Origin: Candidatus Cryptobacteroides choladohippi
Lineage (GTDB): Bacteria; Bacteroidota; Bacteroidia; Bacteroidales; UBA932
Reading direction: 5' to 3'
Assembly: GCA_018065985.1 (NCBI GenBank)
Contig: JAGHSF010000059.1
Span: 1 to 64,000, forward strand
Length of the DNA: 64,000 bases
Of the stretch, positions 1 to 64,000 are shown one piece after another. The notes below the pieces were generated by a model. It did no database searches and was not told where the DNA came from. It was given only the letters and a program-made list of their open reading frames with translations. The position numbers and the translations under genes are program-made. The number at the start of each line of letters is the position of its first letter. The first letter of the stretch is position 1.

Positions 1-151
1 CGTCTTCATTTCGCTGCGAATATAGTAATAAGTTTAATATTTATGAAACTTATTGATAAATTATGTAAGAAAGTAGCATTTTTATGCCTATGTCTTGTGC
101 TGGATGAATGGATAGATGGCTGAAGGCAATGAATTTTGATCCACATAAAAG

Positions 152-176
152 GCCTGGAACCGTAATGGAACCAGGC
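152..176 (-). terminator. Stem-loop downstream of the TPR gene (GCCTGG/CCAGGC)
   Basis: Perfect 6-bp inverted repeat 152-157/171-176, followed on the minus strand by CTTTTATG. Confidence 0.5.
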
Positions 177-199
177 TTCAATGTGTTCGATAATTGTTG

Positions 200-1270
200 T
201 TATTTTTTAACGACCTCTACCGGATCATAGATGTGGTCACTGTACCAGTCAACAAAGGCATTAAACTTGTCTTCATTAGCGTCAAACCAGTCGGAGAACT
301 CATCGTCATTGCCCTTTCTCAACAACCACATGTTGTATGCTTCCCAGTGGCCGGCCTCTAGAACCATCTGCTGATACTTGAAAATCGGGATGAGATATTT
401 CTGGTTCGCCCCGTCAGCAAAACATTTTGTAAGGAACGCCTGACGGTCCTCAACAAGGCTCAACATATCCAGATGCCCCTTCTCCCTGACAGTGCTAAGA
501 TCTTCTAATCTTGATGAGAATAGGAATTCATATAGAATTTCAAAAGGTATGTCCAGTTCACCATCGTCGTTCATGGAAATCTGATTCATCTGTGTCAGAG
601 AGACGTGATAAGTTGAATCATTCTCATACTTCATATTGGCGTTGTATGCATCGTATATCGCCTTGCTCAGTTCCTCGCTTCTTCTTGAATTGGGCTGCAG
701 AAGTTCGTGGATTTCTCCATATATGATTCCCCATACAGGCTCATTTGACATGCAGAGAAGCTGTGAGATACGATAGTAGTTTGACGAGAAATAAGGATCC
801 ACTTCTATTCCTTTAGCATATGACTCTACGGCGGAATTCAATTCATTACGGCTTCTATACACCGTGCCTAGTTCGAGGTACAGTTGCCCAAAATCAGGAT
901 ATTTTGCTATGCCTTCCTGATATTTTGCAATTGCCTTGTCCTGTTTGCCCATCATGTCAAGGCAATTGCCATGGAGAGCATACATGGCTGCATTATCATC
1001 TCCCTTTTCAGCCTTTTCAAGTATTTTCGCAGCTAATTTGAAGTCCTGCTTCACATAATGACAATATGCCAATTCGTATTGGAGAGTACCAGAATCCGGG
1101 TATTTTTTCAACAACTGATCATAGATTTCAATTGCTTTATTAGCGTTGCCATTATCGGAATATTCAATTGCCAATTGAAACTGATCCTCGTCTTCCTTGG
1201 AAAGCTCCTGGGCATACGACACGAAAGTCGTTGAAAGAAGTACAATAAATAATAAAAAGAAACGTTTCAT
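200..1270 (-). CDS. Secreted TPR-repeat protein
   Basis: 356 aa ORF, N-terminal signal peptide, repeated TPR-like motifs (LQYELAYCHYVKQDFKLAAKILEKA, LYLELGTVYRSRNELNSAVESYAKGI). Confidence 0.85.
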   Translation of the reverse strand: MKRFFLLFIVLLSTTFVSYAQELSKEDEDQFQLAIEYSDNGNANKAIEIYDQLLKKYPDSGTLQYELAYCHYVKQDFKLAAKILEKAEKGDDNAAMYALHGNCLDMMGKQDKAIAKYQEGIAKYPDFGQLYLELGTVYRSRNELNSAVESYAKGIEVDPYFSSNYYRISQLLCMSNEPVWGIIYGEIHELLQPNSRRSEELSKAIYDAYNANMKYENDSTYHVSLTQMNQISMNDDGELDIPFEILYEFLFSSRLEDLSTVREKGHLDMLSLVEDRQAFLTKCFADGANQKYLIPIFKYQQMVLEAGHWEAYNMWLLRKGNDDEFSDWFDANEDKFNAFVDWYSDHIYDPVEVVKK

Positions 1271-1603
1271 CCTTCTGTGTGTTTTTGTTGATGCAAATTA
1301 CTATTTATTGCGGTGAAGTTAGCAATTAATTCCACAACCTTGATGGGTTCTTAGGAGATTGTCACCATTTATGAGGCTGGCTGGATGGTAGGAGGACTGG
1401 AAACCGTCGCTTGGTATCCGAGTCCTGAATTTCTCCATCAGTTATTCCCATCTTGCGCTATTGTTGCTTACAGCTGTACCAATCTGTCTTTTCGCTTTGC
1501 TTCCTCTTCGAGAGCAGAAGTGACACTTCTGATTAAAGTTGCAGGGGCTTCTCGAGTCATTGTATGTCTTGGACGGGTCGGTTGTAGTCATTTTCAAAAT
1601 AAG

Positions 1604-1627
1604 GAAGCCCCGGAAATCCGAGGCTTC
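1604..1627 (-). terminator. Intrinsic terminator downstream of the GH2 gene
   Basis: GAAGCCCCGG-AAAT-CCGAGGCTTC, near-perfect 10-bp stem; on minus strand followed by CTTATTTT. Confidence 0.7.
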
Positions 1628-1652
1628 TGTATAAATGTGTTCCGGCAGGATA

Positions 1653-8125
<6,473 letters not shown>

Positions 8126-8141
8126 GATCTTTTCTTTTGTG

Positions 8142-10367
8142 TTACTTTGTCTTGAGCAGCTTGACGCCGTGGCTCGGAACGAAGAAGCTGGTGGTTCCGG
8201 CGGGAACGTCCTCCTGGATCCACAGGTTGCGCAGAGTCACGTTGTCTCCGGGGTAGAAGTCTGCATATCTGCTGATGTCCACTGTGGCATCCTTTTCACC
8301 GCGGTTGAAAATGCCGAAGGCCATGGTGCCGTCAGCAAGTTCGCGGGCCCAGATCTCGATCCTTCCGTCTACAACGACCGGACGTGCCTGGCGTCCAAGG
8401 ATATCCTGGTTGATTGCGTTCACCTCGTGGTTGCAGAGCAGCTGGCGTGTAAAGTCGTCCATCTGTGCCACGTCGCATCCGATGAGCATGTTCGCGGCGA
8501 GAAGCGCCCAGAGCGAGATGTGGGTGTACTGCTCATCTGCAGTAAGGCGAGAGTCGCGCAGATTGTCGCTCCAGCCGACCTTTCCCACGATCATCATGTC
8601 GGGATCGTTCCAGTGGTTGGGCTGTCCGTAAGGGTAGAGCTCCCGCTGCTCCTTGAAGCCTATGTCCTCGAGAGACTCCCATGTGTCGGTGATGTCGCCG
8701 GTGGTGCGCCATGAGTTGGCATCCACAGCGTATCCCCACTTCCACACGTCCGCCATGCCGTACTGGCAGAGTGAATAGAAGATGTCGCGGGGCTGGTTGC
8801 GAAGGTACTCGCCCATGAGCATGTACGGGCGTACATACGAAGCCACGGTTCCGCGGTCAACCTCTGTGGCGTGCTTGCGTACGTAACCGCACCAGTCGTA
8901 TTTCAGGTAGTCGACGCCCCATTCGTTATATGACTGGGCGTCCTGCAGTTCATGGTCAAGGCTGCCGAGATATCCGCCACAGGTGCGGTCTCCGGGAGAT
9001 GAATAGATTCCGAAGCGCAGTCCGTGTGAGTGCAGCCTGTCGCCGAGTCCCTTCATCGAGGGGAATTTCCCGTTCACTGCTATGGTGCCGTCTGCGTTGC
9101 GTTCCGGTGCTTCCCATGCGTCATCCACGTTTATGTAGTTGTAGCCATAGTCTGCAAGGCCCTTGTCGATGATGGCCTGGGCAGACGAGATGACTTTCTC
9201 CTGAGACACTGAAAGGCCCCAGCAGTTCCATGAGTTCCAGCCCATGGGAGGAGTAAGCGCAATCTGGTCGCCGACACGGATGGTGAGTTCGGTGTCGGCT
9301 GCGCCCTCTGCGTTCTGGGCGTGCAGATGGAACCTGTACTCTCCGCTGCGTGAAAGCTTGCCGCCGATGCAGCAGTTTTCGCTGTCGATGGTCAGGCCGT
9401 CAGGAAGGTCGGCGGATGTTATGGTCATCGGGCGCTTGCCTGATACAGGTATTCTGTAGATTACGGGCGAATCGGGGCGCACGCCGAAGAGCATCGCACC
9501 GTTGAAACGGGGAGCGAGAGGTTCGTCGGGTGTGAGAATGTATTTCGGGGTGATGCTGTAGCTGCGCGATGTTCCTGAATTGACATCGGTGTAGTTCATG
9601 TCAACACGGCAGTATCCCCTCTCGGGAAGAGGGAATGTGAATACCTTCTTCTGCTTCCAGCCTATTGTCAGCGTCGTCTCGAGCCTGTCGAAGATCTCAC
9701 CTGTTTCAGGATTGTGTACCATCAGTTTGAAACAGCCTTTCTGCTTTTCCTTTATAGGGTTGGTGATAGAGACCTTTATGCATGACTGCCCGTTCTCCAC
9801 CGCCTCCTTGAGGGAATACTCCATGGCGTCACACTTGCTGGGAATCTGCATTGTGACAGGACCATGATACATGCCGCCGTCACCGTCTTCGTTCCATACG
9901 CGTATTGCCAGGACGTTGTCTCCGTTAAGGTTGACGAATCCCTCTTTGAGGTCAGCAACATACCATCTGTCTTCCTTCCATGCAGTGGCAAATCCCGTCT
10001 CGCTGTCAGGCATTCCGCCGGTCTTGCCTATCTTCCTGCCGTTGATGTACACCTCGTCGGCATCGTCGATGCGGCCACAGTAGATTTTCAGGGCACTTTT
10101 GTAATCTGATGTTTTCAGCAGTTCTGAAATGTTGAAGTGTATGCGATACCATCCGTATTCGGCAAGATATCCCGGGAAACCCTGGTCGTCCCAGCGCATC
10201 ACGGTCTGCATATCCTGCCAAGAGGAGTCATCGAAGTCGGCATTCTTCCATTCCGGATTGTCTCCGAAGTGGAATTTGGCTGTCTCAAAGGACAGTTCCT
10301 GTGCCGTAGAGGAAAGTGAAATTACAAACAGCGCGGCAATGGCGCTCAACAGTGCTTTTTTTCTCAT
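8142..10367 (-). CDS. GH27 alpha-galactosidase with N-terminal beta-sandwich
   Basis: 741 aa; LTPPMGWNSWNCWG, YINVDDAWEAP, DYLKYDWCGY motifs. Confidence 0.93.
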   Translation of the reverse strand: MRKKALLSAIAALFVISLSSTAQELSFETAKFHFGDNPEWKNADFDDSSWQDMQTVMRWDDQGFPGYLAEYGWYRIHFNISELLKTSDYKSALKIYCGRIDDADEVYINGRKIGKTGGMPDSETGFATAWKEDRWYVADLKEGFVNLNGDNVLAIRVWNEDGDGGMYHGPVTMQIPSKCDAMEYSLKEAVENGQSCIKVSITNPIKEKQKGCFKLMVHNPETGEIFDRLETTLTIGWKQKKVFTFPLPERGYCRVDMNYTDVNSGTSRSYSITPKYILTPDEPLAPRFNGAMLFGVRPDSPVIYRIPVSGKRPMTITSADLPDGLTIDSENCCIGGKLSRSGEYRFHLHAQNAEGAADTELTIRVGDQIALTPPMGWNSWNCWGLSVSQEKVISSAQAIIDKGLADYGYNYINVDDAWEAPERNADGTIAVNGKFPSMKGLGDRLHSHGLRFGIYSSPGDRTCGGYLGSLDHELQDAQSYNEWGVDYLKYDWCGYVRKHATEVDRGTVASYVRPYMLMGEYLRNQPRDIFYSLCQYGMADVWKWGYAVDANSWRTTGDITDTWESLEDIGFKEQRELYPYGQPNHWNDPDMMIVGKVGWSDNLRDSRLTADEQYTHISLWALLAANMLIGCDVAQMDDFTRQLLCNHEVNAINQDILGRQARPVVVDGRIEIWARELADGTMAFGIFNRGEKDATVDISRYADFYPGDNVTLRNLWIQEDVPAGTTSFFVPSHGVKLLKTK

Positions 10368-10375
10368 TGGTTATT

Positions 10376-11758
10376 CTAGTTGGTTTCCATAAGCACGGCG
10401 CGAACGGAAGATTCGCAATCGCGATGATGAGAGGTAAATTGTTTAACTCCATTCATCAGGATCAGGTGCCATGAATAATCGTTACTTTCAGAGGGATAAG
10501 GAGTCGAACTCCAGCAATAACAATAACCATTTTCGCCATCATTGATTAATCTCCCGTCATAATAGCCTGCGGCAGGCATGTAAATAATGTTGTCTTTGTA
10601 TTTATCCCTGCCCTTGAAGGACTTGCACTTGACTCCGTTGACTGTCGTCCAGTCCGTGTCGGTCTTCTCGCCGGTGTGGAGCAGTTCGAGTTCCTCTTTC
10701 GTGGGCATGCGCCAGTTGCTGCCCCAGACTGCTTTGGCAGTGTCGTCATTGCCGCTCAGAGGCTCCGTGCCGTGTTTGTATGTTTTATGCGGATCCCTGT
10801 CTATGGAGCCGCCCCAGCAGTAGTGGCCGCCATAGCTCTCCGGCTTTCCGTCGGTCACGCCCACGTTGTATTCAGCCCACTTCGGGCCATTTTCCCACAG
10901 CTGAACCCATGGAACATCGACTTCCTTGCCCTCGATTGTCGCCTTGGCGGTGCCTCTTGTCGGCGCCGGGGAGTTGTCTTCAAAGACGATGGTATATATC
11001 TTGTTGCGCTCGATGGTGATTTTCTTATCCGGTATCGTGGACATGATCTTGGTGTAGCCATTGCCATCCGGGTCGAGCTGTATCTTGATATCCTCATATT
11101 CCCTGGGAACGACAGCAATGTAGAAAGCCACGCCTTCGGCAGTGGTTTTTACCGCTTCGCTGTATGTTACGGTAGTCGGCTCTGTGTATTCTCCCGCTAT
11201 GTCTTCAAAACTGGCTCCACCATTGCGGATTATGCAATAACCGTTCATCTGGCGCGGCCAGCTATCGATCGAGATGCGCTTTACAGCCGGAATGCGGTCG
11301 CTCTTCACAACAATTTTCAGCACGCCGCAGAGGTTCTTGAACTGAAGCTCGTTGGTGTTGCTGTGGGCATACATGGGCATATTGAACTTGTCAGCCGACC
11401 ATGTTTCATTGATGTTGGCGGGAATAAGGAACTCCGGATCACTGAGATAATACTTATCACCATCCCAGTATGCTGAGAAGAAGGCGTAGTGATTGATTTC
11501 CCTGGGAGACGGTTCGGCCTTGGGCTTGAAAGTGGTTGTTGTTCCCGAGCTCTGGGCGATGTATGTCTTTCCTTCAATATTTATCTCATCACCTTCTTCC
11601 CAACTCGGCGTCATCCCTTCAAGAGTGGCCTTTGTCACCATCTCCATCGTTGCGGTGAATTCGGCATTCTTATCCGTGTTCTGCTTCCTGTCAAACTCTT
11701 TCTGGCAGCTGCAAAGCATTGTTGCCGCAGCCAGTGCCATTGTCAAGTATCTCTTCAT
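10376..11758 (-). CDS. Lipoprotein with fimbrillin-like N-terminus and C-terminal FISUMP-type domain
   Basis: Start moved from 11872 to the lipoprotein start MKRYLTMALAAATMLCSCQ; C-terminal WGSNWRMPTKEELELL...WSSTPYPSESNDYSWHL. Confidence 0.75.
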   Translation of the reverse strand: MKRYLTMALAAATMLCSCQKEFDRKQNTDKNAEFTATMEMVTKATLEGMTPSWEEGDEINIEGKTYIAQSSGTTTTFKPKAEPSPREINHYAFFSAYWDGDKYYLSDPEFLIPANINETWSADKFNMPMYAHSNTNELQFKNLCGVLKIVVKSDRIPAVKRISIDSWPRQMNGYCIIRNGGASFEDIAGEYTEPTTVTYSEAVKTTAEGVAFYIAVVPREYEDIKIQLDPDGNGYTKIMSTIPDKKITIERNKIYTIVFEDNSPAPTRGTAKATIEGKEVDVPWVQLWENGPKWAEYNVGVTDGKPESYGGHYCWGGSIDRDPHKTYKHGTEPLSGNDDTAKAVWGSNWRMPTKEELELLHTGEKTDTDWTTVNGVKCKSFKGRDKYKDNIIYMPAAGYYDGRLINDGENGYCYCWSSTPYPSESNDYSWHLILMNGVKQFTSHHRDCESSVRAVLMETN

Positions 11759-12055
11759 ATTCCTGACTCCTTTAAATATTGAACCATCCGGAGGTGTCGC
11801 CCTCCTGGTATGTCTCGTTCTGATTTCCATCCATCTGACTCTGGCAGATGACTGCCTGTACATCAATCTCAATCGCTTTTAAGCCGGGAGATACATACTT
11901 TCTTTTTTCGACCTTCATGATTTTCTGTTTTAGCAAGGCTGAAGTTTCACTTCAAGCCAAATACAAAGGTACTGATTTTTTGTCATATTTTCCTTTGTCT
12001 CATGCTGTTCCGGAGCATGTTCATGCTGTCAGACGTTTACGCCGTATATCAAAAA

Positions 12056-12085
12056 TTCAGGGCGGCCTTTCCGGGCCGCCCTGAA
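12056..12085 (-). terminator. Intrinsic terminator of secDF
   Basis: TTCAGGGCGGC-N8-GCCGCCCTGAA perfect 11-bp stem followed on minus strand by TTTTTGATA. Confidence 0.85.
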
Positions 12086-12105
12086 TTTATATGCATGACT
12101 GAAAA

Positions 12106-15100
12106 TCAGTTCTTTGCAGCCTTCTTCCTTGCAGCCACAGTTGAATCGTACATGATAGGGGTACCGATCATGATTGATGCATAAGTACCGATGATGATAC
12201 CTACACAGAGTGCAACTGAGAGACCTCTGATTGACTCACCACCCCAGATTGCGATAGCGATCATAGGAAGGAGGGTTGATACTGAGGTGTTGACTGTACG
12301 GGTAAGAGTCTGGTTGAGGGACTTGTTGACCTGAGTCTTGAAGTCGTCGTTCGGGTGCAGGCCGATGTTCTCACGGATACGGTCGAAGATAACCACGTTA
12401 TCGTTGATTGCGTAACCGATGATGGTAAGGATGGCCGCGATGAACGTCTGGTCGACGTCAAGGTTGAAGGGCAGGATACCGCTGAACAGTGAGAAGAAGC
12501 CGATGACGATGAGTGCAGTGTGTGCAAGTGATACAACACCGCCGAGACCCCAGTTCCATCCCTTGAATCGCCATGCGATGTAGGCGAAGATGATGAGGAG
12601 GGCGAGAATCACTGAGATGACAGCTGAACGCTTGATGTCGTTGGCGATGGATGCACCTACCTTGTCTGAAGAAATGATACCGTTGGGGTTGTCGAGAGTT
12701 GATGTGAAATCAGCAAGTGTGATATCCTCAGCGAAGAAGCCCTTGAGACCATCGAAGAGCATGCTCTCGATCTCTGCGTCAACGCTTGAAGCCTCGTCCT
12801 GGTATTTGTAGGAGGTTGTAATCTTCATCTGAGACTCTCCACCGAACTGCTTGACCTCGACTGAAGACTCGGGATCTGCTGCGTTGAATACCTTCTCGGC
12901 TGCTGCACGTACCTCCTCAGCAGTTACAGGCTTGTCGAAGCGTACAACATAGGTACGGCCACCGGTGAAGTCTACACCGTAGGTGAAGCCCTTGAAGCTG
13001 ATTGAAAGGATTGCGATAAGGATGAGGGCGCCGGAAACGATGTAAGAGATCTTGCGACCGCCAACAAAGTCGATATGGGTGTTCTTGAGGAAGTTCCTCG
13101 TGAAGTTGTTCTCGAATGTGATGTTCTTGCCCCTTGAGATGCGGCCTTCGAAGATGAGGCGTGTGATGAAGATAGAGGTAAGTACAGAGGTGATGATACC
13201 GATGATCAGGGTTGTTGCGAATCCCTTGATAGGGCCTGAACCGAAGAGGAACAGAACGATACCGGTAAGGAGTGTTGTAACCTGACCGTCGATGATTGCA
13301 GAGTATGCGTTGCTGTAACCGTCAGCCACAGCCTTGCTGATGCCCTTGCCTGCCTTGAGCTCTTCCTTGACACGCTCGTAGATGATCACGTTGGCATCCA
13401 CGGCCATACCGAGGGTGAGGACGAGACCTGCGATACCGGGAAGTGTGAGCACTGCACCGAAGCTTGCGAGGGTACCGAAGAGGAGAACGACGTTGGTGAT
13501 AAGTGCAACGTCAGCTGCGAGACCTGCGCCCTGGTAGAAGAATACCATGTAGGCGAGCACGAGGAGGAACGCGATGAGGAAGGAGATGAGACCAGCGCGG
13601 ATTGACTCTGCACCGAGTGAAGGACCTACAACCTGCTCCTGAACGATTGTTGCAGGTGCGGGGAGCTTACCTGACTTGAGGACGTTGGTAAGGTCGGTAG
13701 CCTCTTCGATGTCGAAGTGTCCTGAAATCTCTGAAGAACCTCCGGTGATCTCTGAGTTCACGGTAGGATATGAATATACTGTTCCGTCGAGAACGATTGC
13801 AATCTGCTTGCCGATGTTCTCCTTGGTGAGGCGTGCCCATATATTGGCGCCCTCTGCGTTCATTGTCATTGAAACGGTAGGCTCACCGTTGCGGCGGTTG
13901 TCATAGGATACGCGCGCGTCGGTAACAACGCCACCGTCGAGGGGTGCCTTTCCGTCACGGCTTGAAGCCTTGATGGCGACGAGCTCATAGATGTTGGCAC
14001 CTTCGAAGTACTCGCTGGGCTTCACGCTCCACATGGGGCGGAACTCTGCGGGGAAGATGTTGGCAACGTGAGGGTCGCGGAGCATCTTGCCCACTGCTGC
14101 GGTATCGGCTGCAGTGGCATATCCGATGCATGCATTGCCGCGTGCCTGTGAGGGCTGGAGAAGTGCGAAGAGAGGGTTGGCCTTCTTTGCTGCCTCGTAG
14201 TCAGCCTCCTCGGAGTTGGCTGCGATTTCCTCGGCAACGATGTCTGAACCTTCCTTTGCGGGTGCTGCCTCTGCCTCCTCTGCAACAATTTCGTCGTCAC
14301 CCAACTGGGCGAGGATGCTGTTGGCCTCGATGAGGTAGGGCTGGATCTCCTGTGCGTCGAAGGTGGGCCAGAACTCGAGGGATGCTGTTCCCTGGAGCAG
14401 CTTGCGGACACGCTCAGGCTCCTTTACACCGGGAAGCTCGACGAGGATGCGTCCGGTATTGCCGATCTTCTGGATGCTGGGCTGGGTTACACCGAAACGG
14501 TCGATACGGTTACGCAGGACGTTGAATGAGTTTGCGATGGCTGCATCTGCGTCCTCACGGATGACCTTGATGACATCATCGTCAGAAGACTCGGGACGGA
14601 TGCGGTCGCGCATTTCATAGGTTCCGAAAATCTGAGAGAGTCTCTGGCCGCCTCCGACTTCCTTCCATGCCTCTGAGAAGAGGGTGATGAAGTCTGACTG
14701 AGAGTTGACCATGCGGGTCTTTGCAAGTTCGACTGCCTTGAGGAATTCAGGGGTTGAGTTGCCGCCTGCGAGAGCCTTCACGAGGTCCTCGAGCTGCACC
14801 TGCAGCATGACGTTCATACCACCCTTGAGGTCGAGGCCGAGGTTGATCTCCTTGGCGAGGACTTCCTTGAAAGTGTGACCTAAATAAACCTTCTCTGCTG
14901 AGATTGAATCTGTGTACCTGAGAGTCTCATTCTTTCTGAGAGAATCCAGGAAGTAGGCCTTGTCAGCGTCTGCCACCTTTGCGAATGCAGGAGTGTTCTG
15001 AGCAGCCTCCACTGCAGCCTCTGCCCTCTTTGCGGCCTTCTTGTTCTGAATGCCGGTTACGAGAGTGAAGGAGAGCTGCCAAAGGCAGGCCAGAATAAGG

Positions 15101-15138
15101 CAGATTGCCACAAGTCTGATAGCACCTTTACTTTGCAT
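12106..15138 (-). CDS. secDF: Protein translocase SecDF fusion
   Basis: 1010 aa; LGLDLKGGMNVMLQV (SecD), YGVDFTGGRTYVVRF (SecF), two RND-like TM regions. Confidence 0.97.
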   Translation of the reverse strand: MQSKGAIRLVAICLILACLWQLSFTLVTGIQNKKAAKRAEAAVEAAQNTPAFAKVADADKAYFLDSLRKNETLRYTDSISAEKVYLGHTFKEVLAKEINLGLDLKGGMNVMLQVQLEDLVKALAGGNSTPEFLKAVELAKTRMVNSQSDFITLFSEAWKEVGGGQRLSQIFGTYEMRDRIRPESSDDDVIKVIREDADAAIANSFNVLRNRIDRFGVTQPSIQKIGNTGRILVELPGVKEPERVRKLLQGTASLEFWPTFDAQEIQPYLIEANSILAQLGDDEIVAEEAEAAPAKEGSDIVAEEIAANSEEADYEAAKKANPLFALLQPSQARGNACIGYATAADTAAVGKMLRDPHVANIFPAEFRPMWSVKPSEYFEGANIYELVAIKASSRDGKAPLDGGVVTDARVSYDNRRNGEPTVSMTMNAEGANIWARLTKENIGKQIAIVLDGTVYSYPTVNSEITGGSSEISGHFDIEEATDLTNVLKSGKLPAPATIVQEQVVGPSLGAESIRAGLISFLIAFLLVLAYMVFFYQGAGLAADVALITNVVLLFGTLASFGAVLTLPGIAGLVLTLGMAVDANVIIYERVKEELKAGKGISKAVADGYSNAYSAIIDGQVTTLLTGIVLFLFGSGPIKGFATTLIIGIITSVLTSIFITRLIFEGRISRGKNITFENNFTRNFLKNTHIDFVGGRKISYIVSGALILIAILSISFKGFTYGVDFTGGRTYVVRFDKPVTAEEVRAAAEKVFNAADPESSVEVKQFGGESQMKITTSYKYQDEASSVDAEIESMLFDGLKGFFAEDITLADFTSTLDNPNGIISSDKVGASIANDIKRSAVISVILALLIIFAYIAWRFKGWNWGLGGVVSLAHTALIVIGFFSLFSGILPFNLDVDQTFIAAILTIIGYAINDNVVIFDRIRENIGLHPNDDFKTQVNKSLNQTLTRTVNTSVSTLLPMIAIAIWGGESIRGLSVALCVGIIIGTYASIMIGTPIMYDSTVAARKKAAKN

Positions 15139-15257
15139 AATTATGGATATTAAAATTTTATAACCAAAATAGTGCGCAAAGTTAGCATTTTTATCAAAAT
15201 AAAGAAACTTTACGGCAGGAATTTACTATATTTGTGTGGAATAGAAATGCTGAAATC

Positions 15258-15725
15258 ATGTGGTGGATCATTGCAGCCCTGCTTCTGACGGGCATTGTGC
15301 TGATGTTTGTGGAAATGCTTCTCATCCCCGGAGTTGGCATTGCCGGAATCCTTTCATTCGCATCTTTCGGTGCGGCATGCTGGTATGCCTTCACGGTCAT
15401 CGGGCGCACCTCCGGCATAATCACAACCATCATCGCCTCGGTCATTCTTGTAATCCTGACAATCATCATCCTTCGCGGCAAGACCTGGAAGCGCTTCGAA
15501 CTCAAGACTGAGGTCGATTCCAGGGTGAACGCCGAAAACGAGAGGGTGAAGGTGGGCGACACCGGCATAGCCCAGACGCGCCTGGCCCCGATGGGGACCG
15601 GCAAGTTCGGCGACGTGTACTGTGAGGTGAAGAGCGCCACCAATGCCATGATCGATGCCGGGACTCCCGTAGAAGTCGTCGAGACGGCAGACAACAAAGT
15701 GATAGTCAAACCAATAGGACAATAA
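15258..15725 (+). CDS. NfeD-family membrane protein
   Basis: Start at MWWIIAALLLTG; TM helices plus C-terminal OB-fold-like segment; directly upstream of a FloA-type flotillin. Confidence 0.85.
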   Translation: MWWIIAALLLTGIVLMFVEMLLIPGVGIAGILSFASFGAACWYAFTVIGRTSGIITTIIASVILVILTIIILRGKTWKRFELKTEVDSRVNAENERVKVGDTGIAQTRLAPMGTGKFGDVYCEVKSATNAMIDAGTPVEVVETADNKVIVKPIGQ

Positions 15726-15728
15726 CAT

Positions 15729-16673
15729 ATGGAACTCGCAATCTGGATCGCCGTAGGTGCGGTCGCCCTGATCATCATTCTCTGGTTCTTCCCTGTAGCC
15801 CTCTGGTTCCAGGCCCTTCTTTCCGGTGTTCACATCTCGCTTATCCAACTCGTTCTCATGCGCTGGAGAGGCGTGAACCCCAAGACCATAGTCATGGCCA
15901 TGATCATGGGAACGAAGGCCGGCCTCAAGCTGCGCTCGAACGAGCTCGAGGCACATTATCTGGCAAAAGGTAACGTCAACAAGGTAGTGATGGCCCTCAT
16001 ATCGGCCAACAAGGCCAACATCAACCTCGACTTCCAGAGTGCAACCGCAATCGACCTTGCAGGCCGCGACGTGCTCGAGGCCGTGCAGATGTCGGTCAAT
16101 CCCAAGGTCATCGACACTCCTCCCGTGACAGCTGTGGCCAAGGACGGCATCCAACTCATCGCGAAGGCGCGCGTAACCGTGCGTACCAATATCAAGCAGC
16201 TGGTCGGTGGCTCCGGCGAAGAAACAGTGATAGCCCGTGTAGGCGAGGGCATCGTCTCTTCGATCGGTTCGGCAGAGAGCCACAAGATGGTTCTCGAGAA
16301 CCCCGACAGCATCTCCAAGCTCGTGCTCAACAAGGGCCTTGATGCAGGAACGGCATTCGAGATCCTCTCGATCGACATAGCCGACATCGATGTCGGCAAG
16401 AACATCGGCGCCGTGCTTCAGATGGACCAGGCCGAGGCTGACAAGAATATCGCCCAGGCCCGCGCCGAGGAGCGCCGTGCAATGGCTGTTGCCCAGGAGC
16501 AGGAGATGAAGGCGAAGGCCCAGGAGGCCCGCGCACGCGTGATCGAGGCCGAGGCTCAGGTTCCCCTCGCAATGGCGGAGGCCTTCCGCTCAGGCAATCT
16601 CGGTGTCATGGACTACTACCGCATGAAGAACATCCAGGCCGACACCGACATGCGTGAGAACATCGCCAAATAA
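15729..16673 (+). CDS. floA: Flotillin-like protein FloA
   Basis: 314 aa; N-terminal membrane hairpin, PHB-like domain, C-terminal EEAEAQ-rich coiled coil; 3 bp from the NfeD gene. Confidence 0.93.
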
Positions 16674-16727
16674 AGGATATTGTCTGCTTTGCGAAGGTCA
16701 TGGCCTTCCTGTCAGGCAGCGCGCGTC

Positions 16728-18641
16728 TTACCTGCAGTACCTGTCGGAATCCTTGATCAGGCTCTCGACGGCAACGCGGAGGCCCGAGGTTTCGTCGGCC
16801 ATTAGTTCTTCCAGGTTGAAATGGATGCGGAACTTCCAGTGATTCTGGGGGTTGGCCGGGAAATTGATGCGCTCGCACATGCAGTCGGGATTCCGGAACC
16901 CGCCGTCGAGTGCAACCCAGTCCTGAATGGGGAAGACTGCCAGCATGGATGCCGATTTCAGGTGGTCCCAGAGTATGCGGCGTATCTCCCATGGCTCGGG
17001 ATCCCCCTTGCCTTCCTCTGCCTTCTGCATCCGCAGGGTGGGCATGTCGTGGTTTGAGCTGGCACAGACGCTCAGGTACGGCCAGGGGCGTCCCTTGTCC
17101 ATGTTTGCCATCTCGAAGGAGAGAATCCTTTCGTGTTCCATGACCACAGGTACGCAGTCGGGAACCATTCCCAGGTCCTCACCGCAGGCGAGCATGCCTG
17201 TCGCGCCCAGAAGCTCGGGCAGTTTGTGCTCCGCGTTCCGTTTCCAGAACGATTCGTGGCGGTGGTAGAAGAAATCGGTGTACAGTTCCTCGAAACGCCA
17301 TCTCTGCCAGTCCTCAAGGCCGGACTTGTCGGGGGTGATGAGCGGCTGGTACATGCCGGGATGGCGCGGGTCCTCATGGAAAAGGCCCTCCAGCGGCAGT
17401 CCGCGGTCGAGAATCTCCTGGCGGCTGTAAGGCATTGCGGGGTTGAAGTGGCCGTACTGGCCGCTTGAACATTCTGCGGGAATCTCCCAGATGCGGAAGA
17501 ATCCCAGGATATGGTCGATGCGGAATGCGTCGAAGTACCGGCTCATCTTGCGCAGGCGCGCCTTCCACCATGCGTAGTCGTCCTTGGCCATCTCCTCCCA
17601 GTTGTATGTGGGGAATCCCCAGTTCTGGCCGTCCGCGCTGAAGAAATCCGGGGGTGCTCCGGTACTTGAATCAAGGTTGAAGAGCTCGGGATGCCTGTAG
17701 GCCTCGGCGCTGTCGGCGCTGACTCCTATGGGGAGGTCTCCCTTGAACGAGATGCCCTTGGAGCGGGCGTAGTCCACCTCTTCGGAAAGCTGCCTGTCGA
17801 GGTGGAACTGCATCCAGGCATAGTATTCTGTCTCAAGCTTGTCCCGGCGTGCGCAGAACTCGCAGTACTCGCCAAGCCACTCGCTGTTCTCCCTGGAGAA
17901 CTTCTTGAACGCGGCACCGGCAAGGTCCTTTGCGCCCTGGGCCTCGAAGGCCTTGCGTATGTAGGCCATCTTCCTCGCGAACACCAGGGGGTAGTCGATT
18001 TCCTTGAGGGCGTTGAGTTCCCTGCGCTCCTTCCTGAAAGCGGCGGTCTCCCTGATCCCTATGCCCTGCAGGTTGATGTACATGGGATTGAGGGCGAAAG
18101 TGGACACCGGGCTGTAGGGGTATGAATCGGCCCAGCCGCCGTTGCGGGTGGTGTCGTTGATGGGCAGGAGCTGTATCATGCACTGACCTGTGGCAGCGGC
18201 CCAGTCCACCAGCGGGCGGAGGTCCTTGAACTCACCAATGCCGAAGTCCTTTTCGGTCCTGAGCGAGAATATGGGAACGGCAGTTCCGGCTCCGCGGAAG
18301 CCCGGACGGTCGAACATCGCGGCCTGGTGCTCCCTGGGGAAGGGACATCCGGCTATGGGGCAGTCGATCCATGCGTCTTCGCAGAGGATTTCCTTCGCGC
18401 CTGCCTCGGCCTTGCGGCTGTGGTGCTTCCATTCGGTGCGGCGGATGAGCCCGTCGGCCATTACCACGTATGTGTAGTCCTTGAGGTCGGCTGCGGTGCA
18501 CCTGGGCAGTCTCACTGTCCAGATGCCCCCCTCGTTCCATGCCATGGGATACTTCACGTCCCTGGAAATCAGGCACAGGCTCTCGCCCCAGGAGGTCTGG
18601 TAGTTTATCTTGAACGTTGCTTTCATATCGATTTTGTGCAA
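16728..18641 (-). CDS. malQ: 4-alpha-glucanotransferase (GH77)
   Basis: 637 aa; FRIDHILGFFRIWEIP, GEDLGMVPDCVPVVM, SSNHDMPTLRMQ motifs. Confidence 0.92.
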   Translation of the reverse strand: MHKIDMKATFKINYQTSWGESLCLISRDVKYPMAWNEGGIWTVRLPRCTAADLKDYTYVVMADGLIRRTEWKHHSRKAEAGAKEILCEDAWIDCPIAGCPFPREHQAAMFDRPGFRGAGTAVPIFSLRTEKDFGIGEFKDLRPLVDWAAATGQCMIQLLPINDTTRNGGWADSYPYSPVSTFALNPMYINLQGIGIRETAAFRKERRELNALKEIDYPLVFARKMAYIRKAFEAQGAKDLAGAAFKKFSRENSEWLGEYCEFCARRDKLETEYYAWMQFHLDRQLSEEVDYARSKGISFKGDLPIGVSADSAEAYRHPELFNLDSSTGAPPDFFSADGQNWGFPTYNWEEMAKDDYAWWKARLRKMSRYFDAFRIDHILGFFRIWEIPAECSSGQYGHFNPAMPYSRQEILDRGLPLEGLFHEDPRHPGMYQPLITPDKSGLEDWQRWRFEELYTDFFYHRHESFWKRNAEHKLPELLGATGMLACGEDLGMVPDCVPVVMEHERILSFEMANMDKGRPWPYLSVCASSNHDMPTLRMQKAEEGKGDPEPWEIRRILWDHLKSASMLAVFPIQDWVALDGGFRNPDCMCERINFPANPQNHWKFRIHFNLEELMADETSGLRVAVESLIKDSDRYCR

Positions 18642-18667
18642 AGATACTTGAAATTCCTCAGCTGTGT

Positions 18668-19057
18668 CTACAGATCCCCGTAGACGGGCAGCGTCTGCTG
18701 CGGCGTGAAGACGCCGTTTACCTTTTTATATAGGAAAGTCTTTGTTCCGTTGGTGACTATGAGCCAGCGTACGCCGAGCACGGCATTGTAGCGCATGGCC
18801 TGTTCCAGCACGGCGGAGCTCAGTTCCACTTCCGGGCGCTTGCACTCCACGACCGCCAGCGGCCGGGCCTCTCGGCTCCATACGAGAATGTCGGCGCGGT
18901 ATGTCTTCTGTCCGAAGGACAGGGAAGCTTCGCTCATCATCATGTGCTCCGGCACCGCCATCGTGTCCCTGAGCACGCCGATGAACCACTGCCGCACCCT
19001 CTCCTCGGGGGTTGCAGCCACCATCTTCTTCCTAAGCGGGTCCCAGTATTGCTCCAT
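18668..19057 (-). CDS. Type I restriction HsdR N-terminal-like nuclease domain protein (stand-alone)
   Basis: Start at MEQYWDPLRKKMV; ADILVWSREARPLAVVECKRPEV (PD-(D/E)xK-like D...ExK); ~129 aa. Confidence 0.8.
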   Translation of the reverse strand: MEQYWDPLRKKMVAATPEERVRQWFIGVLRDTMAVPEHMMMSEASLSFGQKTYRADILVWSREARPLAVVECKRPEVELSSAVLEQAMRYNAVLGVRWLIVTNGTKTFLYKKVNGVFTPQQTLPVYGDL

Positions 19058-19100
19058 GATGCACAAATATAGGTCAAAATAGATTATCTTTGCTGCCCGT

Positions 19101-19670
19101 ATGGCAAAAAGAATAATACTCGCAAGCAATTCTCCGCGCCGCAGGGAGCTCCTGAAGGGCCTTGACGTGGAGTTTACCGTCGATACAGGCAACACTTTCG
19201 AGGAGCAGTTCGCCCCTGACACACCGCACGAGCAGGTTCCGGCCTTGATGTCGGTGGGCAAGTCGCACGGCTTTCACCGCCCTTTGGAGGATGACGAGAT
19301 CCTCATCACATCGGATACCATGGTCCTGCTTGACAAGGCCATAATGGGCAAGCCGCACTCCCGTGAGGAGGCGCTTGCCATGCTCCGTTCCCTGTCAGGC
19401 AAAACCCACGAGGTCATCAGCGCCGTGACCATACGCGACGTCCGCAGGGAGGAGACCTTTTCCGATGTTACCAGGGTCTCTTTCAGGGAGATGGAACAAT
19501 CTGAGCTCGAGTATTACGTGGATACCTACAAGCCCTATGACAAGGCTGGCGCATATGCCATCCAGGAATGGATAGGTTACACAGGCATCACGGGCATCGA
19601 AGGCTCATACTTCAATGTCATGGGATTCCCGGTACACCGTGTGGCTGAGGAGCTGAAGAAATTTCTCTAG
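19101..19670 (+). CDS. maf: Maf-like nucleoside triphosphate pyrophosphatase
   Basis: 189 aa; ILASNSPRRRELL, SDTMVLLDKAIMGKP, GSYFNVMGFPVHRV. Confidence 0.96.
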   Translation: MAKRIILASNSPRRRELLKGLDVEFTVDTGNTFEEQFAPDTPHEQVPALMSVGKSHGFHRPLEDDEILITSDTMVLLDKAIMGKPHSREEALAMLRSLSGKTHEVISAVTIRDVRREETFSDVTRVSFREMEQSELEYYVDTYKPYDKAGAYAIQEWIGYTGITGIEGSYFNVMGFPVHRVAEELKKFL

Positions 19671-20860
19671 AAACTGCGGGCCACCACCATGGCGCAGCTC
19701 CAGGCTGCCTGAAGGTTGAATCCACCCGTAATCGCATCCAAGTCAAGAACTTCCCCGGCAAAGTAGAGCCCGGGGTATTTTTTGCTCTCCAGTGTGCCGA
19801 GATTCACTTCCTGGAGCGAAACGCCTCCGCAGGTCACAAATTCCGCCTTGAAGTGGCAGCGGCCTGCAATCTCGTAGGCATCAGCGGTAAGGGCGCCGAC
19901 GAGTCTGTTTGCGCCTTTGCTGCCCAGTTCCGTCCATATGATATCCTCCCTCAGGCCTGCACGTCCGATAATATGCTGCCAGAGGCGGGCGCTGAGCCCG
20001 TCAGGAGTTACGTTTGCAACCCTTTTCTTTCCGTTCTGCCTTGCGGACTCCGACAGGAATGACCGGGCCTGATCCTCGCTCCACCCTGTCCAGTTTATCA
20101 TCAGCGTGCCTTTGTATCCGTTGCCGGCAAGGTGGCGTGCCGCGTACGAGCTCAGCTTGAGCGTTGCCGGGCCGCTGACGCCCCAGTCGGTCAGCAGCAG
20201 GGTGCCGGAAGCCCTGAACGGTGTGCCGGCAAGAGACAGGATGGCGTCCGGGGCCAGCGCTCCCATAAGCGAGCGAAGTCCGTCGTTATCGATCTTAAGG
20301 GTGAACAGCGACGGTACCGGCTTCTCGATCTGCAGTTCCAGCGGTTCCAGAAGTTTCAGAGCCCCGCCGCCTGTGGTGATCACCACTGAATCGGCCCTGA
20401 AGGGCCCTGCGGAGGTATCGAGCCTGAACCCTCCTTCCTCAGCGTATACCGCGCCGACCTTTGCGCCGCATCTGAGTTCCACACCAAGATGGCGCATGCG
20501 GTTCTCGAGAGTGCGTACGATCTGCATCGCATCCTGACTTTTCGGGAACACGCACCGGTCTTCCTGTATCACATACTGGACGCCTTCGCGCTGGAACCAG
20601 TCCATGGTGTCACGGTTGCTGAACACGCGAAGAGCGCGCTTCATGAGCTGTGCTCCTCTGGGGTATGCCTCCTCCAGACGTCCGACGTCTTCGAACGAAT
20701 TTGTGAAGTTGCATCTGCCGCCTCCCGTGATGGCGACTTTGGCCAGAGGCCTGGCCCCGGACTCCAGCACGGTGACCTGCAGTTCCGGTTTTCTGCGCTT
20801 GATTTCTATCGCGCAAAAGCATCCTGCGGCCCCGGCTCCTATGATAATTACGTTGCTCAT
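19667..20860 (-). CDS. HI0933/BaiN-family flavoprotein
   Basis: 397 aa; IIGAGAAGCFCAIE, GGGRCNFTNS, C-terminal YFAGEVLDLDAITGGFNLQAAW. Confidence 0.94.
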   Translation of the reverse strand: MSNVIIIGAGAAGCFCAIEIKRRKPELQVTVLESGARPLAKVAITGGGRCNFTNSFEDVGRLEEAYPRGAQLMKRALRVFSNRDTMDWFQREGVQYVIQEDRCVFPKSQDAMQIVRTLENRMRHLGVELRCGAKVGAVYAEEGGFRLDTSAGPFRADSVVITTGGGALKLLEPLELQIEKPVPSLFTLKIDNDGLRSLMGALAPDAILSLAGTPFRASGTLLLTDWGVSGPATLKLSSYAARHLAGNGYKGTLMINWTGWSEDQARSFLSESARQNGKKRVANVTPDGLSARLWQHIIGRAGLREDIIWTELGSKGANRLVGALTADAYEIAGRCHFKAEFVTCGGVSLQEVNLGTLESKKYPGLYFAGEVLDLDAITGGFNLQAAWSCAMVVARSF

Positions 20861-21088
20861 CAGCTTGCAAATTTATAAAAACGCAAGTAAAACTACTTGA
20901 TTTGCCCTGGTAAGAAGGCAGATAATGCACTATATTTATGACAAATGACTAATTTTACTGTGCAGTTTTGAATAAATAAGGGAACAGGTGACAGTCACCG
21001 GCCATCATGCATGGGTAACTGTGGTGTGGTTGTTGCTTAAGCCGGGTGGTCAATACTCTCTGGCTGTTGCCTGTCCTCTTGTTTAATT

Positions 21089-22519
21089 ATGAAGAAGAAG
21101 GTACTTGTCATATTGATTCTTGCCTTGTCGTGCCATGCTCTCATGGCGCGGGATTCCCGTTTGAACAAGGCGGACTCTCTTTTCAATGCCGGCAAGTTCA
21201 AGGAGGTCATACAGATTTCAGAAAAGTTGGCTGAAGAAGCAGAAACAGCTGGTGATACCAATACTTATATGATGGCATTGTGCCTTGCCGGCAGATCCTA
21301 TTTTGCATTGGGAGATGAACAGAAGGCGAGCGATTACTGCTTCAGTTGTTTTAACAGATGTGTTAAAACCAAGGTTTTTATTTCCCAGAAGATTCCTGAA
21401 ATCGGTTTCATGCGTGCATCACTTTCCTCAGCATCGAAGGTCTACAGGGCAAGCGGTGAATATGACGAGGCCGAGCAGTATCTGCTGCGCTGTATCAAGA
21501 TCGAAGAGGCTCTCTATGACGAGATCACACTTGCCATCCGATACGGCAATCTGGCCGATCTGTATATTGACAGTGGTAGATATGACGAAGCTCTCTCCGC
21601 TCTCCAGAAAGCCAGGACATATACGCGTGATAATGATAATCGCGTTTGGTGCATACTGGGATACAGTTCCGGCCGCTGTTTCGAGGCCATGGGAGATTCC
21701 CTTGCTGCTGAGAAATGTTACAGGGATGCTCTCGATAAATTTTTTCACAGAAAGGATCTTTACGACAACCTGTTTGCTCCTAACTTTCTGATGAAGCTTG
21801 CGGCTTACGAGATGGATCATGGCAATCGTGAAAAGTCTTTGGAGTTGTACGGGCTCGTTGCAGAATTGAATTCCTCATACTATGTAAATCCGTCGTCATG
21901 TCTTGAAGCATGCAGTATTCTGGCCGAACAGTATAAGGGAGAGGATGATGCTCTCAGCGCCAAGTATGCTGCCATTGCAGATTCGCTGGCGTTCTATCCT
22001 CACCTTAAGCAGCTGTCTGACGACATTGCATTGTATTACGTAGACTTCCCCAAAAAGGAGCGTGAGCAGATAATCAGGAATCAGCATCTTCGCCTTTCGC
22101 TTGTGATGAGTCTGCTTCTGCTCGTGATTGTGGCTCTTATTGCCATCATCTCCCGTTACAGGAACCTGAAGGAGATAGCCAGGATTCGTGAAGAACAGAA
22201 CGAGGCCCTTCGCAAGGCAAACGAGCAGAAGGAACAGCTTCTCGAGATTTCAAAGGCTATTGCCGACAAGCGTGTGCGCAGCGAGGTGTCCCGCATCGCC
22301 TCTGAAATCGGCAAGGATGGCGACGTGAAGCTTACAAAGCGTGAGAGCGAGATAGCAGCACTCATTGCCGACGGCCTTCTCAACAAGGAGATCGCCGACC
22401 ATCTGAACATCAGCGTGCGTACTGTGGAGTTTCACCGCAACGCCATATACCGCAAACTGGGCATCAACAATGCCGTGGAACTGATGAATTATATGAAGGA
22501 AATTAATAGCGATACTTAA
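21089..22519 (+). CDS. Membrane-spanning TPR regulator with C-terminal LuxR-type HTH
   Basis: 476 aa; signal peptide, TPRs, TM helix (LSLVMSLLLLVIVALIAII), coiled coil, LTKRESEIAALIADGLLNKEIADHLNISVRTVEFHRNAIYRKLGI. Confidence 0.92.
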   Translation: MKKKVLVILILALSCHALMARDSRLNKADSLFNAGKFKEVIQISEKLAEEAETAGDTNTYMMALCLAGRSYFALGDEQKASDYCFSCFNRCVKTKVFISQKIPEIGFMRASLSSASKVYRASGEYDEAEQYLLRCIKIEEALYDEITLAIRYGNLADLYIDSGRYDEALSALQKARTYTRDNDNRVWCILGYSSGRCFEAMGDSLAAEKCYRDALDKFFHRKDLYDNLFAPNFLMKLAAYEMDHGNREKSLELYGLVAELNSSYYVNPSSCLEACSILAEQYKGEDDALSAKYAAIADSLAFYPHLKQLSDDIALYYVDFPKKEREQIIRNQHLRLSLVMSLLLLVIVALIAIISRYRNLKEIARIREEQNEALRKANEQKEQLLEISKAIADKRVRSEVSRIASEIGKDGDVKLTKRESEIAALIADGLLNKEIADHLNISVRTVEFHRNAIYRKLGINNAVELMNYMKEINSDT

Positions 22520-22548
22520 CCTACTGAACATATATCACAAATAACAGC

Positions 22549-22576
22549 AAACGGCAGGCCGAGAGGTCTGCCGTTT
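22549..22576 (+). terminator. Intrinsic terminator after the LuxR-type regulator
   Basis: AAACGGCAG...CTGCCGTTT 9-bp stem followed by ACATTTTG. Confidence 0.75.
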
Positions 22577-22652
22577 ACATTTTGCGAAAAATTATAAAAA
22601 AATTGTTGTTTTACGATAAATTTTATATATTTGTGAAAAAATAAGCACAATT

Positions 22653-23261
22653 ATGGTTGAATGGTGGACATCTCTTGGCGTAATGATGAAGGTTCTCTGG
22701 GGCATCACGCTCTCCGCTTCCCTCATCTTTGTAATCCAGTCTGTTATGACTTTTATCGGGGCTGACGCTGACTTCAATGCCGATTTCGATACCGACATTG
22801 ATGGTGGTGGCGCCGACATCGACGGCACCGGCGGTCACTCCGGAATGGGTCTGCTTACATTCCGCAACTTTGTGAACTTCTGCCTCGGCTTCGGCTGGAC
22901 TTCGGTCCTGCTCAAGGAGCAGATTGCTTCCCAGAGCGTTCTCTTCACTGTTGCCGCAATCATCGGCATAGGCCTTGTGGCCATAGTGATGCTGCTCTTC
23001 AAGTGGATAAGCGGCATGCAGGAATCCGGCAACATCGATGTGTTCAAGCAGGCCGTCGACTGCACCGGAAAGGTTTATCTGGCAATCCCTGCCGAGCGCA
23101 AGGGCGAGGGCAAGGTGCAGATCTCAATCAACAATGCCGTGCGCGAGTACAATGCCGTGACTGACGGCAGCGCCCTGCCCACGGGTACCGACATCAGGGT
23201 GGTCGAGGTCGTTTCGGCCAGCACCCTTCTCGTAGAGGAAGTAAACACGTTAATCATCTAA
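22653..23261 (+). CDS. NfeD-like/YqiJ-like membrane protein with OB-fold domain
   Basis: 202 aa; several TM helices, acidic ADADFNADFDTDIDGGGADIDG loop, C-terminal beta domain; 4 bp upstream of a flotillin. Confidence 0.75.
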   Translation: MVEWWTSLGVMMKVLWGITLSASLIFVIQSVMTFIGADADFNADFDTDIDGGGADIDGTGGHSGMGLLTFRNFVNFCLGFGWTSVLLKEQIASQSVLFTVAAIIGIGLVAIVMLLFKWISGMQESGNIDVFKQAVDCTGKVYLAIPAERKGEGKVQISINNAVREYNAVTDGSALPTGTDIRVVEVVSASTLLVEEVNTLII

Positions 23262-23265
23262 TAAA

Positions 23266-24687
23266 ATGGACCTTTATCTTATTCTCATTCTCGTGGCAGT
23301 GGTCTTTGTGACCTTCGCCGCCATCCTCGCACGCTACAAGCGCTGCCCTTCTGACAAGATTCTCGTCATCTACGGAAAGACCGGCAGGAACAAGCAGGGC
23401 TCCGCATCCTCGGCGCGATGCATCCACGGTGGTGCATCGTTCATCTGGCCCGTTTTCCAGAGCTATTCCTTCCTTGACCTTACTCCCATAAGCATCGAGT
23501 GCAACCTGACCAACGCGCTGTCAAAGCAGAACATCCGCGTGGATGTGCCCTGCCGCTTCACCGTCGGCATCAGCACCGAGCCCGAGAACATGACAAATGC
23601 CGCCGAGCGTCTGCTCGGTCTCAGGATCGACGACATCAGGGGCATAGCCACCGATATTCTCTTCGGTCAGCTGCGTCTTGTCATTGCCACCATGGATATC
23701 GAGGAGATCAACGCCGACCGCGACAAATTCCTCGCCAACGTCAGCACCAACGTTGAGGCCGAGCTCCGCAAGATAGGCCTCAAGCTCATCAACGTCAACG
23801 TGACCGATATCCGCGACGAGTCAGGCTATATCGAGGCCCTCGGCAAGGAGGCAGCCGCAAAGGCAATCAACGATGCCAAGAAGAGCGTTGCCGAGCAGAA
23901 CCGCTTCGGTGAGATCGGTAAGGCCGAGGCCGACAGGGACAAGGACATCCGTATCGCGGAGACTTCGCGAGATACCCGTATCAAGACCGCCGAGGCCAAC
24001 GCTCTCGCAGTCGAGGGAGAGAATAACTCCAAGATTGCAATTGCCAATTCTGACGCTACCCGTCGTGAGAGGGCCGCTGAGGCAGAGCGTCTTGCAGTTG
24101 CGGCCGAGAAGGTGCAGGCTGCAAAGGCTCTCGAGGAGGCATACAAGTCCGAGCGCGACGCCGAGCTTGCCCGTGCCGAGCGTGAGAAGGCTACACAGCA
24201 GGCCAACATCGTGGTTGCCGCCGAGATCGAGAAGCAGAAGATGATCATCGCAGCCGAGGCTGAGGCCGAGAAGCTCCGCCGCGAGGCCAAGGGTGAGGCT
24301 GACGCCATCTTCGCAAAGATGGATGCGCAGGCTCGCGGTGCCCTGGAGATACTCTCCAAACAGGCCGAAGGTTTCAACCAGCTGGTTGCTGCTGCCGGTG
24401 GTGACGCAAAGGATGCCATCACGATGCTGATTTCCGAGAAGCTGCCCGAACTCGTCAAGACTCAGGTCGAGGCTGTCAAGGGCATCAAGATCGACAAGGT
24501 TACCGTCTGGGATGGCGGCAACTCCAAGGACGGAAAGACGGCTACGTCAAACTTCATCTCTGGCATGATGGGATCCGTTCCCCCTCTCGAAGATCTCTTC
24601 AAGATGGCTGGACTGAGTCTCCCCGGCTACCTCAAAGGTGCCGAAGCCCCCGTTGCAGAGGCTGCCGAAGAAGTCAAGGGAGAGTAA
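23266..24687 (+). CDS. Flotillin (YqiK-type SPFH protein)
   Basis: 473 aa; N-terminal TM, SPFH domain, long EA-rich coiled coil. Confidence 0.94.
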   Translation: MDLYLILILVAVVFVTFAAILARYKRCPSDKILVIYGKTGRNKQGSASSARCIHGGASFIWPVFQSYSFLDLTPISIECNLTNALSKQNIRVDVPCRFTVGISTEPENMTNAAERLLGLRIDDIRGIATDILFGQLRLVIATMDIEEINADRDKFLANVSTNVEAELRKIGLKLINVNVTDIRDESGYIEALGKEAAAKAINDAKKSVAEQNRFGEIGKAEADRDKDIRIAETSRDTRIKTAEANALAVEGENNSKIAIANSDATRRERAAEAERLAVAAEKVQAAKALEEAYKSERDAELARAEREKATQQANIVVAAEIEKQKMIIAAEAEAEKLRREAKGEADAIFAKMDAQARGALEILSKQAEGFNQLVAAAGGDAKDAITMLISEKLPELVKTQVEAVKGIKIDKVTVWDGGNSKDGKTATSNFISGMMGSVPPLEDLFKMAGLSLPGYLKGAEAPVAEAAEEVKGE

Positions 24688-24690
24688 AGT

Positions 24691-24906
24691 ATGCCGATTG
24701 TAGTTAATGTTGATGTAATGCTCGCCAGGAGGAAGATGTCCTCCGGCGAGCTTGCAGACAAGATAGGAATTTCGGCCACCAACCTGTCCATCCTCAAGAC
24801 GGGCAAGGCCAAGGCCATACGTTTCAGCACGCTGGCCTCAATCTGCAAGGCGCTGGACTGCCAGCCCGGCGACCTGCTCGAATATCAGGCTGATGAAGAT
24901 GAATGA
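24691..24906 (+). CDS. Small Cro/CI-family HTH regulator
   Basis: 71 aa; MLARRKMSSGELADKIGISATNLSILKTGKAKAIRFSTLASICKALDCQPGDLLEY. Confidence 0.92.
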   Translation: MPIVVNVDVMLARRKMSSGELADKIGISATNLSILKTGKAKAIRFSTLASICKALDCQPGDLLEYQADEDE

Positions 24907-25429
24907 CATTGTAATCCTTGTGGCTGAAGAGGCCGAGGAACGTATGGTACGGCAGTACCTGCCCGAGGCCGAATGTGTGCGCACCGGGGTCGGGGCGTCG
25001 AATGTGATAAGGACATGCTGCGGGATACCTGCCGGGACCAGGGTGTTCAACATAGGATACGCCGGCAGCAATTCCCTCACCATAGGAACCGTGACGGCCG
25101 TCAGCCAGACCTTCCGCCTGATGAGCGATGCATACAGGTTCGTCGACCACAACAATCCTCTCTGCCTTGGCCGGGAGGGTTTCCCGTGCTATACAAGCAA
25201 TTCGTTCGTCACAGAGTCAGACAGGGTGGAACCCACCCTTTTCGACATGGAACTCAATTACATGGCGGCATTCCCCTTCGAATTCGCGGGTGCGATCAAG
25301 ATCGTCAGCGACAATCTGAGCGTGGACGCATTCCAGAACAACGCCATCCGTGAATCGGGCATCCTGACCTCTGCAGAAGTCTGGGAGAGGGTGGCCGCAT
25401 TGTACCGTTCAATCGTAAACAATAAATAA
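24893..25429 (+). CDS. Short, divergent nucleoside phosphorylase/MTA-SAH nucleosidase-like protein
   Basis: 178 aa; GTRVFNIGYAGSN and VEPTLFDMELNYMAAFPFEFAGAIKIVSDN resemble the PNP/UDP family core; overlaps the HTH gene by 14 bp. Confidence 0.6.
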   Translation: MKMNDIVILVAEEAEERMVRQYLPEAECVRTGVGASNVIRTCCGIPAGTRVFNIGYAGSNSLTIGTVTAVSQTFRLMSDAYRFVDHNNPLCLGREGFPCYTSNSFVTESDRVEPTLFDMELNYMAAFPFEFAGAIKIVSDNLSVDAFQNNAIRESGILTSAEVWERVAALYRSIVNNK

Positions 25430-25430
25430 A

Positions 25431-26393
25431 ATGAAAGCTAAAACCATCATCAGCGCAGCTCTGATTGCAGTTCTCTGCCTTTGTTCCTGCGCAAACAACT
25501 GTTCAAAGAAGTGCTGCGCTCATGACGAGTGCTGCTGCCATCAGTTCTCAAAGAAACTTCCCGTGGGCGTTCAGCTGTACTCCGTTCGCACCGACCTCGA
25601 AAAGGACTTCTACGGTACCCTCAAGGCAATCCGTGAGATGGGCTATGCAGGAGTGGAATTCTACGGCGAGTATTACGGCAACACTCCCACCCAGGTGAAG
25701 CAGTGGTGCACAGAGCTCGGACTCATCCCCTTTTCCAACCATGTGCCTTTCCAGCAGATGATCGACGACGTGGACAAAGTCATCGAGGACAATCTCATCC
25801 TTGGTGTTCAGTATCTCGTCTTCCCCTATATGGATGAGGCAAGCCGTCCCGGCATCGATCCCGAGCAGTTCAAGGCAACGGTTGCAAAGATCGGTGAGAT
25901 CGGACAGAAGGTCCACGCAGCCGGCTTCCAGCTCCTCTATCACAACCACGACTTCGAGTTCGTGACCCTCGAGGACGGCACGGTCGGATATGACTACATC
26001 TTCGCAGCCAACGGCCGTGAGAAGCTCCAGAATGAGCTCGACGTATGCTGGGCAAACTATGCAGGCTTCGATCCCGCAGAGGTTCTCGCGAAGTACGCAG
26101 GCAGCATCCCTGTAGTCCATCTGAAGGACTACTATCTCGAGGGCAAGCTCAGTTCGGCTCCCTATGCGCTTATCGGCATCAGTACCGACAACGCGATGAA
26201 GGATGACGGAGGCTGGTTCGAGTATCGCCCCGTAGGCATGGGTCTGGTGGACATCCCCTCAGTGATCAAGGCCGCCATCGACGGAAACGCACAGTGGCTC
26301 TGCGTGGAGCAGGATGAGCCCAATGAGGGTCTGACACGCCTTCAGGGAGTTGCAAAGAGCGTGGAATATCTGAGGTCCCTCGACCTGATGTAG
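25431..26393 (+). CDS. Sugar phosphate isomerase/epimerase (xylose isomerase-like TIM barrel) lipoprotein
   Basis: 320 aa; lipobox LCLCSCANNC; YHNHDFEF, VHLKDYYLEGK, CVEQDEPNE. Confidence 0.88.
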   Translation: MKAKTIISAALIAVLCLCSCANNCSKKCCAHDECCCHQFSKKLPVGVQLYSVRTDLEKDFYGTLKAIREMGYAGVEFYGEYYGNTPTQVKQWCTELGLIPFSNHVPFQQMIDDVDKVIEDNLILGVQYLVFPYMDEASRPGIDPEQFKATVAKIGEIGQKVHAAGFQLLYHNHDFEFVTLEDGTVGYDYIFAANGREKLQNELDVCWANYAGFDPAEVLAKYAGSIPVVHLKDYYLEGKLSSAPYALIGISTDNAMKDDGGWFEYRPVGMGLVDIPSVIKAAIDGNAQWLCVEQDEPNEGLTRLQGVAKSVEYLRSLDLM

Positions 26394-26449
26394 TTCGGAT
26401 ATTTCAGGAATTCCAAAATATTTTTTTGGGTAAATTCCTCAAATAATTG

Positions 26450-26457
26450 TATATTTG
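26450..26457 (+). promoter_or_regulatory. Bacteroidota -7 element TATATTTG upstream of the ncRNA candidate
   Basis: Exact TAnnTTTG match. Confidence 0.6.
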
Positions 26458-26461
26458 CATT

Positions 26462-26760
26462 CTTAATCCGACTACTCGGATAAGAACTCTTTGATTTTAC
26501 ATGCATCAGAAGGAATCCTGAACGTCAGAGCTTCTGACATATGAGGAGAAAAGTTGATGCAGATGATTCCAGAATAGGGTTCCGCTTATGCTAGCGGTAA
26601 CTAAAATGGTGTGGAATTCAGGTTGTCGTGAGACATCCTTGGTACTTTAAGGTATAATCGGAACTCCTCCTGGAATTATTCTTCAAGATCGGCAATCATA
26701 TCATTCTGCGTTCGGCATCTTCTGTATTTTTTCATGACAGACGGAGATACCGTTTTTTTT
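26462..26760 (+). ncRNA. Candidate structured non-coding RNA, family unassigned
   Basis: No convincing ORF; own -7 box; hairpins ATCCGA-CTAC-TCGGAT, TGCATCA..TGATGCA enclosing GTCAGA-GCT-TCTGAC, GATTCCA..TGGAATT enclosing GTTCCGCT-TATGCT-AGCGGTAAC, GGTTGTC-GTGA-GACATCC; ends in ACGG-AGATA-CCGT-T8. Confidence 0.6.
26741..26760 (+). terminator. Short intrinsic terminator ACGG-AGATA-CCGTTTTTTTT
   Basis: 4-bp GC stem followed by T run, immediately before the CYTH gene promoter (TATATTTG 26763-26770). Confidence 0.55.
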
Positions 26761-26789
26761 GTTATATTTGAGAAGGACAGCACAGTCAC

Positions 26790-27266
26790 ATGGCACAGGA
26801 GATCGAGAAGAAATTCCTCATCAGGGAGGATTGCAGGCAGGAAGCCTTCGATGCGATACGCATCACCCAGGGCTATCTTTCATCGGCCCCGGAGCGGACC
26901 GTGCGCGTCCGCGTGAAAGGCGGCAGGGGATTCATCACCGTCAAGGGAAAGGGCAGCGCATCAGGAGCATCCCGCTTCGAGTGGGAGAAGGAAATCCCGG
27001 TTGACGATGCCAGGGCCCTCCTCGAACTTGCAGAGCCGGGAGTGATAGACAAGACACGCTATCTTGTGAGGAACACCGACGGCGTGCACGTCTGGGAAGT
27101 TGACGAATTCTACGGCGACAACGCCGGGCTCACCATCGCCGAGATCGAACTCTCTGACGAGAACGAGCCCTTCGACAAGCCCGACTGGCTTGGAGATGAG
27201 GTCACCTCAGACCCCAGGTACTACAACGCGATGCTGGTGAAGAACCCTTACAAGAACTGGAAATGA
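26790..27266 (+). CDS. CYTH-domain protein (triphosphate tunnel enzyme family)
   Basis: 158 aa; MAQEIEKKFLI (ExExK motif), RTVRVRVKGGRGFITVKGKG, IAEIEL. Confidence 0.93.
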   Translation: MAQEIEKKFLIREDCRQEAFDAIRITQGYLSSAPERTVRVRVKGGRGFITVKGKGSASGASRFEWEKEIPVDDARALLELAEPGVIDKTRYLVRNTDGVHVWEVDEFYGDNAGLTIAEIELSDENEPFDKPDWLGDEVTSDPRYYNAMLVKNPYKNWK

Positions 27267-27296
27267 CTGCTGGCCGGTAGCCAGCGTATTTGACTC

Positions 27297-28682
27297 ATGA
27301 TAGAAGTTGATGCCAGAATCCATGACCGCTACTCCCTCGAGTTCAAGATGGGGTTTGTTGCCGGCAGCCAGCCTGAGGAGCGTGACTTCAAGGTAGGCAT
27401 GTGGATCTTCGTGCCTTCGGTGCTGGACATAACCCCGGCATCATTCACCCCGTCAGAGTTCTACCGCTGCGTCAAGTCGAACATACGCCTCATGACACCG
27501 CAGTTCCGCCTTTGCGACATCGTCGGCGGGAAGGCAGCCCCGCTTGGCAATGTCATATCCGCCTCTGACAGCGACTATGAATATCAGCTGAAACTTTTCT
27601 GCGCCATTGTGAAAAGCTCGCTGAGGGCGCAGGTCAAAGTGATCCTTGCCGCGTCTGAAAACGGACGCAAGGCTCTTTGTGAGGCACTTGTCGCCGACAT
27701 CCGCGCAATCTTCGGCGCCGTTGACGGCCTGCGTGCCTCGGAAACCGGCCGCAATCACACCGACTGCCATGACTACTGCAACGAGTTCCTGATGAACATA
27801 GTGGCCCAGGGCTGCATCAAAATCTATCTGGCAGGCAGGAACTCCGACATTGCGGCGCTGCTGCATGAGGTCGACGGACGCCGGGAAGCCGGCGGGTTCC
27901 CGAAGATATGCGCCGGCTCCGAGGACGGCAATGCCGCTTTCCTGCACCGCCGTGGCGTCCTGAAGAAATATGTCGAGAGCCTTCTGTATCTGCGCGTTCC
28001 AAAAAAGCGTGATGGCGTGTTTGCGGAGCAGGCATACTTCAGCCTTGCAGCCGGCCTTGCAATGATCTTTGCGACAGTGGTGGCCTGGGCTTTCCAAAGG
28101 CATTTCGGCAATCTGACCTGGCCTCTTTTCATTGCGCTGATAATCAGCTATATGCTGAAAGACCGCATAAAGGAGCTCATGCGTTTCTGGTTTGCCCATC
28201 GCCTCAGTGACCGCTACTATGACAACAGGGCCAGGATGAGCATCCACGGCACCGACATAGGCGTCCTGAAGGAGGCCTTCGACTTCATTCCCCAGAACAG
28301 GGTCCCTTCGGATGTGGATGCCTTGCGTAACAGCTCCCATCTCTTTACCGCCGAGAATCATTTCTCCGACGAGAACGTGCTCCTCTACCGCAAGAAGGTC
28401 CATCTCGACCGTGAAAGGATGGACAAGGTCAGCACATACAGCTTCAGCGGCGTCAACGACATCATACGCCTGCAGGTGCGCCCCTTCCTCAGAAAGATGG
28501 ATGATCCCGGCCAGACCTTCTATCTGCTGGATGGTCAGGATGAGCTGCAGGCCGTTGCATGCAGCAAGGAATACCACATCAACATAGTTCTCCAGTACCG
28601 CTACGGTGTCACCACCGAATACAAAAGATTCCGTCTGACGCTTGACCGTGACGGAATCAAAAATCTTGAAGCTATTCTGTAG
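27297..28682 (+). CDS. Membrane protein of unknown function
   Basis: 461 aa; two central TM helices (YFSLAAGLAMIFATVVAW, LTWPLFIALIISYMLKD) between two soluble domains; no family recognised. Confidence 0.8.
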   Translation: MIEVDARIHDRYSLEFKMGFVAGSQPEERDFKVGMWIFVPSVLDITPASFTPSEFYRCVKSNIRLMTPQFRLCDIVGGKAAPLGNVISASDSDYEYQLKLFCAIVKSSLRAQVKVILAASENGRKALCEALVADIRAIFGAVDGLRASETGRNHTDCHDYCNEFLMNIVAQGCIKIYLAGRNSDIAALLHEVDGRREAGGFPKICAGSEDGNAAFLHRRGVLKKYVESLLYLRVPKKRDGVFAEQAYFSLAAGLAMIFATVVAWAFQRHFGNLTWPLFIALIISYMLKDRIKELMRFWFAHRLSDRYYDNRARMSIHGTDIGVLKEAFDFIPQNRVPSDVDALRNSSHLFTAENHFSDENVLLYRKKVHLDRERMDKVSTYSFSGVNDIIRLQVRPFLRKMDDPGQTFYLLDGQDELQAVACSKEYHINIVLQYRYGVTTEYKRFRLTLDRDGIKNLEAIL

Positions 28683-28733
28683 TACGCTCGCTAGCAGTTC
28701 GCGACCAACGGTCGCCGAAGGTCGCCGGGGGAC

Positions 28734-28822
28734 GTTACGGGGGCAGAGCCCCCGTCAAAAGGTGTCAACGGCGCAGCCGTTACGGGGGCGGGCCTCCGTC
28801 AAAAGCCGTTAACGGCGCAGCC
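28734..28822. repeat. Two ~45-bp tandem units of paired GC-rich hairpins
   Basis: Units 28734-28778 and 28779-28822: GTTACGGGGGC(AGA/GG)GCC(C/T)CCGTCAAAAG...AACGGCGCAGCC. Confidence 0.8.
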
Positions 28823-28823
28823 G

Positions 28824-29861
28824 CTAGACCTCAGGTGCGGAATCAAATTCCTTCAGGAAACGCATATCGTTCTCGAAATAGTGGCGCAGGTCGTTGACCT
28901 GCCACTTGAGCATGGCGATGCGCTCAAGACCCATGCCGAATGCGAATCCGCTGTATTTCTTTGAATCGATGCCGCTGGCCTCGAGGACGTTGGGGTCCAC
29001 CATGCCGGCGCCGAGGATCTCGAGCCAGCCTGTTCCCTTGCAGATGTTGCAACCCTTGCCGTGGCAGATGTTGCAGCTTACGTCAACCTCTGTAGAGGGC
29101 TCGGTGAAGGGGAAGTATGAGGGCCTCATCCTGATCTGTGTGTCGGGGCCGAACATTTCTCGTGCGAACAGAAGCAGAGCCTGCTTGAGGTCGGCGAAGG
29201 TGACGTTCTCATCGATGTAAAGGCCTTCCACCTGATGGAAGATGCAGTGCGCACGTGCGCTGATTGCCTCGTTGCGGAACACACGTCCGGGGCAGATGAC
29301 ACGGATGGGAAGTCCCATGCTCTCCATCGAACGTACCTGCACGCTTGAAGTGTGGGTGCGCAGAAGGATGGGATTGAGATGCCCTGCGCTAACGAAGAAG
29401 GTGTCCTGCATGTCGCGGGCAGGGTGGTTGGGAGGGAAATTGAGAGCCTCGAACACATGGTAGTCGTCTTCGATCTCAGGTCCTTCGGCCACGTCGTAGC
29501 CGAACTTGCGGAAGATGTCCACAATCTCCTGACGGACAATGCTTACAGGGTGACGGGAACCGAGCTCGAAGTTGTCTCCCGGCATGCTGAGATCCTGCTT
29601 GGGAGCGCTTGCAGCCGCACTTTCGCTAATCGTTGACTTGAGCTCGTCAATCTTTGACTGAACGGTGTTCTTAAGTTCGTTGAGGGGCTTTCCGAATTCC
29701 TTCTTGAACTCCTTGTCCATCGTACGGAACTCATCGAAGAGGGCGGTTACCGAACCCTTCTTTCCAAGGAAGGCAATCCTTGCGTCCTCTATGTCCTTCT
29801 GTGTCTTGCACACGAGCTTGCCAAGTTCGGCAAGTATCCTGTCTATATCTTCACGTGTCAT
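28824..29861 (-). CDS. pheS: Phenylalanyl-tRNA synthetase alpha subunit
   Basis: 345 aa; class II motifs (HPARDMQDTFFV, RTHTSSVQVRSM, YFPFTEPSTEVDV, GFAFGMGLERIAML). Confidence 0.97.
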   Translation of the reverse strand: MTREDIDRILAELGKLVCKTQKDIEDARIAFLGKKGSVTALFDEFRTMDKEFKKEFGKPLNELKNTVQSKIDELKSTISESAAASAPKQDLSMPGDNFELGSRHPVSIVRQEIVDIFRKFGYDVAEGPEIEDDYHVFEALNFPPNHPARDMQDTFFVSAGHLNPILLRTHTSSVQVRSMESMGLPIRVICPGRVFRNEAISARAHCIFHQVEGLYIDENVTFADLKQALLLFAREMFGPDTQIRMRPSYFPFTEPSTEVDVSCNICHGKGCNICKGTGWLEILGAGMVDPNVLEASGIDSKKYSGFAFGMGLERIAMLKWQVNDLRHYFENDMRFLKEFDSAPEV

Positions 29862-29864
29862 ATT

Positions 29865-30263
29865 CTAGTTGTTTCTTTTTGCATTTCTTTTGTCTCTTGC
29901 CTTCTTCTCCTTGGCCGCACCGCTCTTGAGATACTTTTCCCACTGGCTCTCGTCAAATACCTTTTCGAAAGCGGCGTAGGTCTTGTCCATCCACTTGTCC
30001 TGAGCCATGACAAAGAGGTCGGCGTTGCTTACCTTGCTCTGGTTGAGCTCCTTGAGCTCGTCCATCATGCCCTTGTAGTTTGCCGTGAGGATGGAGTCGA
30101 CGTAGAAGACCTGCCAGTCCTCGAGCTTCAGATTCTCGGCATGGTGCTCTACCTCCCTCTCTATTGCTTCGGCAAGTTTCTTCTCCTGTTCCTCCTCGCT
30201 CATCTGCTGTGCAAAAACACCCAGAGGCAAGAGGAAAAGTACGAGACTAACAAAAAATTTCAT
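29865..30263 (-). CDS. Secreted hypothetical protein
   Basis: Start at MKFFVSLVLFLLPLGVFAQ; charged helical protein of ~132 aa. Confidence 0.8.
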   Translation of the reverse strand: MKFFVSLVLFLLPLGVFAQQMSEEEQEKKLAEAIEREVEHHAENLKLEDWQVFYVDSILTANYKGMMDELKELNQSKVSNADLFVMAQDKWMDKTYAAFEKVFDESQWEKYLKSGAAKEKKARDKRNAKRNN

Positions 30264-30308
30264 AGATTTGCAATTGTCAATCTGCAAATTTAATAAAGAA
30301 AACATAAA

Positions 30309-32012
30309 ATGAGAAAATTTCTGTTTGCCACGCTTGCTCTCGCAACGTTGCTGAGTTTCCGTGCGGGTGCCTGCACCAACGTCATAATCACGAAGGGCGC
30401 CAGTTCAGACGGATCCTGCATGGTTTCCTATGCTGCCGACTCGCACTGGCTCTACGGCGAACTGTATTTCAATCCCGCTGCCGACCATGCAAGGGGATCA
30501 AAGCTTCCCATCGTGGAGTGGGACACATACAAGCCCCTCGGATCGATAGCGCAGGTGGAGCATACCTGCCAGACCATGGGCAACATGAACGAGCATCAGC
30601 TCATCATAGCCGAGACCACCTGGGGCGGCCGTGACGAGTTGTCAGACCCGGCCGGCATCATGGACTACGGCAGCCTCATTTACGTGACCCTGCAGCGTGC
30701 AGAGACGGCTCGTGAGGCCATCCAGACCATAGTCGGGCTCGCAAACGAATACGGATACCCCTCAAGCGGCGAGACCTTCAGCATCGCTGACAAGGACGAG
30801 GCCTGGATCATGGACCTCATTGGCAAGGGACCCGACAACAAGGGCATAGTGTGGGTTGCGCGCCGCATACCCGACGGTTACGTCTGCGCACATGCAAACC
30901 TCTGCCGCATAACCACTTTCCCCTGGGATGACCCCGACAACTGCCTCTTTGCACCCGACGTTGCCGAGTTTGCCCGCAGCAAGGGATGGTACAGCGGCCC
31001 CGACGAGGAGTTCAGTTTCAGGGCGGCATACTGCCAGCTCGACTTCGGCGAGGTGCGTGGCTGCGACGGCCGTGTCTGGAGCGCATTCAACACCTTGGGC
31101 AAGGGCAGTTTCACATATGAGAAGGACGGGCAGGAAGTGACCATGCCTGCCGACGGCTGGCTCGACTATGCCATGGGCTACGACCTGGAAGGCGAGCTGC
31201 CCCTGTGGGTGAAACCTGCTGCGAAAGTCACCCCGAAGACCCTTGCCGACGTCATGCGCGACCACTTCGAGGGCACTCCCATGGACATGCGCACCGACAT
31301 AGGCGCAGGTGGCAATGCCTGCCCTTACCGCTGGCGTCCCATGGACTTCGAGTGGGAGGGCGAGACTTATGTCAACGAGCGCGCCATCGCCACCCAGCAG
31401 ACTGGCTTCTGGTTCGTGGCCCAGGCCCGCGGATGGCTCCCTGATGCCGTTGGCGCTCTTGTGTGGTTTGGCGTCGATGATGCTGCAACCTCTTATCTTA
31501 CACCTGTTTATGTAAGTTCTACCGAGGTTCCCGAGTGCTTCCGCGAGGGCAACGGCGACCTCCTCCACTACAGCCCCACCTCTGCATTCTGGATGTGCAA
31601 CCGTGTCACCAATTCCTGCTACAGGATGTACAATCAGATGGAGCCCGTCGTGCGCAGGGAGATCGATGCATACGAATATGACATGATGTTCGACCGTGTT
31701 CCCAAGTTCGACGACCTTCTCTGCCGCACCCTTTCCAAAGGGGGCAGGCGTGCGTTGAAGAAGACCCGCAAGGCCATGACCGCCTTCAGTGTCGACAACG
31801 CCCAGAGGCAGTTCAGGAACTGGGTGGAACTCGAGGAGCTGCTCACCGTCAAGTTCATCGACGGCAACGTGAAGGCACAGGATGCCGACGGCAAGTTCCT
31901 TCATTCACAGTATCATGCCGGAACTCCCGAAGGTCTGGAGCAGCCCGGCTACACAGACTTCTGGAAGAAGGCGGTCGCCTGGTTCCACGGAAAAACGGTA
32001 AAGGTTCAGTAA
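30309..32012 (+). CDS. C69-family dipeptidase
   Basis: 567 aa; signal then ACTNVIITKGASSDGSCMVSYAADSH. Confidence 0.93.
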   Translation: MRKFLFATLALATLLSFRAGACTNVIITKGASSDGSCMVSYAADSHWLYGELYFNPAADHARGSKLPIVEWDTYKPLGSIAQVEHTCQTMGNMNEHQLIIAETTWGGRDELSDPAGIMDYGSLIYVTLQRAETAREAIQTIVGLANEYGYPSSGETFSIADKDEAWIMDLIGKGPDNKGIVWVARRIPDGYVCAHANLCRITTFPWDDPDNCLFAPDVAEFARSKGWYSGPDEEFSFRAAYCQLDFGEVRGCDGRVWSAFNTLGKGSFTYEKDGQEVTMPADGWLDYAMGYDLEGELPLWVKPAAKVTPKTLADVMRDHFEGTPMDMRTDIGAGGNACPYRWRPMDFEWEGETYVNERAIATQQTGFWFVAQARGWLPDAVGALVWFGVDDAATSYLTPVYVSSTEVPECFREGNGDLLHYSPTSAFWMCNRVTNSCYRMYNQMEPVVRREIDAYEYDMMFDRVPKFDDLLCRTLSKGGRRALKKTRKAMTAFSVDNAQRQFRNWVELEELLTVKFIDGNVKAQDADGKFLHSQYHAGTPEGLEQPGYTDFWKKAVAWFHGKTVKVQ

Positions 32013-32013
32013 G

Positions 32014-32460
32014 ATGCTTCTGTCAAAAAGAATAGCGGTTTGCCTCAATCTGGCTGCATGCAAGCTCAAACAGTATACCGCAGCCCAGCTGAAGCGTTGC
32101 AATGTAGGTCTCACTCCCGAGCAGTTCCTGCTCATCGACATCCTCTGGAACCAGGGTCCCATGTCTCAGCAGAGCGTGGCCGACCTCATGCAGAAGGACA
32201 AGAACTCCATCACCAAGCTGGTGGATGCTCTCGAGAAGAAGGGTCTTGTGATGCGTAAGAAGGATGTGACCGACAGGCGCTCGAACCTTATCGTGCTCAC
32301 TTCCGAAGCCGAGGATCTGAAATTCGGTGCGAAGGAGACAGGCATCTCCATACTCGACAGCATCCTCGAGGGAATCAGCGAGGAGGAACTGGAGAACTTC
32401 CTCGGCACGCTTGCCAAGCTTACGGGAAACATGGAGCTGAAGATTCTGAGCGAGGGCTAG
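32014..32460 (+). CDS. MarR-family regulator
   Basis: 148 aa; winged HTH SQQSVADLMQKDKNSITKLVDALEKKGLVMRKKDVTDRRSNLIVLT. Confidence 0.94.
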   Translation: MLLSKRIAVCLNLAACKLKQYTAAQLKRCNVGLTPEQFLLIDILWNQGPMSQQSVADLMQKDKNSITKLVDALEKKGLVMRKKDVTDRRSNLIVLTSEAEDLKFGAKETGISILDSILEGISEEELENFLGTLAKLTGNMELKILSEG

Positions 32461-34259
32461 CAGCTCTCGTCGAGAATCTCTGCAATATCCTTTACCGGGC
32501 GGTCGGCGTATCGTCCGAATGTGCTCATGCACAGGGGACAGCCGGTGGCTATGGCATCGGGTGCATCCTTGACAAGGTCATCCAGGGCATTCCTGGTCAT
32601 CGCCTCCCTCTGGGCGAATCCCAGCGTCAGACTTCCAAGGCTGCCGCCGCAGCATATGCTCTCTGCATGGTTGTGGCCGGCTTCCCTGAGCTCGGCACAG
32701 CGTCCCAGCAGATCCCTTGGCGCTTCGTAGATGCCGCTGCCGCGTCCCAGTTCGCAGGGGTCATGCCAGACCACTGAACCGCTGCCTTTGACGGGCGAGA
32801 GCTTGCCCAGCCTGACAAGTTCGTCGAAGTACTGGCTGTGGTGTATCACCCTCACTCCGGGAAGGCTGTAGTGCTCCCTGAAGATCTTGTAGCATATGGG
32901 GCAGCTGAGTATCAGCGTGTGGGCGCGGGATTCGCTGATGATCTGCTCGTTCTTGCGTATCAGCTGCTTGGCCTCGCCTATCTTTCCTGCGGTGAGCATG
33001 GGCCTTCCGCAGCACAGTCCGCCGTCGCGGTCCATCCACACATAGTTGACCCCGGCCTTTTTCAGCACCGACTCCACCGCCCTGGGAATGCGGGGCGTGA
33101 GCTGGGTCATGCAGCCGGCAAAGTACAGGACCTTGGACCCTCTGGCCGCGTCTGCGAGCGGACGGGTGTCTATCCCGGAGTAGTCCTGCTCTATGCTGTA
33201 GCGTCGGGTGGCACGCTGGGCCATGCGCAGCGTCGGTCCTTCTACGCCCACCTGGCATACCGCCTGGCATTTGCCGCACAGCAGGCACTTGTCGCTTATC
33301 TCGTCCACGCGTTTTTCGTGTCCGCGCCTGATGTGCCTGTTGAGGTACACGGTGCAGTCCTTCAGATTGGCCTTCTTCACGCTCATGGGGCATGCGTCGA
33401 TGCACACGCCGCAGCTCGGGCAGCTGAAGATCTCGGCACGGGCAAATCCTCTGCGGGCGTGGCGTATGCGGAGCCCGGCGTTGCGCATGGGAATCAGCAG
33501 CATCTCTGCCGGAATGTGCATGTAGCGGGTGAACGGCAGCACGAACATGAATACGCCCAGCGCTATGGAATATGCCCACCAGGTGGGGAGCATGTTGAAC
33601 TCGTTGCCGAGGAACTGCCTTGCCATCCAGTTGAGCGGAATGGTCATGAAGGAACCGCCGCTGATATGGGCTGTAAAGCCCTCTGCCAGCCATCTGAGCG
33701 GAAATATGGCCCACAGGGCATACTGGCCTATGAGATCGAGGAAAGACGGCCTCGTGGTCCTTCTCATGCCGAATATGAGCGAGCGGAAGCGCTTGATGAC
33801 CGCCAGTGCTATGCCCACCAGCACCACAAGCAGGAAAAAGTCCATCAGGAAGAAGAGTACCGAGCCTTTCACGGTGCTGTCGGCCTCTGCCACGAAGTAG
33901 TTGAAGAAGATGGGGTAGTAGAAGAACTTTATGCGCTCAGGCACGAAGAGGATCACCTCCACATGGCCCAGCACTATTAGCATGAACCATCCGAAGGCTA
34001 TGCTTGAGTGCATGAAGCCCAGCATGGGGTTGCGCTTCCACAGCTTGACATGCAGCAGACAGTTGAGAAAGATGTCCTTCACGTTCTTCACCGCCGTTTC
34101 CGGGGTGATGAGGGACTTGTAGAACTGAAGCCTGTCCTCCCTCGGGAGCTGCAGAAGTATCTTCAATATACCGTAGATGCAGTAGCCGAACACGAAGAAC
34201 ATTCCTGCCAGGAAGGGCAGGACGAAGGGGTGGAATCCTGATGCTATCCTGTCTATCAT
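32457..34259 (-). CDS. HdrD/HdrE-like membrane Fe-S protein
   Basis: Start at MIDRIASGFHPF; NarI-like TM region, CPSCGVCIDACP and CLLCGKCQAVC clusters, CCGRPM and CCGGSLG CCG motifs. Confidence 0.9.
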   Translation of the reverse strand: MIDRIASGFHPFVLPFLAGMFFVFGYCIYGILKILLQLPREDRLQFYKSLITPETAVKNVKDIFLNCLLHVKLWKRNPMLGFMHSSIAFGWFMLIVLGHVEVILFVPERIKFFYYPIFFNYFVAEADSTVKGSVLFFLMDFFLLVVLVGIALAVIKRFRSLIFGMRRTTRPSFLDLIGQYALWAIFPLRWLAEGFTAHISGGSFMTIPLNWMARQFLGNEFNMLPTWWAYSIALGVFMFVLPFTRYMHIPAEMLLIPMRNAGLRIRHARRGFARAEIFSCPSCGVCIDACPMSVKKANLKDCTVYLNRHIRRGHEKRVDEISDKCLLCGKCQAVCQVGVEGPTLRMAQRATRRYSIEQDYSGIDTRPLADAARGSKVLYFAGCMTQLTPRIPRAVESVLKKAGVNYVWMDRDGGLCCGRPMLTAGKIGEAKQLIRKNEQIISESRAHTLILSCPICYKIFREHYSLPGVRVIHHSQYFDELVRLGKLSPVKGSGSVVWHDPCELGRGSGIYEAPRDLLGRCAELREAGHNHAESICCGGSLGSLTLGFAQREAMTRNALDDLVKDAPDAIATGCPLCMSTFGRYADRPVKDIAEILDESC

Positions 34260-34579
34260 TTCTTTTCGTATGTTCTGCAGATGCTGAGAATGAGATGGCG
34301 GGTGTTGATGCCTCTGGGGCATACCATGGTGCATTTGCCGCAGAGCATGCAGCAGGAGAGCATCCCTGACACGTCAGTGCCGCGCTGCAGGCCGAGTATG
34401 ACCTTGCGCATGCTCATTCCGGAATACTGCCCGGCGGTGCAGGTGGCGCTGCAGCTTCCGCACGCCATGCATGTCTTCATGTCCGGCTCCAGCCTTTCGA
34501 TCTTCCTGTACAACGAGAGGTCGGCCCTGTCAAGATCGATGGTCGAGCTTGGGGAAAGTCTGAATCCGAATTCCATCAT
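34256..34579 (-). CDS. HdrC-like 4Fe-4S protein
   Basis: Start at MMEFGFRLS; CMACGSCSATCTAGQ and CMLCGKCTMVCPRG; overlaps neighbours by 4 bp on each side. Confidence 0.9.
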   Translation of the reverse strand: MMEFGFRLSPSSTIDLDRADLSLYRKIERLEPDMKTCMACGSCSATCTAGQYSGMSMRKVILGLQRGTDVSGMLSCCMLCGKCTMVCPRGINTRHLILSICRTYEKK

Positions 34580-35586
34580 CTGCTGAGGTAATTGAATATG
34601 CTGAGTGCGGCGGCGCGGGCTTCCGCAACCGTCTCCGGAACCGTCTTGGTGCCTGTGCATGCTCCCGCGAAGAAGATTCCGGGCTTCTGCGACTCCAGAA
34701 TGCTGTAGATGTTGTCCTTGCTGCGCAGGAAACCGTCCGTATCGACTTCGACGTGCAGCATGTCGGCGATGCTCGTTGCAGACGGGTTGCACTGCATGCC
34801 CGCCATGAGGCAGAGGCAGTCCATCTGAATCTTGAGGGGCTTGCCGCTGAGCGTGTCCTCTGCCTTGACCTGCACGCGGCCGTCTATGGTCTCGCTGACC
34901 TCGCTGACGCGTCCGCGGATGAACCGGATGCCGTAGTCGCGCTGCGCGTTGAGGTAGAAGTCCTCGTATTTCTTGCCGAAGAGGCGAAGGTCCATATAGA
35001 AGCAGAAGACCTCGCAGCCGGGGAACTTCTCCTTGATCTCGATGGCCTGCTTGATGGCTGTCATGCAGCATACCTTGGAGCACTGGGTGTTGCCGGCCTT
35101 GATGTCCCTGGACCCTACGCAGTGCACGAAGCCGAAAACTTTCGGTTCCCTGGGGATGCGCAGGTCCTCGGCTCCGGCGAACCAGTTCTCGAGGTCCCTG
35201 TTGGTTATCACATGGTCATAGACCCCGTAGCCGTATTCCTCCTTCTTTGCGGCATCGAACAGCTTGAACCCGCTGGCAATGAGCACGGCGCGGCTGAGGA
35301 TGTTCACACCGTTCGAGAGCATTACGGCATAGCCGTCCTTCAGGCGGTTGATGCTCTGCACCGTGGTCTCCAGGAAGATGTTGGCTTCCCTGCAGCTTTC
35401 CACGAGTTTTGCAACCAGTTCCCTGGCCGGCGTCATGTCGGGGAACAGCCTGTGCCAGCAGGCAACGTGTCCGCCAAGGTGGTCGGACTGCTCCACGATT
35501 ATGGGACGCAGGCCCAGCGACAGCATTTGCCTGGCTGCTTCAAGTCCGGCGACTCCTCCGCCTATGATGATGACGTTCTCTTTCAT
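34576..35586 (-). CDS. HdrA-like FAD/NAD-binding oxidoreductase
   Basis: 336 aa; VIIIGGGVAGLEAARQM, FVHCVGSRD, CSKVCCMTAIKQAI. Confidence 0.92.
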   Translation of the reverse strand: MKENVIIIGGGVAGLEAARQMLSLGLRPIIVEQSDHLGGHVACWHRLFPDMTPARELVAKLVESCREANIFLETTVQSINRLKDGYAVMLSNGVNILSRAVLIASGFKLFDAAKKEEYGYGVYDHVITNRDLENWFAGAEDLRIPREPKVFGFVHCVGSRDIKAGNTQCSKVCCMTAIKQAIEIKEKFPGCEVFCFYMDLRLFGKKYEDFYLNAQRDYGIRFIRGRVSEVSETIDGRVQVKAEDTLSGKPLKIQMDCLCLMAGMQCNPSATSIADMLHVEVDTDGFLRSKDNIYSILESQKPGIFFAGACTGTKTVPETVAEARAAALSIFNYLSR

Positions 35587-35589
35587 AAA

Positions 35590-36660
35590 CTAATGACATT
35601 TAAGCACTTGTGGCATCTCAGGACGGAGGAGGTCCTCCTTGTTGAGACCCAGATACTTCTCTGAAGGCTTGTATTCGATTCCTATCTTGTCAAGGAAAGG
35701 CTCCACTGCCACCTGGTGAACCTGAAGGCCAAGGTCCCAGGGGTTCTCTCCCAGCACCAGACCGGCAAGTTCCTCATAGGTGAACACAGGAATGCCGTAT
35801 CCGTTCTGGCCGTAGGTCTTGCCTGTCTGCTCGGCTATCACATACTGCCAGCGGTCCAGGAAATATGGGCATCCGGGGCAGTTGGTGATGATTGCGTCAG
35901 GATGGTAAGGCTCCATCGACTCGAACTTCTTGTGGGTGTTCGACACGCAGTAGCCTCTGTTGGCCTTTACGAGGTACTGGCGGAAACCGAATCCGCAGCA
36001 GTGCCGGCGCTCGGGGTAGTCGATAACCTGGCCTCCCCAGCTCTCCACCATTCCGCTGAGCACGCAGGGATATTCCGCCCCTCCCACACCCTTGTGGGGG
36101 AACATCTTGGAATAATGGCAGCCTATGTGCTCGACTATCTTCAGGGGCTCTCCCGTCTCCTTGTCCACCAGGCGGTACTGCGCGTTCTCGGCAATCTGGT
36201 TCCTGAACTTGTAGACAAGGTCGCTTGCATGAGCTATATACTTGGGAATCTTGAATTCCCGGCGGCATGCCTTCCACAGGTTCTCACGTATCCTTGCCTC
36301 CAGTTCCGGGAACTCCCTCCATGTCTCGATGGTCTCGGTGTAGTTTCCGAAGGAAGTTATGCAGGACACCACCAGATTGTCGTATCCGCACTCGGTCATG
36401 AGGGCGAACTGGCGCGCGACAATGGTCATGGCAGTCTCCTGAGGTATGGTGTCGGAATGGTAGGCTATGCCTCCGCAGGTGGTATGGTGCTCGTTGTCGC
36501 AGATGTCCTTTCCCAGGAGATCGCGGCATATCTTCAGAAAGTATTTCTCGCTTGCCGGGAAAAAACTCTGACGTATGCAGCTGCGTGCATAGTACCAGTG
36601 GTCATCGGGGATGTCCTTCTGGTAGTCCGACCATATTTTCTGTTTGCCTTGATAGATCAT
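35590..36660 (-). CDS. HdrB-like cysteine-rich (CCG-domain) protein
   Basis: 356 aa; GCHYSKMFP..RRHCCGFGFRQY...TNCPGCPYFLDRW. Confidence 0.88.
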   Translation of the reverse strand: MIYQGKQKIWSDYQKDIPDDHWYYARSCIRQSFFPASEKYFLKICRDLLGKDICDNEHHTTCGGIAYHSDTIPQETAMTIVARQFALMTECGYDNLVVSCITSFGNYTETIETWREFPELEARIRENLWKACRREFKIPKYIAHASDLVYKFRNQIAENAQYRLVDKETGEPLKIVEHIGCHYSKMFPHKGVGGAEYPCVLSGMVESWGGQVIDYPERRHCCGFGFRQYLVKANRGYCVSNTHKKFESMEPYHPDAIITNCPGCPYFLDRWQYVIAEQTGKTYGQNGYGIPVFTYEELAGLVLGENPWDLGLQVHQVAVEPFLDKIGIEYKPSEKYLGLNKEDLLRPEMPQVLKCH

Positions 36661-36662
36661 TT

Positions 36663-37400
36663 TCAGTCGTTGTTGAAGTGAATGTCGGAGCAGTGCTCGA
36701 AGGTATGCCTGCGATACTCTTCCATGCTCATACCCATCTCCTCAGCCTTCTTTCGGGAGAATTCCTCCACCAGTGCCGTTCTTTCGGTGCCTCCGCTGAC
36801 GTCGAAGATGGCCTTGAGTTCCGACATGTCCTCGGGAGCGATCTGCCTGAGGGCACCGGGACCCTTTCCCTTGTAGTTGGCTCCCATCCTTGCATAGCTT
36901 GCCTCCTTGTGCTCGAGGTGCCATTTCCATACGGGGCCCGACTCGGGGTGATCCTCGAACCTGAAGGTGTCGGGGTATACGCAGTAGCCGTATTCCAGGA
37001 TATTCCTGTTGATGGCTTCGGTAAGCGGGTAGATCTGCCTTCCCCTCTCGGACTCGGTGAAGTATCCCAGCTTGACGGAGAGGTTGCGCAGGGCCATGAT
37101 GACCTTGCCCGGGGCATTGCTTCTGGGGCATCGCGTCATGCAGGACATGCATTCCCCGCAGTACCAGATGGTCTCGCTCCGCAGCAGGGCCTCTATCTCG
37201 CTGTCATCCTTGCGCTGGACCGTATCCACGATCTTTCGCGGGTCATAGCGGTAGAACTCCGCAGCAGGGCATATGGCTGTGCAGGTTCCGCAGTTTATGC
37301 AGGCCTTCAGGCCTTCGCGGAATCTGTAATCCTTGCACAGCTCGTCATACAGTTTCGTTGTCACTATACAGGTTTCAGTTTTCTTGCCAATCTCGAGCAT
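36663..37400 (-). CDS. HdrC-like 4Fe-4S dicluster protein
   Basis: 245 aa; CINCGTCTAICPAAEFY, CGECMSCMTRCPRSNAP. Confidence 0.9.
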   Translation of the reverse strand: MLEIGKKTETCIVTTKLYDELCKDYRFREGLKACINCGTCTAICPAAEFYRYDPRKIVDTVQRKDDSEIEALLRSETIWYCGECMSCMTRCPRSNAPGKVIMALRNLSVKLGYFTESERGRQIYPLTEAINRNILEYGYCVYPDTFRFEDHPESGPVWKWHLEHKEASYARMGANYKGKGPGALRQIAPEDMSELKAIFDVSGGTERTALVEEFSRKKAEEMGMSMEEYRRHTFEHCSDIHFNND

Positions 37401-38140
37401 AGTCCCGGGAAGAAGCGCTTGATGTACACCATCAGCAGTTCCTTGCGCCCGACCAGGACTTCTCTTTTTCCCTTGCTTATCGCACGGGTGATCCTGCGTG
37501 CCGCCGTCTTCACGTCAAGTCCGCCGGCCTGGCCGGGGTCCATCTTTCCGTAGCGGGCGCCGCCCTCCACCAGTGCGTTCATTGAAATGTTCGTCTGTAC
37601 CCTCCCGGGGCACACCATGGTGACATCTATCTCCCTGTGCTCGGCCGCCAGAGTCTCGAAGAATCCGTACAGTGCAAACTTCGACGAGCTGTATCCGCAT
37701 CTGAGAGGAAAGCCGAAGCGGCCAGCTATGGAGCTTGTCACGGCAATCTTCCCGCCGCCCTGCGAGAGCATCAGGGGAAGAATGGCCTTGCTTATCGCTA
37801 CAGGGGCGAAGAAGTTGATTTCCATGATTTTGCGTATGGTCTCCATGGAGGTGTCCTCGATGCGTGTGCGCTGGCTTACCCCGGCGTTGCAGAACAGTAT
37901 GTCAAGCCCGGAGAAGGCCTCCCATGCCTGCTGGCAGAGAGCGTCGATCCCGGATGCATCCTGAAGGTCGAACGGCAGGACCACCGCGCCCCCGGCTCCG
38001 ATACGCATGCAGCCGTCGGCCACTCTCTGAAGCCTGTCGGCGGAGCTGGCCGTGAGCACGAGGCAGGCGCCCTGCGCGGCGTACTCGTACGCGCAGGCTT
38101 CCCCTATCCCCGAAGATGCCCCTGTGATCCAGACTTTCAT
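37364..38140 (-). CDS. Short-chain dehydrogenase/reductase (candidate keto-sulfonolipid reductase)
   Basis: 258 aa; WITGASSGIGEACAYEYA, FCNAGVS, YSSSKFAL; role inferred from neighbours. Confidence 0.9.
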   Translation of the reverse strand: MKVWITGASSGIGEACAYEYAAQGACLVLTASSADRLQRVADGCMRIGAGGAVVLPFDLQDASGIDALCQQAWEAFSGLDILFCNAGVSQRTRIEDTSMETIRKIMEINFFAPVAISKAILPLMLSQGGGKIAVTSSIAGRFGFPLRCGYSSSKFALYGFFETLAAEHREIDVTMVCPGRVQTNISMNALVEGGARYGKMDPGQAGGLDVKTAARRITRAISKGKREVLVGRKELLMVYIKRFFPGLCSRLARKLKPV

Positions 38141-39351
38141 GCCAGTACTGCTTTTCTGAATCCGGTGTTACGCTCCGACCCTTCGCCCATGTTGACGGAA
38201 ACCACGTCTCCGTTGTGGATGAGGCCTTCCTCGAGAGCCTTGAGGAATCCGGCGATGCAGACCATTGCTGCCGGTCCGGGGATAACTCCCGTGTTTTCGT
38301 GAATCCATCTTGCCAGTTCCACGAGGCTGTCTTCCTTCACTCTCACGAAGGATCCGCCGCTCTTGTGAACGATGGGAGCCACGATGGGGAACATTCCGGG
38401 CGTGCCGGTCGAGAGAATGGAGATCGAGGTGCGTGGTGTGACGCTTGGGAAGTCCTTCTCCCAGCCTTCGGGGAAGCCTTCGCTCCTGGCTTTCTCCCAG
38501 CCGAGGACCATGGGGTCGCAGGTATCCTGCTGCGCAAGTATCATCCTCGGCAGCCTGACGTCCATACCCTGGGCATTCAGCTCGCGCACGCCTTTGTCAA
38601 GCGCTATGGGGGCTGTTCCGCCGCTCACGGCCTGCACATAGACATCCGGCATCCTGCCTATCTGGCGGAGGTACTCGAACACGAGTGTTCTCTTGGATTC
38701 CACGCGTATGGGGTCGATGTTGCCTGCGGTCATCAGGGTTCCGGTCTGCATGCTGAATGCGGCGGCCTCCTTCTTGGCATCGGCGTAGTTGCCTTGCGAG
38801 ATGCGCAGGTCCTGCCTGTGCGACATGATGGTCAGGGCGGTGTCCGGGGAGACGTCGCAGGGCACGAAGATGGTGAATTTCACATCAGCCTCGGCACAAT
38901 AGCGGCTGAAGGCTGTGGCGGTGTTTCCTGTCGATGCGGCGCAGAAGTGCTTCACGCCCCATTCCTTGAAGAGGGATGCACCCAGTGCCGCAGCGGGGTC
39001 CTTGAAGGTGCCGGTGCCGCCCGAGAGGTCGGAACGTGACACAAGCGGAGTGCAGTCTATGCCGTACTTCTGCTTTGCGTAGTCCTTGAGGCACTTCCAT
39101 TCCTCGAAGGGAACGGCGCCCTCGCCGAGGGTGACGATGTTCTCGCGATGCTCCAGAGGAAGAAAGTCGAACCAGTGGAAGAGGTTCTCGGCCTTCCGGC
39201 TGCAGAGTTCGGGCAGTTTCGCGTAGTCGGCAAAGTATCTTGCCTCCGCCCTCTGGCAGCCGCATGTGCATTTCTGCCCTTCGGCGAACCACTGGCCAAA
39301 GCTCTCTATCTCCCGCCCGCAGGATGTACAGTAAAGGTGATATTTCGCCAT
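38137..39351 (-). CDS. PLP enzyme, threonine synthase-like (candidate cysteate synthase)
   Basis: 404 aa; N-terminal zinc-ribbon (YCTSCGRE..CTCGCQ), SGGTGTFKDPAAALG, STGNTATAFSRYCAEA; cysteate synthase role from context. Confidence 0.85.
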   Translation of the reverse strand: MAKYHLYCTSCGREIESFGQWFAEGQKCTCGCQRAEARYFADYAKLPELCSRKAENLFHWFDFLPLEHRENIVTLGEGAVPFEEWKCLKDYAKQKYGIDCTPLVSRSDLSGGTGTFKDPAAALGASLFKEWGVKHFCAASTGNTATAFSRYCAEADVKFTIFVPCDVSPDTALTIMSHRQDLRISQGNYADAKKEAAAFSMQTGTLMTAGNIDPIRVESKRTLVFEYLRQIGRMPDVYVQAVSGGTAPIALDKGVRELNAQGMDVRLPRMILAQQDTCDPMVLGWEKARSEGFPEGWEKDFPSVTPRTSISILSTGTPGMFPIVAPIVHKSGGSFVRVKEDSLVELARWIHENTGVIPGPAAMVCIAGFLKALEEGLIHNGDVVSVNMGEGSERNTGFRKAVLA

Positions 39352-39354
39352 GTA

Positions 39355-40620
39355 CTAGTGGATTAGGGCCATGTCTGGCATTTCGTGGTCGTATTCGCCG
39401 CGCTCGAGCCTCTCCTTGATGTCCTTGAATGCGGCCAGTGTACGGTCCACATCCTCGATGGAGTGCGCTGCGGTGGGGATTATGCGGAAGATGAGCATTC
39501 CCGGGGGAATGACGGGGTAAGTCACGATAGAGCAGAAGATGCCGTAGTTCTCTCTGAGGTCCACAGCGATGTTGGAGGCCTGGTTCACACCGCAGTAGAG
39601 GTGTACCGGGGTCACGCATGCCTCTGCGGGTCCGATTTCGTATCCGAGTTCGCGGAAGCCTTCCTGCAGTCTGCGGGTCACCTTCCAGAGCTGGGCTCTG
39701 AGCTGGTCTCCCTCGGCGCTGCGTATGATCTCGAGACGCTTCAGACAGCCCTCGACTATGGGCATGGGAAGGCTCTTTGCGTACATCTGCGAGCGCATGT
39801 TGTATCGCAGGTAGTTGATGATGTCCTTGTCTGAAGCCACGAATCCGCCAATGGTTGCCATCGACTTGGCATAGGCGCCGATGTAGAGGTCGATGCCGTC
39901 CATCACGCCGAAGTGTTCGGAGGTGCCGCGGCCGTTCGGACCCATTACGCCGAAGCCGTGGGCATCGTCGATGAGTATGCGGAAACTGTATTTCTTCTTC
40001 AGTGCAACTATCTGGTCGAGTATGCCGAGTGCGCCTGTCATGCCGAACACACCCTCGGTGATGAGGAGCACGCCGCCGCCGTTGGCGTCAGCCTCCTCAG
40101 TGGCCTTCTTGAGCTTCTGCTCGCAGGATGCAATGTCGTTGTGCTTGAATTTGTACACGCTTCCCATATGCATGCGCACGCCGTCGATGAGGCAGGCATG
40201 TGCTTCGGAGTCGATCACGACCACATCGTGGCGGCTCAGAAGGGAATCTATGGTGGAGACTATGCCCTGATATCCGAAGTTGAATTCGAAGGCGGCCTCC
40301 TTGCACTCGAACTCGGCAAGCTCGCGCTCGAGCCTCTCGTGCAGTTCGGTCTGGCCTGTCATCATGCGGCTTCCCATAGGGTATGCCATACCCCAGCGTT
40401 CAGCTGCCTGAGCGTCTATCTTTCTGATTTCAGGGTGATTGGCGAGTCCGAGGTAGTTGTTCAGACTCCAGCAGAGCACTTCCTTTCCGTTGAAGCGCAT
40501 GTGGGGGCCAAGCTCTCCCTCAAGTTTAGGGAAAGCGAAATAGCCGTCAGCCCTGTCTCTGTACTGTCCTATCGGTCCTCCCGAGGACTTTCTGATCTTG
40601 TCAAAAATGTCTACTTGCAT
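39355..40620 (-). CDS. Alpha-oxoamine synthase (serine palmitoyltransferase / cysteate acyltransferase type)
   Basis: 421 aa; NNYLGLANHPEI, DDAHGFGVMGPNGRG, GAYAKSMATIGGFVA. Confidence 0.92.
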   Translation of the reverse strand: MQVDIFDKIRKSSGGPIGQYRDRADGYFAFPKLEGELGPHMRFNGKEVLCWSLNNYLGLANHPEIRKIDAQAAERWGMAYPMGSRMMTGQTELHERLERELAEFECKEAAFEFNFGYQGIVSTIDSLLSRHDVVVIDSEAHACLIDGVRMHMGSVYKFKHNDIASCEQKLKKATEEADANGGGVLLITEGVFGMTGALGILDQIVALKKKYSFRILIDDAHGFGVMGPNGRGTSEHFGVMDGIDLYIGAYAKSMATIGGFVASDKDIINYLRYNMRSQMYAKSLPMPIVEGCLKRLEIIRSAEGDQLRAQLWKVTRRLQEGFRELGYEIGPAEACVTPVHLYCGVNQASNIAVDLRENYGIFCSIVTYPVIPPGMLIFRIIPTAAHSIEDVDRTLAAFKDIKERLERGEYDHEMPDMALIH

Positions 40621-40622
40621 AT

Positions 40623-41696
40623 TTATCTGATTTTTTCTTTTGATACTAGTCCCATCATCCTGAAGAGGAATTTTGGAAGCCTCTTTCTCGGGTCGCGTTT
40701 TTTCATGTCAATGTACCAGCCCAGTTTCTTGGCCACCGGAATGCTGTGGGTCTCGACGAACTCGATGAGGGTGCCGTCGGGATCCTCTATGTAGGTGAAG
40801 TGGCCTGAGGCGTCGCCCATGTCGAAGACTTTGCCTCCCGGGCAGCTGTCGACGGTGAACGGATGACCTTTGCTCTCGCAGAACATTCCCAGTTCCTTCA
40901 TTCCCGTCACATCGAAGCAGATCTGGATGAAGCCGGGGTCACCCCAGAAGCGTCCCTCGTATATCTTGCGGGGGTTACGGTCCAGCGCCTGCACCAGTTC
41001 GATCGTGTTCTGCCCGAACAGACCGCAGAATGCCCCCTGGCGCTCCTTTGCTGTTCCGAGCAGCACGCGGCGGTACCTCTGGTAACCGTACGGGAACGGT
41101 CCCAGGTCATCGAAGGTGCCTGTCGTGTCGTAAATGACTTTGTCGAATCCGAGCACCTCGGAGTAGAACTTCACCGATCTGTCGATGTCGGTGACGCCGA
41201 CGACTGCACCTGTGATTCCGCCGGTGAGGCGGTTCTGCTCGATGAAGACACTCCTGTCCTCGACTATCTGGAAGAAGTTGCCGTACAGGTCCCTGACGAT
41301 GAAGGTGCGTGTTCCGTCGGGAAGAGACGACACTTTGCCGCAGTCTGTCCATTTCCGGGTTATCTCGTTGTGGAACGCTTCCACGTCGCGGCATTTCACC
41401 TTTGCGGCAAAGATGCCGAGGTCGCCTGCGGCAGGCTCAAAGGGGCAGGGTACGGGCTTGCGCTCCGAGTATTGCCATATCTCAAAGCCGCCGCCTCCCT
41501 GCAGGCTGATGGCTATGCATGCGTGTCTTTTCTGCGGGACACCACCGGTGTAGGGAAGCATACGCTCGGCTACCGTGTCGTCCTCGAGAATCTTGACGTC
41601 GATGCCGAACATCTCGATGAACCAGTTCCAGGACTTGCGGAAGTCCATGGTTCCCACACCCACCTGCTGTATGCCTGAAATGAAGAAATCGTTCAT
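40623..41696 (-). CDS. VOC-superfamily protein (HPPD/glyoxalase-like, four-module)
   Basis: 357 aa; VGVTDIDRSVKFYSEVLGFDKV, DPDGTLIEFVET; tandem bicupin-like architecture. Confidence 0.82.
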   Translation of the reverse strand: MNDFFISGIQQVGVGTMDFRKSWNWFIEMFGIDVKILEDDTVAERMLPYTGGVPQKRHACIAISLQGGGGFEIWQYSERKPVPCPFEPAAGDLGIFAAKVKCRDVEAFHNEITRKWTDCGKVSSLPDGTRTFIVRDLYGNFFQIVEDRSVFIEQNRLTGGITGAVVGVTDIDRSVKFYSEVLGFDKVIYDTTGTFDDLGPFPYGYQRYRRVLLGTAKERQGAFCGLFGQNTIELVQALDRNPRKIYEGRFWGDPGFIQICFDVTGMKELGMFCESKGHPFTVDSCPGGKVFDMGDASGHFTYIEDPDGTLIEFVETHSIPVAKKLGWYIDMKKRDPRKRLPKFLFRMMGLVSKEKIR

Positions 41697-41698
41697 TT

Positions 41699-41750
41699 TA
41701 GTAAAAGCATTTACTATTTATATCTGCAAATATAGTAAACGGTTTTACTA
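41699..41750 (-). promoter_or_regulatory. Two palindromic operator candidates TAGTAAA-N4-TTTACTA
   Basis: Exact arms at 41699-41705/41710-41716 and 41733-41739/41744-41750, 34 bp centre to centre. Confidence 0.75.
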
Positions 41751-41758
41751 ACGCCAAA
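41727..41758 (-). promoter_or_regulatory. Bacteroidota promoter for the VOC-to-Hdr operon
   Basis: Minus strand TTTG (41758-41755), 20-nt spacer, TATATTTG (41734-41727). Confidence 0.75.
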
Positions 41759-41873
41759 CTTTTTACAACAATTGGAAATCCGCCCGTTCCGTTCCGGTCA
41801 TGGCGACAAACACACAGGAGGCGACTGTTATGTTATTATTGGTCGCTTTCTTCGTAGATGGATGCGAATTCAC

Positions 41874-42293
41874 GGCGAGAGGCCTCTCGCCCCTGCCTCA
41901 ATCACGCCTGGCTGACTCCAGCCGCGGATTTCGGCACCCGCTTCCGTGCCGCGGGTGTCACGTCCGTCGGTGGCGACAGCCTTTGCCCGTTCCGCATCCA
42001 TAGCAGGGATTATTATCTTTATATTTGATTCATAACCATTTATTATCGGTTGCCGCAGATGCTGGCGGCTGTCTCCTCCGGAGGTCCGGCGGGCTAAAGC
42101 CCTTCTGCTCGGGCCGCGAGCATCAAAATGCTCGCAGTAAACACCCTCACGACCTTACGCTACGCTCCATCCCGTCTCTCGCTACGCTCGATCCACCCAT
42201 TCATGTGGCCATGGCGGCCACAGGCCATAAATCAAGCGAAAATATGCCCTCAGAAGCGTCTTTCTCCACGAATCGTGTCTTTATGTGGAGAAA
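41874..42293. repeat. Inverted-repeat-rich non-coding region
   Basis: GGCGAGAGG/CCTCTCGCC (41874-41891), GCGAGCAT-CAAA-ATGCTCGC (42116-42135), TGTGGCC-ATGGC-GGCCACA (42204-42222), TTTCTCCAC..GTGGAGAAA (42261-42293). Confidence 0.75.
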
Positions 42294-42501
42294 AGCATAT
42301 TATTCTTCGAAAAATCCTTATCGCAGGCAATATTGTGGAAGAAACGCCGTCCGCGGCCATGAACAGCGCCATTTTATGGAGGGAATGCCTGTACCAAGCC
42401 CCTCAAAAGAAGGTGACTCCTACCTTCGCTCACAACATCTATAGTCGCTTGCAAAGGTAAGAGATACCTTCCGTTCGATTATGGTTTTCTGTGACTGTTA
42501 A

Positions 42502-44685
42502 CTACCTGGCGTCTATCTCGAAGACGTTGCTTGAGAGATGTGAGTTTCTGAGGAGGTCAAGGCCTACGTTCATGAGGAAGTCTCCTGAGAAGGACCTGCC
42601 TTCAAAGTCGAATTCCGGCTCCTGTCCTTCGGGAACATTGGTCTCCCTGACAGAGTACATTCTGTCTGGATCGAGGCCCTGGAACCTGAGTTTGCAAGCT
42701 GTTTCGGAATAGCGGGGGAAGATGTTGTATACGAACAGAACACTCCTTGACTTGTCCTCGGTCACGTATTCTACAGACATGTGGTCTGATTCATAAGGAG
42801 ATACAAGGCGGTACATGTCGCCTTCAAGGATGACAGGCTTCAGCCTGTTCCAGTTCCTTATGGCCATCTGGCAGTATGCGAGTTCCTCTCCGCTCAGATC
42901 CTGAAGGCCAATGTCGAAGCCAAGCTTGCACATGGAGGCAACGTCCACGCGGAACTTCACGCTGGCATCGCTGTTCCATGAGGTCACATGGGCGCACATG
43001 GCCTTTGCCGGGAAGAACTGGGAGAATCCCCACTGGATGTAGCAGCGCTCCACAGGGTCGGTGTTGTCTGACAGCCAGAATTCGGTGAAGTGCCTCAGGG
43101 ACTCGTAGTCGCACCTTGCGCCACCGCCTGAGCAGAGCATCATGTGCAGTTCGGGATAGCTTTCGCTCACCCTCTCCATCACCTTGTACAGGCCTCTCAC
43201 ATGGTCTATGTACATCTGCTGCTGCTCTGATTTCTGATAGGGGGAGAACTTGTTGGTAATGGGAGAGTTGCAGTCCCACTTGAAGAACTCGATGTCAGGG
43301 TTCTCCTTCATGAGGCCGTCAACTATGCCGAAAACGTAGTCCTGTACCTTGGGGTTGGCAAGGTCGAGAACCAGCTGGTTCCTGAAAAGGTAGGTGTCGC
43401 GATCGGGCTGCTCCAGCGCCCAGTCCGGATGCTGACGGTAGAGCTTCGACTGGGGGTTGACCATCTCAGGCTCTATCCAGATGCCGAACTTTACTCCGGC
43501 ATCCTTTGCTGCGTCCACGAGTGCCGGTACGCCTCCGGGAATCTTTGCATGGTTGACTTCCCAGTCGCCAAGACCGGCGTTGTCGCTCTCGCGGGCGTCC
43601 TTGCCGTTGCCGAACCAGCCGTCGTCGAGGAGGAAGAGGTCGACCCCAAGGTTGGCGCCCTCCTTCATGATGCCTGCGAGTTTGGCCTGGTCGAAGTCAA
43701 AGAAGGTGTTCTCCCAGTTGTTGAGCAGCGAGAAGCGGTCGCCCCTGCCGTCCTTGAGCTGGTAGTTCCTTGCCCAGCGCTGGAAGTTGCGGCTTCCCTG
43801 GCCGAGGCCCTGCTGGCTGAGCGTGAAGAAGAAGTCAGGGGTGCGGAACACCTCGCCCGGCTTGAGCCTGTACTCTGACTCGAAGGGATTGATTCCCGAG
43901 ATCACGCGCAGTATGCCGTGGTGGTCGACTTCGAAAGTGAATAGGAAGTTGCCGTTCCATCCCAGATTGCCCATGAGCACCTCGCCGCGGTCCTCCTGCG
44001 CGGGCCCGTCGAATCCTATTTCGAAGAAAGGCTGGATGAATTCTGCGGAGCGTGAGCCCTGCCTGCTCTCAAGCTGCTTCTTGCCGCCCTTGAGCTCCTC
44101 CGTGAACTGCTGGACCTCGCGTGCCCAGTCGCTGACATATTCGTTCAGGAAATAGCTCGGACGCTTGAAATACAGCAGGTTGGAGGAGAACCTGGTAAGT
44201 GTGACAGGCTTTTTCTCATTGTGGCTTATCTCGCTCCAGCACTTGATTATGTTCTCCTTTTCGAATGCCACATAGTGAAGCGTCACGTTCACTGGATACT
44301 TGTCGTCGGCAAGGCGGATTATCGTTTCAGTGCCGCCTTCCACAGCCTTCTGCTCGTGTCCCTTGTAGTAGAGATAGCTGCTGCGGTTGCCGTCGTTGTG
44401 GACCATTCCGAAGGCTGTCTCATAGTACTCCTCGCTGCCGGTGGTGGCGTATGCCTCGCCGCCGCGCACGACGTTGAGGCCGTCTCCTGCCGCGAACTCA
44501 TCCCAACTTAGATGATCGATGTCGGCGGAGTTCCTGAGGCTCTTTCCAAGATAGGCCTGGTAGAGGCGCCCCTTGTTTGCAACCTTGAATACAAGGTCGG
44601 TCTCGCAGGTGGATATGCGTATGGTCTGGGCGCTCAGTGCGCAGCAGATCAGAAGAAGGGCCGAGATGGAAGCCGGTCTTTTCAT
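42502..44685 (-). CDS. GH36 alpha-galactosidase
   Basis: 727 aa; DLFLLDDGWFGNGKDAR, FGIWIEPEMVNPQSKLYRQHPDW, FFKWDCN. Confidence 0.95.
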   Translation of the reverse strand: MKRPASISALLLICCALSAQTIRISTCETDLVFKVANKGRLYQAYLGKSLRNSADIDHLSWDEFAAGDGLNVVRGGEAYATTGSEEYYETAFGMVHNDGNRSSYLYYKGHEQKAVEGGTETIIRLADDKYPVNVTLHYVAFEKENIIKCWSEISHNEKKPVTLTRFSSNLLYFKRPSYFLNEYVSDWAREVQQFTEELKGGKKQLESRQGSRSAEFIQPFFEIGFDGPAQEDRGEVLMGNLGWNGNFLFTFEVDHHGILRVISGINPFESEYRLKPGEVFRTPDFFFTLSQQGLGQGSRNFQRWARNYQLKDGRGDRFSLLNNWENTFFDFDQAKLAGIMKEGANLGVDLFLLDDGWFGNGKDARESDNAGLGDWEVNHAKIPGGVPALVDAAKDAGVKFGIWIEPEMVNPQSKLYRQHPDWALEQPDRDTYLFRNQLVLDLANPKVQDYVFGIVDGLMKENPDIEFFKWDCNSPITNKFSPYQKSEQQQMYIDHVRGLYKVMERVSESYPELHMMLCSGGGARCDYESLRHFTEFWLSDNTDPVERCYIQWGFSQFFPAKAMCAHVTSWNSDASVKFRVDVASMCKLGFDIGLQDLSGEELAYCQMAIRNWNRLKPVILEGDMYRLVSPYESDHMSVEYVTEDKSRSVLFVYNIFPRYSETACKLRFQGLDPDRMYSVRETNVPEGQEPEFDFEGRSFSGDFLMNVGLDLLRNSHLSSNVFEIDAR

Positions 44686-44688
44686 ATC

Positions 44689-54753: not shown

Positions 54754-55257
54754 ATGAAAAGATTTATCACATTCGCTGCCATTGCAGCTCTTGCAGTTGT
54801 TGCACTTTCATCCTGTAAGAAGGATGGTCCTGACAAGAAGGCTCAGTTCGGTTATGCGACCGTAACTGCAAAGTATTCAATCAACGACGACCTCAACAAG
54901 GCTGCCGACATGACGCTCAATATCGTGAAGTTCGACGGATCAAAGATGAGCGTTCCCGTCTCAACGACCCAGCAGGTTGTGGATATCGAGAAGTTTACAG
55001 GCAGTATCCCTGCCGACTTCAAGTACGAGTTCGTGGCAAAGCAGAAGGAGAGCATCACCAAGGAGTCCTTCAACTGCTCTCTTACCTACGATTTCACCGT
55101 CAAGGTTTACGACACCACCGGCAAGCTCAAGAGGACCAAGTCTTCCAACGGCACCGTATCGATGAATGGCGGCAAGGAAATCCTCGACCTTATCATCGAG
55201 AGATTCAACCGTGTAAAGACCACAATCTCCATCAAGGAGGACATGACAATAGAATAG
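54754..55257 (+). CDS. Small lipoprotein of unknown function
   Basis: 167 aa; lipobox ALAVVALSSCKKD; TATATTTG element at 54726-54733. Confidence 0.75.
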   Translation: MKRFITFAAIAALAVVALSSCKKDGPDKKAQFGYATVTAKYSINDDLNKAADMTLNIVKFDGSKMSVPVSTTQQVVDIEKFTGSIPADFKYEFVAKQKESITKESFNCSLTYDFTVKVYDTTGKLKRTKSSNGTVSMNGGKEILDLIIERFNRVKTTISIKEDMTIE

Positions 55258-56556
55258 GTGAAGTACGCTCTTGTTACTGGCGCAGCCTCCGGAATGGGCC
55301 GCATGTATGCCCACCGGCTGTTTGAGATGGGTTACGGTATCGTGGCCGTCGATGTGCGCCAGACCGGGCTGGACATACTTGCAGATGAATTGGCAGGACA
55401 CGCAGACCGTGTTCTGCCAATTTGCATGGATCTTTCGGAACCCGGTGCCGCCGCAAAGATTGCCGCGCTCACCCGGGACCTTGATGTCGAAGTTCTCATC
55501 AACAATGCCGGGATGATAAATGTTGCATCCACGGCGGCGATTCCATCCGACCGTCTCGCTGCGATGATGGGCCTTCACTGTGCCACGCCCTTGCTGCTCT
55601 GCCACGAATTCGTGCCGCGCATGCAGGCTGCGGGCTGCGGGTATGTGCTCAATGTCTCGTCGATTTGCGCCTGGATGGACTGGCCTCTCATAGGCATGTA
55701 CGGCAACACCAAGCGTTTTGTCAAAGGCTTCAGCCGCTCGCTGCGGCTGGAATGTGCGGGATCGGGCGTCAGCGTGACCACAGTGCTGTTCGGTGCAGTC
55801 GACACTCCGCTCTTCGGATTCCCTCAGAAGGCCGTGCGCTGGATGAAGCGCCTTGGCGTGATGATCAGCCCGGAAAAGGCCGTCAGCAAGGCCCTCGATG
55901 CCATGTTCCGCCGCCGCAAGGTGCTGGTGCCGGGGCTCTGCAACAAGCTGGCCATTCCGCTTCTGCCTCTGGTTCCCGACAGCCTTCTTCGGGCAGCGGT
56001 GCGCAGGTTCGGAAGGCTTTTCCCGAACATACGTCAGGCCGGGCTGGACGACATCCCCCTCATTCGCAGGATGGCCGACGTGGCGTTCAGGCACACATAC
56101 AAGCCCCTTCTGACGCCCGAGCAGATAGATTACATGATGGATTGGATGTACTCCGAGGAAAGCCTCATACGGCAGATGACCGAGGAGCAGAATACCTTCC
56201 TCCTTCTCGAAGGCAAGGGTTATGCGTCGATACGCCCTGATGGTTCCGCCGACGGCATCAGCCGTTTCCACCTTGAAAAGCTGTACGTCCTGCCGCAATA
56301 TCAGGGGCAGGGCATAGGCAGGGACCTGATCAATGCCGCCGTCGCCCATGCGCAAAGGCTTGCCGGAGGCGATGTGCTGGTGGAACTGAACGTCAACAGA
56401 CACAATCCGGCAGTCGATTTCTACAAAAAGATGGGATTCGTTATCGATCGTGACGTCGACAACCCCATAGGCGGCGGCCATTTCATGAACGACCACATAA
56501 TGGCGGCGGTTTTCCCTGTTTCAGATAATTCCAGCCCGCGTAGCAGGCGCGCCTGA
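55258..56556 (+). CDS. SDR-GNAT fusion protein
   Basis: GTG start; SDR (ALVTGAASGMGRMYAHRL, NNAGMINVAS, YGNTKRFVKGF) fused to acetyltransferase (LEKLYVLPQYQGQGIGRDLINAAVAHAQRL, NPAVDFYKKMGFVI). Confidence 0.9.
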   Translation: MKYALVTGAASGMGRMYAHRLFEMGYGIVAVDVRQTGLDILADELAGHADRVLPICMDLSEPGAAAKIAALTRDLDVEVLINNAGMINVASTAAIPSDRLAAMMGLHCATPLLLCHEFVPRMQAAGCGYVLNVSSICAWMDWPLIGMYGNTKRFVKGFSRSLRLECAGSGVSVTTVLFGAVDTPLFGFPQKAVRWMKRLGVMISPEKAVSKALDAMFRRRKVLVPGLCNKLAIPLLPLVPDSLLRAAVRRFGRLFPNIRQAGLDDIPLIRRMADVAFRHTYKPLLTPEQIDYMMDWMYSEESLIRQMTEEQNTFLLLEGKGYASIRPDGSADGISRFHLEKLYVLPQYQGQGIGRDLINAAVAHAQRLAGGDVLVELNVNRHNPAVDFYKKMGFVIDRDVDNPIGGGHFMNDHIMAAVFPVSDNSSPRSRRA

Positions 56557-56700
56557 CTTTCGCGTTGCCTCCCGCCTGGGCTCTTGCGTTAGCCCCCGCC
56601 TGGGCTCTTGCGTTAGCCCCCCGCCTGGGCTCTTGCGTTGCCTCCCGCGCCTGGGCTCTTGCGCTTGCCCCGTGTCTGGGCTCTTGCGTTAGCCCCCGCG
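56552..56700. repeat. Tandem array, ~24-26-bp hairpin-forming unit, about 6 copies
   Basis: CCTGGGCTCTTGCGTTAGCCCCCG and variants at 56552, 56575, 56599, 56624, 56650, 56675; GGGCT..AGCCC arms inside units. Confidence 0.9.
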
Positions 56701-56754
56701 CTTACAATGCCAGGGGCCCCGCCCCTTGATACCCCGCGGCCTTTCCGCCTTTCC

Positions 56755-57075
56755 GTATTTGCTGTTCGCAAATACCCGGCCCGGCCGTCGCTCTGGTGAG
56801 CGAGGGAGGAGGTTGAGGTCGCGTGTCCTCTCACAGGCGGTATCCGAGGACTCAGAATTCGCCTGCCTCCAGGTGCTTACGTGTTGTCATTGTGCCCAAT
56901 CCCGAAAATTGGTTGAGATTGGGCTTGGCTGTTTCGTCTGAAAGTGGCAGAAGTGAAGACCACCGTTCCCAATCCCATTTGAAAACCAGGAGTGGGAACA
57001 ACCGTTTTTGTCAATTATACCGGAACAAGGCTATGCTGCAATAAACGCCGAACGACAGCCACTTGGACTGTCGTT
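56755..57075. repeat. Series of perfect inverted repeats between the tandem array and tRNA-Gly
   Basis: GTATTTGC-TGTTC-GCAAATAC (56755-56775), GCCCAATC..GATTGGGC (56894-56924), GTTCCCA..TGGGAAC (56965-56999), AACGACAG-N9-CTGTCGTT (57051-57075). Confidence 0.8.
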
Positions 57076-57083
57076 CATCATTT

Positions 57084-57159
57084 TGGAGCGGAAAACGGGG
57101 CTCGGACCCGCGACCTCAACCTTGGCAAGGTTGCGCTCTACCAACTGAGCTATTTCCGC
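57084..57159 (-). tRNA. tRNA-Gly (GCC), CCA encoded
   Basis: Minus strand GCGGAAATAGCTCAGTTGGTAGAGCGCAACCTTGCCAAGGTTGAGGTCGCGGGTCCGAGCCCCGTTTTCCGCTCCA. Confidence 0.97.
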
Positions 57160-57309
57160 ATTGCCGTTGCGTTTCGGGATTGCAAAGATAGGAACAATAT
57201 TCTAAACTCCAAAATTTTTTAAAATATTTTTACATTTTCTTTCAGACTATGGGAGAATGTCAAAAAAGTTGTATATTTGCAATCCCGTTTGACATGACGT
57301 GGTGAGATT

Positions 57310-57398
57310 GGAGAGGTGGGTGAGTGGCTGAAACCACCGGTTTGCTAAACCGACGTACGGAGCAATTCGTACCACGAGTTCGAATCTCGTCCTCTCCG
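57310..57398 (+). tRNA. tRNA-Ser (GCT)
   Basis: GGAGAGG acceptor, CCGGT-TTGCTAA-ACCGA anticodon arm, long variable arm, GTTCGAATC T-loop; TATATTTG at 57272-57279. Confidence 0.97.
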
Positions 57399-57420
57399 CA
57401 CAATGCAATCAAAGCAATAG

Positions 57421-57446
57421 ACGCTGCACGAAAGTGCAGCGTTTTT
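57421..57446 (+). terminator. Intrinsic terminator after tRNA-Ser
   Basis: ACGCTGCAC-GAAA-GTGCAGCGT followed by TTTT. Confidence 0.92.
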
Positions 57447-57593
57447 GCGTATGTGGGTGCCGACGTCAAGAACCTGTCTTGTTAGGTAGGGCCCCGATAG
57501 GCTAATAGAACCGGCGCTTCTCCTCGCCGTATGCCAGAATCTGCATCCGGGACACCAGCAGACGGGCGGAAATCCGGTCGCCTATCCGGTCGC

Positions 57594-59633
57594 CTACCTT
57601 GAAGTTGCGAGCGCAATGCCGCGCTCACCCTTTTCGTTCACTGCACAATAGAAGTGGTATGTCACATCTTTCCAGCGGATGACGCAACTTTTGTGTGCAT
57701 ACAGATTGTCGTAGTATTTTGACGGGTATATCAGGTCCGCGCCCTTCCACTCGGTCCAAAGGGTGAGGTTGCGGCTGCAGGCGAAAGTGTTGTATGCCTG
57801 ATATGCCCTGTCAGGATCAAAGGCGCGGAAGTAGAACATCACGTAGATGTCGCCAATCTTCTGGATCTGCGGATCTCCGGTGATAGTACCCGGATCCTCG
57901 AATCCGTAAACAGGATTGTCGTTGTACCGCTCCCAGTTCAGGAGGTCGTCGGAGAAGGCCATTCCTATGCGCTCGGCCTTGTATCCGTTGGTCGGATTGG
58001 TCCCGCAGGCGTTGTAGAACATCACGAATCTGTGACCGGTATTTTTCTTCCTGTCTTTGATAATGCAGCTTTTGTACTGTGAGTAGTCCTCGAACCACTG
58101 GCATTCCTCATCATTCGGGGAGAGTATGGGCTCATTGAGGCATTCCCATTCCACTGCCTCGCCCACAGTGTCGCTGGAAGCGAGTCCTATGGAGAGGGGG
58201 GCGGTCTCGTAGCCGGGGTTGCTGCCTCCGAGATAGCTCATCCAGTATTTCCCGTCGTACTTCTGCATTTCATAGCTTCCACCCCATTTCAGGTCCTGGA
58301 GCGCAACGTATCCGGCTTTCTGGAATTTGTCCCAGCCGTTTCCGCCGCTGCTCATGATTCTGCCCAGGGTGTTCCAATGGATGAGGTCATCACTGTCAGA
58401 CAACCAGGTTTCATATCCCTTGCCGTCAAATTGGACCCAGGTCATATACCACTTGCCGTTGTGCCTGAAAACGCTGGGGCTGTCGGCCATATGTTCCGGA
58501 TCCGAAGGGCGCAGAACAAATCCGTGCTTTATCGGAGTGGCCACCTGGTCGTAGATTTTCGCCATTTCCTCCGGAGAGACTCCCTGTTGCTCCTTTTTCA
58601 GTCGGAGCTTTCTCACGGCTTTTCTGAACTTGCACTTGTTTCTGGTGGGGAAAACCTGTCTGATGGTGCCGTCGGGATTGTAGTAGAGTCTGTCTGCGCA
58701 CATGCTGCGACGGTGGAACGATTCTTCACCCGCTCCTGTGGCTATGCTGACATAAGGATTGTGGTAGAACAGCCACCATTGGCCCTTGAATTCCACGATG
58801 GTGTGCTCGTTGTTGTACTTGTCCATCGATTCCATGAACTTGCCTTTGTATTCATAAGGCCCGAGGGGGCTGTCGCCCATACAATAGTCAAGTTCGTATG
58901 CGGGATAGTCCAGATAGGAGGTTACGTATGAGAGATAGTACCTGCCATTGTACTTGTGGCAGCATATTCCCTCGAAGAAATGGGGCGCTTCTATGTGGTA
59001 GACTCCGGTATCGTTGCCGTTTTCGTCGAGCACGCCGCCGCTGTGGTCATAGGATATCATGTCGTCGTTCAACTTGACGACATTCACTATGTTCTGCCCC
59101 ATGAAGAGGTATGCCTGCCCGTCGTCATCGATGAAGCAGTGAGGGTCTATGAAGTCGCGGTTCGTGGCTATGCCGGGAGTCTCCGGCGTGAACATGGGCT
59201 TGCCCAGAGGGTCCTCGAAGGGTCCGAATGGGGAGTCGCTGACCGCAACGCCTATCTGATTGGTGTTGGCCGAATAATAGAAGAAATACCTCATCACAAG
59301 GGTGGAGTCCGACTCGCTCCTCGGAACCATCTTTCTGACACACTGAGGTCCCCAGGCATTGGACTTGGCCCAGGTTGTCTGCTCAAGTGGTCTGAAAATC
59401 ACTCCGCCGTCCGTGAAATGCTTCATGTCGGTGGTGTAGTAACAGTGGTAATCCTTCATGTCGAAGCCGTGGCTGGCTGTCTGGTCGTGACTGGGATAGA
59501 CGAACAGCGTGTCACCGAACACGATAGCCGAAGGGTCGGCGGCATAGCTGTCTGTGAGAATCGGGTTGATGCTTTCGCTGCATCCTGCGAAAATCAGGAG
59601 CAGCGCTATTGAAAATGTTGCCAGTTTTTTCAT
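57594..59633 (-). CDS. Lipoprotein with two GH43-like beta-propeller domains
   Basis: 679 aa; N-terminal DSYAADPSAIVFGDTLFVYPSHDQ, second domain HMADSPSVFRHNGKWYMTWVQFDGKGYETWLSDSDDLIHW. Confidence 0.85.
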   Translation of the reverse strand: MKKLATFSIALLLIFAGCSESINPILTDSYAADPSAIVFGDTLFVYPSHDQTASHGFDMKDYHCYYTTDMKHFTDGGVIFRPLEQTTWAKSNAWGPQCVRKMVPRSESDSTLVMRYFFYYSANTNQIGVAVSDSPFGPFEDPLGKPMFTPETPGIATNRDFIDPHCFIDDDGQAYLFMGQNIVNVVKLNDDMISYDHSGGVLDENGNDTGVYHIEAPHFFEGICCHKYNGRYYLSYVTSYLDYPAYELDYCMGDSPLGPYEYKGKFMESMDKYNNEHTIVEFKGQWWLFYHNPYVSIATGAGEESFHRRSMCADRLYYNPDGTIRQVFPTRNKCKFRKAVRKLRLKKEQQGVSPEEMAKIYDQVATPIKHGFVLRPSDPEHMADSPSVFRHNGKWYMTWVQFDGKGYETWLSDSDDLIHWNTLGRIMSSGGNGWDKFQKAGYVALQDLKWGGSYEMQKYDGKYWMSYLGGSNPGYETAPLSIGLASSDTVGEAVEWECLNEPILSPNDEECQWFEDYSQYKSCIIKDRKKNTGHRFVMFYNACGTNPTNGYKAERIGMAFSDDLLNWERYNDNPVYGFEDPGTITGDPQIQKIGDIYVMFYFRAFDPDRAYQAYNTFACSRNLTLWTEWKGADLIYPSKYYDNLYAHKSCVIRWKDVTYHFYCAVNEKGERGIALATSR

Positions 59634-59707
59634 GGGATTATTTAATTGGGCATAAAGTTAAGAATTTTATTTTTCGTATTTTTGCACAAAATTTACAATC
59701 CATAGTA

Positions 59708-62700
59708 ATGAACAAGATCCTTAAAGCCTTCGCCATCATCTGCTCGGCATGCCTTCTGGCAGCCTGCACTCAGGAGAACAGCAAGACCGAACCTGTCGAC
59801 TACGTTAACACATACATCGGAAACATCAGCCATCTGCTGGTGCCGGTATATCCTACCGTGAGCCTTCCCCACTCCATGCTCAGGGTGTTCCCCATGCGCA
59901 GGCAGGTCACCGACGAGTACGTGAACGGACTTCCGCTCCTTGTGACCGGTCACAGGGCCGAGGCCGGACTCAGCATAGGTTTCCCCGGTCTCAAGCTGAA
60001 CTGGGACAACGAGCATGTCACTCCATACAGCTACGAAACAGAGCTCGCCGAGTCCACCATCCATTCGACCTTCTCAGCTTCGCACCAGGCAGCCATCTAC
60101 GACCTCCAGTTCCGAGGCGAGGGCCCCTTTTCCCTCACGGTCAACGCTGAAGGAGGCGAGATGAGCGCCGAAGGAAACACAGTCAAGGGCTTCCAGTACT
60201 GTGGAGGCCAGACCAGGGCATACATTTACGTAGAGTTCGAGACCGCTCCCAAGGCTGCCGAGAACATCGACAAGAGCCATGTTGCCCTCAGCTTCGACAC
60301 CTCCGAGCTCCGCATACGCTACGGTGTATCCTTCATCAGCACCGAGCAGGCTGCCAAGAACCTTGCACGCGAAATCAAGGATTATGACGTGAACGCCCTC
60401 ATCGCACAGGGCCGCAAGATCTGGAACGATGCTCTGGGCCGCCTCGAGGTAAGCGGAGGCAGCGAGGATGACCTTACAGTGTTCTACACCTCATACTACC
60501 GCACGCTCGAGCGCCCCGTATGCATAAGCGAGGACGGACGCTACTGGAGCGGCGAGGACAACCAGGTGCACGAGGACGGTGGAGTTCCCTACTATACCGA
60601 CGACTGGCTCTGGGATACCTACCACAGCGCACACCCTCTGCGCACCATCGTCGATCCCGCACTGGAGGAGAGCATACTGGCCTCCTACCTCAGGATGTCC
60701 GACGAGAACAGCCACGGCTGGCTGCCCTGCTTCCCCGGTGTCGGCGGTGCCGGACGCGCCATGAACTGTTGCCATACCATAGGATCACTGGCCGATGCCG
60801 TATGCAAGGGCCTCGACGTTGACGTGCAGAAGGCCGCTGCAGCAGCAGCCAACAGCCTGCGCACAAGGACCGTCGTTCCCTGGAGCAACGCTCCCGCGGG
60901 ACAGCTCGACGAGTTCTACTGGAAGAACGGATACCTCCCCGCACTTCTCGAAGGCGAGAAGGAGACCGACCCCAACGTGCACGAGTTCGAGAAGCGCCAG
61001 CCCATACCTGTAACGACCGGTACCTCATTCGACTGCTGGGCGGCTTCCAGGCTCCTCAGAGTCGCATTCGACAAGACCGGCAACAAGGATTGCCTTGACG
61101 AGTCGGAATATTTCTTCAAGCACTCCTTCGACTACCGCAACCTCTTCAACCGCAAGACCGGTTTCTTCCACCCGAAGGACAGCAAGGGCCGCTTCATAGA
61201 GCCCTTCGACTACAACTTCCCCGGCGGAATGGGTGCCCGCGAGTACTATGACGAGAACAACGCCTGGGTATACCGCTGGGACGTTCAGCACAATGTGTAC
61301 GACCTCGTGTCCCTCATGGGTGGCGAGCAGAAGTTCGTGGCACAGCTCGACAGCATGTTCGCCGAGCCTCTCGGAATGGACAAGTACGATTTCTACGCCA
61401 AGCTGCCTGACCATACCGGAAACGTGGGCCAGTTCTCGATGGGTAACGAGCCTTCGCTCCACGTCCCTTATCTGTACAATTTCGCAGGTGCTCCCTGGAA
61501 GACCCAGAAGCGTGTGCGCCAGATGCTCGACAACTGGTTCCGCAACGACTACATGGGCATGCCGGGTGATGAGGACGGCGGCGGTCTCACCTCCTTTGTC
61601 GTATTCTCCAGCCTGGGATTCTTCCCTGTATGCCCCGGCAAGCCTGAGTACAGCATCGGCAGCCCGCTGTTCGAGGATGCAAAGATCCATCTTCCTGACG
61701 GAAAGACCTTCGAGGTCAAGGCCAACAACGTTTCGAAGGACAACAAGTACATCCAGTCGGCAACGCTCAACGGCAAGCCTTGGAACGAGCCGACGATCAG
61801 CCACGCTGACATAGTCGCCGGCGGTGTGCTCGAGCTCGAGATGGGTCCCCTTCCCAACAAGGAGTGGGGCGTGAAGTCAAGCATCAGCTATGACTCTTAC
61901 AAGGGCCTTGCAATGGCTGGCTACCAGGGATGGTTCTTTTCTCCGGAAGGGGGTTCGGAATATGCCTGGGCCTATTCGAGTGCCGACGGAGTCTATTATG
62001 TCGATATGCTTCCCGACGTGCTCGAATATCCGCAGACATATCCGATTCCGGGCAGGATGGCTGACGGAAGCCATCCTCGGGTTTATTCCGCATACGACTA
62101 CAGTTCCGTGGATGTTCATTTCCGCTGGATGAAGGAATACGGTCTGGATGGTGTGTTCATGCAGCGCTTCATAGGAAACATCACGAACTCCCGGAGGGAT
62201 CATTATCTCCATGTTATGGACAATGCCATGTCCTGCGCGGAGCGTTACGACAGGGCCATCTGCATAATGTATGACCTCAGCGGGGGAGAGGACGGCACCA
62301 TGGCTGATGTGCTCCTTGATGATATCGATGAACTGAACGTCAGGTACAATCTCTTCGACCACGGGGCCCGCCCGTCATATCTCTGGCACAACGGCAAGCC
62401 GCTCGTGGTTGTATGGGGCATAGGATTCATGGACAGGGCAGAGTATTATCTGGACGAGGCGGCCAGGATCATAGACGGCCTGAAGGAACGCGGCTATAGC
62501 ATCATGCTGGGAGTCCCGACATACTGGCGTGAACAGGGTGAGGATACACGCAAGGATCCCAGGCTTTATGACTATATCTCCAAAGCCGACATCATCATGC
62601 CGTGGTATGTCGGCAGATCGGACAATGATACCCTTGAGGATTTTCTCAAGATTGTCCCGGAAGACGTGAAATGGTGCAAGGAGCATGGAATCGGTTTCGC

Positions 62701-63004
62701 CGGAGACGTATGGCCCGGATTCAGTTGGGAGAACATGTGTCCCGGTGCAGATGACGCGGTGCCCCGCCGTGGCGGCGAATTCCTGCAGAGGCAGATCGAC
62801 GCCTGCATCGAGGCAGGCTGCGAGAGCCTGTACATCTCGATGTTCGACGAGGTGAACGAAGGTACGGCCATCTTCAAGATTGCGCGTGAGGTGCCTGTGC
62901 CTGCTTACAGGCAGGTAATAGTGCCGCTTGAGGACGGAGTCCCTTCAGACCGTTACCTGACCATCTGCGGAGAGGCAGCAAGACGGCTCAAGGAGCAGAA
63001 ATAA
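59708..63004 (+). CDS. GH92 alpha-mannosidase fused to GH99-like (GH71/99) domain
   Basis: Start at MNKILKAFAIICSACLLAAC; GH92 motifs (VDYVNTYIGN, DDWLWDTYHSAHPL, MPGDEDGGGLTSFVVFSSLGFFPVCPG); C-terminal GLAMAGYQGWFFSPEGG...LYISMFDEVNEGTAIFK. Confidence 0.9.
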   Translation: MNKILKAFAIICSACLLAACTQENSKTEPVDYVNTYIGNISHLLVPVYPTVSLPHSMLRVFPMRRQVTDEYVNGLPLLVTGHRAEAGLSIGFPGLKLNWDNEHVTPYSYETELAESTIHSTFSASHQAAIYDLQFRGEGPFSLTVNAEGGEMSAEGNTVKGFQYCGGQTRAYIYVEFETAPKAAENIDKSHVALSFDTSELRIRYGVSFISTEQAAKNLAREIKDYDVNALIAQGRKIWNDALGRLEVSGGSEDDLTVFYTSYYRTLERPVCISEDGRYWSGEDNQVHEDGGVPYYTDDWLWDTYHSAHPLRTIVDPALEESILASYLRMSDENSHGWLPCFPGVGGAGRAMNCCHTIGSLADAVCKGLDVDVQKAAAAAANSLRTRTVVPWSNAPAGQLDEFYWKNGYLPALLEGEKETDPNVHEFEKRQPIPVTTGTSFDCWAASRLLRVAFDKTGNKDCLDESEYFFKHSFDYRNLFNRKTGFFHPKDSKGRFIEPFDYNFPGGMGAREYYDENNAWVYRWDVQHNVYDLVSLMGGEQKFVAQLDSMFAEPLGMDKYDFYAKLPDHTGNVGQFSMGNEPSLHVPYLYNFAGAPWKTQKRVRQMLDNWFRNDYMGMPGDEDGGGLTSFVVFSSLGFFPVCPGKPEYSIGSPLFEDAKIHLPDGKTFEVKANNVSKDNKYIQSATLNGKPWNEPTISHADIVAGGVLELEMGPLPNKEWGVKSSISYDSYKGLAMAGYQGWFFSPEGGSEYAWAYSSADGVYYVDMLPDVLEYPQTYPIPGRMADGSHPRVYSAYDYSSVDVHFRWMKEYGLDGVFMQRFIGNITNSRRDHYLHVMDNAMSCAERYDRAICIMYDLSGGEDGTMADVLLDDIDELNVRYNLFDHGARPSYLWHNGKPLVVVWGIGFMDRAEYYLDEAARIIDGLKERGYSIMLGVPTYWREQGEDTRKDPRLYDYISKADIIMPWYVGRSDNDTLEDFLKIVPEDVKWCKEHGIGFAGDVWPGFSWENMCPGADDAVPRRGGEFLQRQIDACIEAGCESLYISMFDEVNEGTAIFKIAREVPVPAYRQVIVPLEDGVPSDRYLTICGEAARRLKEQK

Positions 63005-63019
63005 ACATGAATTTGAATT

Positions 63020-64000: not shown

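Follow-up and report, generated by a model that had tools for sequence, protein, structure and literature searches.

What controls the operon that runs leftwards from position 41696 of this DNA, and what are the two palindromes in its promoter for? The window (the whole 64,000-nucleotide stretch analysed) had been given a preliminary description in which the palindromes were read as operators of a dimeric repressor rather than as an RNA hairpin. The regulator was left open there, with mention of a MarR gene at the far end of the operon. Our analysis favours a specific answer: we put at about 0.87 the probability that the palindromes are operators of the dimeric MarR-family repressor encoded by that very gene (32014-32460).

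The palindromes and their promoter

The motif TAGTAAA-N4-TTTACTA occurs twice with perfect 7-bp arms, as 18-bp elements at 41699-41716 (TAGTAAAAGCATTTACTA) and 41733-41750 (TAGTAAACGGTTTTACTA), exactly as first described. The promoter comprises the following elements, of which the two boxes were read from the sequence.

41755-41758, minus strand: -33 box, TTTG
41733-41750, plus strand: predicted operator 1, TAGTAAA-CGGT-TTTACTA, between the -33 and -7 boxes
41727-41734, minus strand: -7 box, TATATTTG, overlapping operator 1 by 2 bp
41699-41716, plus strand: predicted operator 2, TAGTAAA-AGCA-TTTACTA, in the leader, 2 bp before the ATG

Read along the minus strand, the promoter consists of TTTG (41758-41755), 20 nt, TATATTTG (41734-41727), a short leader and an ATG at 41696; 20 nt between the -33 and -7 boxes is the usual arrangement in Bacteroidetes. 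The upstream palindrome fills the gap between the boxes, in agreement with the preliminary description, and has 2 bp in common with the -7 box. The downstream palindrome covers the 5' leader, also as described, and its distance to the ATG is 2 bp rather than the 3 bp given previously. The reported separation of 34 bp holds as a start-to-start distance and leaves 16 bp between the inner ends.

Whole-genome site searches were performed as mismatch scans, whilst the weight matrix introduced below was applied to the window and to selected loci. No other match with up to three mismatches was present in the window, where shuffled sequences predict 0.31, and a pattern scan of the 2,244,493-base genome placed its sole exact copies at these two positions. 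A motif frequent at unrelated AT-rich sites, a possibility raised at the outset, was therefore not what the scan of this 2.24-Mb genome found. Among 398 genomes of the family, 50 contained an exact match to the palindrome and six a match to the reversed control pattern.

Conservation was assessed at 118 loci carrying the first operon gene, which encodes a VOC/glyoxalase-fold protein, counting sites with up to two mismatches within 150 bp of the start. Such sites preceded the VOC gene in the window and in L046, L063, L017, L018/L147, L019/L054, L258/L149, L070, L020, L259, L257/L148, L084, L086, L083 and L256, with several of these loci displaying two sites, or one plus a partial second. Most other VOC loci of the 118 had no site within these limits. 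The window's 34-bp pair recurred at 34 bp in L046 and L083 and at 35 bp in L256 and L020, and L277 also carried two sites 35 bp apart. In many relatives a single full site was present, and where there were two copies they lay 15 to 37 bp apart. Conservation upstream of orthologous operons, on which the preliminary description had staked its interpretation, is thus present in other species of the family.

These observations bear on two ways of dispensing with a DNA-binding protein. The arms are AT-rich, as would be expected if the palindromes had arisen by chance in an AT-rich promoter, but two exact copies were found against 0.31 expected in the window with up to three mismatches, and both the conservation and the cross-prediction by the matrix contradict this reading, whose probability we consider negligible. 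Alternatively, the palindromes might act in RNA as leader hairpins, serving as an attenuation or stability element. They can fold, and pairing between the two copies could yield a longer stem-loop (-18.1 kcal/mol), but the single hairpins are weak (-4.6 and -3.7 kcal/mol) and the upstream palindrome lies outside the expected transcript. An attenuator or riboswitch would have both elements in the transcript and conserved folding. This is not the arrangement here, since the upstream copy sits between the promoter boxes, and copy number and spacing vary among relatives. A role in RNA is accordingly very improbable. On the strength of the genome scan, conservation, matrix and folding energies, we rejected both readings. 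Identical arms, free spacers and sites conserved before the genes of one pathway fit the operator of a dimeric regulator, not an RNA hairpin, and it is because sites are kept before the orthologous operon and, in other genera, before other genes of one coherent pathway that we support the original operator interpretation.

The MarR gene and the promoters of its homologues

Two genes at the far end of the operon are relevant to the identity of the regulator.

32014-32460, plus strand: MarR-family regulator, proposed repressor (PF01047), convergent with the last operon gene
30309-32012, plus strand: C69 dipeptidase (PF03577), directly upstream of marR

The MarR assignment and convergent orientation given in the preliminary description were confirmed. 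The protein matched PF01047 at 60.2 bits (cut-off 24.6), indicating that the MarR winged-helix domain is present, and none of the NCBIfam MarR equivalogs reached its cut-off against it. Alignment of the subfamily, of which the window's genome encodes one member, revealed a nearly invariant recognition-helix segment (KDKNS) and DRR wing. The alignment contained no invariant cysteine, which makes it unlikely that all members share a thiol switch. The C69 gene is probably co-transcribed with marR. A C69 gene also directly precedes an operator-YeiH unit in another genus (L130-L145), and this neighbour has no obvious link to sulfonolipids.

MarR homologues less than 55 % identical to the window's protein, here termed cousins, provided 78 distinct promoters. 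A site with up to three mismatches was located within 60 bp of the ATG in 67 of these, compared with 2.8 % in dinucleotide shuffles, and was absent within the same limits from the other 11. The gap to the ATG was 6 bp in 58 cases and 16 bp in eight, and the sites lay just downstream of, or on, a TAnnTTTG box. The consensus was TAGTAA-N6-TTACTA, with A/T adjoining the arms. A weight matrix was built from 55 unique cousin-promoter sites, none of them drawn from the window or from any VOC promoter. This matrix ranked the two window palindromes first (41699-41716, 32.0 bits) and second (41733-41750, 29.7 bits), with the next best position at 11.0 bits. Taken with the cousin-promoter sites and the nearly invariant recognition helix, this ranking is our strongest reason to think that both sites are recognized by the MarR of the window.

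Sites in a homologue's own promoter are documented mainly among the cousins (35-52 % identity) and, in addition, in L263, a close relative at 66 % identity. In the window itself, the marR promoter carries no operator of the TAGTAA-N6-TTACTA type, and most marR promoters of the VOC-linked clade are likewise without the palindrome. In six of the latter (L261, L260, L166, L258, L259 and L162), TACTGTATA or TATACAGTATA is found just before the ATG instead, perhaps as a diverged autoregulatory site.

Co-occurrence was examined using a homologue threshold of E ≤1e-15. MarR homologues were detected in 106 of the 398 family genomes, and in 47 of the 50 with an exact palindrome (p 1e-27, phylogeny being ignored). 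At genus level, all seven palindrome genera fell within the 14 MarR genera of 25 (p about 0.007, hypergeometric). The association persisted among sulA-bearing genomes (45/46) and in all five VOC-bearing genomes with a site before the VOC gene (G000, G011, G044, G049 and G080). No MarR was detected in three motif genomes, and in G275, one of these, the motif falls within a coding sequence. Close MarR homologues adjoin the operon in L046, L055, L070, L083, L084 and L086, yet L055, for which some 150 bp could be inspected, displayed no site. In a sample of 247 genomes of the order from outside the family, a few other families had distant MarR homologues, at loci without a comparable site (best 9.4 bits); at this sensitivity, the MarR-operator system looks confined to this family.

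The palindromes could still belong to another dimeric regulator, either a TetR or a different MarR, with the neighbouring MarR acting elsewhere. The lack of a site in the window's own marR promoter would agree with this, and a cell might hold two proteins that bind similar DNA sequences. However, the site recurs at a constant distance from the ATG in promoters of genes homologous to this marR, the recognition helix of the protein is conserved, the MarR is present in nearly all motif genomes, and a second regulator would need to track it across seven genera. We consider such a regulator quite improbable, and the MarR encoded by 32014-32460 has become the clear favourite because its homologues show this autoregulation pattern.

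If this MarR is the repressor, a dimer on each palindrome would block RNA polymerase and keep the operon off until a small molecule freed the promoter. A spacing of 34 bp would correspond to some three turns of the helix between the dimers, making cooperative binding possible. Some MarR proteins are activators, and this one might activate or counter repression once bound, or act in opposite directions at the two palindromes. Such behaviour is unlikely here, given that each site covers part of the promoter or of the start region, where repressors classically bind, and the sites in the marR promoters are placed likewise.

The sulfonolipid operon and a proposed wider regulon

The operon presumed to be under MarR control comprises the following genes, all on the minus strand.

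40623-41696, minus strand: VOC/glyoxalase-fold protein, gene 1 (PF00903; orthologues found)
39355-40620, minus strand: SulA/cysteate fatty-acyltransferase (CFAT), gene 2 (PDB 7u7h, E 1e-170; 28eh)
38137-39351, minus strand: PLP enzyme of the threonine synthase/cysteate synthase group, candidate cysteate-forming enzyme (PF00291; below the TIGR03844 cut-off)
37364-38140, minus strand: short-chain dehydrogenase (SDR), candidate 3-ketocapnine reductase (PF00106; role suggested by the operon)
36663-37400, minus strand: HdrC-like 4Fe-4S protein (NF041779, below cut-off; orthologues with the same operator in L146 and L135)
35590-36660, minus strand: HdrB-like CCG-domain protein (PF02754)
34576-35586, minus strand: HdrA-like flavoprotein, partial-length HdrA (NF040770 match)
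34256-34579, minus strand: small 4Fe-4S protein, the last 107 codons of ORF 34256-35083 (from the translation)
32457-34334, minus strand: membrane protein with 4Fe-4S and two CCG domains, start uncertain, last operon gene (PF02754 twice, PF13183)

The best PDB matches of gene 2 were 7u7h and 28eh ('cysteate-C-fatty acyltransferase'), with serine palmitoyltransferases scoring far lower. We take 7u7h to be the Alistipes finegoldii SulA structure of PMC9304779. Judged by these matches, gene 2 (39355-40620) is SulA/CFAT, the first committed step of sulfonolipid synthesis, and the 'lipid' operon of the preliminary description can be sharpened accordingly: by gene content, VOC-SulA-PLP enzyme-SDR-HdrCBA is a sulfonolipid operon.

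The PLP enzyme scored 126.8 bits against the TIGR03844 cysteate synthase model (cut-off 324.9), and it falls between the threonine synthase and cysteate synthase models. In sister operons of other MAGs, its place is taken by a TIGR03844 cysteate synthase (421-441 bits), with L052, L074 and L083 passing the cut-off. The window's enzyme (38137-39351) is thus only a candidate for forming cysteate, and it may represent a second, non-orthologous cysteate-forming enzyme. The HdrCBA-like genes and the membrane CCG protein (34256-37400 and 32457-34334) accompany sulfonolipid genes across the family.

MarR-led operons in relatives displayed several related arrangements, including MarR-HdrC-HdrB-HdrA-4Fe4S in several genera, where homologues of the small 4Fe-4S protein (34256-34579) come after HdrA. 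MarR-cysteate synthase was present in g22, and MarR-FNT transporter-cysteate synthase-SulP in g11, the representative cysteate synthase of g11 matching TIGR03844 at 460.8 bits; in some of these g11 operons the marR promoter has no clear site. Sites unlinked to marR were identified before YeiH-type transporters (PF03601) in g11 and G049, before a porin adjoining a YeiH gene in g22, before other porins, and before HdrC-HdrB in L135 and L146. Genome G049 encodes one MarR of the subfamily and has five sites with at most one mismatch, four of them at VOC-SulA, HdrC, YeiH and AMP ligase-ACP genes and the fifth with no assigned target.

Three further groups of sites were observed. The AMP ligase-ACP site (L272 2575-2592; G049:C33) lies directly upstream of genes for an AMP ligase, an ACP and a protein of 225+ aa that has no family match and an acyltransferase-like look; these are candidates for capnine N-acylation. 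A site in the window's own genome (L283 2444-2461; C7:5443-5460), seen also in L274 and L281, scored 22.3 bits, overlaps a TATATTTG box and is 14 bp before a gene for an SBF/bile-acid-symporter-family transporter (PF01758), which adjoins a PlsC-like acyltransferase (PF01553). A site accompanies the transporter-acyltransferase pair in G244 and G031 as well, which makes the pair a probable additional regulon member. Another site in this genome (L284 2226-2243; C66:69725-69742), TTGTAAGAAATTTTACTA, scored 26.0 bits, ends on a TATATTTG box and precedes a 51-codon ORF and a secreted-protein gene.

Sulfite is a substrate of archaeal cysteate synthase. In Salmonella, resistance to sulfite depends chiefly on YeiH (PMC12880088), and together these point to a regulon theme of sulfite to cysteate to sulfonolipid. 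Since the wider target set (YeiH, cysteate synthase, SulP, porins, SulA and Hdr) revolves around cysteate and the handling of sulfite, sulfite or a sulfonate made from it is the likeliest inducer, at rather less than even odds. More tentatively, a dedicated MarR sensor of sulfite (or of cysteate/sulfonate) might run a family-wide regulon for sulfite uptake, export and fixation, with Hdr as an unrecognised part of the pathway. Sulfite would then be fixed into cysteate and sulfonolipids, and the Hdr complex would supply, for example, sulfite or electrons. Many genomes carry sulA without this MarR, so it is not the universal regulator of the sulfonolipid pathway, and other control must exist.

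Sulfonolipids of gut Bacteroidales affect host inflammation (PMC9304779, PMC11211663). A named candidate regulator and a defined operator make the timing of their production testable. The operator may also be used as a search tool for missing pathway steps, for instance the origin of the sulfite and the N-acylation that completes the pathway, for which the candidates under it are the Hdr genes, YeiH, the SBF transporter with its acyltransferase, and the acyl ligase-ACP genes.

Relation to known systems

A literature search on sulfonolipid or sulfobacin regulation and MarR found no regulator or operator for sulfonolipid or cysteate genes, and a text search of PMC9304779 and PMC11211663 found no description of an operon or of gene regulation. 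A MarR repressor with a palindromic operator is a known arrangement; its use for this sulfonolipid/cysteate regulon appears to be unreported.

The closest mechanistic parallels are the autorepressors MarR, OhrR, HpaR and SlyA, which share the PF01047 winged helix and palindromic operators of about 16-20 bp over the promoter (predicted here). As with these proteins, relatives of the window's MarR appear from sequence to be autoregulated, and the regulator gene adjoins its target operon. The present system differs in its TAGTAA-N6-TTACTA operator, KDKNS segment and sulfonate/sulfonolipid targets. The YeiE-YeiH sulfite response of Salmonella (PMC12880088) similarly has an autoregulated DNA-binding regulator controlling the YeiH transporter, but YeiE is a LysR-type activator, whereas here we find a MarR protein, a different operator and a regulon that also includes cysteate and sulfonolipid genes. 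Gene 2 is a homologue of the SulA/CFAT of Alistipes finegoldii and Chryseobacterium gleum (PMC9304779, PMC11211663). In A. finegoldii the kcr genes are not clustered with cfat and cys (PMC11211663), in contrast to the operon described here, in which sulA, the SDR and the cysteate-synthase-like gene are found together with hdr genes and a regulator. Lastly, sHdrR and SoxR of Hyphomicrobium (PMC12423496) are also repressors linked to Hdr-like and sulfur genes; those are ArsR-type proteins concerned with sulfur oxidation, whereas the window's candidate is a MarR protein associated with sulfonolipid synthesis.
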